From NCBI GenBank assembly GCA_016871615.1, contig VHCX01000001.1, positions 1 to 64,000 of the forward strand: DNA of 64,000 bases. The letters are read 5' to 3'. The notes under the pieces were generated by a model that did no database searches, was not told the origin of the DNA, and worked only from the letters and a program-made list of their open reading frames with translations. This DNA comes from Verrucomicrobiota bacterium (lineage in GTDB: Bacteria; Verrucomicrobiota; Verrucomicrobiia; Limisphaerales; UBA9464). The position numbers and the translations under genes were made by a program. Positions 1 to 64,000 of this stretch are shown piece after piece (position 1 is the first letter of the stretch; each line of letters begins with the position of its first letter).

Positions 1-23
1 CGGGGGGGGACCGCCGGCCGGGA

Positions 24-1925
24 TCAACCTGGCTTGCCCGGGGCACCGCCCGTGGCCAGCACGACCTCTCGGCGGGCACGCTGCGGGGGCAGCAGCTCCG
101 ATTCGCGCAGGGCGCGCGCGTGCGTCCGCGCCGCCTCGGGTCGCCCGCGGGACTGCTCGACGAGCATCCAGGCGTAGTGCATCTGGGTCTCCTCGGGCGG
201 GCTGCGGCCGGCCCAGGAAATCCGCGCCAGCAGACCCGCGGCATCGGTGAAGCGCTGCTGGAGGATGAGCGCGAGGGCGTGATTGATCTGGCAGGACACC
301 GACTCGGGCGAGCGGTTGAGCAGTTCGAGGGTGAGTCGGACGGCCTCCTCGGGCTGCCGGCCCGTGGCGATGAGCACGGCCGCCTGGTTGTGCCGGAAGA
401 CGGGGTTGTCGGGCTGCAACCGGTAGGACCGTGCGACGGCCTCGGCCAGCGTGTCCATGTCCTGCGTCTCGGCGGCGATGCCCGCCACCTCGAACCAGAA
501 GGTCGGATCGTCGGCGAAGTCCTTCTCGACCCGGCGCAGCAACGCGGCGGCCTCCTGGGGGCGGTTCACGCGGCGCATTCCGGCCACCATCCGGGCCACG
601 AGCACGGCGTCGGGGCTGGCACCCTCGGCGGTCCGGCCAAAGGCGTTGGCGGCGTCGAGGGAGCGGTTGAGGGCAAGGTCGATCCGGCCGTCGAGGTACC
701 AGCTGTAGGCACCCATGCGGCCGGCCAGCGAGGTCTCGCCCCGCATGCCGATGGCCAGTTGCCGCAGGCGCGTCCAGTCTTCGCGGCCCAGCAGGAGCTC
801 GGCGGTGGCCAGCCAGAGGTCCGGGGCGTAGGGAAAGACCTTCACCTGCTCGAGTCCCAGGTCCACGGCCCGGTCGCCCAGGCCGAAGGCCTGCAGGGCC
901 TCGACCAGGCCGATGGCCTCGGCCGGGCTGGCGGGCGGGCGTTGGAAAGCCTTGAGGCGATCCATGACCTCGCCTCCGCGATCGGTTCGGGCCAGGAGCC
1001 GCCAGAGCCCAAGGTGGTCGGCCAGCGCGTCGGCCTGGCGACCGGCACGACGGGCCAGGGCCGCCTCGTATCCGGCGGCGTCTCCAAGGTTTTCGGCCAC
1101 CATCAGCACCAGGCGCGAGGCCTCGTCCTGAAGCTTCGGGTCTTTCTCGGCCGCGAGCAGGCGGTCCCGGGCCGCCGCCATGCCGGTGATCGGGCCCCAA
1201 CCGGCCTCCCAGGCCGGGCCGATCAGGCCCATGGGGGCGGTGGTCATCAGGCCCGACCGCTGCCGCAGCCAAAGCTCCTCGAAGCGGTCCATGCGCCGGG
1301 ACAGGAACAGCGACCGGCCGAACCAGCCCGCGATCTCGCCGGTGTCGGTCGTGGCGAGGTCGCGCAGCAGGGCGACATTGGCCGGATGATGCCCCACATG
1401 GTCGAGGAAGCGTGCGAAGAGCAGCACTTCCTGGCGGTTGGTGGCGGTGCGGTGGAGCAGTTCGGTGCCGCAGGCGTAGCCGAAGCGCACGTCGTCCTGC
1501 GTCCATGCGGTGCTTCCGGTCAGCACCTCCAGGGCCCCCCGTCGCGCCTCGAGGCTCGCCAGGTCGTTGGCCAGGGCCGTCTTCCAGGCGGTGATCGACT
1601 CGGGCAACCGGCCGGCCGCCCCGGCCTCCCGGGCCGTGCGGATCAGGGCCCGGGCCTGGAACTTGTCGAGCAGGCTGGCCCGGAAGGGCGGGTCGATCTC
1701 CGGCGTGGAGACCACGAAGATCGGGACCACGGCCAGGATCACCGAACCGGCCATCAGCAGGGCCAGGATCGCCGCCCACCGGAAGCTGGGATCGGTGACG
1801 AGGATGCGGAGCAGGTCGCTCTCGATGGCCTCGGGCGACGACTCCGCGCGGGGCTCGTCGTCGGGAGGGCCCGGTCGGGGGTCAGGCGGCGTGGGCCGGC
1901 CTTCCGTGTTGTCGGAATCCTTCAT
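24..1925 (-). CDS. Membrane-anchored TPR-repeat protein
   Basis: A 633-residue protein of unknown specific role. The first ~45 residues are acidic and proline-rich, followed by one clear membrane segment at about residues 50-72, so the remaining ~560 residues probably lie outside the cytoplasm. That part is alanine/leucine-rich helical sequence with TPR-like spacing, consistent with a protein-interaction scaffold. The ATG is chosen because it overlaps the stop of the upstream manA gene by 4 bp (ATGA), suggesting translational coupling. No enzymatic motif is visible. The link to manA could mean a role in polysaccharide or envelope assembly, but that is inference only. Confidence 0.75.
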   Translation of the reverse strand: MKDSDNTEGRPTPPDPRPGPPDDEPRAESSPEAIESDLLRILVTDPSFRWAAILALLMAGSVILAVVPIFVVSTPEIDPPFRASLLDKFQARALIRTAREAGAAGRLPESITAWKTALANDLASLEARRGALEVLTGSTAWTQDDVRFGYACGTELLHRTATNRQEVLLFARFLDHVGHHPANVALLRDLATTDTGEIAGWFGRSLFLSRRMDRFEELWLRQRSGLMTTAPMGLIGPAWEAGWGPITGMAAARDRLLAAEKDPKLQDEASRLVLMVAENLGDAAGYEAALARRAGRQADALADHLGLWRLLARTDRGGEVMDRLKAFQRPPASPAEAIGLVEALQAFGLGDRAVDLGLEQVKVFPYAPDLWLATAELLLGREDWTRLRQLAIGMRGETSLAGRMGAYSWYLDGRIDLALNRSLDAANAFGRTAEGASPDAVLVARMVAGMRRVNRPQEAAALLRRVEKDFADDPTFWFEVAGIAAETQDMDTLAEAVARSYRLQPDNPVFRHNQAAVLIATGRQPEEAVRLTLELLNRSPESVSCQINHALALILQQRFTDAAGLLARISWAGRSPPEETQMHYAWMLVEQSRGRPEAARTHARALRESELLPPQRARREVVLATGGAPGKPG

Positions 1926-2914
1926 GGGCCTTGGGTCACCCGGAGGATCTGCGAGGCCCCGGGCGAGTGGAGGCGCACACCGGCCGCCCCGGCGGCCGGC
2001 ACCAGCAGGAAGCCCCCGGGTGGCAGGCGGCTCTCCTGCGCGCCGGCCCGGACGAGGCTGGTGCCCGAGACCCCGCCCAGCACGCAGGGCCCGCCGGCCC
2101 CGGCAAGGGCGCCGATCGAGGCCCCGGCCTGCAGGCGCAGCAAATCCACCGAAAACAACCGATGCCGCACCAATGGCCGCACGGCCACCCCGGGGGCGAG
2201 GTTCGACCAGAACTCGGGCACCCGTTCCGGCTGGGTGTCGGAGAAGTCGATGGACTCGAGGGCCGGTTGGCGGTGCAGCTCGCGCGGCCTGCCGTCGAGC
2301 CCGGTGCGGTTCCAGTCGAAGACGCGGTAGGTGGTGTCGGAGTTCTGCTGGATCTCGAAGACCAGGTTGCCGGCCCCCAGCGCATGCGCCCGCCCGCTGG
2401 GCAGGAACATCACATCGCCGGGCCGCGTGGGAAGGCGCCGGAAGCACTCCGCCACCGACCCCGCGTCCAGCCTCCGGGTGAACGCCTCGGGCGTGATCCC
2501 CGGCTCGAATCCCACATAGATCCCGGCTCCGGGGTCGGCCTCCGCGAAATACCACATCTCGGTCTTGGGCTCGCCGCCCAGGGCTGCGGCCTTGTCGGCC
2601 GGCGGATGCACCTGCAGGGACAGGTCGTCCCGGCAGTCGAGGATCTTGACGAGCCAGGGGAAGCGCTCCCCCGTGGCGACCGGCCGGCCCATGAGGTCGG
2701 GCCCATGGTGTTCCATGAGCTGCCGAAGCGAGGTCCCGGCCAGCGGACCCTCGGCCACGACCGATTGCCCCTCGGGGCGGTCGCAAATCTCCCAGGACTC
2801 GCCGATGGACACCCCGGGCGGGAGGGCCTTGCCCCAGTGCGTCTCCAGGCGACGCCCGCCCCAGACCCGCTCCTTGGGCAACGGGTGGAAGACCAGGGGG
2901 GATGCGAGCTTCAC
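1922..2914 (-). CDS. manA: Mannose-6-phosphate isomerase, class I
   Basis: Interconverts fructose-6-phosphate and mannose-6-phosphate, feeding mannose catabolism or GDP-mannose synthesis. The 330-residue cytosolic cupin-type protein has the class I signatures: WGG near residue 18, the metal-binding QVHPP (Q101, H103), the KTEMW glutamate (E119), and GRAHALG (H177). The length matches short bacterial class I enzymes. It starts with GTG, and that codon overlaps the accA stop (GTGA). Its own stop overlaps the next start (ATGA). accA, manA and the TPR gene therefore form a tightly coupled unit, although the three functions have no obvious biochemical link. Confidence 0.93.
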   Translation of the reverse strand: MKLASPLVFHPLPKERVWGGRRLETHWGKALPPGVSIGESWEICDRPEGQSVVAEGPLAGTSLRQLMEHHGPDLMGRPVATGERFPWLVKILDCRDDLSLQVHPPADKAAALGGEPKTEMWYFAEADPGAGIYVGFEPGITPEAFTRRLDAGSVAECFRRLPTRPGDVMFLPSGRAHALGAGNLVFEIQQNSDTTYRVFDWNRTGLDGRPRELHRQPALESIDFSDTQPERVPEFWSNLAPGVAVRPLVRHRLFSVDLLRLQAGASIGALAGAGGPCVLGGVSGTSLVRAGAQESRLPPGGFLLVPAAGAAGVRLHSPGASQILRVTQGP

Positions 2915-3888
2915 GCCGCCTTCGAGTCCGGCTCGGTGAAATGCCCGAAGGCCCGGAACTTGGCGTAGCGGGCGGACAACCGGCCGGCCGTGGACATGGC
3001 CTGCACCTCACCCAGATGCTTGAGCAGGCCCTGGCGCAGCGTGGCGGCCGTGGCTTCGGGATCGAGATGGGCACCGCCGAGGGGCTCCGGCAACACCGCA
3101 TCGACCAGGCCGAGCGCCTCCAGGTCGCCGGCGGTGATCTTGAGCGCCGCGGCCGCCTTGGGCGCGGCGGTGCGGTCCTTCCAGAGGATCGCGGCACATC
3201 CCTCGGGGCTGATGACCGAGTAGTAGGCGTTCTCGAGGATCAGCACGCGGTCGGCCACACCGATGCCCAGGGCCCCGCCGGAGCCCCCCTCGCCGATGAC
3301 GCAGGCGAGGATGGGTACCTCGAAGGTCATCATCTCGCGCAGGTTCACGGCGATGGCCTCGGCCACGTGGCGCTCCTCGGCCCCGATGCCCGGATAGGCT
3401 CCGGCCGTGTCGATGAGGCTGATGATCGGCAGCCCGAACTTGTCGGCCATCTTCATGAGGCGAAGCGCCTTGCGATATCCCTCGGGGTGGGCCGAGCCGA
3501 AATTGCGCAGGATGTTCTCCTTGGTGTCGCGGCCCTTCTGGGTGCCGACCACCAGCACCCTCTGGCCGCCCAGGCGGGCGAACCCGCCCACCATGGCGCG
3601 GTCGTCGGAATGCAGGCGGTCGCCGTGCAGTTCCTCGAACTCGTCGAAGGCCAGACGCAGGTAGTCGAGGGTGTAGGGGCGCCTCGGGTGCCGGGCAAGC
3701 TGGACCCGCTGCCACGGGGTGAGGTTGGAATACAGCTGCCGCTGGGCTTCCTGGATCTTGGACTCCAGCAACCGGATCTCCTCCTCCCAGGAAATGCCCA
3801 GGGCGGGCGTCCCGGGCTGGGCCTTCAAGTCGTCGAGCTTGCGCTGCAGTTCGGCGATGGGCTTTTCGAAGTCGAGAAAATGTCTCAT
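2911..3888 (-). CDS. accA: Acetyl-CoA carboxylase carboxyltransferase, alpha subunit
   Basis: Transfers the carboxyl group from carboxybiotin to acetyl-CoA, together with AccD, in the first step of fatty-acid synthesis. The 325 residues give a full-length AccA. The N-terminal half has the coiled helical region beginning MRHFLDFEKPI. The core carries the family signatures RHPRRPYTLDY, ELHGDR, the IDTAGAYPG motif, and the glycine-rich GEGGSGGALGI loop. The start at MRHFLDFEK is preferred over longer in-frame versions because homologous AccA proteins begin here and the upstream residues are low-complexity. No accD is present in the window. It heads a three-gene overlapping run with manA and is divergent from ilvD across about 160 bp. 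Confidence 0.95.
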   Translation of the reverse strand: MRHFLDFEKPIAELQRKLDDLKAQPGTPALGISWEEEIRLLESKIQEAQRQLYSNLTPWQRVQLARHPRRPYTLDYLRLAFDEFEELHGDRLHSDDRAMVGGFARLGGQRVLVVGTQKGRDTKENILRNFGSAHPEGYRKALRLMKMADKFGLPIISLIDTAGAYPGIGAEERHVAEAIAVNLREMMTFEVPILACVIGEGGSGGALGIGVADRVLILENAYYSVISPEGCAAILWKDRTAAPKAAAALKITAGDLEALGLVDAVLPEPLGGAHLDPEATAATLRQGLLKHLGEVQAMSTAGRLSARYAKFRAFGHFTEPDSKAA

Positions 3889-4049
3889 GCAGGGGGAGAA
3901 GGCTCCCAACGCATCCGAAGCTAGGCACCGCCCCCCGCAGCCGCAACGGCCGATTTGCTGACCGGGCGCGCCTCCGGGGGCGGATCCCGGGGCGGGACGC
4001 GTTTTTCGCGCTTCCGCCGGCGCGCCGCCTTCGCGACGATCCGCCCGCC

Positions 4050-5780
4050 ATGAAACGCCGATCTTCCAAGCCGACGTCCCGCGCAACCTCCTCCAGCGAT
4101 TCCCTGCCCCGCCCCTTTTCCTCCATCGTGGTCGACGGCATCGAGCGCGCCCCGAGCCGGGGCATGCTCTACGCCACCGGCTTCAAGAAGGACGACTTCC
4201 AGAAGCCCCAGATCGGCGTGGCCTCCACCTGGAGCATGGTCACCCCGTGCAACATGCACATCGACCAGCTGGCCGTCAGCGTGGCGCAGGGCATCAACGA
4301 GAACGGCGGCAAGGCCGTGGTGTTCAACACCATCACCATCTCCGACGGCATTTCGATGGGCACCGAGGGCATGAAGTACTCGCTGGTGTCCCGCGAGGTG
4401 ATCGCCGACTCCATCGAGACGGTCGTGGGTTGCCAGGGCTTCGACGCCTTCGTGGCGGTCGGCGGCTGCGACAAGAACATGCCCGGCTGCGTCATGGCCA
4501 TGGCCCGCCTGAACCGCCCGAGCATCTTCGTCTACGGCGGCACGATCCTGCCGGGTGAACTCGGCGGCAAGGATGTCGACCTGGTGAACATCTTCGAGGC
4601 GGTCGGCAAGAATGCCGCCGGCGCCTGCTCGGCCGAGGACGTCGAGGCGGTGGCCGAGGTGGCCATCCCGGGCGCCGGCTCCTGCGGCGGCATGTACACG
4701 GCCAACACCATGGCCTCGGCCATCGAGGCGCTGGGCATGAGCCTGCCGAATTCGTCGGCCCAGGCGGCCGTGTCGCAGGACAAGACCCGCGACTGCGAGC
4801 ATGCCGGCGCGGCCGTGCTGAACTTGCTGAAGCACAACATCCGCCCGCGCGACATCATGACCAAGAAGGCGTTCGAGAACGCCATGACGGTGGTCATCGC
4901 CCTCGGCGGATCGACCAACGCGGTCATGCACCTCATCGGCATGGCCCACTGCGCGGGCGTGAAGCTCACCATCGACGACTGGACGCGCGTCGGAAAGCGG
5001 GTTCCCGTGCTGGCCGACCTCAAGCCCTCGGGCAAGTACGTGATGGCCCGACTGGTGGAGATCGGCGGCACGGTGCCCTTGATGAAGATGCTGCTCGACA
5101 AGGGGTTGCTCCACGGCGACGTGATGACCGTCACCGGCAAGACGATGGCCGAGAACCTGAAGAACGCGCCGACCTACCCGGCCGGTCAGGACATCATCCG
5201 AGGCTTCGACAACCCCATCAAGAAGGACAGCCACCTGGTCGTCTTCCGGGGCAACCTCTGCCCCAGCGGCGCCTTGGGCAAGATCTCGGGCAAGGAAGGC
5301 CTCACCTTCAGCGGCAAGGCCATCGTGTTCGAGAACGAGGAGAAGGCCCTGCAGGGCATCCTCAAGGGCCAGGTGAAGAGCGGCCACGTGATCATCATCC
5401 GCGGCGAGGGCCCCAAGGGCGGCCCCGGCATGCGGGAGATGCTCTCGCCGACCAGCGCCATCATGGGCAAGGGCCTCGGCAAGGAGGTCGCGCTCATCAC
5501 CGACGGCCGCTTCAGCGGGGGTTCGCACGGCTTCGTCATCGGCCACACCACGCCCGAGGCCTTTGATGGCGGTCCGATCGCCGTCATCAAGAACGGCGAC
5601 CCCATCACCATCGACGCGAAGAAGCGCGAGATCACGCTGGGCATCCCGGCCAAGGAACTGACGGCCCGTCTCAAGGCGTGGAAGAAGCCCAAGCCCAACT
5701 ACACGAGGGGTATCCTCGCCAAGTACGCGGCCACGGTGAGCACCGCCAGCGAGGGCGCGGTGACCGATCGTCAATTCTGA
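4050..5780 (+). CDS. ilvD: Dihydroxy-acid dehydratase
   Basis: Dehydrates 2,3-dihydroxy-acids to 2-keto acids in isoleucine and valine synthesis. The 576-residue protein carries the three iron-sulfur cysteines of the family: PCNMH (C67), GGCDKNMPGC (C140) and AGSCGGMYTANTM (C212). The pattern resembles IlvD enzymes with a [2Fe-2S] cluster. The C-terminal signatures KGGPGMREM and LITDGRFSGG are intact. The first ~20 residues are serine/arginine-rich and not obviously conserved, so an internal start is possible. There is no Shine-Dalgarno motif before the ATG. It is followed after 26 bp by trpF, so the two are likely co-transcribed despite serving different amino-acid pathways. Confidence 0.95.
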   Translation: MKRRSSKPTSRATSSSDSLPRPFSSIVVDGIERAPSRGMLYATGFKKDDFQKPQIGVASTWSMVTPCNMHIDQLAVSVAQGINENGGKAVVFNTITISDGISMGTEGMKYSLVSREVIADSIETVVGCQGFDAFVAVGGCDKNMPGCVMAMARLNRPSIFVYGGTILPGELGGKDVDLVNIFEAVGKNAAGACSAEDVEAVAEVAIPGAGSCGGMYTANTMASAIEALGMSLPNSSAQAAVSQDKTRDCEHAGAAVLNLLKHNIRPRDIMTKKAFENAMTVVIALGGSTNAVMHLIGMAHCAGVKLTIDDWTRVGKRVPVLADLKPSGKYVMARLVEIGGTVPLMKMLLDKGLLHGDVMTVTGKTMAENLKNAPTYPAGQDIIRGFDNPIKKDSHLVVFRGNLCPSGALGKISGKEGLTFSGKAIVFENEEKALQGILKGQVKSGHVIIIRGEGPKGGPGMREMLSPTSAIMGKGLGKEVALITDGRFSGGSHGFVIGHTTPEAFDGGPIAVIKNGDPITIDAKKREITLGIPAKELTARLKAWKKPKPNYTRGILAKYAATVSTASEGAVTDRQF

Positions 5781-5806
5781 GTCCCGGCGAGGATCCGATC
5801 CAACCC

Positions 5807-6445
5807 ATGGCCCTGCGCATCAAGATCTGCGGCATCACCCGTGAGGAGGATGCGCAGGCCGCCATCGAGGCCGGGGCCGATGCGCTGGGGTTCGTTTTCG
5901 TGCCCGGCACGCCCCGGTTCATCGAGCCGGCGCGTGCCGCGGAAATCACACGGGGCCTGCCCCCCTTCGTCAGCCGCGTGGGCCTCTTCGTCGATGCCGA
6001 TCCGGCCCTCATGCGGGCCGTGATCGACCAGGCGCGGCTCGACACGGTGCAGTTGCATGGCGACGAACCCCCGGAGGTGGGCCACGGCCTGCGTCATCGC
6101 GTCCGGGTCGTCCAGGCCTTCCGGATGCGGGGCCCAGAGACCCTCGGGCGGCTTCCCAGGCATCGGGATGCCTGCGATGCCTGGTTGCTGGACGCCTATG
6201 TGCCCGGGACCTCCGGGGGCACCGGGGCGCGTTTCGACTGGGGGCTTGCCGTCGAGGCGTGCCAGCTGGGGCATCCGGTCATCCTCGCCGGCGGTCTCAA
6301 GCCCGAGAACATCGCCGAGGCGGTCCGCCAGGTGCGGCCCTACGCGGTGGACGTGTCGTCCGGCGTCGAGTCGGCCCCGGGGATCAAGGACACGGCCAGG
6401 ATCGTCCGCCTGATCCAGGAGGCCCGAAGGACCGAGATCGGCTGA
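5807..6445 (+). CDS. trpF: Phosphoribosylanthranilate isomerase
   Basis: Catalyses the Amadori rearrangement of N-(5-phosphoribosyl)anthranilate in tryptophan synthesis. The 212-residue single TIM barrel begins MALRIKICGIT, with the catalytic cysteine at C8. It retains LHGDE in the middle and the phosphate-binding C-terminal segments LAGGLKPENI and DVSSGVE, where the aspartate is the general acid. The start is set at MALRIKICGIT because family members begin there, and a GAGGAT element lies about 12 bases upstream. No other trp gene is near, so this is a dispersed trp arrangement with trpF placed behind ilvD. Confidence 0.94.
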   Translation: MALRIKICGITREEDAQAAIEAGADALGFVFVPGTPRFIEPARAAEITRGLPPFVSRVGLFVDADPALMRAVIDQARLDTVQLHGDEPPEVGHGLRHRVRVVQAFRMRGPETLGRLPRHRDACDAWLLDAYVPGTSGGTGARFDWGLAVEACQLGHPVILAGGLKPENIAEAVRQVRPYAVDVSSGVESAPGIKDTARIVRLIQEARRTEIG

Positions 6446-6564
6446 GGGGCGGCTGAAGGGCCCTCTGGGACTCTTGGGCCACGGACGCAGGACCGCTTCG
6501 ATGGTTTCGACTCCACCACCCGGAGGCCTCCCGAGGGACCAGCCCGGAGGCAAACGCCATGGCA

Positions 6565-6603
6565 CCAACCTTGGGCGCCAACCTTGGGCGACGACCCTGG
6601 GCG
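6565..6603. repeat. Short tandem repeat, 13-bp unit
   Basis: Two perfect head-to-tail copies of a 13-base unit (ccaaccttgggcg) are followed by a third copy matching at 10 of 13 positions. They lie in the 162-bp convergent spacer between trpF and the GspC/PilP-like gene, ending 5 bp before the latter's stop codon. No function is evident. Confidence 0.7.
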
Positions 6604-6607
6604 CCCT

Positions 6608-7645
6608 TCATGGGCCGGGAAGACCCGGGAAGGGAGCCGGGGGAGGCGGGGGAACGGCCCGGCCGATGCGGCTGATGGGCGTCGGCACGGTACCGCCGTA
6701 TTGGTCAGGGGCCGGTGCCACCGCAGGGACATCGATACCGTTGTGGATGGGGGTTCCGCCGGCCTGGATGGCGTTCGGTGACAGGGGGGTCGCCCCGGGC
6801 GCCCCGCCGCTCAAGATGACCCCGCCCCGACCGATCACCGTCGGGGCGACCGTCATGGGAACGTTCCCGGGAACCCCTCCGGCCCCCATCGCCCCAGGAA
6901 TGCCCCCGACATTTCCGGGCACATTCATCACGGGCGGAGGGGGTTGGTTGCCCCGGAGGGCACTGGGGGGAACCCCGGGGGGCAGGCCGGGTGCGCCGGG
7001 CGCCGGAGCCGTTCCGGTCCCGCCGGTCACCTTCACCGCGTTGTCCTTGAAATTCAGGGGGATCTCCTCGCCGTTGTAGGCGATGGTCACGGCCTTCTCG
7101 ATGGGATCGATGGACACCAGCTTGAGCACGCCGTCGCCGATGCCGACCTCCTCGTCGGGGATCAGGGCCCTCGGATATTGGACGGGCTTGCCCTTCGGCT
7201 GATAGGCGACGAAGGCCCGCTTCTCGCCACGGACGGTGGTGAACCCGGTCAGGAAGAACTCCGGACGGTCCTTGGGTGGCTCCTTCTCGGGCTCTTGCGG
7301 CGGCGGCGGAGCCGGCGGCTTGATGCCGAAGGCATTGCGCTTGGGAATGCGGGCGTACCGGTGGGTGGGGCCGGACGGCTCCGCGCCCTCCGCGGACTGG
7401 GCCTCCGGGGCTCCCGCGTCGGCGGGCTCCGCGTCCGACCTGGCGGCGTCGACGCCTGCCGAGGCGGCGGGCACCGTCTTGGACGCCTCGGCCATCGCCC
7501 GATCGAGCGGAGACAAACCGGCGAGGGCGCTGGCGAGCAGGAGCGTCCCGAGGCCCCACCGTGGAAACCAAACGCGCACGGGGGAGGAATTCCGGCCCGA
7601 ACCGGCGGGCGGCAAACCAGAAGTCTCCCGAGGGGACGTCGACAT
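6608..7645 (-). CDS. Exported GspC/PilP-like protein with proline/glycine-rich tail
   Basis: A 345-residue protein. An N-terminal basic stretch and hydrophobic segment (about residues 22-48) form a signal peptide or anchor ending near ALAGLSPLDRAMA. Residues ~95-205 contain PKRNAFGIKPP, LTGFTTVRGEKRAF and VGIGDGVLKLVSIDP, which resemble the HR domain of type II secretion GspC or the pilus lipoprotein PilP. The last ~140 residues are extremely proline/glycine-rich and probably disordered. I chose the ATG that gives a normal signal sequence; another in-frame ATG lies 13 codons upstream. No other type II secretion or type IV pilus gene adjoins it, so the assignment is tentative. Confidence 0.6.
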   Translation of the reverse strand: MSTSPRETSGLPPAGSGRNSSPVRVWFPRWGLGTLLLASALAGLSPLDRAMAEASKTVPAASAGVDAARSDAEPADAGAPEAQSAEGAEPSGPTHRYARIPKRNAFGIKPPAPPPPQEPEKEPPKDRPEFFLTGFTTVRGEKRAFVAYQPKGKPVQYPRALIPDEEVGIGDGVLKLVSIDPIEKAVTIAYNGEEIPLNFKDNAVKVTGGTGTAPAPGAPGLPPGVPPSALRGNQPPPPVMNVPGNVGGIPGAMGAGGVPGNVPMTVAPTVIGRGGVILSGGAPGATPLSPNAIQAGGTPIHNGIDVPAVAPAPDQYGGTVPTPISRIGRAVPPPPPAPFPGLPGP

Positions 7646-8051
7646 GCCCTCAAGAACACCGGAGGTGGCGATTGGTTGCTGCATGGGATGGCTCCGGCCC
7701 CGGCACGGCCGCCGGACCGGACCGCAGTGTCGTCGAAGCTCCCGACCGAAGCCCAGAACGGAGTTTGCCGAATGGCGGGGTGACGGAGAACCGTGCCATC
7801 GGCGGCCGTTGCGTTGAACGGATGGCTGGCGGAGGAGACCAAGACCACGAGCCAGGTGCGGACCGAAGGATCGCGACGCCCTGGGCCCCGACCGGAGCCA
7901 GCCCGCCGACTCCCCGAGGCCACCCATCCCAGTTTCACGTCGACAAACCAAAGCTCCCCCCGCTCCACTTACAGCCTCTCGGGCCGTTCCTCCTTCGCGG
8001 GTCATCCCCGCACGGGACCAGCCCTGGACACCGCTTTTCCCGATCGATCGA
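7646..8051. other. Divergent intergenic region
   Basis: About 400 bp between the divergently oriented GspC/PilP-like gene and the DUF2723 gene. It must hold promoters for both. I could not identify convincing -10/-35 boxes, operators or an RNA gene. Open frames crossing it look like shadows without domain content. Confidence 0.4.
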
Positions 8052-11000
8052 ATGGACACCAAGCATTCCTCCAAGGTTTCCGGCTGGAGTTCACCCGGGG
8101 CGAAACATCCGGCATCGCGCCCCGGGTCGCCGGCGCCACCAAAGCCCCCGGAACCGTCCCCCGAAGGCGCTCCTCCATCGGGCGAGCCCCGGGGCCGGCT
8201 TTTCCGTCCCATGGACTGGCTGACCTTCGTGCTCGTCACCCTCTTCGTGATGGCCGGCTACCTGTACACCGTGGCCCCCGACCTGACCCTCGAGGATTCG
8301 GGCGAACTGGCCGTCGGCTCGATGTACGCCGGCGTGCCCCACCCGCCCGGCTATCCGGTCTGGACGATCTACTCGTGGCTCTTCACCAAGATCCTCCCCT
8401 TCTCCAGCATCGCCTGGCGAGTGGCGGTCTCCTCGGCGGTGGCGGCGGCCCTGTCGGCCGGCCTCACCGCGCTGCTCATCTCGCGCGGATCGAGCCTCAT
8501 CCTCGAGGGGATCGACCTGTTCAAGGACCTGCCCCGGCGCACGGAAAACGCCATCACCTTCGTGGCCGCCTGGGTCGGCGGCTCGCTGCTGGGATTCAAC
8601 GGGTTCATCTGGAGCCAGGGCGTGATCGTGGAGGTGTACACCCTGGCGGTGCTCAACCTCGTGGGCATGTTCTGCCTGCTGCTGCTGTGGATGTACCGGC
8701 CGGACCGCCGCCGGTACCTGCACGGGGTGTTCTTCCTCTTCGGCCTGTGCCTCTGCAACCACCAGACGCTCATCGTCGCCGCCATGGGGATCGAGGTGGC
8801 CATCGCGGCGGCCGACAAACGCCTCGGCCGGGACTTCTTCCTCGGCAACACGATCATCTGGCTCCTCGGTTTGCTGGCCCACTTCACCGGCAAGATCCAC
8901 ACCTTCGAGGGCAACGTGCCGGTGTTCATGATCTACAACCTCGTCGGCCTGGGCTCGCTGGCGGCGATGCTCTGGCTCGCCTCCGAGACGGGCAAGCTGG
9001 GCGACCAGTTGCACGTCGTGCTGTTCGCCGGCCTGGCCTTCGCCGTCGGCGCGGCCTTCTACCTGTACATGCCGCTGGCCTCGGCCTCGAACCCGCCCAT
9101 GAACTGGGGCTACCCGCGCACGTGGGAGGGCTTCGTGCACGCCTTCACCCGCGGGCAGTACGAAAAGACCAACCCCAGCACCGATCCGGTGGTGATCTTC
9201 CGCCAGCTCTGGATGTACGCCCAAGGGGCACAGGAGGAGTTCAACTGGGCCAACCTGCTGGTCGGCCTCGTGCCCTTCGCCTTCCTCAAGCGGATGCGCC
9301 TGCGCGAACGGGCCTGGCTCATCGGCCTCACGGCGATCTACCTGTGCCTGGCCATCCTGCTGCTCATCCTGCTCAACCCGGGCCTCGACAAGTCGGCCAA
9401 GGAACTCGTGAAGGTGTTCTTCACCTCGTCGCACACCATCATCGCGCTGGCGGTGGGCTACGGCCTGTCGATCGTCGCGGCGCTGCTGGTCACCCAGTAC
9501 CATACGGGCAACACGCGGTTCTGGATGTGGGTGGGCGGCGCGGTGGCCTGCGCCTTCAACCTCTATGAGCTGGTCGACATCCACCTCAGCACCGTCTTCA
9601 CCATCCTGCGGGTGGCCGGCGCGCTGAGCCTGGCGCTCTCGGTGGCCTTCACCGGGTGGATCCTCCTGAACCGCCAGAGCATCCGGATCGCCCCGGTGCT
9701 GGCGATCTTCGCCCTGATCCCCTTCGACAGCATCCTCTCGCACTGGGGCGACAATGAGCAGCGCGGGCACCTCTTCGGCTACTGGTTCGGGCACGACATG
9801 TTCGAGCCGGGCCGGGATGCCGGGCATGGCAAGGCCCCGAAGGACACCAACGGCGTGCCGCTCTACCCGGCCATGACGCCGCACGCCGTGCTGTATGGCG
9901 GCACCGACCCGGGGCGTTTCTGCCCCACCTACATGATCTTCGCCGAGTCGTTCACCCCGGCCAAGCACCGCCTGGATCCGGGGTTCGACCGACGCGACGT
10001 CTGCATCATCACCCAGAACGCGTTGGCCGATAACACCTACCTCGACTACATCCGCGCGCACTACCAGCGCTCCGACCAGTACCAGTACGACAAGCCCTTC
10101 TTCCTCGGAATGCTCAACGACGCCAAGTCCGAGGCCCGGGGCAAGACCAACACCGCGGCCTCGCTCTTCGCGCCGCTCGATCGCGCGATCCAGGGCCTGG
10201 GAGCGTCGATCGAGGAGGATCGCCGGGCCGGTGAATCGTTCTTCCAGCCGGACCACTTCAAGGACCTGCCCGCCTTCCTCGCCCGGGTCAACGGGTCGGC
10301 CGACCCCCTCTCGCGGCACCTGAAGGAACAGCTGGCCGGGGCCTCGACGCCCGCGGCCGTGGCCGACGGCCTGAACCGCCTGCTGCGCGGCCCGTCGCTC
10401 GCCACCGATCCGGCCCGGTTCGCCACCGCGAAGCTCACCCCGCATGTCCGGGCCTTCGCCGCGCAGAATCCGCCGACCCCCAACCGGATCCGGCTCAACC
10501 GCCTGCTGCTGGAAGGCGCCTTCCCGGGGCTCTTCACGGCCAGCCCGGGCGGCCTCTACCCCGACCGCGAAATCTTCTCGGCCACACCGGAGGACGCCGG
10601 CAAAGCCTTCAGCGACTACACGATGGACGCCGCCAAGCGCTACCCGAACAACCTCAAGCCGGGCGAGCAGGTGGTCCAGTTGCCCGACGGGCGGATCTCC
10701 GTCACGGGCCAGGTGGCCGTCATGCAGATCAACGGCCTGCTCACCAAGGTCATCTTCGACAAGAACCCCGGCCACGAGTTCTACATCGAGGAGTCCTTCC
10801 CCCTCGACTGGATGTACCCGCACCTGACGCCCTACGGCATCATCATGAAAATCGAGCGGAATCCGGTGCCGGAGATCACCGAGGAGATGGTCCGCCGCGA
10901 CCACGAGTACTGGAGCCAATACTCCGAGCGCTTCATCGGCAATTGGATCAAGTACGAGACGCCCGTGCGCGAGGTCTGCGACTGGGCGCTCAAGACCTAT

Positions 11001-11810
11001 CTGCAGCGCGACCTCGCCGGCTTCAAGGGCGACCCGGCCTTCGTGCGCGACGACAACGCCCAGAAGGCCTTCTCCAAGCTGCGCAACGCCATCGGCAAGT
11101 CCATCTACGCCATGCGCATCAACTCGCCCCCGCCGAGCCCGCAGGTGCAGCAGCGGATGATCAAGGAGGCCGAGTTCGCCCTCAAGCAGGCCTTCGCCTT
11201 CTGCCCCTACAGCCCGGAGACCGTCTTCAACTACTCGCAACTGCTGGCCACCATCGGCCGCTACGAGGACGCCCTGCTGGTGGCCAAGACCTGCGAGGTC
11301 TTCGACGCCGACAACCTGGGGATCCGCAACCTGGTCGAGCAACTGGAGAGCATCCTCAAGAGCGCGCCGCCCAAGGCCGACGCCCAGACCAAGGCCAAGG
11401 CGTCGGGACCCAACGCCGACGCCCGGGCGGTCTTCGACCTGGCCTCGGCGTACTTCTCGTCGGGCCAGAGCAACCTCGCCGTCGACACGCTGGACGTGCT
11501 GCTGACCAACACGGGCACCAAGTCCGAGGTCCTGCTGTCGCTGGTGGACGGGTATCGCCAGTTGGGGCGGGTCGACAAGGTGGAGAGCGCCCTGGCCCGG
11601 TACACCGCGGCGGAACCCTCGCGCCCCGAGGGCTGGTATGACCTCGCGGCCATCCAGATCGCCACGGGGCGCAAGCAGGATGGGGCCGAGGCCCTGCGCA
11701 AGGCCCTCGCCCTGAGCGACGCCCGCCTCGCGCAGGATCCCAAGGCCAACGACCTGCGACGCCAGGCCTCGCGCGACCCCCGCCTCAAGGGGGTGGACCA
11801 GCCGAAGTGA
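8052..11810 (+). CDS. DUF2723 (GT117-like) integral membrane protein with TPR C-terminus
   Basis: A large 1252-residue protein. After a ~50-residue proline-rich cytoplasmic start, a first membrane segment is followed by the DUF2723 hallmark DLTLEDSGELAVGS and GVPHPPGYPVW, with roughly a dozen hydrophobic helices to about residue 600. DUF2723 proteins are classed as glycosyltransferase family 117 and are related to protein O-mannosyltransferases, so glycosylation of exported proteins from a lipid-linked sugar is plausible. Residues ~600-1010 form a mainly soluble domain without a recognised family. The final ~240 residues are TPR-like helices. It stands alone as a transcription unit. Confidence 0.85.
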   Translation: MDTKHSSKVSGWSSPGAKHPASRPGSPAPPKPPEPSPEGAPPSGEPRGRLFRPMDWLTFVLVTLFVMAGYLYTVAPDLTLEDSGELAVGSMYAGVPHPPGYPVWTIYSWLFTKILPFSSIAWRVAVSSAVAAALSAGLTALLISRGSSLILEGIDLFKDLPRRTENAITFVAAWVGGSLLGFNGFIWSQGVIVEVYTLAVLNLVGMFCLLLLWMYRPDRRRYLHGVFFLFGLCLCNHQTLIVAAMGIEVAIAAADKRLGRDFFLGNTIIWLLGLLAHFTGKIHTFEGNVPVFMIYNLVGLGSLAAMLWLASETGKLGDQLHVVLFAGLAFAVGAAFYLYMPLASASNPPMNWGYPRTWEGFVHAFTRGQYEKTNPSTDPVVIFRQLWMYAQGAQEEFNWANLLVGLVPFAFLKRMRLRERAWLIGLTAIYLCLAILLLILLNPGLDKSAKELVKVFFTSSHTIIALAVGYGLSIVAALLVTQYHTGNTRFWMWVGGAVACAFNLYELVDIHLSTVFTILRVAGALSLALSVAFTGWILLNRQSIRIAPVLAIFALIPFDSILSHWGDNEQRGHLFGYWFGHDMFEPGRDAGHGKAPKDTNGVPLYPAMTPHAVLYGGTDPGRFCPTYMIFAESFTPAKHRLDPGFDRRDVCIITQNALADNTYLDYIRAHYQRSDQYQYDKPFFLGMLNDAKSEARGKTNTAASLFAPLDRAIQGLGASIEEDRRAGESFFQPDHFKDLPAFLARVNGSADPLSRHLKEQLAGASTPAAVADGLNRLLRGPSLATDPARFATAKLTPHVRAFAAQNPPTPNRIRLNRLLLEGAFPGLFTASPGGLYPDREIFSATPEDAGKAFSDYTMDAAKRYPNNLKPGEQVVQLPDGRISVTGQVAVMQINGLLTKVIFDKNPGHEFYIEESFPLDWMYPHLTPYGIIMKIERNPVPEITEEMVRRDHEYWSQYSERFIGNWIKYETPVREVCDWALKTYLQRDLAGFKGDPAFVRDDNAQKAFSKLRNAIGKSIYAMRINSPPPSPQVQQRMIKEAEFALKQAFAFCPYSPETVFNYSQLLATIGRYEDALLVAKTCEVFDADNLGIRNLVEQLESILKSAPPKADAQTKAKASGPNADARAVFDLASAYFSSGQSNLAVDTLDVLLTNTGTKSEVLLSLVDGYRQLGRVDKVESALARYTAAEPSRPEGWYDLAAIQIATGRKQDGAEALRKALALSDARLAQDPKANDLRRQASRDPRLKGVDQPK

Positions 11811-11961
11811 CGCGGGGCCAGGCCCCTTCCGCAGGCGGGGCCCGGACCCCGCCCGGGGAGCCCTTGGCCGGCCCGAGGGCCCGGGGCTCGCCATCCCGGG
11901 CTCAAAAATCCGGCTTGCGCGGTCCTCCGGCCGCCCCAACCTCCGCCCCGATTCTAGCAAG

Positions 11962-13131
11962 ATGAACTACCCGATCGCGCGCCGCGCCGCCTCGCTGTCC
12001 CCGTCCCTGACCCTGTCCATCGACTCGAAGGCCAAGGAGATGAAGGCCAAGGGCGAGGACGTCGTGGGCTTCGGAGCCGGTGAACCCGACTTCGACACCC
12101 CGCAGCACATCAAGGACGCCGCCGCCGCCGCCCTGGCCGCCGGCTTCACCAAGTACACCCCCAGCAGCGGCATCCCCGAGTTGCGCCAGGCCATCGCCGA
12201 CAAGTTCCAGCGCGAGAACAGCCTCACCTACAAGCCCTCGCAGGTCATCGTGAGCAACGGTGGCAAGCACTCCTGCTACAACGTCATCCTGGCCACCTGC
12301 CAGGAGGGCGACGAGGTGATCATCCCGGCCCCGTACTGGCTGAGCTATCCGGAGATGGTGAAGCTGGCCGGTGCCACGCCGGTCATCCTTGAGACCACCG
12401 ACCAGACCGAGTTCAAGGTCACGCCGGCGCAGTTGCGCGCCGCCATCACGCCCCGCAGCCATCTCTTCATCCTCAACTCACCGAGCAACCCGACGGGCAG
12501 CGTCTACACCCCCGACGAGATCAAGGCCCTCGGCGACGTATGCGTCGAGAAGGGCGTGCTCATCATGAGCGACGAGATCTACGAGCACCTGACCTACGAC
12601 GGCGCGCAGGTGAAGAGCGTGGCCAGCTTCAGCCAGGCGCACTACGACCACACCATCATCGTCCACGGCTTCGCCAAGGCCTGGAGCATGACCGGGTGGC
12701 GCCTGGGCTTCCTCGCCGCACCCGAGCCCATCGCCAAGGCCATCGACGCCATCCAGAGCCACAGCACCAGCAACCCCTGCTCGTTCGCCCAGAAGGGTGG
12801 CGTGGCCGCGTTGACCGGATCGCAGGCCCATCTGCCCGGCTGGTTGGCCGAGTACGCCAAGCGCCGCACCCACGCCTGGGAGATGCTCAACGCCATACCC
12901 GGCGTCTCGTGCGTCAACAGCAAGGGGGCGTTCTACCTCTTCCCCAACATCTCCAAGACCGGCCTGAAGTCGGCCGACTTCTGCGCCCGCCTGCTGGAGC
13001 AGGAGAAGGTCGCCGCCGTCCCCGGCATCGCCTTCGGCGCCGACGACTACCTGCGCATCAGCTACGCCACGAGCCTGGCCAACATCGAGAAGGGCCTGGC
13101 CCGCATGGACCGCTTCGTGCGCTCGCTCTGA
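11962..13131 (+). CDS. Class I/II pyridoxal-phosphate aminotransferase (aspartate aminotransferase type)
   Basis: A 389-residue fold-type I transaminase, most like the Ib aspartate aminotransferases (aspC/aspB of thermophiles and cyanobacteria). Seen motifs: GAGEPDFDTP near residue 39, KYTPSSGIPELR, NSPSNPTG (binding the PLP/substrate carboxylate), SDEIYEHL (D204, Y207), and the Schiff-base lysine K239 in HGFAKAWSMTGWRLG. It probably transfers amino groups between aspartate or prephenate and 2-oxoglutarate; exact specificity cannot be read here. The gene stands alone, with 151 bp of very GC-rich sequence before it and no Shine-Dalgarno motif. Confidence 0.92.
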   Translation: MNYPIARRAASLSPSLTLSIDSKAKEMKAKGEDVVGFGAGEPDFDTPQHIKDAAAAALAAGFTKYTPSSGIPELRQAIADKFQRENSLTYKPSQVIVSNGGKHSCYNVILATCQEGDEVIIPAPYWLSYPEMVKLAGATPVILETTDQTEFKVTPAQLRAAITPRSHLFILNSPSNPTGSVYTPDEIKALGDVCVEKGVLIMSDEIYEHLTYDGAQVKSVASFSQAHYDHTIIVHGFAKAWSMTGWRLGFLAAPEPIAKAIDAIQSHSTSNPCSFAQKGGVAALTGSQAHLPGWLAEYAKRRTHAWEMLNAIPGVSCVNSKGAFYLFPNISKTGLKSADFCARLLEQEKVAAVPGIAFGADDYLRISYATSLANIEKGLARMDRFVRSL

Positions 13132-13565
13132 CGGTCAGCGTCCGGTGAGCCACTCCCGCCACCGCCCGAGGCGGGGGTGGCGGCCGAGAGGCACTGCCAA
13201 GGCCCACCGCGTGGCCCGACCGGCGCCACGCCATCGACACCAGCGACGACCTGTCGACCCGGACACCCGTGCCCGGACTGGAGTCCCTCCGCGGCGACGG
13301 CATCTCGACCGCGCTCCCGGTGCCGACCGGCGCCGGCCCGATGCGGTTCTGGCGGATTCGCATCGACTGAGCACGCCCCCCGGAGAGGCTCGTCGAGAGC
13401 GGGTCCCCGGGCGGTTCAGTCGGTCATCCCATCGCGGGCCAACCCGAGGCTGGACCCCAATGGACCCTCGTACCGATGGGCCCGTGCCCGGCCGCTGAGG
13501 CCTTCCGGCAGTCCGGTGGGCGGAAACCACCGAAACCGTCGGGATGCGGGAACCGTCCACGAACC
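13132..13565. other. Convergent intergenic region
   Basis: About 430 bp between the aminotransferase and the amidase, whose stop codons face each other. Apart from the hairpin at its left edge I see nothing functional; the open frames here are rich in arginine and proline and look non-coding. Confidence 0.4.
13156..13183 (+). terminator. GC-rich hairpin after the aminotransferase gene
   Basis: An inverted repeat (CCGCCACC paired with GGTGGCGG, with additional GC pairs inside) starts 25 bp after the aminotransferase stop. It has no following T-run, so it may only stabilise the transcript end. Confidence 0.35.
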
Positions 13566-15146
13566 TCAATAGGAGATCGTCTCCCCAGCCAGGGGCGGGG
13601 TCGAGGAGGGTGCCTTGCGATGGCCGGTCACGGCCTCGAAGCCGCTGGCGACGCGGATGAGGACCGGCTCGGCGAAGGGTCGCCCGAGGAATTGGACCCC
13701 GAACGGCATGCCATCGGCCGGAAAGAATCCGCCGGGAACCACGATCGTCGGCAGTCCGGTGTAGGAACTCAGGTTGTTGCGCGCCTCCGGGGTCTGGGTA
13801 TGGGCCGAACTCAGGCCGACCGCGTCGACCTCAAAGGTCCGGAACGGCAGGATCAACGCATCGAGGTGCCAGGTGTCCATGAGCCGGACCAGCAGTTCCC
13901 GGATGGCGTCCTGCTGCCGGTAGGCGGCGACAAGGCGGGCGTTCCGCTCGAGCGGGACGGTCGACTTGGACGCCTCGACGATGTTGGACTTCACGATGCC
14001 CGCGCCCTTCTCGAGCATCTCGGCCACCGTCCGGACCGGCGCCTCGGGGGGAAGCGCCGCCAGGTACTTGTTGATGGCCACCGCCACCTCGTGGTTGGAG
14101 GCGCCCGCGTCGGCCTGGGCCGACACCAGGTCGCTGCCGGACCGCACCTCCACCAGCGTGGCCCCCGCGGCCTTGGCATCGGCGACGGCCTTGCGGAACA
14201 AGGCCACACCGTCCTCATGGCCACGCCCCGTGCGGATCATGTCCTGCAGGATCCCGAGCCGGGCTCCAGCCAGGCCGTCCTTGCGCACGAAGCTCACGTA
14301 GGAACGATCGGGCAATCGACCGACGCAGGCCTCCGTGGCCAGGTCGGCCGCGTCGTATCCGGCGATGACGTCGAGCACGGCGGCGCAGTCGTACACGCTC
14401 CGCCCCATCGGGCCGCCGTTTTCCTGACGCGGGGAGCTCCACATCATGCCCGTGCGGGAGACCAACCCGTGCGTGGTCGCGAACCCGACGAGGTTGTTCT
14501 GGGCCGTCGGGATCGTGATGGACCCCCCGGTGTCGGACCCGAGTCCGACGGTGCCGAACCAGGCCGACATCGAGACGCCCGTGCCCGAGCTGGACGAGCC
14601 GGGGAACTTGGCCGGGTTGTAGGCGCTGAGCACCTGGCCCTGCAGCGTCGAGGCGCCTCGGGGCGCGATGCCGTACCAGTCCGACTGGTTGAGCTTGGCC
14701 AGCACGATCGCCCCGGCCGAACGGAGACGGTCGATCACGAAGGAATCGTATCGGGGGCGCGAGGTGGCCATCGGCTTGAACCCGCCCGTGGTGGGCAGGT
14801 CCTTCGTGTCGAAGACATCCTTCGCCAGGATGACCAGTCCGTGGAGCGGGCTGCGCACCCGGCCGGCCTTGCGCTCCGCGTCCAGCGCACGCGCCTCGGC
14901 CAATGCCGCCGAGCGCTCCTTGAGCGTGATGACCGTGTTGAGCTTCGGCCCCTTCCGGTCATAGGCGTCGATGCGGGCCACGTAGAGCTCGACGAGTTTC
15001 TCGGAGGTCAGGGCTCCCCGCTCCATGGCCGTCTGGAGGTCGGCGACGGTGGCGGTGGCGAGTTCGAGTTGGGCGGCCCCCGAGGGCAGCGCCGCCACCA
15101 GGGTCAGGGCAAGGACGATCCGATGGACTTGGGAGGGCAGGATCAT
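13566..15146 (-). CDS. Exported amidase (amidase-signature family)
   Basis: A 526-residue hydrolase of the amidase-signature family, which cleaves amide bonds with a Ser-cisSer-Lys triad. Visible catalytic residues are K109 (ILAKD), the cis-serine in GSSSSG near residue 185, and the nucleophile S209 in SDTGGSI. The start at MILPSQVHR gives a clear signal peptide (residues 1-25, cleavage after SGA), so it probably acts in the periplasm; longer in-frame versions lack homology-like sequence. The substrate is unknown. It lies 392 bp downstream of the oppABC genes on the same strand, so a link to imported peptides or amides is possible. Confidence 0.88.
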   Translation of the reverse strand: MILPSQVHRIVLALTLVAALPSGAAQLELATATVADLQTAMERGALTSEKLVELYVARIDAYDRKGPKLNTVITLKERSAALAEARALDAERKAGRVRSPLHGLVILAKDVFDTKDLPTTGGFKPMATSRPRYDSFVIDRLRSAGAIVLAKLNQSDWYGIAPRGASTLQGQVLSAYNPAKFPGSSSSGTGVSMSAWFGTVGLGSDTGGSITIPTAQNNLVGFATTHGLVSRTGMMWSSPRQENGGPMGRSVYDCAAVLDVIAGYDAADLATEACVGRLPDRSYVSFVRKDGLAGARLGILQDMIRTGRGHEDGVALFRKAVADAKAAGATLVEVRSGSDLVSAQADAGASNHEVAVAINKYLAALPPEAPVRTVAEMLEKGAGIVKSNIVEASKSTVPLERNARLVAAYRQQDAIRELLVRLMDTWHLDALILPFRTFEVDAVGLSSAHTQTPEARNNLSSYTGLPTIVVPGGFFPADGMPFGVQFLGRPFAEPVLIRVASGFEAVTGHRKAPSSTPPLAGETISY

Positions 15147-15538
15147 GACAGGGAGGATGGGGTTGCGGTGGACGGGGACCGACACCCCAAAACCAGCACC
15201 GGTCATGCCATGGGCCGCGACCTCCGCCCGGTCTGTCCCCCGCCCGACCGATCCTGCCGCCGGACGCATGGATTCCATGAAGCCCCGTGCAGAATCCCCG
15301 CCGATCCCGGTCCCGTCCGAACTCGCCCGGCGGAACCCGAGCCCGAGGATCCGACCGCGGGCCGGCCCCGGATGGTTCCGGTTGTCCACCAGACGGACCC
15401 CGGGAAGGCGCCGATGGCCAAAGCGCCGCACGTGCGCGCGGAAAACCATCTGCCGGGGACATGGGTCCCATCCTTGGGCGGCATCCTTGCGGGTTCCGGG
15501 AGTTGGGCGCTCGCCGGGATGGGCGCTCCGGGGCGGGA
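15147..15538. other. Intergenic region upstream of the amidase
   Basis: About 390 bp between the oppC stop and the amidase start, both on the minus strand. It should contain the amidase promoter, but I recognise no promoter, terminator or RNA element. Confidence 0.4.
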
Positions 15539-16462
15539 TCAGGCCCGTGGGCCATCACCGCCTCGGGGTTCGAAGGCCGCGCGCAGGCCTTCGCCGACGC
15601 TTGTCAGGGCGGCCAGCAGCAGGGCCATGAGGCCGGCGGGGAAGACCAGCAGCCACCAGCGCACGCGGATCGGGTTGAGCTGTGAGGCGCCGTCGGCGAT
15701 CAGCGTGCCCAGACTGGCCTGCGGCGGGCGCACGCCGAGACCGAGGAAGCTCAGGAACGACTCGTAGAGCACCACCGCGGGCACGGTGAGCGTGAGGTAC
15801 ACGAGGATGACCCCGGAGAGGTTGGGCAACAGGTGCCGCAGGAACCATCGCACCGGCGGAACGCCCAGCGCCGTGGCGGCCAGCAGGAAGGGGCGTTCGC
15901 GGAGGGCCAGGGTTTGACCCCGGATCACCCGGGCCATGGTCAGCCAGGAGACCGAGCCCAGGCAGATCATCATCGCCCCCAGGCGGAGGGCCGGCAGGGC
16001 GGCGGGCCAGCGCTCGGCAAGCCAGCCGGCGCACCGGGCCTCGAAGAGGGTCATGCCCAGCATCACCCACACCACGGTGGGCAGGGCCTGCAGGAGGTCC
16101 ACCCCCCGCATCATCCAGGCGTCGGTCCGGCCGCCGGCCGCCCCGGACACCACGCCCCACCCCACCCCGATCAGCAGGCTCACCGCCGCCCCCACCGCAC
16201 CGACCGCCAGGGAGATGCGCAGGCCCACGAGCACCCGCGCCAGCAGGTCGCGCCCATGGATGTCCGTGCCCATCCAGTGCCCGGCCCCCGGCGGTGCCAG
16301 CGGCGATTCCCCGGCGCGGTCGGGATCGACGCCCAGCAGGCCGGGCCCGATCCCCGCCAGCAGGAGGGCAAGCGCCAGGAACACGATCCCGGCCACCGCC
16401 AAGCGGTCCTCGAGGAACCGACCGAGGGCCAGTCGGCCCGGGCTGGAGGCGGGCCCGCTCAT
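15539..16462 (-). CDS. oppC: Peptide ABC transporter permease, OppC/DppC type
   Basis: A 307-residue inner-membrane permease for oligopeptides or similar solutes. It has the N-terminal OppC helix, the HWMGTDIHGRDLLARV motif that precedes the core domain in OppC/DppC, then five membrane segments with the BPD_transp_1 EAA-type loop (ATALGVPPVRWFLRHLLPN). It ends with the conserved SFLGLGVRPP and a C-terminal helix. Its ATG overlaps the oppB stop (ATGA), so translation is coupled. The next downstream gene is the amidase rather than the oppD/oppF ATPases that normally follow. Confidence 0.93.
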   Translation of the reverse strand: MSGPASSPGRLALGRFLEDRLAVAGIVFLALALLLAGIGPGLLGVDPDRAGESPLAPPGAGHWMGTDIHGRDLLARVLVGLRISLAVGAVGAAVSLLIGVGWGVVSGAAGGRTDAWMMRGVDLLQALPTVVWVMLGMTLFEARCAGWLAERWPAALPALRLGAMMICLGSVSWLTMARVIRGQTLALRERPFLLAATALGVPPVRWFLRHLLPNLSGVILVYLTLTVPAVVLYESFLSFLGLGVRPPQASLGTLIADGASQLNPIRVRWWLLVFPAGLMALLLAALTSVGEGLRAAFEPRGGDGPRA

Positions 16463-17373
16463 GATCCGATGCGCGGGTCGATCCACCGCAGCAGGAGGTC
16501 CGTCGCCAGGCTCAACACCTGCAGAAGCAGGCAGTAGAACAGCACCATGCCCATCATCAGCGTGTAGTCGCGGCTGAAGAAGCTGTTCACGAAGAAGGCG
16601 CCCGTGCCCGGGATCTGGAAGAGATTCTCGACGAGGAACGATCCCGTGAGCAGGTCCGCCAGCATCGGTCCGGTGTAGGAGACCACCGGCAACAGGGCCA
16701 CGGGCACGACATGGCGCAGGATCACGGCGGCCTCGCCGAGGCCTCGGGCCCGGGCGGCCTGCACATGCGGGCTTCGCAGGACCTCCAGCATGCCCTCCCG
16801 CATCCAGCGGGCCACGCGGGCGGCGAAGTAGAGGCCCAGGGTCAGCGTCGGGAGCACCGCCCGGGACCCTCCGCCCCAGAGGGCCACCGGAAACCAGTCC
16901 AGCCCGAGGGCGAAGACCAGAACCAGCAGCGGGCCGAGCACGAAGACCGGCACACAGACCCCGAGAAGGGTCAGCAGCGACGAGGTCGCCTCCGCCCAGC
17001 CTCCGCGCCCCAGGGCCGAGAACACCCCGACCGGGATGCCCAGCCCCATGGCCACGACGAAGGCCAGCGCGCCGAGGGACAGCGAGACCGGCACGGTCTG
17101 GGCCAGCAGGTCGTTGACCGAGTGGTTGCGGTACTTGAGCGACGGGCCGAGGTCCCCTCGCGCCAGGTTTCCGAGATAGCGCAGGTACTGCCACCCCAAC
17201 GGCTCGTCCCAGTGGTAGCGCGCCCGGAGCGCGGCCTCGACCTCCCGGGAGGCCGCCGCGCGCTCCCGGTCGAAGGGCCCTCCCGGCAGGGCCCGCAGCA
17301 GGAAGAAGCACAGGGTCGCCACCGCCCACAGGAGGACCGGCACCGCGGCAAGTCGGATCACCCAGGACCTCAT
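16459..17373 (-). CDS. oppB: Peptide ABC transporter permease, OppB/DppB type
   Basis: A 304-residue inner-membrane permease pairing with OppC. The N-terminal helix is followed by the LRALPGGPF motif typical of OppB/DppB, then the core membrane domain with the EAA-type loop (RARGLGEAAVILRHVVP). The conserved C-terminus includes GSFLVENLFQIPGTG. The start MRSWVIRLAAV is set by the ATGA overlap with the upstream binding-protein gene and by the family's usual N-terminus. Confidence 0.94.
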   Translation of the reverse strand: MRSWVIRLAAVPVLLWAVATLCFFLLRALPGGPFDRERAAASREVEAALRARYHWDEPLGWQYLRYLGNLARGDLGPSLKYRNHSVNDLLAQTVPVSLSLGALAFVVAMGLGIPVGVFSALGRGGWAEATSSLLTLLGVCVPVFVLGPLLVLVFALGLDWFPVALWGGGSRAVLPTLTLGLYFAARVARWMREGMLEVLRSPHVQAARARGLGEAAVILRHVVPVALLPVVSYTGPMLADLLTGSFLVENLFQIPGTGAFFVNSFFSRDYTLMMGMVLFYCLLLQVLSLATDLLLRWIDPRIGS

Positions 17374-19052
17374 GGCCGGATCCTCCGCAGGGAAAAGAAC
17401 GGGTGCTCGTCCATCCGGTTGGGCCAGACCCCGGCGACCTTGCGGGGATCGGCGGCGTAGAGCCCGACATGGCTGTAGAGCCCGGTCACCGGCACGGCCT
17501 GCTCGACCAGCAGCGTCTCGGCCTCGCGAAGGATCCCGGCCCTTCGCCCCGGGTCGCCCTCGGAGGCGGCCGCCCGAAGAAGCCCATCGTACCGGGGATC
17601 CTTCCAGCCGGTGCGGTTGTTGCCGCTGTCGGAGAGGAAGCAGTCGAGGAAGGTCATCGGGTCGTCGTAGTCGCCGATCCACGACCCCCGGATGAGGTCG
17701 TAGTTCAGGGCCGACATCTCGGCGAGGTAGGTCTTCCACTCCAGCGGGCGCAACTCCACGCGGAGTCCCAGATGCTCCCGGAGCATGGCCTGGATCTCCA
17801 CGCCGGTCTGCTCGTAGAGCCGCGAGCCGACGTTGAAGGCGTACTCCACCTGCGGGAATCCGCGCCCCCCGGGGTAGCCCGCCTCGGCCAGCAGGCGGCG
17901 TGCGGCCGACGGATCGAAGGACAGGCCGGAGGGGGGCTGGTATCCGCCGGTGCCGGCCGGGGTGATCGCCGCGCTCGGCCGCTCGCCCATCCGCGTGATG
18001 CGGGTGGTGATGCGGGTCCGGTCGATGGCCTGCGCCACGGCGCGACGGACCCGCGCATCCTGGAACGGCCGGCGCGTGGTGTTGAAGCGGAGGAAGTCCT
18101 GGCCGAGATAATCGAAGCGGTGGAAATCGGGCCGGCGGGCCAGCTCCGGCCCCAGTTCGCCGGGGATGATCTTGCGGTCGGAGATCAGGTCCACCTCGCC
18201 GCTGAGGAACAGGTTGAGCGCCGTGGACGGGTTGTCCCCGCTGAGGATGTCGATTCGCCCGGCGGAGACCCGGCCCGAGTCCCAATACCTCGGGTTGCGC
18301 TGGAGCCGGAAGCGATCGTTCACCCGCCAGCCCAGCAGTTGGTAGGGCCCGCTGCAGGGCAAGGGATCGGCCCGGATCCACTGGTCACCCCAGCGTTCCA
18401 CGGCGCGCCGGGGGATGGGGAAGAAGACCCGCGAGGCGGCCAGTTCCAGGAAGTAGGGCGTCGGGTTCTCCAGATGCACGCGGACCGTCCGCGCATCCAC
18501 GGCCTCGGCCCCGAGCAGGGACGGATCCCGAAGCTCCCCGTTGACCAGGGCCCGGCCATGGCGCACGCAGAAGAACTGGCTGGCGTAGTCGGCCGCCGTC
18601 GCCGGCGTGACGGCCCGCCGCCACGACCAGACCACCTCGCTGGCCTCGATGGGCTCCCCGGTGGACCAGCAGGCCTCGGGACGGAGGAAGAAGGTGTAGG
18701 TCCGCCCATCCTTCGAGATCTCCCAATGCGAGGCCAGACCGGGCATGGCCAGGCCATTGGTGGGATTGAAGCGGGTCAGGCCCTCGAAGAGCGCCGAGGC
18801 GATGCGACCGTCGGCCTGCCCGGTGAGGATCTGCGGGTCGATGGTCTCCGGCTCGGGGCCGTTGTGGATGACCAGATCGGCCCGATCGGCGGGGCCGCAC
18901 CCCACCAGCACCCCGAGGGCGACCGCCGTCCCAAGCAGGCCGAGGATGTCACGAAACCCGAGGAAAACCGCCCGCCCCGCCCCGCCCGGTCGGCAACAAA
19001 AAGCCCCCGTCGTCCGGACGGGGGCGTTTCGTTGACCGGCGGCGGGGATCAC
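17370..19052 (-). CDS. oppA: Peptide-binding lipoprotein, OppA type; start uncertain
   Basis: Solute-binding protein (SBP_bac_5) for the adjacent OppBC importer. The mature part begins after a lipobox-like LVGC, is about 510 residues long, and includes PETIDPQILTGQADG near its start. It should be a periplasmic lipoprotein. No ATG, GTG or TTG lies in frame just before the hydrophobic signal segment. The nearest usable upstream codon is a GTG overlapping the secG stop (GTGA), used here. That start gives an unusually long ~50-residue leader and puts a terminator-like hairpin inside the coding sequence. A non-canonical start or a local frameshift are alternatives. The 3' end overlaps oppB by ATGA. 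Confidence 0.85.
   Translation of the reverse strand: MIPAAGQRNAPVRTTGAFCCRPGGAGRAVFLGFRDILGLLGTAVALGVLVGCGPADRADLVIHNGPEPETIDPQILTGQADGRIASALFEGLTRFNPTNGLAMPGLASHWEISKDGRTYTFFLRPEACWSTGEPIEASEVVWSWRRAVTPATAADYASQFFCVRHGRALVNGELRDPSLLGAEAVDARTVRVHLENPTPYFLELAASRVFFPIPRRAVERWGDQWIRADPLPCSGPYQLLGWRVNDRFRLQRNPRYWDSGRVSAGRIDILSGDNPSTALNLFLSGEVDLISDRKIIPGELGPELARRPDFHRFDYLGQDFLRFNTTRRPFQDARVRRAVAQAIDRTRITTRITRMGERPSAAITPAGTGGYQPPSGLSFDPSAARRLLAEAGYPGGRGFPQVEYAFNVGSRLYEQTGVEIQAMLREHLGLRVELRPLEWKTYLAEMSALNYDLIRGSWIGDYDDPMTFLDCFLSDSGNNRTGWKDPRYDGLLRAAASEGDPGRRAGILREAETLLVEQAVPVTGLYSHVGLYAADPRKVAGVWPNRMDEHPFFSLRRIRP
18998..19025 (-). terminator. Rho-independent terminator after secG
   Basis: On the minus strand the sequence GCCCCCGTC, a 5-base loop and GACGGGGGC form a perfect 9-bp stem followed directly by TTTTT. 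It starts 24 bp past the secG stop and is the clearest intrinsic terminator in the window. It would separate tpiA-secG from the opp genes unless read through. Confidence 0.85.
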
Positions 19053-19456
19053 TTCGCGGGGGCCGGAGCCGCAGGCGTCTGCGCCGCCGGAGCCGGAGCC
19101 GGAGCCGGGGCGTTGGTGGCGATGATCAGGCCCGAGGTCATCGCATTCGGGACCGCACCGGGCTCGGTGCGGCTGACCGCCTCGCGGACCGCCTTCGCCG
19201 CGGAACCGGAGCTGTTCTTGAGGTTGCCCAACCAGGCAAGGATGACGCACAGGGCCAGGAAGATGCCGCCGGTCCACTTGGTGATGCTGGTCAGCGCGCT
19301 GCCGGCGCCGGCGCCCAGCAGGGTGTCGACCGCGCCGGAACCGAAGGCCATGCCCATGCCGGCCTCCTTCTTGGGCAGCTGGATGAGGACCAGCAGGCCC
19401 AGAAGCAGACAGACCAGGACGAGGACGAAACTCAGGAGACCAATCAGGATGCCCAT
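19049..19456 (-). CDS. secG: Preprotein translocase subunit SecG
   Basis: A 135-residue inner-membrane protein of the SecYEG channel. It has two hydrophobic segments (about residues 4-26 and 58-78) separated by the family's LPKKEAGMGMAFGSG loop. The C-terminal ~35 residues are an alanine/proline-rich tail (repeated PA), longer than in typical SecG and probably disordered. It follows tpiA by 95 bp on the same strand, the common tpiA-secG order. A strong terminator stands just after the stop. Confidence 0.92.
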   Translation of the reverse strand: MGILIGLLSFVLVLVCLLLGLLVLIQLPKKEAGMGMAFGSGAVDTLLGAGAGSALTSITKWTGGIFLALCVILAWLGNLKNSSGSAAKAVREAVSRTEPGAVPNAMTSGLIIATNAPAPAPAPAAQTPAAPAPAK

Positions 19457-19495
19457 GTTGTGTGAGGTTTTGAAGGACGGTGGAAGGTGTCGGAG

Positions 19496-19523
19496 CGGCG
19501 GGGTTTGGAACGGCGGGGTTTGG
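19496..19523. repeat. Short direct repeat, 13-bp unit
   Basis: Two perfect copies of cggcggggtttgg are separated by two bases in the tpiA-secG spacer. No role is apparent. Confidence 0.7.
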
Positions 19524-19551
19524 GGAACAGAGGCAAGCCCCTGCCCAAGGC

Positions 19552-20316
19552 TCAGATTGCGTTCTTGATGATCTCGACGAAATTCTTGGATTCGAGCGAG
19601 GCGCCGCCGACCAGCGCGCCATCGATGTCGGGTTGCTGGAGCAGCTCGCGGGCATTGGAGCCCTTCACGCTGCCGCCGTACTGGATGCGGACGCGGCGGG
19701 CGACGGCCTCGCCCTGCAAGGAGACCAGCACCTTGCGGATGAACGCATGCACCTCCTGGGCCTGGGCGCTGGTGGCCGTCTTGCCGGTGCCGATGGCCCA
19801 GACGGGCTCATAGGCGAGCACCGTGGACTCGACCTGCTCGGCGCTGAGACCGGACAGGCTGCCACGGACCTGCCCCTCGACCACCTTCTCGGTGATGCCG
19901 GCCTCGCGCTCAGCGAGGGTCTCGCCGACGCAGACGATGGGGATCAGGTTGTTCGCGTGGGCGTTGGCCGCCTTCTTGGCGACCAGGGCGTCCGACTCCT
20001 TCTGGAACTGGCGGCGCTCGCTGTGCCCGAGGATCACATAGCGCACCGAGAGTTCGCGGAGCATGCCCGGGGCGATCTCGCCGGTGAAGGCGCCGTAGCC
20101 CGAGTCGCTGAGGTTCTGGGCGCCGAGACGGAGGTTCGAGCCCAGGACCAGCTTGGAGACATCGGAGAGGGCCGTGAAGGCGGGGCAGACCACCACGTCG
20201 ACCTCCTTCACGGGGGCCAACTCCCGGATCAGGTCGGCGACCAGTGCCACCGCCTCGGAGTTGGTCTTGTTGCTCTTCCAATTGCCGGCAACGATCAATT
20301 TCCGCTCTTTGTCCAT
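19552..20316 (-). CDS. tpiA: Triose-phosphate isomerase
   Basis: Interconverts dihydroxyacetone phosphate and glyceraldehyde-3-phosphate in glycolysis and gluconeogenesis. The 254-residue TIM barrel has all active-site residues: GNWK (K14), the electrophile H98 in ILGHSERR, the base E170 in AYEPVWAIGTGK, and the phosphate-binding YGGSVKG and VGGASL loops. The ATG (MDKERKLIV) is preferred over an in-frame TTG five codons upstream because the extra residues are not family-like. It is likely co-transcribed with secG. The 108-bp region before it separates it from the stop of the PilT-like gene. Confidence 0.96.
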   Translation of the reverse strand: MDKERKLIVAGNWKSNKTNSEAVALVADLIRELAPVKEVDVVVCPAFTALSDVSKLVLGSNLRLGAQNLSDSGYGAFTGEIAPGMLRELSVRYVILGHSERRQFQKESDALVAKKAANAHANNLIPIVCVGETLAEREAGITEKVVEGQVRGSLSGLSAEQVESTVLAYEPVWAIGTGKTATSAQAQEVHAFIRKVLVSLQGEAVARRVRIQYGGSVKGSNARELLQQPDIDGALVGGASLESKNFVEIIKNAI

Positions 20317-20424
20317 GCGAATACGAACCAAAATACTACCGGACGGGGCGTTCGCGTAAAGGGGGAAAAGACTACCTCCGCCGGCTCATTCAGGACCCAC
20401 ACCACCCACTCCAGCCAGGCCTGG

Positions 20425-21507
20425 TCAATCCGCGTTGGGTTTGAAGCGGTCGGTGTTCCTCGCCCGCGAGATGGCCGCATCGTAGGTGATGTGGCACTTC
20501 GAGTAGAGGTCGTAGAGGCAGTTGTCCATGAGGACCGATCCGTCGCGCGCCCCCAGCTGCATGATGGTATAGAGCTGGTGCAAATCGTTCTCACGGATCA
20601 CGGCCCGGGCGGCCGGGGTCACCATGAGGAGCTCGTAGGCCAGGACCCGCCGGGTGCGGTCCACGCACGGCAGGAGTTCCTGCGAGATCACCCCCTGAAG
20701 CGAATTGGCCAATTGCAACACCACCTGTTTCTGGGCGCTGCCCTCGAAAATACCCACCACCCGCTCGAGCGCGTGCATGGCGCTCGGCGCATGGAGGGTG
20801 GCCAACACCAGGTGACCCGTCTCGGCGGCGGTCAGGGCCGTCTGGATCGTCTCATGGTCGCGCATCTCCCCGATGCAAATGACATCGGGATCCTGCCGCA
20901 GGGCGTGGATGAGCGCATGGTTGAAGGAACGGACATCGGTCAGCACCTCCTGTTGGACCACGATGGCCCGACGATTCTCATGCACCCGCTCGATGGGGTC
21001 CTCGATGGTCAGGATCTTGCACCGGCGCTCCCCGTTGATGAGGTCGATCATGTAGTTCATGGTCGTGCTCTTTCCGGCTCCGGTGGGACCGGTGATGAGG
21101 ACCAGCCCGTTGGTCTTGCGGGCCAACTCGTCGATGCGAGGGGGCAGGCCGAGTTCCTCGCGGGTCGGGAAGTGTTTGCCGCAGAATCGGCAACTCAGCT
21201 CGGTGACCCCGTTGCGCCGGTAGAACGTGACCCGGATCCGGCCTGCGACCGGGTGCCGAACGGAGATGCAGAGTTCCCAGCGGCGATCCAACGTCTCGCG
21301 CTGAAGGTCGGTCAGGAGCGATTGCGCCATGGCCTCGCATTCCTCAGGCCCCAGGGCATCCTCGTCGGCCAGGAGGATCTCGCCCGTCACTCGGAAGGCC
21401 GGTGGGACTCCGACGACGACGTGCAGATCGGAAGCAGCGAGCGAGACGGCGTCGATGAGCAGGCGGTCCATCCGTGGATGGATGAATTCGGCGATGGAAG
21501 GGTTCAT
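20425..21507 (-). CDS. PilT-type secretion/retraction ATPase
   Basis: A 360-residue hexameric ATPase of the type II/IV secretion family, closest in layout to PilT. Present are Walker A (GPTGAGKST, residues 140-148), the Asp box EDPIE, Walker B DVICIGEMRD (208-217) and the His box GHLVLATLHA (231-240). The linker before the core contains CRFC (C106, C109), a CxxC pair I do not expect in ordinary PilT. Its start overlaps the upstream TPR gene by ATGA, and it closes the ten-gene Ycf46 cluster. No pilin or pilus assembly gene is near, so it may drive something other than classical twitching. Confidence 0.88.
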   Translation of the reverse strand: MNPSIAEFIHPRMDRLLIDAVSLAASDLHVVVGVPPAFRVTGEILLADEDALGPEECEAMAQSLLTDLQRETLDRRWELCISVRHPVAGRIRVTFYRRNGVTELSCRFCGKHFPTREELGLPPRIDELARKTNGLVLITGPTGAGKSTTMNYMIDLINGERRCKILTIEDPIERVHENRRAIVVQQEVLTDVRSFNHALIHALRQDPDVICIGEMRDHETIQTALTAAETGHLVLATLHAPSAMHALERVVGIFEGSAQKQVVLQLANSLQGVISQELLPCVDRTRRVLAYELLMVTPAARAVIRENDLHQLYTIMQLGARDGSVLMDNCLYDLYSKCHITYDAAISRARNTDRFKPNAD

Positions 21508-22280
21508 GCGCTGAAAACTCGACGAACGAGGCCGGTGCACCTCTCCCAGACGCCGGGTCGATCGGAGCGGCTCAGGCCCTCGCGGGCCGCCAGCGAATCC
21601 GGCTGGATTTGCCAAGCCTGGGTGAACGACAGGCGGGCTTCTTCGTGGAACCCCAGCGCCAATTGGCATTCGCCGGCCAGCAGCCACGGCGAGATTTCGC
21701 CCGGAGCCAAGCTGCAGGCCTCACGGGCCGAGTGGAGGGCCTTGGCGAACTGACCATGCACGTGGCGGATCCGGCCGGCCAGCCAGGGACAGGTCCAGTC
21801 CGAGGAGCGGACGCTGCGGGCCCGCTCGAAGCAGTGATCGGCCTGCGTCTCCCGCCTCGACAAGAACACATCGCCGCGGGCCAGCCACACGTAGGCCGAA
21901 TCGCCCCGCTCCTCGAGACTGGCATCGGAGAAGGCCAGCGCGTTGTCGCGGTCTCCCAACCGGCCCAGAGCCACCGCCTTCGAGGCCAACAGGTCGGGAG
22001 CCTGCGGGAATCGCTCCAGGGCCTTGTCGGCCCACAAGCGGGCCTCGCGGAATTCACCCAACTCGATCAACGAGCGGACTTGCCCCGCCCAGGCCGGGAC
22101 GCTGGCCGGGTTGTGTTCGAGCACCCGGGCGAAGAGCCGCAACGCCAGTTCGAAGTCGCCCAGCTGGAACGCGCGCTCGGCCTCCGACGACCAATGCGAC
22201 TCGCCCGCCGCCGTCCGGAGGGACTGCTGCCCCGACGGCTCGGGTCCCGTTTCGAATTCCAGTTTTCCAAAGCGGCTCAT
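21504..22280 (-). CDS. Tetratricopeptide-repeat protein
   Basis: A 258-residue soluble protein without signal peptide. After ~30 variable residues it consists of about six TPR-like helix pairs (for example AERAFQLGDFELALRLFARV and the LAPGEISPWLLAGECQLALG segment), so it is probably an adaptor. It overlaps the S26-like gene upstream and the PilT-type ATPase downstream by ATGA at both ends. That suggests the three are made together, perhaps as a membrane complex. The function is unknown. Confidence 0.8.
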   Translation of the reverse strand: MSRFGKLEFETGPEPSGQQSLRTAAGESHWSSEAERAFQLGDFELALRLFARVLEHNPASVPAWAGQVRSLIELGEFREARLWADKALERFPQAPDLLASKAVALGRLGDRDNALAFSDASLEERGDSAYVWLARGDVFLSRRETQADHCFERARSVRSSDWTCPWLAGRIRHVHGQFAKALHSAREACSLAPGEISPWLLAGECQLALGFHEEARLSFTQAWQIQPDSLAAREGLSRSDRPGVWERCTGLVRRVFSA

Positions 22281-23239
22281 GGCTCGGTGCTCGGTGTGTT
22301 GAAGAACCATCGGCCATAGGCCCGGCCCAGAAAATCGGAATGTCGCACCGCCGACATGCGCAGGAAGGCCTCTGCGAAGGAATCGTCGGCAAGGCGGCGA
22401 ACCCCACCCATCATGACCCCTTCCCGGGGCGCTCGGACGGTGGGCCAGACGAACCACTGCTCGGGTTCCACCACCTGCTCGCCTTCCATCGGCATTCCGG
22501 GCAGGCGTGGCAAATCCCGGCCATTCACTCGCACCGCCTTCGGCGTGAAGGCGATGCGATCGCCCGGCAGCCCGAACACCCGGCCAAAGATCGGCCCCGG
22601 CGCGAAGACTCTCGGATAATCGCCCGGCGGCTGGATGCGGAATCCCTCCTGATGGAAGGCGATGGAATCTCCGCGCTGCACCTCAGCGGCCTGAATCCGG
22701 GGGTTGATCACCACGGTGCGATCCTCGGTGGTGATCCGCAAGGGATTGGCCACGTGACGCCGGAATTGATCGAAGGCCGGCAGGTAGACCAGCGAGTAAT
22801 AAATCGCCCAGCACACCAGCGGCAGCAAGATCCGTTCAGCGAGGCCGGCCGGGTGCCCCTGGTTCGCTTCACGCTGCCGGAGCATCAGGAAGGCCAGTCC
22901 GCTCGAATGGCAAGAAGCCATGCCTCCCATGAACCACCCCATGGTCGGGTGGCACAGCAAGATCAACGTGGCCGCGGCGCACAACCACCAACCGGCCAAG
23001 AAGACGCGGCCCAAGGTCCGCTGACCCAACAGCGCATACCCTCGGCCTGGAATGAGAGAGGCCGACAACCACTGGAGACCCGTCAATTCCAGCCAAACCC
23101 CACGACCGAGCGGGCCGCTCAACCACATCCACATCCGCCGGATCGCCAATCCCAGGCGATCCATCGCTTGGCCCAGTCGCGGGGAGACCCACCGACGCCC
23201 GGCGCGCGGCGGATAATAACTGGACGACTCGGAATCCAT
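22277..23239 (-). CDS. Multi-pass membrane protein with catalytically unusual S26 signal-peptidase-like domain
   Basis: A 320-residue protein. The first ~155 residues hold three or four hydrophobic segments. The C-terminal half resembles the S26 signal peptidase fold: RGDSIAF, FGRVFGLPGDRIAF and VRVNGRDLP followed by EQWFVW match the order of LepB conserved boxes. The serine box (SMxPT) is not seen, and the lysine that normally precedes the GLPGD box is replaced by FGR, so peptidase activity is doubtful. A GTG two codons upstream is an alternative start. It overlaps the TPR gene by ATGA and follows DUF2997 after a short gap. Confidence 0.7.
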   Translation of the reverse strand: MDSESSSYYPPRAGRRWVSPRLGQAMDRLGLAIRRMWMWLSGPLGRGVWLELTGLQWLSASLIPGRGYALLGQRTLGRVFLAGWWLCAAATLILLCHPTMGWFMGGMASCHSSGLAFLMLRQREANQGHPAGLAERILLPLVCWAIYYSLVYLPAFDQFRRHVANPLRITTEDRTVVINPRIQAAEVQRGDSIAFHQEGFRIQPPGDYPRVFAPGPIFGRVFGLPGDRIAFTPKAVRVNGRDLPRLPGMPMEGEQVVEPEQWFVWPTVRAPREGVMMGGVRRLADDSFAEAFLRMSAVRHSDFLGRAYGRWFFNTPSTEP

Positions 23240-23260
23240 CCGCACAGGAGGTTCGGTGCG

Positions 23261-23461
23261 TCAGTGCCTCTGCTCGTTGCGCAAGGTCACATCCTCGTCG
23301 GGCTCATAGTACCCGGAGGTGTGCCGCAGTTCCTGGGTCTGTCCGACGACCTGCTCGAAGAAGCGGATGGCCTCCACACAGCCCTTGCCCTGGAACCCCT
23401 CGACATGGATCTCCACCTCTCCGGTGGGTCCGATAGTGATCTCGTATTCGCGCGTTTTCAT
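23261..23461 (-). CDS. DUF2997 family small protein
   Basis: A 66-residue cytosolic protein. Its middle, GFQGKGCVEAIRFFEQVVG, has the DUF2997 pattern, where a short beta segment with alternating charge is followed by a GKGC motif and an amphipathic helix. In other bacteria this family often sits beside DUF1257 and Ycf46-type AAA proteins, as here. The function is unknown; the conserved cysteine in GKGC could be modified or bind a cofactor. It lies 16 bp after the DUF1257-like gene and is surely co-transcribed. Confidence 0.85.
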   Translation of the reverse strand: MKTREYEITIGPTGEVEIHVEGFQGKGCVEAIRFFEQVVGQTQELRHTSGYYEPDEDVTLRNEQRH

Positions 23462-23477
23462 GGATGCGTTGGTGGAG

Positions 23478-23951
23478 TCAATTCTGCCAATGACGAACCC
23501 GAAGGCGGATCGACTGGTTCTCGTCCACGGTCTCCTCGACCAGATCCATCCCCTTGCCCGCCATCTCGGACTTGAGCTTGGCGAGCACATAATGCTGCAC
23601 CGTCCGTCCGGCGACCTCATCGCCGATGGCGCGGAGCTGCTCGGCGGAAAGCCCCTCGCCCGTGACGCACACCGAATCGCGTCCCCGGGCATCGCGGCTG
23701 AATTCCACCTGCACGCCGTCCCGGATCAGGCGGATCCGCTGATCCCGCCCAAGGGTGCCTGTCACGGCCGAGCAGTTCGGAACGTCGAGGGTCACGGTGT
23801 TCGAAGCCGGGCGCAGATCTTGCGACACGCCCTCTTGGGCGGATTCACGGGCCACGGAGAACCCGATCGAAACCGCGGCCGAGGCGACGGCGGCACTGAT
23901 GGCGGGCCAGGAACTCACGACGATGGGGGCGATGATGGCGACGGCACTCAT
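23478..23951 (-). CDS. DUF1257 (Ycf35-like) protein
   Basis: A 157-residue protein. The C-terminal ~50 residues (QHYVLAKLKSEMAGKGMDLV followed by a short acidic strand and RLRVRHW) match the end of DUF1257/Ycf35 proteins. The middle (GRDQRIRLIRDGVQVEFSRDARG) fits the same family. The N-terminal ~35 residues are hydrophobic and alanine/serine-rich, unlike typical Ycf35, and could be a membrane segment. Neighbouring AAA ATPase and DUF2997 genes support the assignment, since this trio is recurrent. The molecular role is unknown. Confidence 0.72.
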   Translation of the reverse strand: MSAVAIIAPIVVSSWPAISAAVASAAVSIGFSVARESAQEGVSQDLRPASNTVTLDVPNCSAVTGTLGRDQRIRLIRDGVQVEFSRDARGRDSVCVTGEGLSAEQLRAIGDEVAGRTVQHYVLAKLKSEMAGKGMDLVEETVDENQSIRLRVRHWQN

Positions 23952-24011
23952 GGGATGAACCTGTGGAACGGCGTTGTGGGGTTGGACCGGGCTGGCGGGA
24001 AACCGTCACGC

Positions 24012-24035
24012 GGAATCCGGCGAGGAATCCGGCGA
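24012..24035. repeat. Short tandem repeat, 12-bp unit
   Basis: Two perfect adjacent copies of ggaatccggcga lie in the 92-bp spacer between the AAA ATPase and DUF1257-like genes, the widest gap in the cluster. It may be replication slippage; no regulatory role is visible. Confidence 0.7.
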
Positions 24036-24043
24036 GGGCGATT

Positions 24044-25609
24044 TCAGAACTCGACCTTGCGGGGCAGGTGTTCGCCCAGAGCGGCATGGCGCGGGGTGCT
24101 GGCGTTGCGCGCCCGTCCCTCGGACCAACTGCGAAGCCGGTTGATTTGCTCATCCATGGTCCGCGCCAGCGGCACGGTCTGGCGGATGGCCTGGAGGACA
24201 TGCTCGGTGGTGAGGTCCACCCCGTCGTAGAACGCCTCGTACAGGGCGCTGTTGATGGCCTCCTCGATCTCGGCGCCGCTGAAGTCGGCCGAGGCCGCCG
24301 CCAGGCGCGGCAGGTCGAAATTCTCCGGGAACCGCCCCCGTCGACCGATGTGCACCCGAAAGATGTCGGCACGCTCGGATTCGGCCGGCAAGTCGACGAA
24401 GAAGATCTCGTCGAGGCGGCCTTTGCGGAGCAGTTCGGCCGGCAGGTGCGAGATGTCGTTGGCCGTGGCGACCACGAACACCGGCGCGTTCTTCTCGCTC
24501 AGCCAGGTCAGGAAGGTCCCGAACACGCGGGCGGCCGTGCCGCCGTCGCTCGAGCCACTTCCCTGGGATCCAGAGAAGGCCTTGTCGATCTCGTCGACCC
24601 ACAAGATGGCTGGAGCGACCGACTCGGCGACCGCAATGGCGCGGCGCACGTTCTCTTCGGACGAGCCCACGAGGCTGCCGAACATCCGGCCCATGTCGAA
24701 GCGCAGCAGCGGCAGTTGCCACTGGCTGGAGATGGCCTTGGCGCAGAGACTCTTGCCGCACCCCTGCACTCCCAGCAGCAGCACCCCCTTGGGGAAGGGC
24801 AGCCCGAAGATCCGTGCCTCGGGCGAAAAGGCCGACGACCGCTTGGTGAGCCAATCCTTGAGGGTCGTCAAGCCGCCCACGTTCCCGAAGTTCTCGGTGG
24901 TGGCGTAGTACTCCAAAAGACCGCTCTTGCGGATGATTTGCTGCTTCTCGGCGAAGACCTGGTTGACGTCGTCACTGCTGAGACGGGCGTCCTTGACGAT
25001 GATCTTGGCGAACACGTTCTCGGCCTCACCGAGGGTCAGCCCCAGGGCGGCCTGCAGCAACCGGTCCCGGCCGGCGGCGTCGAGGTCGATCACCACCTCC
25101 TTGATGGCCCGAACGTCCTGCAGGATGCGGTCGAGCAGCGCTCCCAGGTCGTCCTTGGTGGGCAGCGGAAAGCTCAGGACGGTGAGTTCCTTGTCGAGTT
25201 CGGCCGGGATCTCCAGCAACGGCGAGACCAGGATCACCGTCTTGAAGCTGTTCTTCAGGTGCAGGGCGATGTCCTTGAGCTTGCGGATGACCGCGAAGTT
25301 GGATTTCACCAGGAACGGATGGAAATCCTTGAAGAGGAAGATCGCCGGCTCGACCTGCTCCAGGACCTGGTCGAGCGCCGCGAGCGGGTCCTTGGTGGCA
25401 CCGGAGCGGCCCTTCTGGCTCTGGATGTTGGCCCCGGCCGCCACGATGCCCGTCGAGTAGGACCACTCGAAGGCCTTCTTGCCCCGGCGGGCGGCGATGT
25501 CCAGCACCAGCGGCAGCACCCGTAACTCTTCACTGGTCTGGATGTAGATCAGCGGATAGCGGGCCCGGACGAGCACCTCGAGTTCAGAGGCGAAGGCGTT
25601 GGGAGTCAT
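24044..25609 (-). CDS. Ycf46-type AAA+ ATPase
   Basis: A 521-residue AAA+ protein with the Ycf46 layout. The N-terminal ~230 residues form a degenerate nucleotide-binding-like domain (begins [12 protein letters not shown] and includes [10 protein letters not shown]). The canonical AAA core follows, with Walker [10 protein letters not shown] (280-288), Walker B ILWVDEID (335-342), and the second region of homology with arginines R395 and R398. A four-helix lid is followed by a C-terminal helix. Ycf46 in cyanobacteria has been linked to carbon uptake, but the family is widespread and its substrate is unknown. Its start overlaps the upstream small gene by ATGA. Confidence 0.92.
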
Positions 25610-25914
25610 GGAGAAGGTGTAACACGATGGGTTGTAGGATCCCCGGAATCCAGCGCGGTCCGGAGGAGTGCCGCCAGTTCCGGGGTGAGATGATGGGCGA
25701 GGATGCGACCGTCGGGCAGCAGCATGAGTTCCGAAACCACCTGAACAGGCTCAGGAACGGCCACCGGTTCGTCGGGGGCCGCCTGCGGGGACGCTGGTCC
25801 GTTGGGTCCGGCCGATCGGATTGGATCAGGGGCTTCAAGGGTCGGATTCATTCCGGTCGAGGTCGCTTCGGTTGGGTTGAGGTCGATCAGCACTTGAGGC
25901 CTCCGACAGTTCAT
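25606..25914 (-). CDS. Small conserved-looking protein between radical SAM and AAA genes
   Basis: A 102-residue protein with a proline-rich disordered first half and a compact second half (ELMLLPDGRILAHHLTPELA) that reads like a short folded beta-hairpin/helix module. It overlaps the radical SAM stop (ATGA) and the AAA start (ATGA), which strongly supports real translation and coupling. I do not recognise a named family. It may be an adaptor or substrate of the neighbouring enzymes. Confidence 0.72.
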   Translation of the reverse strand: MNCRRPQVLIDLNPTEATSTGMNPTLEAPDPIRSAGPNGPASPQAAPDEPVAVPEPVQVVSELMLLPDGRILAHHLTPELAALLRTALDSGDPTTHRVTPSP

Positions 25915-26798
25915 TCGATGAGGCGCAGCCCGGCCTCGATGCCGATACGAGCGGCTTCCTGGGCTTCACCGATCCGTCCTGGAACGCGCAGTTCGGGATG
26001 CCGTCCGCTGAACCAACCGGGCCAGAAGCCCGTCCGAAGGCTGACCTCCACCCCGGGCAAGCTCGCCGCAATCCAAGCCGCGACCGGGCGCCAGCAGCAG
26101 TCCAAGTGTCCCGGCATGAGCAGGTGACGCACGATGAGCCGGGTGCTCCGGGCCGCCTGGATCAGGTTGGGGTGCACGCGGGCGCAATAGCCATCCACCC
26201 GGGCGATGCGGCGGGCGCAGTCGTCGTTGCCGAACTTGAGATCGGCTACCCAGCAGTCGAAGACCCCGTCCAGCAGCGCATGGGACTCCGGGGTGCCGTG
26301 GGCGTTGGTTTTCCACACCAACGGCAACCCGTCCGGCAGCGCGGCCACCAGATCCAAGACCGAGGCCAGGTGGATCGTCGGCTCGCCCCCGAGGATCATC
26401 AGGCTGCGCACCGCGCCGGATTCCCAAGCCCGACCGATGCGCGCCACCAGGGCTTCCTTCCCGGGACCGGCGGCAACGGAACCCGCCGACGCGTCCCAAC
26501 TCTCGCGCCCGGTGTTGCAGAAATCGCACCGGAGATCACACCCGCTGAAGGCCACCGCGAACACCGGGCACAGGTCGGATTCATCGCCCACCTCGACGCG
26601 TGCGCTGAAGAGGCGACCCTCGGGACCGGCGTGGCAAGGTCCTCGTTGGCCGGCCAACCGATCGACCCCGCAGCGATGGGAGCACCACAGGCAATGGCTC
26701 AACTGCCTCCGAGCCATCCCGGCCCGATGGGCCGCCAAAGCCGCCCGGGAACCCTTCGCCTGGGACGCGATTGGCGTCAAAAGAGTCGCCTCCACCAA
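25911..26798 (-). CDS. Radical SAM protein, PflX-like (COG1313 type)
   Basis: A 295-residue iron-sulfur enzyme. The radical SAM cluster motif is FSGCDLRCDFCNT (C87, C91, C94). An N-terminal cysteine set (CLWCSHRCGVDRLAGQRGPC; C36, C39, C43, C55) resembles the auxiliary motif of PflX/pyruvate-formate-lyase-activase-like proteins. GGEPTIH is the expected glycine-rich SAM-binding segment. No glycyl-radical enzyme is nearby, so its target is unknown and could be a protein of this cluster. The TTG start used here overlaps the preceding small gene by 22 bp; an in-frame GTG (next codon) or the ATG at MARRQLSH (27 codons in) are alternatives. Confidence 0.85.
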   Translation of the reverse strand: MVEATLLTPIASQAKGSRAALAAHRAGMARRQLSHCLWCSHRCGVDRLAGQRGPCHAGPEGRLFSARVEVGDESDLCPVFAVAFSGCDLRCDFCNTGRESWDASAGSVAAGPGKEALVARIGRAWESGAVRSLMILGGEPTIHLASVLDLVAALPDGLPLVWKTNAHGTPESHALLDGVFDCWVADLKFGNDDCARRIARVDGYCARVHPNLIQAARSTRLIVRHLLMPGHLDCCWRPVAAWIAASLPGVEVSLRTGFWPGWFSGRHPELRVPGRIGEAQEAARIGIEAGLRLIE

Positions 26799-27025
26799 GG
26801 TTTCGAGCCGACCTCCCGCGGCGAGATCGCCCCATGGGTCTGAGCCAGGCTGGCGACCACGCGCGAGCGGAGAGGCTCAGGCACGGATGTTTGCGAGCGA
26901 TCCCAGGCGATCAGCGCCTCGGGACTCTCGAAATCGCGAAGGCCCTCGACCTGCTGGCCCTGTCGCTGCTCGACCTCGAGGTCTTGTCGCCGGGTCTGCT
27001 GGAGTCGGGTGGACGGGGGATTCAT
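26777..27025 (-). CDS. Small protein following the ECF sigma factor
   Basis: An 82-residue charged protein with no signal peptide. Its central segment (FESPEALIAWDRSQTSVPEP followed by a short helix) and tryptophan-rich end (KPWWRRLF) look like a defined protein rather than a chance frame. It starts 11 bp after the sigma factor stop and overlaps the radical SAM start region. Position suggests a regulatory partner of the sigma factor, but it has no recognisable anti-sigma (zinc-finger) motif or membrane segment. Confidence 0.6.
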   Translation of the reverse strand: MNPPSTRLQQTRRQDLEVEQRQGQQVEGLRDFESPEALIAWDRSQTSVPEPLRSRVVASLAQTHGAISPREVGSKPWWRRLF

Positions 27026-27036
27026 GGCTTCAAGGT

Positions 27037-27690
27037 TCAGGCGGTCTTGGCGAAGGCCGTCGAGAAGGCCTTGCGGGCCCGATGCAGTTTGCCCCGGACG
27101 GCATCGGGGGTCTGCTGGGTGATTTCACCCACCTGCTCGTAGCTGAGGTCTTGGTCGGCCACCAGGAGCAGCAGGCAACGGTATTCGTCGGGCAACCGGT
27201 CGAGGGCGTTTTGGATCCGCTGCCCCAATTCCTTGGTCTCCAGCGCCCGAAGAGGATCGCGACCTGCGGAAGGTTCCGCCTCCAGCACGGACGCATCGTC
27301 GGCCAGGTGGATGTTCCGGGCCGACCATCGCTGACGGAGGTTGGTGCAGTGGTGGAGGGTGATCCGGTAGAGCCACGTGCGCACCTCGGATTCGCCCCGG
27401 AAGTCCCGGAAACTCCGGAAGGCCTTCACGAACACATCATGGGCGGCATCCTCGGCCTGGGCCGGGTCGCCCAGAAACCGGAGCGCCAAGTAATACACCG
27501 GCTGAGCATGCGCCGCATAGATGGCCTCGAACTCCGCAGTGAATCCGCCCTCTTGGCCTTGGGAACCCGCCTGCTCATGGACCTTCCCCTGCTCCACGCA
27601 GGCGATCTCCATGGGCTCGGGCGCGATCATCACTCCTTTGGACAGGGCCACCACGCAAGTGTCACGCGGGAAAACGCACTCTACCCCCAT
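27037..27690 (-). CDS. ECF-type RNA polymerase sigma factor
   Basis: A 217-residue sigma-70 family protein of the extracytoplasmic-function group. Sigma region 2 spans about residues 52-120 (FLGDPAQAEDAAHDVFVKAF, TWLYRITLHHC). Region 4 is near the C-terminus (RLPDEYRCLLLL, LSYEQVGEITQQTPDAVRGK), the usual helix-turn-helix for -35 recognition. The first ~45 residues are not conserved, so the start could be the later in-frame ATG at MIAPEPME. It heads the 20.4-27.7 kb cluster and is divergent from hisA, so it may activate its own operon. Confidence 0.9.
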   Translation of the reverse strand: MGVECVFPRDTCVVALSKGVMIAPEPMEIACVEQGKVHEQAGSQGQEGGFTAEFEAIYAAHAQPVYYLALRFLGDPAQAEDAAHDVFVKAFRSFRDFRGESEVRTWLYRITLHHCTNLRQRWSARNIHLADDASVLEAEPSAGRDPLRALETKELGQRIQNALDRLPDEYRCLLLLVADQDLSYEQVGEITQQTPDAVRGKLHRARKAFSTAFAKTA

Positions 27691-27796
27691 GGCTTCAGCC
27701 CCTTGAAACCCTTGAGACTGCGTCCCGACGTGCCTCGGACGCCCCGCTCGCCCAGCGCCTTCCCTCCGGAACGGTTGACCCCTAAGGTTCGCCCCT

Positions 27797-28567
27797 GTGT
27801 TTCGGCCGTGCATCGATTTGCGCCATGGGAAGGTGGTCCAGATCGTCGGGGGGACCCTCGACGACGCGGGCGCTTCCACGCTCACCCGCTTCCAATCGGA
27901 TCGCCCGCCCTCCTGGTACGCCGAGCTCTACCGGAAGGACGGCCTGACCGGGGGCCATGTGATCGCCCTGGGGCCGGGCAATGAGGCCGCGGCGCGTGAT
28001 GCGCTGGGGGCCTGGCCGGGCGGCCTCCAATATGGCGGCGGCGTGAACCTCAACAATGCCGCGGCCTGGCTCGAAGCCGGGGCCTCGCAGGTGATCGTCA
28101 CCTCCTGGGTGTTCCGCGACGGGCTTCTCGATCGGCAACGCCTCGCCGACCTCGTCCAGCGTGTGGGCAAAGAACGTCTGGTGCTGGACCTGAGCTGCCG
28201 CAAGCGCGACGGCCGGTACTGGGTGGTCACCGACCGTTGGCAGCGCTTCACCTCGCTGGAGGTCGATGAGGCCGTCTGCCACGACCTAGCCGGGTCCTGC
28301 TCCGAGTTCCTGATCCATGCCGTGGATGTCGAGGGGCTGTGCCGGGGCATTGATCTTGGGCTGGTCGAATCGCTCGCGCGCTGGTGCCCCATCCCAGCGA
28401 CCTACGCCGGCGGCGCCCGTTCGATCGACGACCTCAAGACCGTGCAACGCGTGGGCGGCGGTCGCATCCACCTGACCATCGGATCGGCCCTGGACCTCTT
28501 CGGTGGATCCGACGTCCGCTACGCCGACTGCGTCGAATTCAACCGATCCTGCCCCCTTCCCCGCTGA
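27797..28567 (+). CDS. hisA: Phosphoribosylformimino-5-aminoimidazole carboxamide ribotide isomerase, eukaryotic type
   Basis: Histidine biosynthesis step four, an Amadori rearrangement. The 256-residue TIM barrel matches the eukaryote-type (HIS6-like) HisA more than the usual bacterial form: it begins FRPCIDLRHGKVVQIVGG and contains GPGNEAAARDAL, LQYGGGVNL, LDLSCRKRDG and TYAGGARSIDDL. It starts with GTG. It stands apart from other his genes and runs 5 bp ahead of a glutaredoxin gene. This eukaryote-like form occurs sporadically in bacteria, so horizontal transfer or an old split are both possible. Confidence 0.9.
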   Translation: MFRPCIDLRHGKVVQIVGGTLDDAGASTLTRFQSDRPPSWYAELYRKDGLTGGHVIALGPGNEAAARDALGAWPGGLQYGGGVNLNNAAAWLEAGASQVIVTSWVFRDGLLDRQRLADLVQRVGKERLVLDLSCRKRDGRYWVVTDRWQRFTSLEVDEAVCHDLAGSCSEFLIHAVDVEGLCRGIDLGLVESLARWCPIPATYAGGARSIDDLKTVQRVGGGRIHLTIGSALDLFGGSDVRYADCVEFNRSCPLPR

Positions 28568-28572
28568 TCTCC

Positions 28573-28827
28573 ATGACCCCGAAGCACGTCCGCCTCTTCA
28601 TCAAGCCCGGTTGCCCCTGGTGCGACGAAGCCATCGAGTGGCTCGATGCCCGCAAGATCGGCTACGAAACCCTCGACGTGATCCGCGATGCCGCCGCACG
28701 GGCCGAGATGCGGGACCTTACCGGCCAGACCCGGGCGCCCTCGATCGAGTGGGACGGCCATGTGCTGGCCGACTTCGGCGCCGACGAGCTCGAGGCCTGG
28801 GTGGCCCGGTTGGGATACGCGGTCTAA
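28573..28827 (+). CDS. Glutaredoxin
   Basis: An 84-residue thioredoxin-fold dithiol oxidoreductase. The redox site is CPWC (residues ~14-17 in IKPGCPWCDEA), followed by the family's APSIEWDGHVLADFG, where the cis-proline contributes to glutathione binding. It lies 5 bp after hisA, so the two are co-transcribed. A hairpin directly after its stop probably ends the transcript. Confidence 0.9.
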   Translation: MTPKHVRLFIKPGCPWCDEAIEWLDARKIGYETLDVIRDAAARAEMRDLTGQTRAPSIEWDGHVLADFGADELEAWVARLGYAV

Positions 28828-28828
28828 G

Positions 28829-28850
28829 AGCCTGTCCGCAGACAGGCTTT
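28829..28850 (+). terminator. Intrinsic terminator-like hairpin after the glutaredoxin gene
   Basis: AGCCTGTC, a four-base loop (cgca) and GACAGGCT form a perfect 8-bp stem that starts 2 bp after the stop codon. It is followed only by TT before an A-run, so the U-tract is weak. It lies between converging genes. Confidence 0.6.
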
Positions 28851-28888
28851 AAACCGATCGAAGGACGGCCGATGGACCACAGGTCTCC

Positions 28889-31800
28889 CTACGGATTGGC
28901 CGCGCCTGGAGATCCGCCGAGCCGGCTCGAGGCCTTCCAGGCGGCCGGTTGGTCGGAATAGGCACCAGGGCTCTTCAACTCCAAGGTGGATCCGTGCCCG
29001 TCGGCATCCACCGGCCACGGGGCCGAATCCTCGTAAGCCAGGCGCAGCACCAGGGATCCGTCGGCCGAGTGGATGCGCAGCGTGTCGCCGCCATTGCCCA
29101 GACCGAACCCGAACTCGCCCAGCGGCACCGGCCCCGCCGGGAACGCCCGCTGGAACCGCAAGGTGTCCTGGCACAGCACGGCGTACCCGCCGGCCGGAAT
29201 CCCTCCGCCCGGGATCACGGCGACATGGTCGTCGGTCACATCGCGCAGGATCCATCCGGTGAGGTCCACCGCCTCGGGACCCGGATTGTGCACCTCGAAC
29301 CAATCCCCGGAATCGGCCTCGGCCGACGGATGGTATTGGATCTCGGTGAGGATCACGGGCGGCCGAGCCGGCGGCACCGGCGAGTAGGCCTCCAGGCGCG
29401 CGGTCAGCGTGTTGGTCCCGATGGGCGGCTGGAACGACCAACGGCCCCCGGCCGTGTCGATGCCCCAACCACTCCAGCCCACCATGCGGAATCCCGGCTT
29501 GGGAACGACCGTGGCCACGACCGGCACATCCCGGAAGAAGGTGCCCATCCAGGGCGGCGGCGCGGACTCGGTGCGATTGAGCCGCACCTGCCCCGCCCCG
29601 GCCGGCGACACCACCGCCTGCAACTGGGCCAAGCCCGACTTCAGGCCGAAGTGGGCAAGGCAGTCCTGCCGCAGCTTGGCCGGGCGCCTTCGGGCGAAGT
29701 CGCCCAGCGAATCGATGTTCTTCTCCCAGGTCGCCTGGGTGAAGGGATCATACTCCGCCTGGTAGGGCTTGCCATACCCCCGTTTCTGCAACTCGGCGAA
29801 GCTCCAGCGCTGGAGGTGGCGGGGGATCTCGGGCCGGATCACCGCGGCCATGGAGCGGATCGTCGCCTCCACCCGCTCCTCGCGGAATGGCCCGTTCAGG
29901 AGGTCCGCACAGCGCTGGAGGAAGCGGGTTCGCACCTCCGGGTTGGCCAACAACCGACGCAGCATCAGGGTGCGTCCCCCCTCGTTGGGCCAACCGGTGC
30001 CGGTGCCGGTGCCGGCGGTCAGGAAGGCGAACATGTTGTCGTAGGACGCGTAGTCGCGGGCCATGGCCGGCACGTACACGTCGGGACGCCACAGGTGGAA
30101 CCCATAGTCCTGGTCGTACACGATCCACCGGAATTTCCCGTTGGGCACCCGGGGCCGCCAGCACTTGATGTTGCCGATGTCGAAGTTCTGGAAGTAGGCG
30201 ACCGACGCCTGGTAGCCGAGGAAGTTGTCCAGGTCCAGATACCGGTCGACCAACGTCTGCAGATTCGTGGCGACCGAAAGGTCCCTCGACGCCATGAATG
30301 AGCGCATCGCCGTGTAGGTCTGGCTGTCGCCGGCGATCACCGTGCCGTAGCCCTCGATCAGGTCGAGTCCGCCGCGGGGCACCTGATGGTTACCGATCAC
30401 GTGGTGCTCGTTGAGCTTCTCCCGCAGGTTGTGGATGCCCCAGTAGTCGCCGTTGAGGTACACGACCGTCGGCCGGTAGGCCTGCGTGTCGAGGCCGGTG
30501 TCGGCGATGAGCCGCTGCATCATCGCGTCACGCATCAGCGTGAACTGGCCGTTCACGAAGTAGCTGCCGTACGTGGTCACCGGCCCGAACTGGGTGATGG
30601 GCGAGCGCACCGCCGTCTGGTGGGTGCTCTGGTTGTCGTTGCCCGAGTTACGCAGCACCAGCGCCTCGAACTGGTCCATGGGACGGTCCGGGAAGAAGCG
30701 GTAGGCGAGGTTGCCGTCGCCGTACTTGGCGCGCGCCGACAGCGCGTAGGACTTCTGGGGGTACCCCCGCGAACCCCAGCCGCCATAGACCGACAGGCCG
30801 ACCTTCTGCCGGACCTTCGACTGGCGGTCGGCCTCGAAGAACTCGAAAACCACCTCGATCTCGCGGTCCTTCCAGGCATTGGACCCGGAGTACGGATAAT
30901 TTTGCAGCACCTGCCCGCTGGCGTTGAGAACGCTGGTGCCCATGCCGATGAGGTAGCCGTTCTTGAAGTCGAAGTTCGAGGCAGCCGCCGCCAGCGAGAT
31001 GACCGGCAGGTCGTGGGTGACGCCGAAGAAATAGCTGCGCATCGATTCCGCGCTGGAGCGCGCCTCGAGGTAGGCCTTGGCCCGGACCACCTGCGAACGC
31101 TGGATCCGCAAGGGTCCCGACCACGCCGGAGACACCACCGTGACCGGGTCCCCATTGGTCGTGTAGCGGATCAGGGCGTTGGTCGGCGAAGCCCGCAGTT
31201 CCAGCAACACCTCGGCACCCGCCGCATGGAACCCCGAATCGACCGAGAACGCCGGCGGCGGCAGGGGCGGCCCCACCGAGACGGCACCATTGGCCGCCCC
31301 CGGCGTGGCCTGCGACTTCGAGTACACGACCCATTCCCCGGTCTCGGGGTTGGGCGGACGACCGAGCGACTCGTTGGGCCCCAGTCGCGGGATGGCCACC
31401 TCGTCGACACGGCGACCTTCCGCATCACTGAGGGTCAGGGTCTCGCCGGCGGCATCGAGGCGGAAGTCGGTGTGCAGCTCGGAGCCGGGCCCAACGCGAT
31501 CCAGGCCCGAGGCGTACACCAGAATCGACTGCCCGGGCTGGATCCACCCTTCCGGGAACCGCCATCGGCCCGGCCTCAGCGGGTCATCGGACAGGGCGAA
31601 GCCGGTCAGGTCCACGGCCTGATCCTGCGGGTTGGTGATCTCGACCCAGTCCCAGAAGGCCCCGGAGGCGTCGGGGGCCACGCCAGCGTTGTCGCTCATC
31701 ACCTCGGTGATCCGGAGGCGGCCGGCGGCGGAACCCTCGGCAAGCAACCGGTAGAACCGCGTCGAAGGCCCGGCCGGCTCCGAAATACGCACCCGAAACC

Positions 31801-32074
31801 GCCCGGGAACCACCTCCGAGACCAAGGCCGTGGGATCGAGCACCCACACCGGGGATCCGACCAACCGCTCGGCCACCTGGACGCGGTAGGCTTGAGGATC
31901 CTCGGGATCTGCCGACACCTCGAAGATCAACCCGCCGCCCACGGGGCGCTGGATCGAGTCGGGCAACACGAACGGAGGCCGCGGCACCTGTGCCTCAAGA
32001 CGGCCCCCGCCGGGCGGCACCAGCGCCACCCACGAGGCCACGAGGAGCAGGCCTCTGAGCCTCGGCCAGGTCAC
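28889..32074 (-). CDS. Secreted CotH-kinase/lamin-tail domain protein
   Basis: A 1061-residue exported protein starting with GTG and a signal peptide (residues 1-29, cleavage near LEA). Domains in order: a lamin-tail domain (~115-235, LRITEVMSDNAG, WVEITNP), a chitobiase/hexosaminidase C-terminal-like beta domain (~275-345, ALIRYTTNGDPV), a CotH-type domain (~350-700, GIHNLREKLNEH, IVYDQDYGFHLW), a spacer, and a second lamin-tail domain (~935-1045, VILTEIQYHPSAEADSGDWF). CotH proteins include protein kinases. In this lineage such proteins are large, secreted and of unknown substrate. Its GTG overlaps the preceding TPR gene stop (GTGA). Confidence 0.88.
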   Translation of the reverse strand: MTWPRLRGLLLVASWVALVPPGGGRLEAQVPRPPFVLPDSIQRPVGGGLIFEVSADPEDPQAYRVQVAERLVGSPVWVLDPTALVSEVVPGRFRVRISEPAGPSTRFYRLLAEGSAAGRLRITEVMSDNAGVAPDASGAFWDWVEITNPQDQAVDLTGFALSDDPLRPGRWRFPEGWIQPGQSILVYASGLDRVGPGSELHTDFRLDAAGETLTLSDAEGRRVDEVAIPRLGPNESLGRPPNPETGEWVVYSKSQATPGAANGAVSVGPPLPPPAFSVDSGFHAAGAEVLLELRASPTNALIRYTTNGDPVTVVSPAWSGPLRIQRSQVVRAKAYLEARSSAESMRSYFFGVTHDLPVISLAAAASNFDFKNGYLIGMGTSVLNASGQVLQNYPYSGSNAWKDREIEVVFEFFEADRQSKVRQKVGLSVYGGWGSRGYPQKSYALSARAKYGDGNLAYRFFPDRPMDQFEALVLRNSGNDNQSTHQTAVRSPITQFGPVTTYGSYFVNGQFTLMRDAMMQRLIADTGLDTQAYRPTVVYLNGDYWGIHNLREKLNEHHVIGNHQVPRGGLDLIEGYGTVIAGDSQTYTAMRSFMASRDLSVATNLQTLVDRYLDLDNFLGYQASVAYFQNFDIGNIKCWRPRVPNGKFRWIVYDQDYGFHLWRPDVYVPAMARDYASYDNMFAFLTAGTGTGTGWPNEGGRTLMLRRLLANPEVRTRFLQRCADLLNGPFREERVEATIRSMAAVIRPEIPRHLQRWSFAELQKRGYGKPYQAEYDPFTQATWEKNIDSLGDFARRRPAKLRQDCLAHFGLKSGLAQLQAVVSPAGAGQVRLNRTESAPPPWMGTFFRDVPVVATVVPKPGFRMVGWSGWGIDTAGGRWSFQPPIGTNTLTARLEAYSPVPPARPPVILTEIQYHPSAEADSGDWFEVHNPGPEAVDLTGWILRDVTDDHVAVIPGGGIPAGGYAVLCQDTLRFQRAFPAGPVPLGEFGFGLGNGGDTLRIHSADGSLVLRLAYEDSAPWPVDADGHGSTLELKSPGAYSDQPAAWKASSRLGGSPGAANP

Positions 32075-32844
32075 AGGCGGCTCTCCAGCTTGCGGGCCCG
32101 TCGGATCCAGACCGCATTGCGCGACTTCTCGAAGGCCGGCGAATGGTTCTGGTCGGCCAGCACCTCGTCGATCTCGGCCTGGGCCTCCTCGACCCGGCCC
32201 TTCGAGGCGAGCAGTTCGGCATACTGCACCCGCGCCCGGGGGTAGCTGTTGTGCTCCAGCACGCGCTTCCAGTTGAGCAGCGCGGCATCCACCTCGCCGA
32301 GGGCCGTCTGCGTCTCGGCCAGCGCCATGAGCGTGTCGCCGAAATCATGTCTGGGGTCCGCCGCCAGGACCTTCTCCAAGAGCGGCTTGGCCTCGGCCGC
32401 ACGGCCCTGCCTTAGAAGGCACTGGCCAAGGTGGCTCAGCGTGTCGTCGTCCTCCGGGTCTCGCTCCAGCGCCTTGCGGTAGCAGGCCTCCGCCTTGGCC
32501 AGTCGGCCGCGCGCGAAATACACGTCGCCGAGGTCGGAGTGGTCGCGGGCCTTGTCGAGGTGGTGGATGCGCGCCTCGAGTTCCTTGATCCGCCGGCGGT
32601 CGGCCGCACCCGGCAGCTCGAAGCCGCGAAGCCCGAAGCCGCCCGCAGCCGGCCCCTGCATCCGGTACACCATGAAGTAGTAGAAGAGCGCACTGAAGGC
32701 GCCGAAGAGAAAGATGAACACCGCCCAGATCCATTCCTCGCGGCGGATCGCGTCCACGAGCATCCAGATCTGGAAACCGACCAGCAGCAGCACCAGGGGG
32801 TTCCCCAGCGAGACCTGCATCAAGTCCTGAATCAAGCCGAACAT
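32071..32844 (-). CDS. Inner-membrane TPR protein
   Basis: A 257-residue protein with two membrane segments at the N-terminus (about residues 14-31 and 37-58) and a cytoplasmic or periplasmic region of four to five TPR units (e.g. DLGDVYFARGRLAKAEACYR, LGQCLLRQGRAAEAKPLL). It begins at MFGLIQDLMQ, just upstream of a non-coding stretch. The GTGA overlap with the CotH/lamin-tail gene suggests that it helps make, hold or export that protein; this is inference. Confidence 0.85.
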   Translation of the reverse strand: MFGLIQDLMQVSLGNPLVLLLVGFQIWMLVDAIRREEWIWAVFIFLFGAFSALFYYFMVYRMQGPAAGGFGLRGFELPGAADRRRIKELEARIHHLDKARDHSDLGDVYFARGRLAKAEACYRKALERDPEDDDTLSHLGQCLLRQGRAAEAKPLLEKVLAADPRHDFGDTLMALAETQTALGEVDAALLNWKRVLEHNSYPRARVQYAELLASKGRVEEAQAEIDEVLADQNHSPAFEKSRNAVWIRRARKLESRL

Positions 32845-32976
32845 CGGGCCAGATCCTAGGCGAAGCCGGGAAAATGGAAACCACGCGCAGTCAAAAAGCC
32901 GGAGGCCTTGGTCCGGAGGCTGGACCCATGGGCTAATCCATTGAGCCGAGTGGGGTTTTGCCGTTTCATCCCGGCC

Positions 32977-33882
32977 ATGACTTCCGCCGCCGTGGCCACC
33001 GTCCGCGTCCCGGGCACCACCGCCAACCTGGGCTCGGGCTTCGACACCCTGGGTTTGGCCGTCGCCTTCTACAATCGGGCGCGGGTCCAACGCCGGTCCG
33101 ACCGTCGCATCGAGATCACCTCGCCCATCGCCGAGGCCTCCCGGGCCGGCGCGCTGGCCATGCTCGAGGAGGCCGCCGGGGCCTTTTTCAAGAAGACCCG
33201 CCAGGCGCGATTTGGTGCCGACATCCACCTTTCAGGGGACGTTCCCATCGCGCGCGGCCTCGGCTCCAGCGTAACGGCGCGGCTCGGCTGCGTGGCCGGA
33301 CTCAATGCGCTCGCCGGCAGCCCGCTCGATCGCCAGGGCCTGCTGGAGGTCGTGGCCGCCCTCGAAGGTCACCCCGACAACGCCGCCCCGGCGGTCTTCG
33401 GCGGGTTCACGGCGGCGGGATTCGTCGGCGACGAGGTGCGATGCCTCAGGGTGCCGCTGCCCGGCCGGATCCGCCTGGTAACCCTCATCCCCGACTTCGA
33501 GGTCAGCACGCCCGAGGCCCGGAAGCGGGTGCCCCAGAGTTTCTCCAAGGCCGACACCATCCACATCCTGAACCGGGCGTCGCTGGTCACGGCCGCGTTC
33601 GCCACGAGGCGGCTGGCGGACCTTCGCGGCTGCTTCGACGACCGCATCCATCAGCCGTATCGGGCGCCGCTCATCCCGGGCATGGATGCGATCCTCGCGG
33701 CCGGCGTGAAGGCCGGAGCCGTCGGAGGCTGGCTCAGCGGCAGCGGCTCGACCCTGATGTGTCTGGCCCTCGACGAGGCCGAGGCGGTCGCCCGGGCGAT
33801 GCAGCGCAAAATGCCCCGGGCGGCGGTCCACGTCCTGAAGCCCGACAATGCAGGACTCAAGGTCGGCGTGAAGCAGGGTTGA
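32977..33882 (+). CDS. thrB: Homoserine kinase (GHMP family)
   Basis: Phosphorylates L-homoserine in threonine synthesis. The 301-residue GHMP kinase carries the N-terminal VPGTTANLGSGFDTLG motif, the ATP-binding PIARGLGSSV loop (about residues 90-99) and the C-terminal GGWLSGSGST motif. The ATG chosen gives a family-length N-terminus; the longer frame adds unsupported residues. It converges on the glutamine-synthetase-like gene. No other threonine gene is near. Confidence 0.92.
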   Translation: MTSAAVATVRVPGTTANLGSGFDTLGLAVAFYNRARVQRRSDRRIEITSPIAEASRAGALAMLEEAAGAFFKKTRQARFGADIHLSGDVPIARGLGSSVTARLGCVAGLNALAGSPLDRQGLLEVVAALEGHPDNAAPAVFGGFTAAGFVGDEVRCLRVPLPGRIRLVTLIPDFEVSTPEARKRVPQSFSKADTIHILNRASLVTAAFATRRLADLRGCFDDRIHQPYRAPLIPGMDAILAAGVKAGAVGGWLSGSGSTLMCLALDEAEAVARAMQRKMPRAAVHVLKPDNAGLKVGVKQG

Positions 33883-33913
33883 AGCGCGCCGGCGTCGCAA
33901 GGCCTCGCCGGGC

Positions 33914-35290
33914 TCAGATCTGCTCGAAGTAGCGCTGCTTCTCCCAGTCGGTCACCGCATCGCTGAAGGACTGGTGCTCGAGCCGGGCATGGTGGACCGA
34001 GAAGTCGACGACCGCGTCCCCGAAGGCCTCGCGGGCCAACCGCGACCCATGGAACAACTCCGCGGCGGCGATCAGGCTCGATGGCAGGCGCGGCAGCTTC
34101 GGATCGAGGTACGCATTGCCCGTGTAAGGCTCGCCGCAATCGAGCCTCTCATCGATGCCGGCCAAGCCTGCCGCGATCATGGCGGCGAAGGCCAGGTACG
34201 GGTTGGCGTCGGCCCCGGGCATCCGGTTCTCCGGGCGATACCCGTTTCCGTGCCCGACCACCCGGAATCCGGTGGTGCGATTGTCTTGGGCCCAGGCCAT
34301 GCGGGTGGGGGCCCAACTGCCGGCCTGGTAGCGCTTGTAGCTGTTGATCGTCGGTCCGTAGAAGAGGCAGAGCTCCGGCGAGTACTTCATGAGCCCGCCC
34401 AGGAACTGGCGGAACATCGGCGAACTGGCCTTGGCCTTCGGATCCCAGAACAGGTTCCGGCCGCCCCTCCACAGGCTCATGTGGATGTGGCAGGAGTTGC
34501 CCGCCTCGGTCGGCGCGACCTTGGCCATGAAGCTCACGGACTTGCCGTGCTGGGCGGCGATCTCCTTGACCCCCTGCTTGAAGACCACGTGGCGGTCGGC
34601 CATCTCCATCGCCTCGCCGTAGGTGAAGTTGATCTCGTGCTGGCCCCGGCTCCACTCGCCCTTGCTGCTCTCGATGGGCACCCCGGCGGCGGTCAGGCCG
34701 TTGCGGATGGCACGCATCAGGGGCTCGTCGCGGCCCGGCTGCATCAGGTGGTAGTCGATGCGGTAGTCGCTCGAGGGCTTGAGGTTCCGGTACCCGGCCT
34801 CGAAGGCCGCGCCGTAGGTCTGCTCGAAGAGGTAGAACTCGAGCTCGCTGGCGCAGAAGCAGGTGAGGCCCCGTTCCTGGAGCCGGTCCAATTGCCGGCG
34901 CAGCACCGAGCGCGGGGCCTCAGCCACCGGCGCGCCGCTCGCATGCCGGAAATCGCACAGCACCAGCACCGAACCCGGAAGCCACGGCATGGGGCGGAAC
35001 GTGGCCGCATCGGGGACCATCTCGAAGTCGCCGAACCCCGAATCCCAATTGGCCACACCGAACCCGTCGAGCGGGTCCATGTCGAGGTTCACGGTGAGCA
35101 GGTAGCTGCAGCCGTGGGTGCCGTGCGACACCACCGACTCCAGGAAATGGCCCGCGTGGAACCGCTTGCCTACCAACCGTCCGAAGGGATCGGGGATGGC
35201 GACGAGGACCGTGTCGATGGAGCCGGACTTCACCTGCGCCTTGAGCTCTGGGAGGGTCATGGGGATCGGTCGGTTGGGATCGCGGGCCAT
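33914..35290 (-). CDS. Glutamine synthetase-family ligase (gamma-glutamyl-amine synthetase type)
   Basis: A 458-residue ATP-dependent ligase of the glutamine synthetase fold. It has the beta-grasp N-terminus, the ASELEFYLFE catalytic segment, GNSCHIHMSLW and the C-terminal NRTTGFRVVG and ENRMPGADANPYLAFAA motifs. The sequence is of the PuuA/GlnA-like type that joins glutamate to amines rather than true GlnA. It is encoded 3 bp after an aldehyde dehydrogenase gene and ahead of thrB on the other strand, within a cluster that resembles the gamma-glutamyl (Puu) route for polyamine or amino-alcohol breakdown. The amine substrate is unknown. Confidence 0.88.
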   Translation of the reverse strand: MARDPNRPIPMTLPELKAQVKSGSIDTVLVAIPDPFGRLVGKRFHAGHFLESVVSHGTHGCSYLLTVNLDMDPLDGFGVANWDSGFGDFEMVPDAATFRPMPWLPGSVLVLCDFRHASGAPVAEAPRSVLRRQLDRLQERGLTCFCASELEFYLFEQTYGAAFEAGYRNLKPSSDYRIDYHLMQPGRDEPLMRAIRNGLTAAGVPIESSKGEWSRGQHEINFTYGEAMEMADRHVVFKQGVKEIAAQHGKSVSFMAKVAPTEAGNSCHIHMSLWRGGRNLFWDPKAKASSPMFRQFLGGLMKYSPELCLFYGPTINSYKRYQAGSWAPTRMAWAQDNRTTGFRVVGHGNGYRPENRMPGADANPYLAFAAMIAAGLAGIDERLDCGEPYTGNAYLDPKLPRLPSSLIAAAELFHGSRLAREAFGDAVVDFSVHHARLEHQSFSDAVTDWEKQRYFEQI

Positions 35291-35293
35291 TGC

Positions 35294-36721
35294 CTATTCG
35301 GCCACGTAGATGTTCTTCACTTCGCAGTAGCCTTCCATGGCGGCCATGCCCAGGTCGCGACCCAGGCCGCTCTGCTTGAAGCCTCCGAACGGAGCCTCCA
35401 CATGGACGCTGCTGTGGCTGTTGATCGAGAGCACGCCGCTCTGGACCGCACGCGAGACCCGGAGCGCCCGCGAGAGGTTCTGGGTCCACACCGATCCGCT
35501 GAGTCCGTAGGGCGAGGCGTTCACGTCGCGCAGCATGGCCGCCTCGTCGTCGAAGGGCACGATCGCGGCCACCGGACCGAAGATCTCCTCGCGCCAGCAG
35601 CGGTGATCCGGGGCGACGCCCGTGAGGATCGTGGGTTCGAGGTAGAACCCCGCCGAGGGCAGGCGACCGCCGCCGCACACCACCGTGCTCCCGTTGCGCC
35701 GGGCATCGGCCAGGTAGTCTTCGACCACCTGACGCTGGGCCGCCGAAACCATGGGCCCCAGCTGGGTGGCCTCGTTGGACGGATCGCCGACCACCAGCTT
35801 CCGGGTGGCCGCCGCGAAGCGCTCGACGAACTTCTCGAACACGGGCCGCTCGACGTAGACACGGCTGCGGGCGCAGCAATCCTGACCCGTGTTGGCGAAG
35901 ACCGACATCGGAGACGCATCGGCGGCCTTCTCCCAGTCGGCGTCGGCGAAGACGATGTTGGGAGACTTTCCACCCAGCTCGAGCGACACCCGCGTCAGGT
36001 TGCGGCCGGCCAGTTCCATGATCCGACGCCCCACCTCGGTCGAACCGGTGAACGACACCTTGCGGACCAGCGGGTGGGTGACCAGCGCATCGCCCAGCGT
36101 GCCGCCGGGGCCGGTGATCACCTGCAGGATGCCGGCCGGCAATCCGGCCGCGTGGGCCAGCTCGCCCAGCTTCAGCGCGGTGAGCGGCGAGATCGAGGCG
36201 GGCTTGAGCAGCACGGCATTCCCCGCCGCCAAGGCCGGCGCCACCTTCCAGCAGGCGATGGCGAACGGGAAGTTCCACGGGACGATGGCGGAGACGACAC
36301 CCATCGGCTGGCGCAGGGTGAAGTCGAGCCCGCCGCGGGCCACCGGGATGGTCTGGCCGAAGAAGCGGCCGATGCCGCCGGCGTAGTACTCGAAGACCCG
36401 GGCCCCGAGGGCGACCTCGTCGCGGGCGTCGGCCAGCGGCTTGCCCACGTGCATCACCTCGAGGCGGGCCAATTCCTCGGAGTTCTCGCGGATGACGGCG
36501 GCGATCTTGAAGAGCACCGCGGCGCGCTTGCCCGGGGCCAGGTCGCGCCATCCGTCCTCGAAGGCCCGATGGGCCGAGGTCGCGGCGGCATCGACTTCCT
36601 TCACGGTGGCCGCGTCGATCTCGGCGAACACCTCGGCGGTGGCGGGATTGACCAGTCGGGTCTTCGGCCTTCCGTCCACGCCGGTGTAGCGACCGTCCAG
36701 GAACAATTGGTGGGGAATCAT
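35294..36721 (-). CDS. Aldehyde dehydrogenase (NAD(P)+-dependent)
   Basis: A 475-residue ALDH superfamily enzyme. It has the NAD-binding PWNFPFAIACWKVAPALAAG, the catalytic glutamate segment SLELGGKSPNIV, the catalytic cysteine in NTGQDCCARSRVYV, and the C-terminal PFGGFKQSGLGRDLG. It is likely to oxidise the gamma-glutamyl-aminoaldehyde of the neighbouring ligase pathway (PuuC-like role), which is inference from context. It starts at ATG MIPHQLFL and is 57 bp downstream of the Fe-alcohol dehydrogenase gene. Confidence 0.92.
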   Translation of the reverse strand: MIPHQLFLDGRYTGVDGRPKTRLVNPATAEVFAEIDAATVKEVDAAATSAHRAFEDGWRDLAPGKRAAVLFKIAAVIRENSEELARLEVMHVGKPLADARDEVALGARVFEYYAGGIGRFFGQTIPVARGGLDFTLRQPMGVVSAIVPWNFPFAIACWKVAPALAAGNAVLLKPASISPLTALKLGELAHAAGLPAGILQVITGPGGTLGDALVTHPLVRKVSFTGSTEVGRRIMELAGRNLTRVSLELGGKSPNIVFADADWEKAADASPMSVFANTGQDCCARSRVYVERPVFEKFVERFAAATRKLVVGDPSNEATQLGPMVSAAQRQVVEDYLADARRNGSTVVCGGGRLPSAGFYLEPTILTGVAPDHRCWREEIFGPVAAIVPFDDEAAMLRDVNASPYGLSGSVWTQNLSRALRVSRAVQSGVLSINSHSSVHVEAPFGGFKQSGLGRDLGMAAMEGYCEVKNIYVAE

Positions 36722-36778
36722 GGGGAGAGCGTTGGGAATGAGGGTGGAATCGGGGGGCGTCGGATGACCTGCGCCCGT

Positions 36779-37933
36779 TCAGAGCACCGCCAGGTAGAGG
36801 GCCCGGAGGTCGGTGGCGGTGACCGGCACGGCATTGGTGCGGTGACACGGGTCGTCCCAGGCCTGGGCCACGAGCGCATCGAGGTGCTCTGGCTTCACGC
36901 CGCACTGCGAGAGTTTCTTGTCGAGTCCCAGATCCTTCAGGAACGACTCCACGAAGGCGATCGTCACCCGGTCGGCCTCGGCGTCGGACAGGGAAACCAC
37001 CCCGAGGCCGGCGGCCTGTCCCACGCGTCGGTACAGCCCGGGCCGACGCGCGCTGCAGAATCGCATGCTCGCCACGAGGCACAAGGCGTTGGCCAGACCG
37101 TGGTGCATCCCGCAGATGGACGACAGCGGATGGGCCAGCGAGTGGACCACGCCGAGGTCTTTCTGGAAGGCCACCGCGCCCATCGCCGCCGCCACCAGCA
37201 TGTGGCCGCGCGCCTCGAGATCTTGGCCGTTGCGGTAGGCCTTCGGCAGGGCTTCGAAGATCAGCCGGATGCCCTCGAGCGCGATGCCATCGCACATCGG
37301 GTGGAACGACGGGCACGTGAAGCTCTCGATGCAATGCGTGAGCGCATCGGCCCCGGTCGCCGCCGTCAGGTGCGGAGGCAGGCCCACCGTGAGAGCGGGA
37401 TCGAGGAGGACCAGCTTGGCCAGCATTTCGGGATGGAAGAGCACCGCCTTGCGATGCGTGGCGTCGAGGGTGATCACCGAGCTGCGTCCCACCTCGCTGC
37501 CGGTGCCCGCCGTCGTGGGGATGGCCACCAGCGGCAGCAGCCCGCTCCAATCGGACTCGTCGTAGAACTTCGCGAGGTCGTAGCCCGGGCGGCGCACCAG
37601 CAGGCGGGCGGCCTTGCCCGCATCGAGCGGACTTCCGCCACCGATGGCGATCACACCGTCGCACGGGTGGTCGCGGAGCGCGGCGGCGGCCTGGCGGACA
37701 TCCTCCTCGATCGGATTCGGATGGACCCCGTCAAAGACGAACCAGGAGCGCCCCTGCTCGGCGGTACCCAGCACGGCCGCGAGTTGGGCGAATGCGGGGG
37801 TCTTCACGAGGCCTCCATCGGTCACCACCAGCGGACGGCGGACGCCCAGCTTGGCCAGGGCCGCGGGCAGTTCGGACAGCGCTCCGGTGCCGTAGAGGGT
37901 TCGGGTGGGGAAGGAGAAGGACGTCAGGCTCAT
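36779..37933 (-). CDS. Iron-containing alcohol dehydrogenase
   Basis: A 384-residue group III (Fe-ADH) dehydrogenase. GGGSPLDAGKAA binds the dinucleotide and the metal-binding region includes SLAHPLSSICGMHHGLANAL, with the histidines appropriately spaced. It may convert an alcohol group of the amine substrate (amino alcohol) to the aldehyde used by the adjacent dehydrogenase. In the classical Puu route an amine oxidase does this step, so its presence instead of an oxidase is notable. Confidence 0.93.
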   Translation of the reverse strand: MSLTSFSFPTRTLYGTGALSELPAALAKLGVRRPLVVTDGGLVKTPAFAQLAAVLGTAEQGRSWFVFDGVHPNPIEEDVRQAAAALRDHPCDGVIAIGGGSPLDAGKAARLLVRRPGYDLAKFYDESDWSGLLPLVAIPTTAGTGSEVGRSSVITLDATHRKAVLFHPEMLAKLVLLDPALTVGLPPHLTAATGADALTHCIESFTCPSFHPMCDGIALEGIRLIFEALPKAYRNGQDLEARGHMLVAAAMGAVAFQKDLGVVHSLAHPLSSICGMHHGLANALCLVASMRFCSARRPGLYRRVGQAAGLGVVSLSDAEADRVTIAFVESFLKDLGLDKKLSQCGVKPEHLDALVAQAWDDPCHRTNAVPVTATDLRALYLAVL

Positions 37934-37993
37934 GGGGAGATGGGGGTGAGAAGGTGGGGCTGGTGGGTGCGATCAGGTCGGTGGGTCCGAGGG

Positions 37994-38737
37994 TCATCCC
38001 CGGACGAAATGCTTCAGGAAATTGTGGAGGATGCGGGGGCCGGACGGAGCGGGCTTGAGGTGGTCGAGCACCGAGTCCAGGTCGAAGCGGACCCGAGGGC
38101 GCCAGAGTTCACGGCGCGGGTTCCAGATCAAGCGGAGCGAGTCCGGATCGGTCTCCGGGTGGAATTGCACCCCGTGGAGCAGGCCTGTCGAATCCTGGAT
38201 TCCCTGATTGGCCGCGAAGGTTCCCGCCACCGTATGGAGCACACCGGGCGGGAGGTCCGAGACGACATCCGAGTGGCTCGACAGCACGTCGAAGTGGTCC
38301 GGCAGACCGTCAAAGAGCCGGGAAGCGCGGCCGGCCGGGGTCAGCGTCACGGCCGTGTTGCCCAATTCGAGCCCCTCGGGATGAGGTGCCACGCGGGCCC
38401 CGAGCACCCGGCCCATCAACTGGTGCCCGTAGCAGACACCGAGCACGGGAACCCCGGCATCGCGGCATCGGAGGATCCATTGGCCCAACTGGAGATTCAC
38501 CGAATCCTCGGTCCACGCATCGCGCGGGGAACCGCTGAGAATCACCCCGTCCCACGTCCCCGGAGAGTGGGCGGCGTTGATGTCGGTCTCGACGCCCACC
38601 CGCGTCCACTCGACCGGCAACGACGGCGGAGTCCATCGGCGGAACCATCCGCACACATCCCGGCGTGGATCGGGCTCCAAGCCGTGCGGCCAGATCACCG
38701 AATCCACCAACAACACCCGCTTGGTCGCCCTCGACAT
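37994..38737 (-). CDS. Class I glutamine amidotransferase
   Basis: A 247-residue GATase1 hydrolase with nucleophile motif GVCYGHQLMG (Cys in GVCYGH) and the His-Glu pair in GVQFHPETD, plus an oxyanion strand near the N-terminus (VILSGSPRDAW). It is not fused to a synthetase. In the cluster it could hydrolyse the gamma-glutamyl bond at the end of the pathway (PuuD-like role), although its sequence is more like stand-alone GMP-synthase-type amidotransferases. It is the most upstream gene of the four and therefore probably first in the transcript. Confidence 0.85.
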   Translation of the reverse strand: MSRATKRVLLVDSVIWPHGLEPDPRRDVCGWFRRWTPPSLPVEWTRVGVETDINAAHSPGTWDGVILSGSPRDAWTEDSVNLQLGQWILRCRDAGVPVLGVCYGHQLMGRVLGARVAPHPEGLELGNTAVTLTPAGRASRLFDGLPDHFDVLSSHSDVVSDLPPGVLHTVAGTFAANQGIQDSTGLLHGVQFHPETDPDSLRLIWNPRRELWRPRVRFDLDSVLDHLKPAPSGPRILHNFLKHFVRG

Positions 38738-38990
38738 CGTTGCCGCAGAGCAAACGGCAGCCCCTTGGTCGCTGGCCAGTCGATTCTCGGATCGAGGGAA
38801 CCGCCCTCACCCAAACCAGAGACCCCGCGGGGCACTCGGAGCGGGTCGATGGTCGACGTCGAAGGCCCCCACGGCAAGAACCGCCGATCATGGGAGCGAT
38901 GCGGCACTTATCGAGATGATTCAGCAAGGCTCCTTCCCGCAACCGTGTCCAGATCGAGGCCCCTGAAGCGCCGTTCGCCGCCCATGGAAC

Positions 38991-39992
38991 CTATCCGATC
39001 GCCCGGACCCTCAGATCCCGGAGGCTCGCCAGATGGTTCCAGGGCGCCCCCCGGATCGGCCGGGCCCCGTCTCGACGTCGTGGGCCGAACATGGAGCGGT
39101 AGCGCTCGAACATCTCGTTCACGAAGGCCCGGGAACCCAGGATCACCCCATCCGTCAGGTGCCGCACCCGCAACCGCAGGATTTCAGCCTCGCTCAATTG
39201 CCCTCCCTCGCAGAGCACCTTGCGGATCTCCTCCCGGTCCAACGCCCGCTTGGCGCTGTGGCCGGCAATCCCCCCCTGCAGGAACATCGCCTCCCGGTAT
39301 CGTGCGGCGGCACCGCGCCAGGTGTCCTCGGCAAACACCCCCATCAACCCCTGTTGGAGGGCCTTGTTTCCGGCCAATGCCGCCGAGTACCCGCAGAACC
39401 GGTAATCCTTGGGATCGGACACCAACCCGGCCCGCACCGGATTCAGGTCGATGTAGGCAGCCACCGTGCGCAGAGCCTGTTGGGAATCCTCCACCAGAAC
39501 GCTCTTGAACCGCTCGGCCCACAGCGTTCCGAAGCGGTCGTGGCGCCGGTTGTACCATCGACTGAACCGCTGCTTGAACTCCTTCATGAAGACGGACACA
39601 TCACCCATCCGCCCCAAAAGTGTCTCTCGGACGTGCGCCGGCATGCATCCCGACGCCCGAATCCCCTCCTCCGCCACGACCACCAGGCACCCCTGCCGCC
39701 CGTAAAACTCGCGTGCCCGTCGCAGCAACTCCGCATCCGTCAGCGGCACCGCCGGCGGAACCCTCACCAGCACGTGGAAGTGGTTCCCCATCATGCAGTA
39801 TGTGATCACCTCCAGCCCACAGAACCTTGACAAACCTCCCAGCAATCCCGCCAACCGTGCCTTGCACACGTCATCCAGCAGCAACTGCCCCCCGACCGTC
39901 CGGGAAATGCAATGGTACACCGCCCCCTCCGAGCCCCCTCGCTTGATCCTCGCCAACCTCACCCCACCACCATCCACCCCACACACGACCAT
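38991..39992 (-). CDS. REP-associated tyrosine (Y1) transposase, IS200-like
   Basis: A 333-residue single-strand transposase of the RAYT/TnpA_REP group. HUH histidines are in MMGNHFHVL (H71, H73), and a catalytic tyrosine is plausible at Y147 in QRFSRWYNRRHDRFG. AYIDLNPVRAG is a family hallmark. Such proteins are usually domesticated and associated with REP palindromes rather than with classical IS ends. I find no inverted or REP-like repeats immediately beside it, nor passenger genes. The C-terminal ~90 residues (EEIRKVL, RVRHLTDG) look like an additional DNA-binding tail. Confidence 0.9.
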   Translation of the reverse strand: MVVCGVDGGGVRLARIKRGGSEGAVYHCISRTVGGQLLLDDVCKARLAGLLGGLSRFCGLEVITYCMMGNHFHVLVRVPPAVPLTDAELLRRAREFYGRQGCLVVVAEEGIRASGCMPAHVRETLLGRMGDVSVFMKEFKQRFSRWYNRRHDRFGTLWAERFKSVLVEDSQQALRTVAAYIDLNPVRAGLVSDPKDYRFCGYSAALAGNKALQQGLMGVFAEDTWRGAAARYREAMFLQGGIAGHSAKRALDREEIRKVLCEGGQLSEAEILRLRVRHLTDGVILGSRAFVNEMFERYRSMFGPRRRDGARPIRGAPWNHLASLRDLRVRAIG

Positions 39993-40047
39993 GTCAACAC
40001 TTTAAACCTGTCACTTTATGTTGGAAGTTGACGGGGGGTGGGGATTT

Positions 40048-40053
40048 GGGAGG
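40048..40053 (+). promoter_or_regulatory. Shine-Dalgarno site for the beta-propeller gene
   Basis: GGGAGG lies 9 bp before the ATG at 40063 and decides that start over an in-frame ATG at 40018. It is unusual in this window, where most genes have no such motif. Confidence 0.7.
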
Positions 40054-40062
40054 TTGTTAGGA

Positions 40063-41298
40063 ATGAATACGGGGCGCTGCGCGGTGGTTTTGGGGGTGGT
40101 TCTGATGCTCTCGGTGAGGGGGGCGGATTGGAGCCAATGGCGAGGGGAGGGACGAAAGGATCATTCGCCGGACAAGGGGCTTCCGAACCAGTGGCCCGGG
40201 GGAGGACCCAGGGCGGCATGGGTCTACGAGAACGCCGGTCTCGGATATGCGGGATACTCCATCGCAAAGGGCAGGCTGTTCACGATGGGCCTGCGCGAGG
40301 GGCAGGAGTTCCTGATCGCGGTGGACACGGCCAACGGAAAGGAGGCCTGGAACACGCCCGCCGGTCCGAAATACCCCAACGGGTGGGGCGATGGGCCGCG
40401 GATGACGCCGACGGTCGACGGTGACCGGGTCTTCGCGATCGGGGGCCAGGGGTTGATGGTGTGCGTCAACGCGAAGGATGGCCGCCAGATGTGGTCGAAA
40501 CATCTCGTGGACGACCTCGGTGGCAAGTTGCAGGACTGGGGCTACACCGAATCCCCTCTGGTGGCGGGCGATTTGGTGATCTGCACCCCGGGTGGGCCGA
40601 AGGGAACCGTCGCAGCGCTCGACAAGGCGACCGGCGAGGTCCGCTGGCGAACAACCGATCTGACCGACAAGGCCCAGTACGCCTCACCCATCCTGATCCA
40701 CCACGCGGGGCAGGACCAGGTGGTGCAGTTGGTCATGAACCGCTTCTTCGGGGTCTCGCCGAAGGACGGCAAGGTGCTGTGGAAGAAGGACTTCCCCGGC
40801 CGCGTGGCGGTCATTCCGACCCCGATCTTCGAGGACGGAATCGTCTACGTGACCGCCGGCTATGGGGTGGGCTGCGAGGCGATCCGACTGGGCGCAGGAA
40901 ACTCGGTGGAACCGCTCTACTCCAACAAGGTCATGAAGAACCACCACGGCGGCGTGATCTGCGTGGACGGCTACCTCTACGGCCACTCCGATGGCGCGGG
41001 CTGGGTCTGTCAGGACCTCAAGACGGGCAAGGAAATCTGGGCGCACAAGGGCTTCGGCAAGGGGGCCGTGACCTACGCCGACGGGAAGTTGATCTGCCTC
41101 GATGAACGTTCGGGCGACGTCGCGATGGTGGAGGCCAGCACCCAGGGATGGAAGGAACTGAGCCGCTTCAAGCTGACGCCGCTAAGTTCCAGGCGCAGTT
41201 CCCAAGGCGGCATCTGGCCGCATCCGGTGGTGGTCGGAGGCCGGCTTTACCTGCGCGACCAGGAGTATCTGCATTGCTTCGATCTGCGGGCGAAGTGA
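40063..41298 (+). CDS. Exported PQQ-like beta-propeller protein
   Basis: A 411-residue protein with a signal peptide (residues ~1-22, MNTGRCAVVLGVVLMLSVRG). It then has repeated quinoprotein-type blades, with an AVDTANGKEAWNT-like tryptophan-docking motif in several repeats (VNAKDGRQMWSKH, ALDKATGEVRWRT, LKTGKEIWAHKG). Such proteins are common as secreted dehydrogenase-like or scaffold proteins in this phylum; the calcium/PQQ-binding residues cannot be judged here. The start is the ATG after a good Shine-Dalgarno site. It is upstream of a long intergenic region and has no operon partner. Confidence 0.85.
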   Translation: MNTGRCAVVLGVVLMLSVRGADWSQWRGEGRKDHSPDKGLPNQWPGGGPRAAWVYENAGLGYAGYSIAKGRLFTMGLREGQEFLIAVDTANGKEAWNTPAGPKYPNGWGDGPRMTPTVDGDRVFAIGGQGLMVCVNAKDGRQMWSKHLVDDLGGKLQDWGYTESPLVAGDLVICTPGGPKGTVAALDKATGEVRWRTTDLTDKAQYASPILIHHAGQDQVVQLVMNRFFGVSPKDGKVLWKKDFPGRVAVIPTPIFEDGIVYVTAGYGVGCEAIRLGAGNSVEPLYSNKVMKNHHGGVICVDGYLYGHSDGAGWVCQDLKTGKEIWAHKGFGKGAVTYADGKLICLDERSGDVAMVEASTQGWKELSRFKLTPLSSRRSSQGGIWPHPVVVGGRLYLRDQEYLHCFDLRAK

Positions 41299-41667
41299 CC
41301 CGGGGCCAACCATGGGTCCTCCACGGGCCCGTCGCCCCAGGATTCCAGGTCCGCATCCCGCGCGGCGGCGACGGCGTCGGCGACGGCATGAGAACCGACT
41401 GAACCTGCCGGTTTGAAAATCACCTTCTCCAGAAATCAGTCGAGGCACCGATCCCACCCGGGCTGATTGGGTGTCGAAGCGATTCCCGATCAAGCCGCTT
41501 GGGCCTTGAACGCTCGCAGCCTCCATTGAAAGAAGGAAGAAAGGCTGGCGCTCGCTTCCGAAGAAGACACTCCCAGAAACCTGACAAAACGGTGGTTTTC
41601 AAACCGGCAACGTTCCGTGGGTTTCGTAACAGTGGTGAGACGACGGCGTCTGTCGCTGCCCTGCCCT
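41299..41667. other. Convergent intergenic region
   Basis: About 370 bp between the beta-propeller and FkbM genes, which converge here. The sequence around 41410-41640 is less GC-rich and more purine-biased than its surroundings. It contains no recognisable gene or element. Confidence 0.4.
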
Positions 41668-42501
41668 TCAATCGCGACGGGCGTGGAGGTCGCACCAGAA
41701 CTCCCGTCCGTGCGCGGTCCAATGACGGTGGTGCCGCCGCCAGAGGTCCTTGACCGACTCGGCCGAGGCCCACTCACCGGTGAGGTTGGGCCCGAAATCG
41801 CCGGAGGATCCGATGGGGAAATCCCGCCCCGGGAACCGCCGCGAACGCCGACCCAAGGCACGAATCCTCCGGTAACCCACAAGCTTGCGAAGCAGGCGGA
41901 ACGGCCAGGCACGATGCGCCGTCAGGATCCGGGGCAGTTGCGGCAACCAGCCCAGTGGGCCCTCCCAAGGACCGATCGGCAGCAGGGAACTCTGCTCCAC
42001 CAGCATGAAGCGTCGATACCCGAGGGCCTCGCAGGCATCCACGAGGGCGACATCGGACACCTCGACCGACAGGAAATCCGGCAGCCCCACCTCCCGCAGG
42101 CCATCCAGGCAGAAGTGGTCGGCGCTCTCGATGTCCACCTTGAGGTAGTGGGGCACACCATGCCGGCGCAGCAGGTCCGCGAACCGGACCGCCGGCACGG
42201 TGACCTTGCGGTGACGATGCCCCCCCCTCGCCGCGCTGGCGACGTCCAGGGCACTCCATTCCGGGTGATCCTCATTGATCCAGAACTCCACCTCCCCAGG
42301 TTCACCGGCCACCGCGACATTCAAGATGGTGAGGCGGCCCGACTGGACGGCCCCCGCAAACCGCCCGGCCACCTGCTGGCACAGGGCCTCGTTCGCCTCG
42401 ATCGCCACGACCCGGAAGCCGCACTCGAGGTAGAACCCCGTGTCGTCCCCGTTGTTCATCCCCACGTCGAAGACGAGATCGGATTGGGCCGCGGAATTCA
42501 T
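41668..42501 (-). CDS. FkbM-family SAM-dependent methyltransferase
   Basis: A 277-residue class I methyltransferase. The SAM-binding loop is FDVGMNNGDDTGFYLECG, with acidic residue E35 in AIEANE. The FkbM feature KVDIESADHFCLDGLR is present. Such enzymes O-methylate sugars, glycans or secondary metabolites. No glycosyltransferase cluster is near. The start at MNSAAQSDL is selected because the conserved domain begins immediately after it. It is divergent from the nitroreductase across about 220 bp. Confidence 0.85.
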   Translation of the reverse strand: MNSAAQSDLVFDVGMNNGDDTGFYLECGFRVVAIEANEALCQQVAGRFAGAVQSGRLTILNVAVAGEPGEVEFWINEDHPEWSALDVASAARGGHRHRKVTVPAVRFADLLRRHGVPHYLKVDIESADHFCLDGLREVGLPDFLSVEVSDVALVDACEALGYRRFMLVEQSSLLPIGPWEGPLGWLPQLPRILTAHRAWPFRLLRKLVGYRRIRALGRRSRRFPGRDFPIGSSGDFGPNLTGEWASAESVKDLWRRHHRHWTAHGREFWCDLHARRD

Positions 42502-42724
42502 CCCCGCGAGGATAACGGTCACGCCGGGCGGCGGACAGGTTTTTGAGGTTCTTGAGGCGCGACAAGGAGGGCACTGAGGGGGCCCGAGAGGAGGAATCTG
42601 ACAGGACACCCTAGACATGGCTTCTGGAAATCCCGCACGGCAACCTGCCCTTCACGGGAAGACACCGCGGGGCAACGCCCCGGTTGCGGGCCCTCCCGGG
42701 CCGGCTAGTCTCGTGGCCTTGGAT

Positions 42725-43375
42725 ATGAACAAACTGTCCCCTGCAACCTTGCTCGAGGCCCTCCACTGGCGCTACGCCACCAAGAAATTCGATGCCGCGG
42801 CCAAGATCGGCCCGGAACTCTGGGAGGCGCTCGAGTCGGCCCTCGTGCTCTCCCCCTCCAGTTTCGGGCTCCAGCCCTGGAAGTTCATCGTGGTCACCAA
42901 CCCCCTGACCAAGGCCGGACTCGTCGCGCACTCCTGGGGCCAATCCCAACCGGCCGACTGCTCACACCTGGTGGTCTTTGCCCTGAAGATCGGCCTGAAC
43001 GAGGCCCACGTCGACCACTTCCTGGAGCGCCAGGTGGAGGTCCGCGGAGGAAGCCTCGAGTCGCTCGGCGGCTACCGGAACCTCATGGTTGGCGGTCTCC
43101 AGAAGGCCGGCGACGCGGGCCATCTCGACACGTGGCAGACCCATCAGGTGTACATCGCCCTGGGCCAGTTCATGACGGCGGCGGCGTTGCTGGGTGTCGA
43201 CACCTGTCCCATGGAGGGCATCGTCCCGGCCGAGTACGACAAGGCCCTGGACCTCGTTGGCTCGGGCTACCGCACGGTGGTCGCCTGCGCCGCGGGCTAT
43301 CGATCTGCCGAGGACAAGTATGCCTCGCTCAAGAAGGTTCGCTTCCCCGCCTCCGAGGTGGTGAAGCACGTCTGA
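42725..43375 (+). CDS. Nitroreductase-family NAD(P)H-dependent oxidoreductase
   Basis: A 216-residue flavoprotein of the NfsB-like group. The FMN-binding RYATKKFDAAAKI near the N-terminus, SPSSFGLQPWKF, and the second FMN segment with DTCPMEGI are all present. The protein is probably a homodimer reducing quinones, nitro compounds or flavins; the physiological substrate is unknown. It starts at ATG 42725 without a Shine-Dalgarno motif. No operon partner follows. Confidence 0.9.
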   Translation: MNKLSPATLLEALHWRYATKKFDAAAKIGPELWEALESALVLSPSSFGLQPWKFIVVTNPLTKAGLVAHSWGQSQPADCSHLVVFALKIGLNEAHVDHFLERQVEVRGGSLESLGGYRNLMVGGLQKAGDAGHLDTWQTHQVYIALGQFMTAAALLGVDTCPMEGIVPAEYDKALDLVGSGYRTVVACAAGYRSAEDKYASLKKVRFPASEVVKHV

Positions 43376-43803
43376 GCGGAACGATGCAGTTGGGAGGAAA
43401 GGGGTTGCGTGACGGATTCTTTCGCAAGACGAAGCGAGAGCGAGGCGCGGGCCGATTGAAGGCCCGTAACGAGCGAGCAACGAAGCCATTGCCGAAGAAG
43501 ACGCGGCCAGCTCGACCGATCCAACGACGTCGTTCCGGCCGAGCCATCCTCGGTCGATGTCCGGTTGCCGGCCGCCCGCCTTCCTCTGGCCCGGGCACAC
43601 GGGGGTGATCTGGAATTGGCCCCCGATTCCGACGGGCGGACCACGTTGATCCTGAGCTGGCCCCAGCGGACCGAACCAGACTGAGCCGGGCCGGGCAGGA
43701 CCCGGTTCGCGGCGGACGGCGCCGTCGACTGTGCGCGGTTTCCCGCCTCAGGTGCCGGTGCGCGGCAAGACCACGGGTCGCGCCCGCCCCATCCTCGGCC
43801 TCC
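43376..43803. other. Intergenic region
   Basis: About 430 bp between the nitroreductase and the FAD oxidoreductase, both plus strand. The stretch 43390-43510 is rich in AG repeats (gaagcgagagcg and similar) unlike the surroundings. No promoter, terminator or RNA gene was recognised. Confidence 0.4.
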
Positions 43804-45060
43804 ATGCAGGGACATGTGGCCATCGTTGGCGGAGGAGTGATCGGGCTGAGCACGGCCTTCCATTGCGTGCGGGCCGGGTACTCGGTGACGGTGATCGACC
43901 GGAACCCGCCGTCGCGCAACGGCTGTTCGTTCGGCAACGCGGGCATGGTGGTGCCGAGCCATTTCATCCCGCTGGCCGCCCCGGGCATGGTCGCCCTCGG
44001 GCTGAAATGGATGTGGAACCCGGAGTCCCCGTTCTACATCCGGCCCCGCTTCGACCCGCAGCTCTTCGAATGGGGATGGCGCTTCTGGCGCGCCAGCACG
44101 GCCGACCAGGTACGCAAGGCGGCCCCTCTCCTGCGGGATCTCAGCCTCGCCAGCCGGGCCGCCTTCGTGGAACTGGCCGCGCTTCCCGGCTTCGACTTCG
44201 GTCTCGTGAAGAAGGGGCTGCTGATGCTCTGCCGGACCCAGCATGCCCTCGACGAGGAGGCCCACACGGCCGAACAGGCCCGCGCCCTCGGGATCCCGGC
44301 GGAAGTCCTCGACGCGCGGCAGACCGCCGCGCTGGATCCCGCGCTCACCCTGTCGGTGGCCGGATCGGTGCATTTCCCCCAGGACTGCCACCTCAGCCCC
44401 GACCGATTCATGGCCGGCCTCGAGGCCGAGCTGGTGCGTCAGGGGTGCCGCTTCCGCTGGAACTCCGAGGTCCGGGGGTGGCAGACCGAGCGGGGCCGGG
44501 TCCGGGCGGCATGGGTGGAGGGCGAACCGGTCGAGGCCGACGAGTTCGTGATCTGCGGCGGTTCGTGGTCCCCGCAGACGGCCTCCCAGCTTGGCCTCCA
44601 CCTGCCGATCCAGGCCGGCAAGGGCTACAGCCTGACCTTGCGGGAGCCACGGGAATTGCCGGCGTTGTGCTCGATCTTCACCGAGGCCCGGGTCGCGGTG
44701 ACGCCAATGGGCCGGACCTTGCGTTTCGGCGGCACCATGGAGATCGGCGGCCTCAACGAGACGGTCAATCCCGTCCGCGTCCGTGGCATCGTCCGATCGG
44801 TGCCGAGGTATTTCCCGGCCTTCGAGGAGGCCGACTTTGAGGGCATCCAACCCTGGTTCGGCCTCCGACCGGTGCCGCCGGATGGCCTTCCCTACCTCGG
44901 GCGGACCGGGCGTTACCTCAATCTCTGCCTGGCCACCGGACACGGCATGATGGGCCTGAGCCTTGCCCCGGTGACCGGCCAGCTCATCGCCGGAATCCTG
45001 TCGGGAGATCGACCCCGATTCGACCTGTCGCTGCTCTCGCCGGATCGCCATGCGCGGTAG
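43804..45060 (+). CDS. FAD-dependent oxidoreductase, DadA-like
   Basis: A 418-residue flavoprotein of the DAO family. It has the dinucleotide-binding VAIVGGGVIGLSTAFHC at the N-terminus, the FAD pyrophosphate segment, GSVHFPQDCHLSPDRF, and the C-terminal ATGHGMMGLSLAPVTG motif seen in D-amino-acid dehydrogenases such as DadA. Likely oxidises a D-amino acid or a similar amine, passing electrons to the respiratory chain; the substrate is unproven. The start follows a C-rich leader with no Shine-Dalgarno site. It stands alone. Confidence 0.9.
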   Translation: MQGHVAIVGGGVIGLSTAFHCVRAGYSVTVIDRNPPSRNGCSFGNAGMVVPSHFIPLAAPGMVALGLKWMWNPESPFYIRPRFDPQLFEWGWRFWRASTADQVRKAAPLLRDLSLASRAAFVELAALPGFDFGLVKKGLLMLCRTQHALDEEAHTAEQARALGIPAEVLDARQTAALDPALTLSVAGSVHFPQDCHLSPDRFMAGLEAELVRQGCRFRWNSEVRGWQTERGRVRAAWVEGEPVEADEFVICGGSWSPQTASQLGLHLPIQAGKGYSLTLREPRELPALCSIFTEARVAVTPMGRTLRFGGTMEIGGLNETVNPVRVRGIVRSVPRYFPAFEEADFEGIQPWFGLRPVPPDGLPYLGRTGRYLNLCLATGHGMMGLSLAPVTGQLIAGILSGDRPRFDLSLLSPDRHAR

Positions 45061-45419
45061 CCCCGGGACCGGGAGGATCCCCAAAGCCCGCCCAGCGCCC
45101 GGCCCGGCCACCTGCGGGCGTGACCACGGGTCCCCGGGAGCGCCGGTGCTACCTGGGGCAAGATGCGGCGGAAACGGCGTCGGAAACAGACGGGGGCCGG
45201 CCTTTTGGGCCGACCCCCAAGTGACGGAAGCATTTTCTCCGCCTTCACTTCAGGCGACATAACCTCGGCAGGGCCAACACCTACGGGCGCCCGCGACCCC
45301 GCCGAAAGCAAGCTTCCTTTGCCAACCCTTGAGCGGACACCCACCTACGATCCTCTCTGACACACGATCGGGTGCTTTGCTCAAAGTTTTTCAAAAATGA
45401 TCGTATTGAGTCGGCCTTC
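45061..45419. other. Convergent intergenic region
   Basis: About 360 bp between the converging DadA-like and SOUL genes. The last ~60 bp (45360-45410) is AT-richer than the surroundings and has a TTTTTCAAAAA palindrome; aside from the hairpin at 45192-45218 nothing else is recognisable. Confidence 0.4.
45192..45218. terminator. Possible hairpin after the DadA-like gene
   Basis: GGGGGCCGGCC, a short T-rich loop and GGGCCGACCCCC form an imperfect GC-rich stem with one mismatch, about 130 bp past the DadA-like stop. No T-run follows on either strand, so it is only a weak terminator candidate between converging genes. Confidence 0.3.
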
Positions 45420-46043
45420 TCACCGGACGGGCGGCGTCGGGACCCTGAGCATCACCTCGTTGCGCCGGAAGACGGTGGGGGTCCAAGGCGGATCGAAATA
45501 ACCGTAGATCGGGGTCGCATCGGTCACCGGAAAGCCTTTGGAGGCCGTCCAGTCGCGGAGCTTCGCCAGGACTTCCGCCTCGCGTTCCGTGGAGCGCCCC
45601 CCGCGGAACCGGAGCACCACGAAACGACCGGCGGACATCTCGCGCCGTCGGACCGCGGGATCGCTGGGCGCCGGAACCGCGTCGGCCGCCATGGTCCTGG
45701 GCATGACGAAGGCCATGACCCGCCGGGGGGCATCGCCCGCGCCCGGCGACTGGGTCATGTAGACCGGCGTGGTCATGGCGATCTTGCGTCCCGCCTGGTT
45801 GCCCCCGGTGATGAAGCGGAACAACCGGCCGAAGCTTCCATCCGGGTCGCCATCCCCCGCGACCGTGGACGTCTCGACCCACTGCATCGCCGGATAGTCG
45901 CGCACCTGGAAGGCCCCGTCCGACTCGATCACCCGGTAGGGCGCCGTCTCGTAGCCGGCACGCGTGGCCTGACATCCGCCGGCCGCCAGCAGGAGGGTCA
46001 CGAGGGCCGCCCCGGAGAGGAGTGCAATGGTCCTGACATTCAT
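45420..46043 (-). CDS. SOUL-family heme-binding lipoprotein
   Basis: A 207-residue protein with a lipoprotein signal ending at a lipobox-like AAGGC (Cys ~24). It is followed by the SOUL/HEBP fold: YETAPYRVIESDGAFQVRDY, FRFITGGNQAGRKIAMTTPV and RRNEVMLRV. SOUL proteins bind heme or porphyrin; in bacteria they are mostly uncharacterised envelope proteins. It stands alone and converges with the DadA-like gene. Confidence 0.87.
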   Translation of the reverse strand: MNVRTIALLSGAALVTLLLAAGGCQATRAGYETAPYRVIESDGAFQVRDYPAMQWVETSTVAGDGDPDGSFGRLFRFITGGNQAGRKIAMTTPVYMTQSPGAGDAPRRVMAFVMPRTMAADAVPAPSDPAVRRREMSAGRFVVLRFRGGRSTEREAEVLAKLRDWTASKGFPVTDATPIYGYFDPPWTPTVFRRNEVMLRVPTPPVR

Positions 46044-46389
46044 TCCCGCATCGTCGACCCGTTCCCACCCCTCCGCAACCGGCGGCCTCGGCCCTGAATT
46101 TGTCGAACGACCTCGTCGGGCGAGCGGAAGCCGGACTCCAGAGTCGCTGGCCCGAGTCTCTGCGGAGTTTCTGCCCGCGATTCCCGTCGATCCGTTCGAC
46201 GGTCAACCCATGCGCCACCGAACGCTCGGACCAGGCTCCGTGGTCTATTCCGCGGGACAAGGCTTGCAGGACCATGGCGGGAAGGATCGCCCCAGGACGA
46301 ACAAGGCCAAGAGCGGGGATCATGACGAGAGGTTTTTCGTCGAGCGCTGAAGCATTGATTGGATATCCTTTTGGGATATTCTATTCTTC
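46044..46389. other. Divergent intergenic region containing the vapBC promoter
   Basis: About 350 bp between the SOUL gene and vapB, which diverge. Only the right end carries recognisable elements, the promoter and inverted repeat described separately. The remaining sequence shows nothing coding. Confidence 0.45.
46355..46389 (+). promoter_or_regulatory. Probable vapBC promoter with operator-like inverted repeat
   Basis: TTGATT (46355-46360) and TATTCT (46377-46382) with 16 bp between resemble -35 and -10 boxes. Between them ATATCC (46363-46368) and GGATAT (46374-46379) are an inverted repeat with a 5-bp loop overlapping the -10, a good site for an autoregulating VapB/VapBC complex. The predicted start of transcription would fall at or beside the vapB ATG. 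Confidence 0.55.
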
Positions 46390-46623
46390 ATGAGCGGCGA
46401 AACGGTGGTTTTCAAGGTGGGCAACAGCCTCGCGGTCCGCTTGGTGGGCGATTGTCGCCTTCCACGAGGTACCCGGGTACGCGAACGGTGGGAGGGCAAC
46501 AGCGTGGTCATCGAGCCCATCGTCGACACCTGGTCCGGAGCCTTCCTGGCCAGTGCAGGAACCTGGGACCAACCCTTGCAGCGCCCGGGCAGAGACGAAC
46601 GGGCCCGGGATCCCTTCGCATGA
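46390..46623 (+). CDS. vapB: VapB-type antitoxin (AbrB/SpoVT fold)
   Basis: A 77-residue DNA-binding antitoxin. The N-terminal half is a swapped-hairpin AbrB-like module (ETVVFKVGNSLAVRL, RGTRVRERWEGNSVVIEP). The C-terminal ~25 residues (SAGTWDQPLQRPGR) are the likely toxin-binding tail. The ATG is just after the promoter-like site. The stop overlaps the toxin start by ATGA, the usual coupled toxin-antitoxin layout. It would repress its own promoter through the inverted repeat upstream. Confidence 0.85.
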   Translation: MSGETVVFKVGNSLAVRLVGDCRLPRGTRVRERWEGNSVVIEPIVDTWSGAFLASAGTWDQPLQRPGRDERARDPFA

Positions 46624-47018
46624 AATACCTGTTGGATACCTGCACCGTCAGCGACTATCTGCGCGGTGTGGATTCGGTGGTGAAGCGACTTCAGAAGTCC
46701 AAACCTTCCGAGGTGGCCATCAGCGCCGTCACCGCCATGGAACTCCACTACGGGGCCGCCCGCCGGCAATCGCCGAAACTCACCGCCTCGGTGGAAGCGT
46801 TCCTGGCCGACATCACGATTCTGAACTTCGACGCCGATGCCGCCGAGCACGCCGGATTCCTGCGGGCCAACATGGAAACCAAGGGGCGCACGATCGCCTT
46901 GGCGGATTGCCAGATCGCTGGCAGCGCCCTGGCCCACAGTCTGGCTCTCGTGACCAACGACCGTGATCTCAAGCGTGTGCCTGGGCTCAAGGTGGTGGAC
47001 TGGCGGACTGGCCGTTGA
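46620..47018 (+). CDS. vapC: VapC toxin, PIN-domain ribonuclease
   Basis: A 132-residue PIN-domain endoribonuclease. Acidic active-site residues are visible: D6 (LLDTCTVSDY), E41 (AMELHYG), D96 (ALADCQIA) and D114 (TNDRDL). Toxins of this type cut tRNA or rRNA. It is encoded directly after vapB with a 4-bp overlap. No disabling change is seen, so the pair looks functional. Confidence 0.93.
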   Translation: MKYLLDTCTVSDYLRGVDSVVKRLQKSKPSEVAISAVTAMELHYGAARRQSPKLTASVEAFLADITILNFDADAAEHAGFLRANMETKGRTIALADCQIAGSALAHSLALVTNDRDLKRVPGLKVVDWRTGR

Positions 47019-47256
47019 GGTGGTTTGACAAAGCCCCGACGCTTCCATGGAGGGGGGCCAAGAGTCAGGGAGCCATTCGCGAGTTTCGATCCCTTCCGTG
47101 CTGGGTCGCGCGGGATGTTCACATGGCTGGCGCCCACCTTCAGACGGCACTTGCCCTTTGGCCCTCTGCTACCGGACCCGATCTTGCCCGATCCCCAATT
47201 CGGTCCCTCTCGGCCTGGGCTTGATGGGCCCGAGGTTTCGGCTCACGGTCCCAACG

Positions 47257-49845
47257 ATGAATCCCCGCCGCCATTCCGCCTCTCCGGCTTCCTGCCGATC
47301 GCTGGGCTTGGCGATGTGTCGAGTCGTGGGGGCGACTCTGGTCGCCATGATGGTTTGGGGAGGCTGGGCCGGCGGATCCCTGCAGGCCGCGGCCGGCGCG
47401 GGCGGCGACACCAACCACTGGGCCTACCAGCCGGTAGCCCGTCCGGTGCCTCCACCCAGCGGGGACCCGTCCCACACCGACATCGACCGGTTCATCGTCG
47501 CCGCCCTCCGGTCCCGTGCCCTGTCCCTCTCGCCGGCCGCCTCGCGATCGGACTGGCTCCGGCGCGCCACCTTCGACCTGACCGGCCTGCCGCCGACCTG
47601 GGAGGAGGCCCAGGCGTTTCTGGCGAACCGGTCCCCCGATGCCCGCGAGAAGGTGCTGGATCGCCTGCTGAATTCCCCGCGGTACGGGGAGCGGTGGGGC
47701 CGTCATTGGCTGGATCTCGCCCGCTACGCCGACACCCACGGCGGCAGCGCCATCGGGTTCACCCGCTTCCCGTTCTCCTACACCTATCGCGATTACGTCA
47801 TCCGCGCCTTCAACGCCGACCTGCCCTACGAGCGGTTCGTCACCGAGCAGATCGCCGCCGACCAGATGGGGTTGAAGGACAACGACCCGGCCCTCGCCGG
47901 ATTGGGCTTCCTCACCGTCGGCATGCAGTACCGCAACCGGCACGACGTGATCGACGACCAGATCGACGTCATTTCACGGGGACTGATGGGCCTCACCGTG
48001 GCCTGCGCCCGATGTCACGACCACAAGTTCGATGCCATCTCCACCCGGGACTACTACTCGCTGTACGCGGCCCTGGCGGCGAGCGGCGTACCCGAGGTGC
48101 TGCCGGTGATCGATTCGGGCAAGACCAACGACGCCCGTCGCGACTACCAGCGGGACCTGGCGCGCCTCCAGACCCGTCACGATGACATGGCCGCCGAACA
48201 CAACGAGGTGATGCGCGGCCGTCTGCGCATGCAGGTGGGGCTCTACCTGCGCGAGATCGCCCAGGGTGCGCCGGAACAGGATGTCTCCACCGCGTTCCTC
48301 TCCTACCGCACCGACGACCTCCGCCCGTTGATCCTCAACCGCTGGCGCGACTACCTCGCCGCCATGCCCGACACCGATCCCGTGTTCGGCCCGTGGGTGC
48401 GCCTGGCCCGGTTGCCGGCGGACGGTTTCGAGGGGGCGTGCACGAATCTGATCCACACCCTGCAGCAGGAGAACGGCGACCCGGCCGCGATCAAGGACCT
48501 GCATAAGCTCTCGGCGGAGGCACCGCGATGGAACCCGCGGGTGCTGGAGGCCATCCGGCGCAAGCCCTGCAAGTCGCTGGTGGAGGTTGCGGACGCCTAT
48601 GGGGACGTGTTCGCGGCCGTGCATCAGGGTTGGCTGAAGGCACTGCTCACCGCTTCGGCCGAGGCCGTGTCCGACGCCGAGATCATCCCCGACGAAGATC
48701 CTCGGCAACTCGAGATCAACAGCCCGGTGATGAGGCAATTGCGTCGCCACCTCTTCGGGCCCGGCACCCCGACCGCCGTGACGGACGCGGTCGCGCTGAA
48801 ATTGCTGAACCGAACCGTCAATGACTCCCTGGGCGGCCGTCGGGGAGCCATCCACGACCTTCACCTGAACGCGGCGGGATCGCCCGCCCGGGCCATGGTG
48901 CTTGCCGAGTCTGCGTCCCCCGCCGCGTTCCATGTTCTGAGGCGGGGCAACCCGTTGAACCGGGGCGAGGCGATGATGCCGCGATTCCTCACCGCACTGA
49001 GCCGGCCCGAGGCGGAGACGTTCCCCGATGGATCCCGCCGTCTGGCCCTGGCCCGCGCCGTGGTCTCCCGAGACAATCCGCTCACCTACCGCGTCCTGGT
49101 GAACTGGGTCTGGCAGCATCACTTCGGCCAGGGTCTGGTCCGCACGCCCGACGACTGGGGCACGCGGGGCAACCGCCCGACCCATCCGGAACTGCTCGAT
49201 CATCTCGCCTCGTCCTTCGCGTCGGACGGGGGATCCCTCAAGCGCCTGCACCGCCGCATCCTGCTCTCGGCCGTCTACGCACAAGGGTCGCGGGAGAACG
49301 AAAAAGCCAGGACCGTGGACCCGGACAACCAGCTCTGGTGGCGGATGCCGACCCGCCGGCTCGAGCTGGAGTCGATGCTCGACTCCATGCTGTGGGCGTC
49401 CGGCGAACTCGACCTGACCCCGGGTGGGAGACCCTTTGACCGTCAGGACCAACCCGGGGTGCTGCGCCGGAGCGTGTACGCCTTCGTGAACCGGGACATC
49501 GTCTCGAACCTGTCGAGCACCTTCGATGCGGCCAATCCCAGCTCCTGCACCGTCCGGCGCCCGGACACCACGGTGCCCCAGCAGGCTCTCTTCGCCCTGA
49601 ATTCGGAATTCGTGCAGGACCGGGCCAAGGCGCTGGCGGCGCTGTCCGGCAAGGCCGCGGGCGCAGACGATGCCCTGCGGGCCCGGGAGCTCTACCGTCG
49701 GATGCTGGCCCGCGAACCGCGCCCCCCGGAGCTGGACCGCATCGTGCGCTTCGTGCGGGCCGCCGACGAGACGTCCAGGGCCGCGGCCTGGCAGCAGGCG
49801 GCCCATTCGCTGCTCGCCTCCAACGAGTTTTCGTTCGTGGACTGA
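47257..49845 (+). CDS. DUF1549/DUF1553 exported protein (PSD1 type, without N-terminal cytochrome domain)
   Basis: An 862-residue periplasmic or surface protein with an N-terminal membrane/signal segment (~residues 20-45). DUF1549 (~50-280) includes RATFDLTGLPPT, RYGERWGRHWLDLARYAD and [14 protein letters not shown], where CARCH is a CxxCH heme-type motif. DUF1553 (~560-850) includes RVLVNWVWQHHFGQGLV and RPDTTVPQQALFALN. The usual amino-terminal PSCyt1 cytochrome domain is missing. It lies 12 bp before a DUF1501 gene; such pairs recur in Planctomycetes and Verrucomicrobia and are thought to act on polysaccharides or redox substrates. An in-frame ATG at 47224 is an alternative start. Confidence 0.87.
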   Translation: MNPRRHSASPASCRSLGLAMCRVVGATLVAMMVWGGWAGGSLQAAAGAGGDTNHWAYQPVARPVPPPSGDPSHTDIDRFIVAALRSRALSLSPAASRSDWLRRATFDLTGLPPTWEEAQAFLANRSPDAREKVLDRLLNSPRYGERWGRHWLDLARYADTHGGSAIGFTRFPFSYTYRDYVIRAFNADLPYERFVTEQIAADQMGLKDNDPALAGLGFLTVGMQYRNRHDVIDDQIDVISRGLMGLTVACARCHDHKFDAISTRDYYSLYAALAASGVPEVLPVIDSGKTNDARRDYQRDLARLQTRHDDMAAEHNEVMRGRLRMQVGLYLREIAQGAPEQDVSTAFLSYRTDDLRPLILNRWRDYLAAMPDTDPVFGPWVRLARLPADGFEGACTNLIHTLQQENGDPAAIKDLHKLSAEAPRWNPRVLEAIRRKPCKSLVEVADAYGDVFAAVHQGWLKALLTASAEAVSDAEIIPDEDPRQLEINSPVMRQLRRHLFGPGTPTAVTDAVALKLLNRTVNDSLGGRRGAIHDLHLNAAGSPARAMVLAESASPAAFHVLRRGNPLNRGEAMMPRFLTALSRPEAETFPDGSRRLALARAVVSRDNPLTYRVLVNWVWQHHFGQGLVRTPDDWGTRGNRPTHPELLDHLASSFASDGGSLKRLHRRILLSAVYAQGSRENEKARTVDPDNQLWWRMPTRRLELESMLDSMLWASGELDLTPGGRPFDRQDQPGVLRRSVYAFVNRDIVSNLSSTFDAANPSSCTVRRPDTTVPQQALFALNSEFVQDRAKALAALSGKAAGADDALRARELYRRMLAREPRPPELDRIVRFVRAADETSRAAAWQQAAHSLLASNEFSFVD

Positions 49846-49857
49846 ACCCGGAACCGC

Positions 49858-51261
49858 ATGAGCCTTCCCCTTCCCCATTCCAGGCGCCACTTCCTGAAGC
49901 GCTGCGGCATGGGCTTCGGATCCCTGGCCCTGGCGGACCTGGTCTGCCAGCCCGCCCGCGCGGCCGAAATGCCCCTCATGCCGCATTTCGCGCCCACGGC
50001 CCGGCGGGTCATCCATGTGTTCTTGAATGGCGGGATGTCGCAGGTGGACACCTTCGATCCCAAGCCCGAGCTCACGCGGCGGGCGGGCCAGATGCTGCCC
50101 TATGCCAACCTCCAGACGGAGCGGAAGACCGGCGTGGCCCTGCCCTCGCCCTTCACCTTCCGCCAACACGGACAAAGCGGCATCCCCATCAGCGATCTCT
50201 TTCCCCACCTGTCCCGGTGCGCGGACGACCTGGCGGTGATCCGCTCGATGCATGTGGAACTACCCAGCCATGAGCTGTCGTTGATGCTCATGAACACCGG
50301 CGACCAGAGGCTGGTGCGTCCGAGTTTCGGTTCGTGGCTGACCTGGGGGATGGGCTCCGAGAACCAGAATCTCCCGGCCTTCGTGGCCTTGTGCCCGGGC
50401 GGCATGCCGGTGGGCGGCGCGGCCAATTGGCGTTCGGCCTTCTTGCCGGGTTCCTACCAGGGAACGCACGTCGACACCTCGCAGGCCGATCCCAGAAAAC
50501 TCATCGACCACATCCGCAACGCTCGCCTGGGACCCGAGCAGCAGCGACGTCAGTTCGATCTCCTGCGGGAACTCAACGCCGATCACCTGGCCTCCCGACC
50601 GGGCGAGGCGGCCCTGGAATCGCGCATCCGCTCTTTCGAATTGGCCTATCGCATGCAAATGGAGGCGACCGACGCCTTCGACGTGGACCAGGAGCCGGCG
50701 CACATCCGGAAGGCCTACGGCGAGGGACCGCAGAACCGGCAGTTGCTCATCGCCCGCCGGCTCGTGGAGCGCGGGGTCCGTTTCGTGCAGACGTGGCATG
50801 GCAACCTGCAGCCCTGGGACAGCCACTCGAACATCCGCGAGGAACACCGCAAGGTCGCCCATGAATGCGATCAGGGGCTCGGGGCCTTGATCTCGGACCT
50901 GAAGCAGCGAGGCATGCTGGAGAGCACGCTCATCTTGTGCACGGGGGAGTTCGGGAGGACACCGTCGGTGGAGATGGGGCAGAACGGATCCGGAGCCGCG
51001 CAGGGCCGTGACCACAACCATTGGGGGTTCTCCCTCTGGATGGCGGGCGGCGGCATCAAGGGCGGAACCATCCACGGGGCGACCGACGACTTCGGTTTCC
51101 GGGCCGTCGAGAATCCCGTGTCGGTCCACGACTTGCACGCGACGATGCTGCACCTGCTCGGCTTCGACCACGAACGCCTCACCTTCCGTCACGCCGGCCG
51201 CGATTTCCGGCTGACCGACGTCTACGGCAACGTGGTCCGCGAGGTCCTCGCCGCCGGGTAG
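49858..51261 (+). CDS. DUF1501 exported protein (sulfatase-like fold), Tat substrate
   Basis: A 467-residue DUF1501 protein. It starts with a twin-arginine-like signal (SRRHFLKRCGMG, then a hydrophobic segment, cleaved after RAAEM). DUF1501 members have an alkaline-phosphatase/sulfatase-like fold and contain characteristic histidines, such as the HEHRK-like stretch, the GEFGRTPSVE motif and the DHNHWGFSLWMAGGGIKGG segment. It is translated immediately behind the DUF1549/1553 gene. The function of the pair is unproven. Confidence 0.88.
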   Translation: MSLPLPHSRRHFLKRCGMGFGSLALADLVCQPARAAEMPLMPHFAPTARRVIHVFLNGGMSQVDTFDPKPELTRRAGQMLPYANLQTERKTGVALPSPFTFRQHGQSGIPISDLFPHLSRCADDLAVIRSMHVELPSHELSLMLMNTGDQRLVRPSFGSWLTWGMGSENQNLPAFVALCPGGMPVGGAANWRSAFLPGSYQGTHVDTSQADPRKLIDHIRNARLGPEQQRRQFDLLRELNADHLASRPGEAALESRIRSFELAYRMQMEATDAFDVDQEPAHIRKAYGEGPQNRQLLIARRLVERGVRFVQTWHGNLQPWDSHSNIREEHRKVAHECDQGLGALISDLKQRGMLESTLILCTGEFGRTPSVEMGQNGSGAAQGRDHNHWGFSLWMAGGGIKGGTIHGATDDFGFRAVENPVSVHDLHATMLHLLGFDHERLTFRHAGRDFRLTDVYGNVVREVLAAG

Positions 51262-51335
51262 AGCCTGTCTGAAAACTCTGGAGGGGTTCGTGGCCGATGG
51301 GGTCGAGATTTCTGCGGGCATGGAGCCAGGTTGAA

Positions 51336-51617
51336 ATGGTCGGCAAAACCGGGCACATTCAGGAGGTCATGCGAGCACCGGGAGACGACACAGACCGGCC
51401 GTGGCGGAAATCCCGCCTCGCCGCTCGCATCTTGTTCCGCAAAGAGGCAGGACGCATGACGGCCCGAGATCAGCGCATTGGTCGACGGCTCGCTCAAGAT
51501 CCGGAAGTCACCAACCGCCTGATCCAACAGGGGATTTATTCCATCCGATACCAGGGACGACGCATCGGAGACCGCAAGCATGAGTTCGACCAAAACCTGG
51601 GCCTGGTGGCGCGGTGA
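51336..51617 (+). CDS. Small protein upstream of the nucleotidyltransferase-like gene
   Basis: A 93-residue basic protein. It ends with ARDQRIGRRLAQDPEVTNRL and a short beta-like tail, and its last 38 bp overlap the following gene. No family was recognised. Overlap and size fit an antitoxin or accessory partner, but the start is uncertain because an in-frame ATG 11 codons downstream sits too close to an AGGAGG motif for normal use. Confidence 0.45.
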   Translation: MVGKTGHIQEVMRAPGDDTDRPWRKSRLAARILFRKEAGRMTARDQRIGRRLAQDPEVTNRLIQQGIYSIRYQGRRIGDRKHEFDQNLGLVAR

Positions 51618-52257
51618 CGTGGATTGGAGCACACCGGCCGGACGGTTGCTTCGCACCTTCTTCGACGGACTGCCGACCGACCGGAGATTCCACTTCATCC
51701 TCTTCTGCTCCGCGCCGCTGCAACTGACGCTGAACCGTTCCTGGACCAGTGCCGACGTGGATCTCTTTTCCGACGATGATGAGGACCATCACCAACTGAT
51801 CCGCAGCCTGGGACTCGGCAAAGGACAGGCTGATCTTTATCTGGAACTTGGCTACCGACTCAGCTTTCGCACCACTCCATGGATGGCCGAGCGGGCGAAG
51901 GTCGTGTCTCTGGGTCACGTCACGGTGACCATTCCGCATCCCCTGGACATCTTGATCGCCAAACTGGCACGCCTCGATGCCAAGGACCTTTTGGCCTTCC
52001 GACGGGTGATCGATCTTACCGGGCACCCCACCCAGGCGGAACTGCTGCACGAATTGCGGAATGCCGTGGACCTGTTTCGACCGGCATTCGACGACGAATC
52101 CCCCAATCTGTATCCCTCCAATTCGGTGCGGCTGTGGCGGGAACTCTGGCAGGCCTCCTTGGATGTCGGACGGGATATCGTGGCTCCCGCCTTGGCCCGT
52201 CGTCGCGCCGGTTATGGCGATCCGCCACCGGACTACCAACGGTCCTTGGCAGGTTGA
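51580..52257 (+). CDS. Nucleotidyltransferase-like protein (DUF6036/AbiEii-like)
   Basis: A 225-residue protein with the nucleotidyltransferase-type acidic pair ADVDLFSDD (residues ~57-65) and the downstream PHPLDILIAKLARLDAKDLL, where these families place conserved residues between the catalytic core and a helical tail. Such proteins are often toxins or toxin-like partners in paired genes. It overlaps the small upstream gene by 38 bp, supporting a two-gene unit. The exact family and substrate are unknown. Confidence 0.65.
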   Translation: MSSTKTWAWWRGDVDWSTPAGRLLRTFFDGLPTDRRFHFILFCSAPLQLTLNRSWTSADVDLFSDDDEDHHQLIRSLGLGKGQADLYLELGYRLSFRTTPWMAERAKVVSLGHVTVTIPHPLDILIAKLARLDAKDLLAFRRVIDLTGHPTQAELLHELRNAVDLFRPAFDDESPNLYPSNSVRLWRELWQASLDVGRDIVAPALARRRAGYGDPPPDYQRSLAG

Positions 52258-52398
52258 ACTGCCAGATACCGTGCTGGAATCGCACAACCCTTGGCAGACC
52301 TGACGGCGGCTTCGCTTCCATGAGAGCCGCAAACCCGCAGGAACTCTCCGGGGTTGCCGGACAGGCTCCGACGCCAGAATCAACGCCAGAGACTCTGG

Positions 52399-52432
52399 GT
52401 CGTGGGGTTGCCCGGTCGTGGGGTTGCCCGCA
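52399..52432. repeat. Short tandem repeat, 16-bp unit
   Basis: The unit cgtggggttgcccg(g/c)(t/a) occurs twice head to tail just before the AlkC-like gene. It contains a GTG that would give an N-terminal extension to that protein, which I consider unlikely. Confidence 0.65.
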
Positions 52433-52528
52433 ACGAGGCGGCTTGCCACGGTGGCGGCGACGCGGACCTCGAACGCGGCACCTGACGACACGGCCGGCCT
52501 GCGCCTGCCCGAGGCGCCCCGGTCCATC

Positions 52529-53350
52529 GTGAAGGGCAGTTCGCTCGCCCAACTCCTCGACCGCGAGGCCATCGATTGCCTCGCCCACAACCTGGCTCGG
52601 GTCCATCCGGCCTTTGATGCCGAGGGGTTCCAACGCGACGCCCACGAGGGCCTGGCGCCGCTGTCGATCCTTCAGCGCGGCGACCACCTGGCGCGAGTCC
52701 TTCGCCGGCATTTGCCACCGGCCTATGACGACGCCATTGCCGCCCTCACCCGCTCGCTCACCCCGCCGCTGACGTGCACCGAGGGGTTCGGGCTGGGAGT
52801 GTTCTTCTACCTGCCCCATGTGTCCTTCGTCGCCTGGTACGGACTCGACCCGGCCGAAAACGGCGGGCGCGATCCCTTCGAGACCTCGATGACCGCCCAG
52901 CATGAGCTGACCCGCCGCTTCAGCGCCGAGTTCTCGATGCGCCCGTTCCTCATCCGGTGGCCGGAACGGACCCTGGCCCGTCTGCTGGCGTGGACGCAGG
53001 ACCCGGATCCGCACGCGCGCCGGCTGTGCAGCGAGGGCTCCCGACCCCGGCTCCCTTGGGCGATGCGCATCCCCGCCTTCGTCGACGATCCGCGGCCGGT
53101 GATCCCGATCCTGGAAGCGCTGCGGGACGACCCGGAAGAGTGCGTCCGGCGCAGCGTTGCCAACCATCTGGGCGACATCGCCAAGGACCATCCGAAACTG
53201 GCCTTCAGCCTTTGCGAGCGCTGGGTGTCCGGCGCCAGCGAGGACCGCAAGTGGCTCATCCGCCACGCGGTCCGCCACCCCGCCAAGCAAGGCGTCCCCG
53301 CGGCCTTGCGACTGCGGGAACTCGCCAAGGCGGCCTCCCGGTCCCGGTAG
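52529..53350 (+). CDS. AlkC/AlkD-like DNA alkylation repair protein
   Basis: A 273-residue protein of the HEAT-like DNA glycosylase family (AlkC type), which removes alkylated bases. Visible family features are LARVHPAFDAEGFQRDA at the start, the RDPFETSMTAQHELTRRFSAEF segment, and the helical repeats SVANHLGDIAKDHP and WLIRHAVRHPAKQG. The start is the GTG of VKGSSLAQLL because known members begin at this point; a GTG 37 codons upstream gives a longer version with unsupported residues. It follows the tandem repeat and precedes the MFS gene by 108 bp. Confidence 0.85.
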   Translation: MKGSSLAQLLDREAIDCLAHNLARVHPAFDAEGFQRDAHEGLAPLSILQRGDHLARVLRRHLPPAYDDAIAALTRSLTPPLTCTEGFGLGVFFYLPHVSFVAWYGLDPAENGGRDPFETSMTAQHELTRRFSAEFSMRPFLIRWPERTLARLLAWTQDPDPHARRLCSEGSRPRLPWAMRIPAFVDDPRPVIPILEALRDDPEECVRRSVANHLGDIAKDHPKLAFSLCERWVSGASEDRKWLIRHAVRHPAKQGVPAALRLRELAKAASRSR

Positions 53351-53458
53351 GTCTGCAACTGCCGGGCCCGCCGGCCGATTTCGAAGCTTTTCCGGCATCG
53401 GCGCGGTTTCTCGTCTTGGCTCCGGGGGTGGCGGGGGCATGATCGGGGGCGATTCCTC

Positions 53459-55075
53459 ATGAGCCACGAAACGAACTCGGTCGCCTGGTGGCGGCTTCTG
53501 AACCGCTACCAGTGGTTCGTCCTCATCGTCGCCGCCGCAGGCTGGCTGCTCGACTGCATGGACCAGCAGCTCTTCAACCTGGCCCGGACACCGGCCATGA
53601 AGGAACTGCTCAAGGGCACCTTCGCGCCCGATGCGACACCGGCCCAGATCGCCGCCTCGGTCCAGGAACACGCGGGCTACTCGACGGCCATCTTCCTGCT
53701 CGGATGGGCGACCGGCGGCCTGATCTTCGGCGTGCTCGGCGACCGCATCGGCCGGGCCAAGACGATGCTCATCACCATCCTCATGTACTCGGGCTGCACC
53801 GGCCTGAGCGCGCTGTCGCAGGCGTTCTGGGACTTCGCGCTGTACCGCTTCATCACCGGCCTCGGCGTGGGCGGCGAGTTCGCCGTGGGCGTGGCGCTGG
53901 TGGCCGAGGTGATGCCGGACAAGGCGCGACCCTATGCGCTGAGCCTGCTCCAAGCGCTGTCCACCGTGGGCAACATCGGTGCGGCCGTCACCAGCATCAG
54001 CCTGGGGCACCTGGAGACCACGGGCGTGCTGGGATCGCTCGGGGGATGGGCCGCCTGGCGCTGGATGTTCATCATCGGAGCCTTCCCCGCCCTGCTGGTC
54101 GTCGTCATCCGCCGCAACCTCAAGGAACCCGAGCGCTGGGTGCAGATGAAGGCCTCAGGCATGGACATGAAGAAGCTCGGTGACTACGGGGAACTCTTCG
54201 GCAACCCGAACTGGCGCCGGCCCGCCTCCCTCGCCGGGGTGCTGCTGCTGACGGGGATCCTGCTGGGCTTCCTCGGGCCGGCCGCCTGGAGCAAGATCAT
54301 GGTCCTGCCCGGGTTTTCACTGCTCAAGACGGTGGTCCTGGGCTTCTCGCTCGCGGCCTTGGCGGCGGGTTTGTGGGTGGTCTATGGCGGCGGCGGCGAC
54401 ACCCGCTACCGAAGCCGCGCGGTGATCGGCCTGCTGCTGGCTCTGGCGGGGGTGATCGGCGTCTGGGGCATCGCCTTCTTCAGCTTCGAGCTGGTTCGCC
54501 TGGTGCTGACCCAGAAGTTCCAGGCCGAGGGGCTGAGCGGCGCCCAATTGGCGGGCAAGCTGACCTACTGGACCGGCATCACCTCGATGATCCAGAACCT
54601 CGGTGCCTTCTTCGGGGTGTATGGCTTCGGCCTGCTCTCGCAGCGCCTCGGGCGGAAGCCGGCCTTCGCCATTTCGTTCGTGCTGGCCATGACCTCGGTG
54701 GCCTCGACGTTCTGGTTCCTGCGCGACTTCGGCGACCTGTGGCTGGTGCCGCTCATGGGCTTCGGCACGCTGTCGGTCTTCGGCGGGTATGCCATCTACT
54801 TTCCGGAACTCTTCCCGACGCGCCTGCGCAGCACGGGCACGAGCTTCTGCTACAACGTGGGGCGCTTCGTGGCCGCCAGCGGTCCGGCCCTGCTCGGGCT
54901 GCTGACCGGGGTGGTCTACAAGGACACCGGCACCACCGATCCGGCCATGCCGCTTCGCTATGCGGGGGTCACCATGTGCGCGGTGTACCTCATCGGCATG
55001 GTGGCGCTGGTCTTTGCGCCGGAAACGCGAGGCCAACCGCTGCCCGAGGAATCGCCCGAGCCCGCGGGCCGATGA
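53459..55075 (+). CDS. Major facilitator superfamily transporter
   Basis: A 538-residue inner-membrane carrier with 12 predicted helices and a long central loop. Early motifs RLLNRYQWFVLIVAAAGWLLD and GWATGGLIFGVLGDRIGRAK (the MFS loop 2-3 signature) are intact, as is YAIYFPELFPTRLRSTG at the second-half equivalent. It resembles sugar/organic-acid symporters of the SP/AHS branch, but the substrate cannot be told. It starts at ATG MSHETNS and is followed by uppP after 65 bp. Confidence 0.92.
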   Translation: MSHETNSVAWWRLLNRYQWFVLIVAAAGWLLDCMDQQLFNLARTPAMKELLKGTFAPDATPAQIAASVQEHAGYSTAIFLLGWATGGLIFGVLGDRIGRAKTMLITILMYSGCTGLSALSQAFWDFALYRFITGLGVGGEFAVGVALVAEVMPDKARPYALSLLQALSTVGNIGAAVTSISLGHLETTGVLGSLGGWAAWRWMFIIGAFPALLVVVIRRNLKEPERWVQMKASGMDMKKLGDYGELFGNPNWRRPASLAGVLLLTGILLGFLGPAAWSKIMVLPGFSLLKTVVLGFSLAALAAGLWVVYGGGGDTRYRSRAVIGLLLALAGVIGVWGIAFFSFELVRLVLTQKFQAEGLSGAQLAGKLTYWTGITSMIQNLGAFFGVYGFGLLSQRLGRKPAFAISFVLAMTSVASTFWFLRDFGDLWLVPLMGFGTLSVFGGYAIYFPELFPTRLRSTGTSFCYNVGRFVAASGPALLGLLTGVVYKDTGTTDPAMPLRYAGVTMCAVYLIGMVALVFAPETRGQPLPEESPEPAGR

Positions 55076-55140
55076 CCCGGAGGCCTCGTCGCCTCCCCGG
55101 TGCCTGACCCTGCAACCCTCACCTCCGAACCCACCGCTCC

Positions 55141-55929
55141 ATGTCCGATTGGCTCTTCGCCGTCCTGCTCGGCCTCATCGAAGGCGTCACCGAGTTCCTG
55201 CCCGTCTCGTCCACCGGCCACCTGCTCATCGCGGAGCGGCTGGCCGGGCGGCATTACTCCGACCTGTTCAACACCGTCATCCAGATCGGGGCGGTGCTGG
55301 CGGTGCTGGCGGTGTTCGCCGACCGGGTCCGAGGCCTGCTGACCCGCTGGAGCGAGCCGGCCAACCAGGATTACCTCTTCAAGCTGGCCGCCGCCTTCGT
55401 GGTCACCGCCATCGGCGGACTGGCCCTCAAGAAGGCCGGCCTCCGACTGCCCAAGACGCTGACTCCCGTGGCCTGGGCGACCCTCGTGGGCGGCGTGCTG
55501 TTCGTCGGCCTGGAGCGCTGGTTGCACGGGCGGCGCACCATCGACCGCATCACCTGGGTCATCGCCCTGGCGGTGGCCGCCGGCCAACTCGTCGCGGCGG
55601 CCTACCCGGGAGCCTCCCGCTCGGGCACCACCATCCTGGTGGCGCTGGCGCTGGGGTTGTCTCGCAACGCCGCGGCCGAATTCTCCTTCCTGCTGGGGAT
55701 CCCGACGCTGATGGCCGCCGGGGCCAAGGAAACCCTCGATGCCCTGCGCAGCGGCGAGACCCATGAACCCTGGGCCATGATCGCCCTGGCCGGGGCGGTG
55801 GCCGCGGTCACCGCCTTCGTGGTGGTGAAGTGGCTGCTCGGCTACGTGCGGTCGCACACCTTCAGCCTCTTCGGCTGGTACCGCATCGTCGCGGGCATCG
55901 TCCTGCTGCTTCTGGCATCGCGGACCTGA
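55141..55929 (+). CDS. uppP: Undecaprenyl-diphosphate phosphatase
   Basis: A 262-residue integral-membrane enzyme of the BacA/UppP family, which recycles the undecaprenyl carrier for peptidoglycan and other polymers. The catalytic motif EGVTEFLPVSSTGHLLI sits at residues ~14-30 and the second motif PGASRSGTTI is around 160; seven or eight hydrophobic segments fit the family. It may be co-transcribed with the MFS gene. Confidence 0.95.
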   Translation: MSDWLFAVLLGLIEGVTEFLPVSSTGHLLIAERLAGRHYSDLFNTVIQIGAVLAVLAVFADRVRGLLTRWSEPANQDYLFKLAAAFVVTAIGGLALKKAGLRLPKTLTPVAWATLVGGVLFVGLERWLHGRRTIDRITWVIALAVAAGQLVAAAYPGASRSGTTILVALALGLSRNAAAEFSFLLGIPTLMAAGAKETLDALRSGETHEPWAMIALAGAVAAVTAFVVVKWLLGYVRSHTFSLFGWYRIVAGIVLLLLASRT

Positions 55930-55962
55930 CCCGTCCCGGGTCCCGAAGGAGGTTTTTCCGGG

Positions 55963-57342
55963 TCAGTCGGCCTTCACGCGAACCCTCAGGAACCTGGCTC
56001 CGGTCGAGGGGGCTCCGTTCACGGATTCCTCCGGAGGTTCCTCGGCGGCGACCCATTCGGCGATGCCCGTCTCCGGGTACGAGACTTCGCCCGTCGCCGG
56101 GACCCAGTCCTTCAGGTCGGCGCTGCGCTCGACGACGTAGGTCCGATTGGGACGGAAGGACCATCGCAGAGAAGGACGCCCCGCGTTGCCCCCGGCCCTC
56201 ACGCGAAGGACGTCCCCGGCAATCCTGGGATCGGTGCCCGCCGCCCACTCGGCGAGGTTGGAGGCCCCGTCTCCATCAGAATCGGCCGATGCGGTCGCCG
56301 ACAGGTCACCGAAGACCCATCGCTCCCAGTCGTCGGGGAGGCCATCAGCGTCGGTGTCGGCATCGCCGATCAACACCCCTTCGACCTCCAGGACCGGCCT
56401 CGGGAAGAGGTTGTCCTCGCGGGTGGACCACTGCGGATAGGCACCCGTGCCGCCCAGGCCCGTGCCGCCCGGGGTGACCTGCTTGGCCGGCGACAGCGAA
56501 CTGACCATCAGGGACAACCGCCCCGAGGCCAGCGACCGGGCCAGGTGTCCGGCGACCCACGGGTCGGAGAGATCGAGGTCGAAGGTGAAAACGCTGCCCA
56601 CCGGCACACTCGCGCCGGGGTTCACGCCGACGGTCCGTCCGACCGCCCACGGGCGGGCCTCGAAGGGAGGGAGCGTCCACGAGGCGTTGGTCTGACCGAC
56701 GTGGTTGGCGACATCCCTCCACTGGCCCTGCGCGTCGAAGACGGCGGAGAAGGCGTTGCGGGTGCCGACGGAGATGGTGTTCGAGGTGAACGCGCCGACG
56801 ACGCCGAACGGGCTGTCCTCGAGGTAGGTGACCGCATCGAACCCACCCCGGAACCCCACGCCGAACACCTCGACCGGGCGTCCCTCGTCGGCATCGGCCT
56901 GATGGTCCGGATGGGTCGGCGGAAGGTGGGTGCGGTAGCTGTCGAAGGTGGGATCGTAGAGGAAGGTCACCCGCTCGCCGGTGGCGTTGTTGACGAGATC
57001 CCGACCCACGGTCAGCTCGAGGCGCACGCGCCGCAGCAGGTACCGCGACGGGGCGGCGTTGGTGGGCACGATGGACTGGGTCTGCCAACCGATGAGGAAC
57101 TCGGCATCCCGCGTGTCGAAGCGCGGGTCGAACGAGGCGAAGGTCGGCGCCACCGCCCGGGATCCACCCATGCCGAACTCGAAGGGGTACATCCACTTGT
57201 CGAGGGAGGGCGACACACGGGACTTGAATTCGGCGGCCGAGGCCACCCCGGCAAGCAAGGCCCATCCGGCGAACGATCGGGTGGCCCCGAGGACGAGACG
57301 CCCCCCCAGGCGGCGGAATTTTTCTTGGAATCCTGTACGCAT
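55963..57342 (-). CDS. Secreted protein with calcium-binding-type (TSP3-like) repeats
   Basis: A 459-residue exported protein (signal peptide ~1-36, cleavage near ASA). The N-terminal ~300 residues are beta-rich without a known family. At ~325-365 an aspartate-rich segment (DADTDADGLPDDWERWVFG, then SADSDGDGASNLAEWAAGT) has thrombospondin-type-3-like calcium-binding repeats, which in this phylum often precede a C-terminal anchoring or sorting domain. Function unknown. It converges with uppP across about 30 bp. Confidence 0.75.
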   Translation of the reverse strand: MRTGFQEKFRRLGGRLVLGATRSFAGWALLAGVASAAEFKSRVSPSLDKWMYPFEFGMGGSRAVAPTFASFDPRFDTRDAEFLIGWQTQSIVPTNAAPSRYLLRRVRLELTVGRDLVNNATGERVTFLYDPTFDSYRTHLPPTHPDHQADADEGRPVEVFGVGFRGGFDAVTYLEDSPFGVVGAFTSNTISVGTRNAFSAVFDAQGQWRDVANHVGQTNASWTLPPFEARPWAVGRTVGVNPGASVPVGSVFTFDLDLSDPWVAGHLARSLASGRLSLMVSSLSPAKQVTPGGTGLGGTGAYPQWSTREDNLFPRPVLEVEGVLIGDADTDADGLPDDWERWVFGDLSATASADSDGDGASNLAEWAAGTDPRIAGDVLRVRAGGNAGRPSLRWSFRPNRTYVVERSADLKDWVPATGEVSYPETGIAEWVAAEEPPEESVNGAPSTGARFLRVRVKAD

Positions 57343-57617
57343 GACCCATCAACCTTCGGGGCGCTAGCGACAGCCGCAAGTCCCGGATTGGGGGGTTCCC
57401 GGGGCCACCCCTGATGGATTCCCCGATCCTAAATCTTCATCCCCGGGGGGCTCCCGGGCCGGAGGGGAATGGCCCGTGGGATCCCCGAAGGACGGCGATG
57501 GGAGCCCGTCGATTGTCCGGATCACGATCGATCCCGGGTCGGCCACCGGAACTGCTTGAGGAGGCGTTCCTGGGTTGCCCCTGAATGCCGCCCAATTATC
57601 GTCGGTCCATTCAACCG

Positions 57618-60173
57618 ATGCCCACGGACGTCCCCCTTCTCCGCCCTCGCCGGCTGCTGGCTGCGTTGCTGGTGTGGCTGATCCTCGCCCAAGGTCGGGC
57701 GATGGGCCCGGCGACGGCGGCCGGGGTTTCCGTGGTGTTTTCCCGCGACATCCTGCCGCTATTCTCCGACCACTGCTTCGCCTGCCATGGTCCGGATGAA
57801 AAGGCCCGCAAGGGCGGCCTGCGCCTCGACACCGAGGCCGGCGCCCTCGGGGCCGGCAAGAGCGGTCACAAGGCCGTGGCCGCCGGGAAACCGGACCAGA
57901 GCGAGATCCTCCGGCGCATCCTCAGCGCCGACCCCGACGAATCCATGCCGCCGAAGGAATCGGGCAAAACCCTCGGACCTGCGCAGGTCGAGCTTCTGCG
58001 CCGGTGGATCGCCGAGGGGGCTCCTTGGGGGCGTCACTGGGCCTTCGAGCCGATGCGTCGCCCGGGGATCCCGAAGATCGACGGCGCCCACCACCCCATC
58101 GACGCGCTGGTCCGTGCCACGCTGGCCCGGGAGGCCGGTCCGCCCGTCCTGCCGACGGCGCCCGAGGCGCCCCGCCCCACCCTGCTCCGACGGCTGAGCC
58201 TCGACCTCACCGGCCTGCCTCCGAGCCCGGCCGAGGTGGAGGCATTCGTCGCCGATCCCTCGCCCAAGGCCTACGAGCGCGAGGTGGACCGCCTGCTGGC
58301 CTCGCCCCGGTTCGGCGAGCGCATGGCCTGGGAATGGATGGAAGCCGCCCGCTATGCCGATTCCAACGGCTACCAGGGAGACCGCGAACGCACCATGTGG
58401 CCCTGGCGCGACTGGGTGGTCGGGGCCTTCAACCGCAACCTTCCCTTCGACACGTTCACGCTCTGGCAGATCGCCGGCGACCGCCTGCCCGGGGCCACCG
58501 ACGAGCAGCGCCTGGCCACAGGGTTCCTGCGCAACCACGCCATCAACGGCGAGGGTGGCCGTATCGCCGAGGAAAACCGCATCGACTACCTGTTCGACCA
58601 GACCGAGACCGTGGCCACCGTCTGGCTCGGGGCCACCTTCAACTGCACCCGCTGCCACGACCACAAGTTCGACCCCTACACCCAGAAGGACTACTTCGGC
58701 CTGATGGCCTTCTTCAACCAGACGCGGGTCGACGGCAGCGGGGGCGATCCGCGAACCCCGCCCGTGCTGCCGGTGATCCCCCGCGACCTGAAGCCGAGGC
58801 TCGACGAGGCCGAGGCCGAACTGGCCCGACGGGCCAGCGACACCGAGGCCCTGGAGCGGCGGCGGTTCCATCCCGAGGCCGGGCAACCCCTCGACCAGAC
58901 CCCGCTGGCACAGGACCTCTCGGCAGCGCACCGCGAGCACCTCAAGGTGGCCACCCCGGACCGCGACGCCGGCCGGCTCGAGAAGATGGCGGGCCTGTGG
59001 CGCGACTTCGACCCAGCCTACGTGGCGGTGCTCGAGGCCCAGCGGGCCGCCCGGGCCCGGCGGGACACCCTCCGCAACGAGGTGCCCCGCGTGATGGTGA
59101 TGGAGGATCTTCCCAAGCTCCGCCCGACCTTCCAACTGGTGCGGGGCAGCTACCAGAACCCCGGCCCCGAGGTGCCGGCGACGCTGCCGGCCACGCTCGC
59201 CCCGGGTCTTCGCGTGCCCGGGCCCGACCGGCTGGAGCTGGCCCGCTGGCTCATCTCGCCGACGAATCCCCTGCCCGCCCGGGTGACGGTCAACCGGTTC
59301 TGGCAGCAGCTCTTCGGGGTGGGCCTGGTGAAGACCGCCGAGGACTTCGGCCTGCAGGGCGAGCGGCCATCGCACCCGGAACTGCTCGACTGGCTGGCGC
59401 TCGAGTTCATCGAGTCGGGCTGGGACGTGAAGGCGCTGCTCCGTTCCATCGCGCTCAGCGCCACCTACCGGCAGTCGTCGCGCCTGACGCCCGAGGCCCG
59501 GGATCGGGACCCGGAGAACCGGCTGCTGGCCCGGGGTCCTCGCTTCCGCCTGCCCTCGCCGATGATCCGCGACACGGCCCTGGCGGCCGCCGGCCTGCTG
59601 GCCGGGCCCGTGGGCGGACCCTCGGTCAATCCCTATCAGCCGGCGGGGGTGTGGGAAGAGACCACCTTCGGCAACAAGCGCTACACGCAGGACCACGGTG
59701 AGGCGCTCTACCGGCGCAGCCTCTACGTGTTCTGGCGACGCATCATCGGGCCGACGCTCTTCTTCGACGTGGCCAACCGCCAGACCTGCACGGTCAAGAC
59801 CCCGCGCACCAACGTCCCCCTCCACGCCCTGCTGACGCTCAACGACACGGGCTACGTGGAGGCCGCGCGGGTGCTCGCCCAACGGACCCTGGTCGGGGAT
59901 GCCGGCGTCGGGCCTGGCGACGATGCCGTCCGCCTGAACCGGATCTTCGGCCGGGTGCTGTCCCGTGCGCCGGAGTCCGCCGAGCGTCAGGTGCTCCTGG
60001 CCGGCCTGGGGCGTCACCGGGCCGCCTTCGCACGGGATCCCGACGCGGCCGCCAGGTGGATCCGCCATGGGGAGTTCCCGGTGCCCGCGGGCCTCGACCC
60101 GGTCGAACTGGCCGCCTGGACCTTGACCGCGAGCACGGTCCTCAACCTCGACGAAGCCCTGACCAAGGAATGA
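57618..60173 (+). CDS. PSD1 protein: planctomycete cytochrome c + DUF1549 + DUF1553
   Basis: An 851-residue exported protein, signal peptide ~1-35. The PSCyt1 heme motif [16 protein letters not shown] follows closely, with the second PSCyt1 segment [16 protein letters not shown]1549 begins at ~residue 165 ([24 protein letters not shown], then [12 protein letters not shown], also a CxxCH motif), and DUF1553 is C-terminal ([32 protein letters not shown]). Both heme-type motifs could bind c-type heme. Its stop overlaps the DUF1501 start by ATGA. An ATG 11 codons upstream is an alternative start. The role is probably in extracellular carbohydrate or redox metabolism. Confidence 0.92.
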
Positions 60174-61648
60174 ATCCCAACGGCCTCCTCCACGAACCCG
60201 TGCTCCGGGAAAGCCGCCGGCAATTCCTGGGCCGAGGCGGCACGGGCCTCGGGCTTGCGGCCCTCGCCCAGTTGCTCGGGCCCGGGCGGGCCGCCGCGGC
60301 CACCACCCCGGATGGCCGACCGGCCGGGATGCCCCGCCCCCACCATGCGCCGCGGGCCAGGCATGCCATCTACCTCTTCCAGAACGGTGCGCCCACCCAC
60401 GTCGACCTCTTCGACTACAAGCCCGAGCTGCAGAAGCGTCACGGCAAGCCCCTCCCCGACTCCTACGCGGCCGGCAAGCGCTTCAGCACGATGACCGGCA
60501 AGGCCGACGGCAAGCTGCTGCTGGCCCCGGTCGAGCCCTTCCGGCAGCACGGCCAGAGCGGGGCCTGGGTCAGCGACTTCCTTCCCCACACGGGCCAGAT
60601 CGCCGACGAACTGTGCTTCGTGAAGAGCCTGCACACCGACGCGGTGAACCACGCGCCGGCGATCTCGCTCATGCTCAGCGGGGCGCAGATCCCCGGGCGT
60701 CCGACGCTGGGGGCCTGGCTGACCTACGGGCTGGGCAGCGAAACCGAGAACCTGCCGGCCTTCGCGGTGATGACCTCGGTGAGCAAGGGCACCACCTGCG
60801 GCCAGATCTTCTACGACTTCTACTGGGGATCGGGCTTCCTGCCCTCGCGCTATCAGGGGGTCAAGTTCCGGGGCGGATCCGAGCCCGTGCTCTACCTGGG
60901 CAACCCACCCGGACTGTCGGGCGAATCCCGGCGGGCGATGCTCGACGACGTCGCCCATCTCAACCGCCGGAAGGCCGAGGCCCACGGCGACCCGGAGATC
61001 GCCACCCGGATCGCCCAGTACGAGATGGCCTTCCGCATGCAGACCAGCGTCCCTGAGCTGGCCGACCTATCGAAGGAGCCCGAATCGGTGCTCGCGCTCT
61101 ACGGGCCCGGTGTGCGTGAGCCGGGCACCTTCGCCTACAACTGCCTCATGGCTCGCCGCCTGATTGAGCGGGGCGTGCGGTGCGTGCAACTCATGCATGC
61201 GGGCTGGGACCAGCACCGGAGCCTCACCACCGAGCTGTACACCCAGTGCCGCGACACCGACCAACCGTCGGCCGGGCTGGTCGTAGACCTCAAGCAGCGG
61301 GGCCTGCTCGACGACACGCTGGTCGTGTGGGGCGGCGAGTTCGGCCGCACGCCCTTCATCCAGGGCAACCTCGACGAGCGCAAGTTCTGGGGCCGAGATC
61401 ACCATCCCTACGCCTTCACCACCTGGCTGGCCGGCGGCGGCATCCGACCGGGCATCAGCCACGGCCAGACCGACGACCTGGGCATGAACGTGGTGGGCGA
61501 CCCGGTGCACGTGCATGACCTGCAGGCCACCCTGCTGCACCAGTTGGGCATCCACCATGAGCGGCTGACCTACCGCTTCCAGGGTCGGGACTTCCGCCTC
61601 ACCGACGTGCATGGGCAGGTGGTGCGGGCCATCCTCGCGGGCGGATGA
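60170..61648 (+). CDS. DUF1501 exported protein, Tat substrate
   Basis: A 492-residue DUF1501 protein with a twin-arginine signal (ESRRQFLGRGGTGLGLAALA). Core motifs include FQNGAPTHVDLFDYKPEL, QHGQSGAWVSDFLPH, GGEFGRTPFIQG and DHHPYAFTTWLAGGGIRPG, the last with histidines typical of metal-dependent sulfatase-like enzymes. It is coupled to the PSD1 gene by ATGA, the second such pair in this window; both members here are about 25-30 residues longer than the corresponding first-pair DUF1501. Confidence 0.92.
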   Translation: MNPNGLLHEPVLRESRRQFLGRGGTGLGLAALAQLLGPGRAAAATTPDGRPAGMPRPHHAPRARHAIYLFQNGAPTHVDLFDYKPELQKRHGKPLPDSYAAGKRFSTMTGKADGKLLLAPVEPFRQHGQSGAWVSDFLPHTGQIADELCFVKSLHTDAVNHAPAISLMLSGAQIPGRPTLGAWLTYGLGSETENLPAFAVMTSVSKGTTCGQIFYDFYWGSGFLPSRYQGVKFRGGSEPVLYLGNPPGLSGESRRAMLDDVAHLNRRKAEAHGDPEIATRIAQYEMAFRMQTSVPELADLSKEPESVLALYGPGVREPGTFAYNCLMARRLIERGVRCVQLMHAGWDQHRSLTTELYTQCRDTDQPSAGLVVDLKQRGLLDDTLVVWGGEFGRTPFIQGNLDERKFWGRDHHPYAFTTWLAGGGIRPGISHGQTDDLGMNVVGDPVHVHDLQATLLHQLGIHHERLTYRFQGRDFRLTDVHGQVVRAILAGG

Positions 61649-61667
61649 GCCCGGGCCGCCCCCGGGC

Positions 61668-62780
61668 TCAGGCCCCGAAGCGGACGACCCCCTTGGCCAG
61701 GCGGCCGGCCAGGAGGTCGTCGAACGCCATGGGGAGGTCGTCGAGGTGGTAGGTCCGGCTCACCAGCTCGTCGAGCAGCAGTTGGCCGGCGGCGTGGAGC
61801 GCGAAGATGCGGGGAAAATCCCGGCCCGGCAGGCATCCGCCGTAGAGGGGTGTCACGTAGGTCTTGTCCCACATGAAGAGGGGCATGGGTACCGTGACCG
61901 GATCGTTGATGCCGCTGACCTGCAACGCCATGCCGCCGTCGCGCACGAGCTTGAGCGGCGCGAAGGCCAGCCGGGGGACCGACGTGGCCTCGAAGGCATG
62001 GTCGACTCCCTGCCCGCCGAAACGCCGGCGGACCTCGGCCGCAGCCTGGTCGAGGTCGCGGTCGGCCGGATCGACCTGCAGGACCTCGGTCGCCCCGAAG
62101 CGCCGCGCGCGCTCGAGGGGCCCGGGCTGGAGGTCGAGGGCGAGGATCCTCGAGGCGCCGGCGTGGCGTGCGCCCTGGATCACGTTCAGGCCCACGCCAC
62201 CGCAGCCGATCACCGCCACGGTGCCGCCCGGGGCGATCTTCGCGACGTTCACGGCGGAACCGAAGCCGGTCATCACGCCACAACCGACGATGCACGCCGC
62301 CTCGAAAGACACCGGCGTCTCCAGCCGGGTGACGGCGGCCTGCCGCACGAGGGCCAGGCCGCACAGCGTGCCGAGGTTGAAGGATCGGTCCACGGGCCGG
62401 CCGCGCCAGCGCGTCCCCTCGGCGTGGGCGTGGGCGGCGGAGGGTTCCATCACGTGGGCGGGCCGGCTCGAATGGCAGTGCACGGCCGAACCACGCTGAC
62501 AGGCCGGACAGGCGCCGCAGGGGATCACCCAATTGAGGACCACCCGGTCGCCCGGCGCGACCTCGCGGACCTCGGGCCCCACCTCAAGCACCACGCCGGC
62601 CCCCTCATGCCCCATCACCAGCGGTCGCTTCCAGCCCAGCGAGGCATGGTCGGTGTGGCAGAGGCCGGAGGCGCGGATCTCGACCAGCACCTCGTCGCCC
62701 CGGGGAGAATCGACCTCGAGGGTCTCGAGGGAGAAGGTCCCGTGGCCCGAGGCGATGGCCGCGCGGGTGGTTCGGGTCAT
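61668..62780 (-). CDS. Zinc-dependent alcohol dehydrogenase
   Basis: A 370-residue medium-chain dehydrogenase. The catalytic-zinc cysteine and GHE motifs appear in ASGLCHTDHASLGW and LVMGHEGAGVV. The structural-zinc motif CGACPACQRGSAVHC has all four cysteines. GCGGVGLNVIQGA is the NAD(P)-binding loop. The layout resembles class III-like or benzyl-alcohol type dehydrogenases; glutathione-dependent formaldehyde dehydrogenase is one possibility. Its stop is 20 bp beyond the DUF1501 stop (convergent) and it is separated by 75 bp from the esterase upstream. Confidence 0.92.
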   Translation of the reverse strand: MTRTTRAAIASGHGTFSLETLEVDSPRGDEVLVEIRASGLCHTDHASLGWKRPLVMGHEGAGVVLEVGPEVREVAPGDRVVLNWVIPCGACPACQRGSAVHCHSSRPAHVMEPSAAHAHAEGTRWRGRPVDRSFNLGTLCGLALVRQAAVTRLETPVSFEAACIVGCGVMTGFGSAVNVAKIAPGGTVAVIGCGGVGLNVIQGARHAGASRILALDLQPGPLERARRFGATEVLQVDPADRDLDQAAAEVRRRFGGQGVDHAFEATSVPRLAFAPLKLVRDGGMALQVSGINDPVTVPMPLFMWDKTYVTPLYGGCLPGRDFPRIFALHAAGQLLLDELVSRTYHLDDLPMAFDDLLAGRLAKGVVRFGA

Positions 62781-62855
62781 GTCGGGATGGGCGAACAGGA
62801 CGTGGGACGCTGGACTCCGGGCCCGGAGGAATGGGTCGCCGGCCCGACGATGCGC

Positions 62856-63611
62856 TCAGCGCGAGTGCTGGAGCATCCAGTCGAAGAGGGCGGGATCGTT
62901 GTAGGCCTGCGTCCATGAGTCGTGCCCGGCCTCGGGATAGACCGTGTACTTGACGCCCCCGTTGCCCGCGCGCTTGAAGGCCTCGACCATGCGCTCGCTC
63001 TCCGCCGGCACCACGACATTGTCCTTGCCGCCGTGGAAGGCCCAGACCCCGAGGGTCTTGAGCGCCTCGCGCTGCGCCGGAAGCAGGGTACGGATGCGCT
63101 CACCGCCCCCGCAGACGGGAGCCACCGCCGCGAACCGCTCGGGATGCTTCACGGCCAGTTCCCAGGTTCCGTAGCCACCCATGCTCAGGCCGGTCACGTA
63201 CACCCGGCGCGCATCGACCGGCAGGCTGGCCTGCAACTCGTCGACCAGAGCCAGCAGGGTGGTCGCGTTCCACACCTGGCCGGCGGGACACTGGGGCGAG
63301 GCGAGGATGAAGGGGAATTCCCGTCCGGCGGCGACCAGCTTGGGCGGGCCATGCACCGCGACCGCGTTGAGGTTGGTGCCCCGCTCACCGGCGCCATGCA
63401 GGAAGAGCACCAGCGGCCAGCGCTTGGCGGGCTCCGCGGCGACGGCCTTCGGCACATACAGCAGGTACTTGAGCCGGTGCTCGGTGCGGATCTCCCGCCG
63501 GAACTCCTGCGCCGTCTGCCGGCCGGGCTCGGGGCGGGGCGCGTCGGCGACACAAGGCCGGACGAGGCTCAGGAGCAGCGGGACGGACAGGCATTTCAGG
63601 CCGGGAATCAT
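62856..63611 (-). CDS. Exported alpha/beta-hydrolase (esterase, dienelactone/PHB-depolymerase type)
   Basis: A 251-residue secreted hydrolase with signal peptide (~1-23). Oxyanion segment LFLHGAGERG, nucleophile S143 in GLSMGGYG, acid D197 in HGGKDNVV and H230 in EAGHDSW complete a triad. It is similar to prolyl-oligopeptidase-family esterases used in polysaccharide de-esterification. The start at MIPGLKCLS is chosen for the signal peptide; an in-frame ATG lies 13 codons upstream. It may be co-transcribed with the zinc dehydrogenase. Confidence 0.88.
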   Translation of the reverse strand: MIPGLKCLSVPLLLSLVRPCVADAPRPEPGRQTAQEFRREIRTEHRLKYLLYVPKAVAAEPAKRWPLVLFLHGAGERGTNLNAVAVHGPPKLVAAGREFPFILASPQCPAGQVWNATTLLALVDELQASLPVDARRVYVTGLSMGGYGTWELAVKHPERFAAVAPVCGGGERIRTLLPAQREALKTLGVWAFHGGKDNVVVPAESERMVEAFKRAGNGGVKYTVYPEAGHDSWTQAYNDPALFDWMLQHSR

Positions 63612-63704
63612 GCCGGCAGGATGACCGGGAGGTCGTGCCGCCGGCAACATCGATCCCGGGAGGCCCGCCCCCCGCCGGCCCCCGCCCGTCGGGCCTGACA
63701 GACC

Positions 63705-64000
63705 CTAACGGGCCACCCGGCCGGCCGCGGCCCCCTGGGACTGGGCCCGCGAATAGTAGCGGAAGCGGTTCACGCGGTAGACGTACGCCAGGATCTCCGC
63801 CACCGCGGTGTACAACTGGAGGGGGATATCCTGGTCGATCTTGCCGTACTTGAAGAGCATGCGCGCCCGGGGCTTGTTCTCCATGACCGGGATCTGGAGC
63901 TTCTGGGCCAGCTCACGAATGCGCAGCGCGTTGTAGTCCTTGGCCATGGCGATGATCTTGGGCGCGGCCATCGTGTCGCGGTCGTACCGCAGGGCCACGG
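63705..64000 (-). CDS. flhB: FlhB/SctU-type export protein, C-terminal part (cut by window edge)
   Basis: The 97 visible residues form the cytoplasmic C-terminal domain after the autocleavage NPTH site. Sequence such as ALRYDRDTMAAPKIIAMAKD, ARMLFKYGKIDQDIPLQLYT and EILAYVYRVNR is characteristic of FlhB and other T3SS switch proteins. The frame remains open to the window end, so the N-terminal membrane part most likely lies outside; a free-standing FlhB C-terminal (FlhX-like) protein cannot be excluded. It implies a flagellum or a type III secretion-like apparatus encoded beyond the right edge. Confidence 0.85.
   Translation of the reverse strand, partial: VALRYDRDTMAAPKIIAMAKDYNALRIRELAQKLQIPVMENKPRARMLFKYGKIDQDIPLQLYTAVAEILAYVYRVNRFRYYSRAQSQGAAAGRVAR

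Follow-up and report, generated by a model that had tools for sequence, protein, structure and literature searches.

Ten co-oriented genes on the minus strand of a Verrucomicrobiota genome (positions 20425 to 27630 of the window, the 64,000-nt stretch of DNA analysed here) form an operon that, as judged from gene content in relatives, is built of two layers: a backbone that often occurs alone, and a block of five genes that is gained or lost as a unit. We tentatively favour, at clearly less than even probability, the reading that the two layers make up a membrane-docked AAA protein-remodelling machine with a radical-SAM modification step. No description of the ten-gene cluster was found in the freely accessible literature, where DUF1257/DUF2997 are named in only three papers, and no known RNA family was found in the window.

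Two layers of a conserved operon

The backbone runs from an ECF-type sigma factor through a small gene, sm1, and a Ycf46-type AAA ATPase to a TPR-repeat protein and a PilT/PilU-family ATPase. The sigma gene (27037-27630), identified by Pfam and NCBIfam matches with Sigma70_r2 and r4_2 both above the Pfam cut-off, probably starts at 27630 rather than at 27690 as first annotated, because an AGGAG lies upstream and the gene then has the length seen in relatives. The next gene, sm1 (26777-27025), encodes a soluble protein of ~80 amino acids and always adjoins the sigma gene, whether or not a relative carries the block; this adjacency makes an anti-sigma factor or sigma partner possible. The AAA gene (24044-25609) belongs with both layers, and the TPR gene (21504-22280; Pfam, conserved order) and the PilT/PilU gene (20425-21507) complete the backbone. 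The block flanks the AAA gene on both sides and comprises genes for a radical SAM enzyme (25911-26738), a second small protein, sm2 (25606-25914), a divergent DUF1257 homologue (23478-23951), a DUF2997 protein (23261-23461) and a membrane protein with a signal-peptidase fold (22277-23239). The identities first proposed for the ECF sigma factor, the AAA ATPase, the DUF2997 protein and the TPR protein are borne out by family models, while sm1 and sm2 match no family in Pfam or NCBIfam.

All ten open reading frames of the initial annotation are present and tightly packed. The four ATGA overlaps are real, and as 4-bp overlaps they are kept between the radical SAM gene and sm2 (25911-25914) in 16 of 31 relatives, between sm2 and the AAA gene (25606-25609) in 13 of 32, between the signal-peptidase-like and TPR genes (22277-22280) in 23 of 32, and between the TPR and PilT genes (21504-21507) in 32 of 42. 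The 92-bp gap lies between the end of the AAA gene at 24044 and the start of the DUF1257-like gene at 23951. The fifth overlap, of 22 bp, would need an unlikely TTG start at 26798 for the radical SAM gene; homologues fit a start at 26738 (TTG) or 26717 (ATG), so that a short gap to sm1 takes its place. Chance is excluded as the cause of the arrangement on comparative grounds, because the gene order is conserved in dozens of genomes.

The comparison covered ~140 relatives, 49 loci of which were flanked well enough for block counts. In 42 of these 49 the block is all-or-none: 22 carry all five genes and 20 none, four have the radical SAM gene and sm2 only, and three the radical SAM gene alone. 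Where the operon is broken in two, the missing part is in most cases found at another place in the same genome, as in G409, G411 and G412. Among 37 whole genomes, orthologous radical SAM and DUF1257 genes are both present in 13, both absent in 22 and found singly in two. On the AAA tree ~8-11 block changes are needed, at least five of them forced by strongly supported branches. In parallel, the backbone occurs without the block in loci L056, L064, L068, L074, L078, L084 and L104. The same gene order is found in Planctomycetota and, in part, in Kiritimatiellota. The proposal of one system is supported by the strict co-inheritance of the radical SAM, sm2, DUF1257, DUF2997 and signal-peptidase-like genes; the sigma factor and PilT belong to the backbone, which exists without these five. 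As for the gene set outside this operon, clusters of AAA, DUF1257 and DUF2997 lacking the radical SAM, TPR and PilT genes do occur as other cluster types, and this is not the state in all lineages.

Radical chemistry and the AAA gene set

The radical SAM assignment stands on Pfam (PF04055, 31.5 bits against a cut-off of 29.5) and on ten invariant cysteines (CxxC-x3-C...C, CxxxCxxC with C60, C64 and C67, CA, CCW), together with a GGEPT motif. The initial label of PflX-like is reduced to a resemblance, as only the general radical SAM model passes its cut-off and the PFL activase family TIGR02493 scores 23 bits where 231.75 are required.

The AAA protein (PF00004, 96.7 bits) combines a Cdc48-like AAA domain with a conserved N-domain and is encoded by a single copy in the genome. 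It is 47% identical over its full length (residues 5-504) to an AAA protein on a Pseudanabaena plasmid, encoded in a DUF1257/DUF2997 cluster with Hsp70/GrpE adjoining; the label Ycf46-type refers to this alignment of AAA domain and N-domain with a cyanobacterial homologue beside DUF1257/DUF2997. The neighbouring DUF1257-like protein falls short of Pfam membership (no match to PF06868 at E 0.1 or 0.05), but profile-profile comparison identifies it as a divergent DUF1257/Ycf35 homologue: hhalign gives a probability of 93.7% over 110 columns, most of its length, against 14.7% for a reversed control. A tblastn search with a single DUF1257 sequence proved too insensitive, and the fold search with a structure model of pLDDT 67.8 gave no interpretable match, the best Foldseek hit having E 0.04 and VIA Z reaching 6.7 on unrelated folds. 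The DUF2997 protein (PF11211, 48.4 bits against a cut-off of 24.1; model pLDDT 67.6, VIA Z at most 2.2) keeps G14, G22, G25, C28 and G40 invariant, including a G-x2-G-x2-C motif. The idea that this motif is a glycyl-radical or cysteine substrate site peculiar to clusters with radical SAM was rejected; the motif is also invariant without radical SAM and so could at most be a shared site.

A second, NrdG-like type of radical SAM gene, different from that of the operon, adjoins AAA-DUF2997 in loci L143, L144, L153, L157 and L159 and on three unrelated plasmids of Paenibacillus, Arthrobacter and Treponema (8 of 43 neighbourhoods versus none in 743 kb of background). Because of this second type, radical chemistry is, on gene neighbourhood, a recurrent partner of the AAA/DUF gene set. 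The same association could be read as that of an activase or assembly chaperone, in which the AAA, DUF1257 and DUF2997 proteins load or repair a radical SAM (Fe-S) enzyme that makes a small molecule or cofactor, with the membrane proteins and PilT being separate. The attachment of two unrelated radical SAM types to one trio favours this, as do the Hsp70 genes adjoining the Pseudanabaena plasmid cluster and one of the NrdG-type clusters, and the adjacency of DUF2997 and ycf35 to the ferredoxin gene fed7 in cyanobacteria (PMC4284462). Such a chaperone is nevertheless rather unlikely: a radical SAM gene is missing from many AAA-DUF1257-DUF2997 clusters, and the signal-peptidase-like gene would not be a separate function, because no gene is more tightly linked to DUF1257 (5 of 5 independent pairs, too few for significance in tree-corrected pair tests).

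The small protein sm2 is tied to the radical SAM enzyme, as initially proposed, by adjacency, translational coupling and co-inheritance; this partner of ~80 amino acids occurs only with the radical SAM gene. These facts would also fit a ribosomal precursor peptide that the radical SAM enzyme modifies before its processing and export at the membrane, a reading we consider quite unlikely. In particular, sm2 has a conserved core (ELLxLPDGRILAHNLTP) and variable tails rather than a conserved leader and variable core, and the operon offers neither a transporter nor an active peptidase, its signal-peptidase-like protein being dead. No conserved cysteine is found in sm2 and no match to PF05402 (RRE/PqqD) at E 10 over 23 members, which counts somewhat against the modified peptide of the initial annotation, given that RiPPs free of cysteine exist. 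That sm2 is itself an RRE/PqqD domain was rejected on the same search, and its origin from a C-terminal tail that became separated from NrdG-like radical SAM enzymes on an hhalign value of only 8.6%. A profile search of the PDB with sm2 returned nothing below E 0.3.

Inactive membrane proteases and the pilus-type ATPase

The membrane protein contains an S26 signal peptidase domain (27.8 bits against a Pfam cut-off of 22.9) and matches SipA (4n31) by profile at E 4e-4. The catalytic lysine is absent in 28 of 28 homologues, with glycine in its place in 24, and the SMxP motif is missing at the serine position. The proposed degenerate signal peptidase is thereby upheld, and by its alignment the protein is catalytically dead, without a Ser-Lys dyad. 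In some lineages the block also includes a rhomboid homologue, found in 12 of 29 block loci versus none of 20 others, and all 14 copies in Verrucomicrobiota loci L043-L079 lack GxSG.

The PilT protein passes the PilT/PilU model TIGR01420 (374.5 bits against 319.1) and is the third PilT copy in the genome. It is an accessory paralogue: no pilin, PilB or PilC gene lies within the operon, and separate type IV pilus clusters with PilB, PilC and PilT genes are on other contigs or far away in the same genome. PilT is linked to the gene set only in PVC bacteria, where it is a backbone member. Since loci that lack the block can carry PilT and TPR, any pilus link concerns the backbone and not radical chemistry, and the analysis does not bear out the initially suggested link between a secretory motor and a modified peptide. 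A pilus regulator could account for the backbone standing alone in many genomes and for the pilus genes elsewhere; here all ten genes, controlled by the operon's ECF sigma factor, would tune retraction, and the block would only fit the AAA protein to oxygen or redox conditions. This regulator is unlikely, as it leaves unexplained why members of this AAA family accompany DUF1257/DUF2997 or radical SAM genes in phages, on plasmids and in PilT-less clusters.

Relatives of the AAA protein in phages and conjugative plasmids could also suggest a conflict or defence system, with AAA and repeat proteins as sensors and an antiviral product made by the radical SAM enzyme. Weak similarity to the defence ATPase IetA and HEAT/WD40/Hsp70 neighbours of the NrdG-type clusters point the same way, yet the former is confined to the AAA domain and generic, the viperin match is marginal (E 0.009), and the chromosomal order is conserved across families with an ECF regulator, making defence very improbable.

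In the remodelling machine that we favour, DUF1257 and DUF2997 would be dedicated partners of the AAA unfoldase, and sm2 would be the obligate partner or substrate of the radical SAM enzyme, which would modify a polypeptide. The inactive signal peptidase may hold its client, a membrane or exported protein, by a hydrophobic or signal segment, in the way proposed for SipA in streptococcal pilus assembly (PMC4049620), and the AAA ring would then unfold, extract or release this client. TPR and PilT might link what this machine produces to the type IV pilus apparatus of the cell, the core of which is encoded elsewhere; the client that needs the fewest assumptions would be a pilin or a pilus-assembly factor, which is a guess. 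Block co-inheritance, the retention of split halves, the repeated radical SAM link and the inactive signal peptidase and rhomboid homologues argue for this machine. Against it, none of the ten genes encodes a substrate, a pilin or an export component, PilT and TPR are also found where the block is missing, and many AAA-DUF1257-DUF2997 clusters lack both radical SAM and PilT. The sequence carries no direct sign of modification of sm2 or DUF2997, C28 of the latter being equally invariant without radical SAM.

Significance and relation to known systems

Conserved across cyanobacteria and the plastids of algae, Ycf35, Ycf46 and DUF2997 are given no mechanism in the papers found. The sharply bounded block, inherited whole, and the repeated radical SAM link yield a testable hypothesis that joins radical chemistry to AAA remodelling, and name a minimal gene set for expression. 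A broader and more doubtful proposal is that a Cdc48-like AAA protein, DUF1257, DUF2997, a radical SAM enzyme and inactive membrane proteases form a system of a new class, which would modify and remodel an exported protein or one of the membrane. Two or more unrelated kinds of radical SAM enzyme would have been recruited independently across phyla and plasmids. From such recruitment to the AAA-DUF2997 core it would follow that Ycf35 and Ycf46 act in a protein-remodelling pathway tied to radical or redox chemistry. If true, an inactive signal peptidase and rhomboid beside a Cdc48-like ATPase would be a bacterial counterpart of the systems that extract membrane proteins.

Among known proteins, SipA of Streptococcus, an inactive signal peptidase without which pili do not polymerise, shares the fold, the change of lysine to glycine and the loss of serine (PMC4049620). 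The operon protein differs in an extra N-terminal hydrophobic region and in its neighbours: no sortase or pilin gene was found among the ten by Pfam/NCBIfam, and a PilT ATPase is near instead. That ATPase resembles the type IV pilus retraction ATPases PilT/PilU by family model, but is an accessory copy outside the pilus gene clusters. The NrdG-type clusters at L143, L144, L153 and L157 (DUF1257-DUF2997-NrdG-like radical SAM-AAA-WD40/HEAT) have the same four core functions adjacent, but with an unrelated radical SAM subtype and without sm2, signal peptidase or PilT. Finally, the cyanobacterial and plastid Ycf35-DUF2997-Fed7 cluster with Ycf46 likewise has DUF2997 next to DUF1257 and a linked iron-sulphur protein (PMC4284462), besides the AAA identity noted above; where it has a ferredoxin the operon has a radical SAM enzyme, along with a divergent DUF1257 and the addition of the signal-peptidase-like protein, TPR, PilT and ECF regulation.

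The ten-gene operon and its surroundings

The operon is real, conserved and uncharacterised within the literature that could be searched. All ten genes are present in one orientation on the minus strand, from 27630 to 20425, in the window that forms contig 1 of a 3.8-Mb Verrucomicrobiota draft genome (G000). Family searches upheld the identities proposed in the initial annotation for the sigma factor, radical SAM enzyme, AAA ATPase, DUF2997, the S26 fold of the signal peptidase (SPase)-like protein, TPR protein and PilT, while profile comparison makes the DUF1257-like protein homologous to DUF1257, its predicted model being of modest confidence with fold matches that are not interpretable. The four ATGA overlaps it described (radical SAM/sm2, sm2/AAA, SPase/TPR and TPR/PilT, sm2 being the small protein at 25606-25914) are genuine and kept in relatives; the 22-bp overlap is probably spurious, the alignment of relatives placing the radical SAM start at 26738 or 26717. 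The nearest loci, with AAA proteins 93-94% identical, come from uncultured Verrucomicrobia MAGs; MAGs titled Akkermansia and Rubrivivax are probably mislabelled bins and were left out of the claims.

The 92-bp gap 3' of the AAA gene is the site of an additional gene in some relatives. Many carry between AAA and DUF1257 a gene of about 100 aa with two hydrophobic stretches and the tail YKxSPLSRDExxKARSKL (loci L046:9564-9875 and L048:6367-6666). Next to the operon, a short divergent intergenic stretch (27690-27797) separates the sigma gene from a HisA-like gene (27797-28567, plus strand), which is followed by a glutaredoxin-like gene, a pair that adjoins the operon in close relatives only. A large ORF of 1061 aa (28889-32074, minus strand) resembles by eye a CotH-type protein with lamin-tail-like domains.

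A backbone and a co-inherited block

Across 110 loci and 60 further neighbourhoods, the gene order splits into a backbone (sigma, the small protein sm1, AAA, TPR and PilT) and a block (radical SAM, sm2, DUF1257, DUF2997 and SPase-like) whose genes are inherited together. Among the 49 loci with sufficient flanking DNA, the block is complete in 22, missing in 20, and reduced to radical SAM and sm2 in four or to radical SAM alone in three. When 37 genomes were checked for missing halves of the operon elsewhere, window-type DUF1257 was found in none of those lacking the block, in three of the four retaining only radical SAM and sm2, and in one genome whose AAA locus has no orthologous radical SAM; orthologous radical SAM is distributed in the same way. 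Both genes occur in 13 of these genomes and neither in 22, with one single case each way, which may be gaps since the genomes are drafts. On the AAA tree the block requires about 10 changes (bootstrap 9-11), at least five of them on strongly supported branches, and no phylogenetically independent pair runs in the opposite direction; only 4-5 such pairs lie on strong branches, so that a tree-corrected test is unable to reach significance.

In a genome without DUF1257, a truncated radical SAM remnant of 145 aa adjoins the AAA gene (G408:C220:3895-4302), possibly representing a decaying block. Two relatives carry a protein of about 320 aa between radical SAM and sm2 (L048:3662-4651, L047:2516-3478), the L048 copy having no Pfam match. 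Of 29 loci with the block, 12 carry a gene for a homologue of the rhomboid family of membrane proteins (PF01694), placed between sm1 and radical SAM; none of the 20 others does, and the window operon lacks it too. GxSG is absent from the 14 copies from loci L043-L079 (including L048:2143-2799, L046:6298-6942 and L051:6286-6942) and present in the Kiritimatiellota copy, L108.

Spread of the gene order and a second radical SAM link

The order radical SAM-AAA-DUF1257-DUF2997-SPase-TPR-PilT is also found in Planctomycetota (L105/L200, L110/L201) and in two loci of the window's phylum (L195, L197), and L183 has the same set with radical SAM on the opposite strand, adjoining PilT. Within the PVC group the set is therefore accompanied by TPR and PilT, which does not hold for the ECF sigma factor, absent in L083 and L105 (the L110 upstream sequence is too short to judge). 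Kiritimatiellota L108 has a shorter version, AAA-DUF1257-DUF2997.

A radical SAM partner recurs in other clusters from the same taxonomic order, where the genes are true DUF1257 (PF06868, 90 bits), DUF2997, a Fer4_12/NrdG-type radical SAM and AAA, then WD40/HEAT proteins and, in L157, also Hsp70. The two types of radical SAM share general radical SAM similarity only. Plasmids carry the NrdG type as well, next to AAA or DUF2997: in Paenibacillus polymyxa the arrangement is AAA-DUF1257-DUF2997-radical SAM, and further cases come from Arthrobacter and from Treponema, the Treponema copy having tail-spike-like genes as neighbours. Among 43 neighbourhoods that lack the window-type block, 8 have a radical SAM signature within 2.5 kb, versus none in 743 kb of background, the zero being a small-number estimate and the neighbourhoods non-independent. 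No radical SAM accompanies the trio in L149, L158, phage RHph_I4 or the Pseudanabaena plasmid clusters; in cyanobacteria, the DUF1257-DUF2997 pair adjoins the ferredoxin gene fed7 (PMC4284462).

Treponema succinifaciens pTRESU01 (L112, L202) carries a window-type AAA (52% identity) next to both radical SAM and a phage baseplate V gene, and farther along has DUF2997 beside spike- and tail-like genes, a possible contractile-injection cluster.

The proteins and a proposed mechanism

The AAA protein, a single-copy gene product, has a Cdc48-like domain in which Walker A, Walker B and arginine-finger motifs can be read, and its N-domain is conserved as far as phages and plasmids. It may act as a motor, with DUF1257 and DUF2997 as its putative adaptors because both accompany AAA in phages, plasmids and chromosomes. 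In DUF2997, G14, G22, G25, C28 and G40 are invariant (51 sequences), and the model predicts a beta hairpin and a helix with C28 in its first turn (pLDDT 68). The radical SAM enzyme, whose nearest solved relative is PFL activase (E 5e-4), has ten Cys invariant in 25 sequences, and the seven beyond the CxxxCxxC triad suggest auxiliary clusters. It would be a polypeptide-modifying enzyme, for which sm2 may serve as partner or substrate. The conserved core of sm2 is short, ELLxLPDGRILAHNLTP, with a helix predicted after it, and no homologue of sm2 was found. TPR and PilT may connect the system to pili, a link least secure for the block, since PilT is a backbone gene. This PilT is the third PilT-family ATPase above cut-off in the genome, and PilB and PilC genes lie elsewhere, outside the operon.

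The proposal of a degenerate signal peptidase was borne out: the SPase-like protein aligns with signal peptidases and SipA, the Ser motif has been lost, and none of 28 sequences has Lys at the catalytic Lys position, 24 of them having Gly instead. The dead peptidase, or peptidases, could bind the membrane or signal segment of a client. SipA shares the Lys-to-Gly change; it retains the peptide cleft, and pilus polymerisation cannot proceed without it (PMC4049620). The operon falls under the Ycf46-DUF1257-DUF2997 association, itself known but unexplained; its component families are likewise known, while their combination, the behaviour of the block and the repeated partnership with radical SAM enzymes appear to be undescribed.
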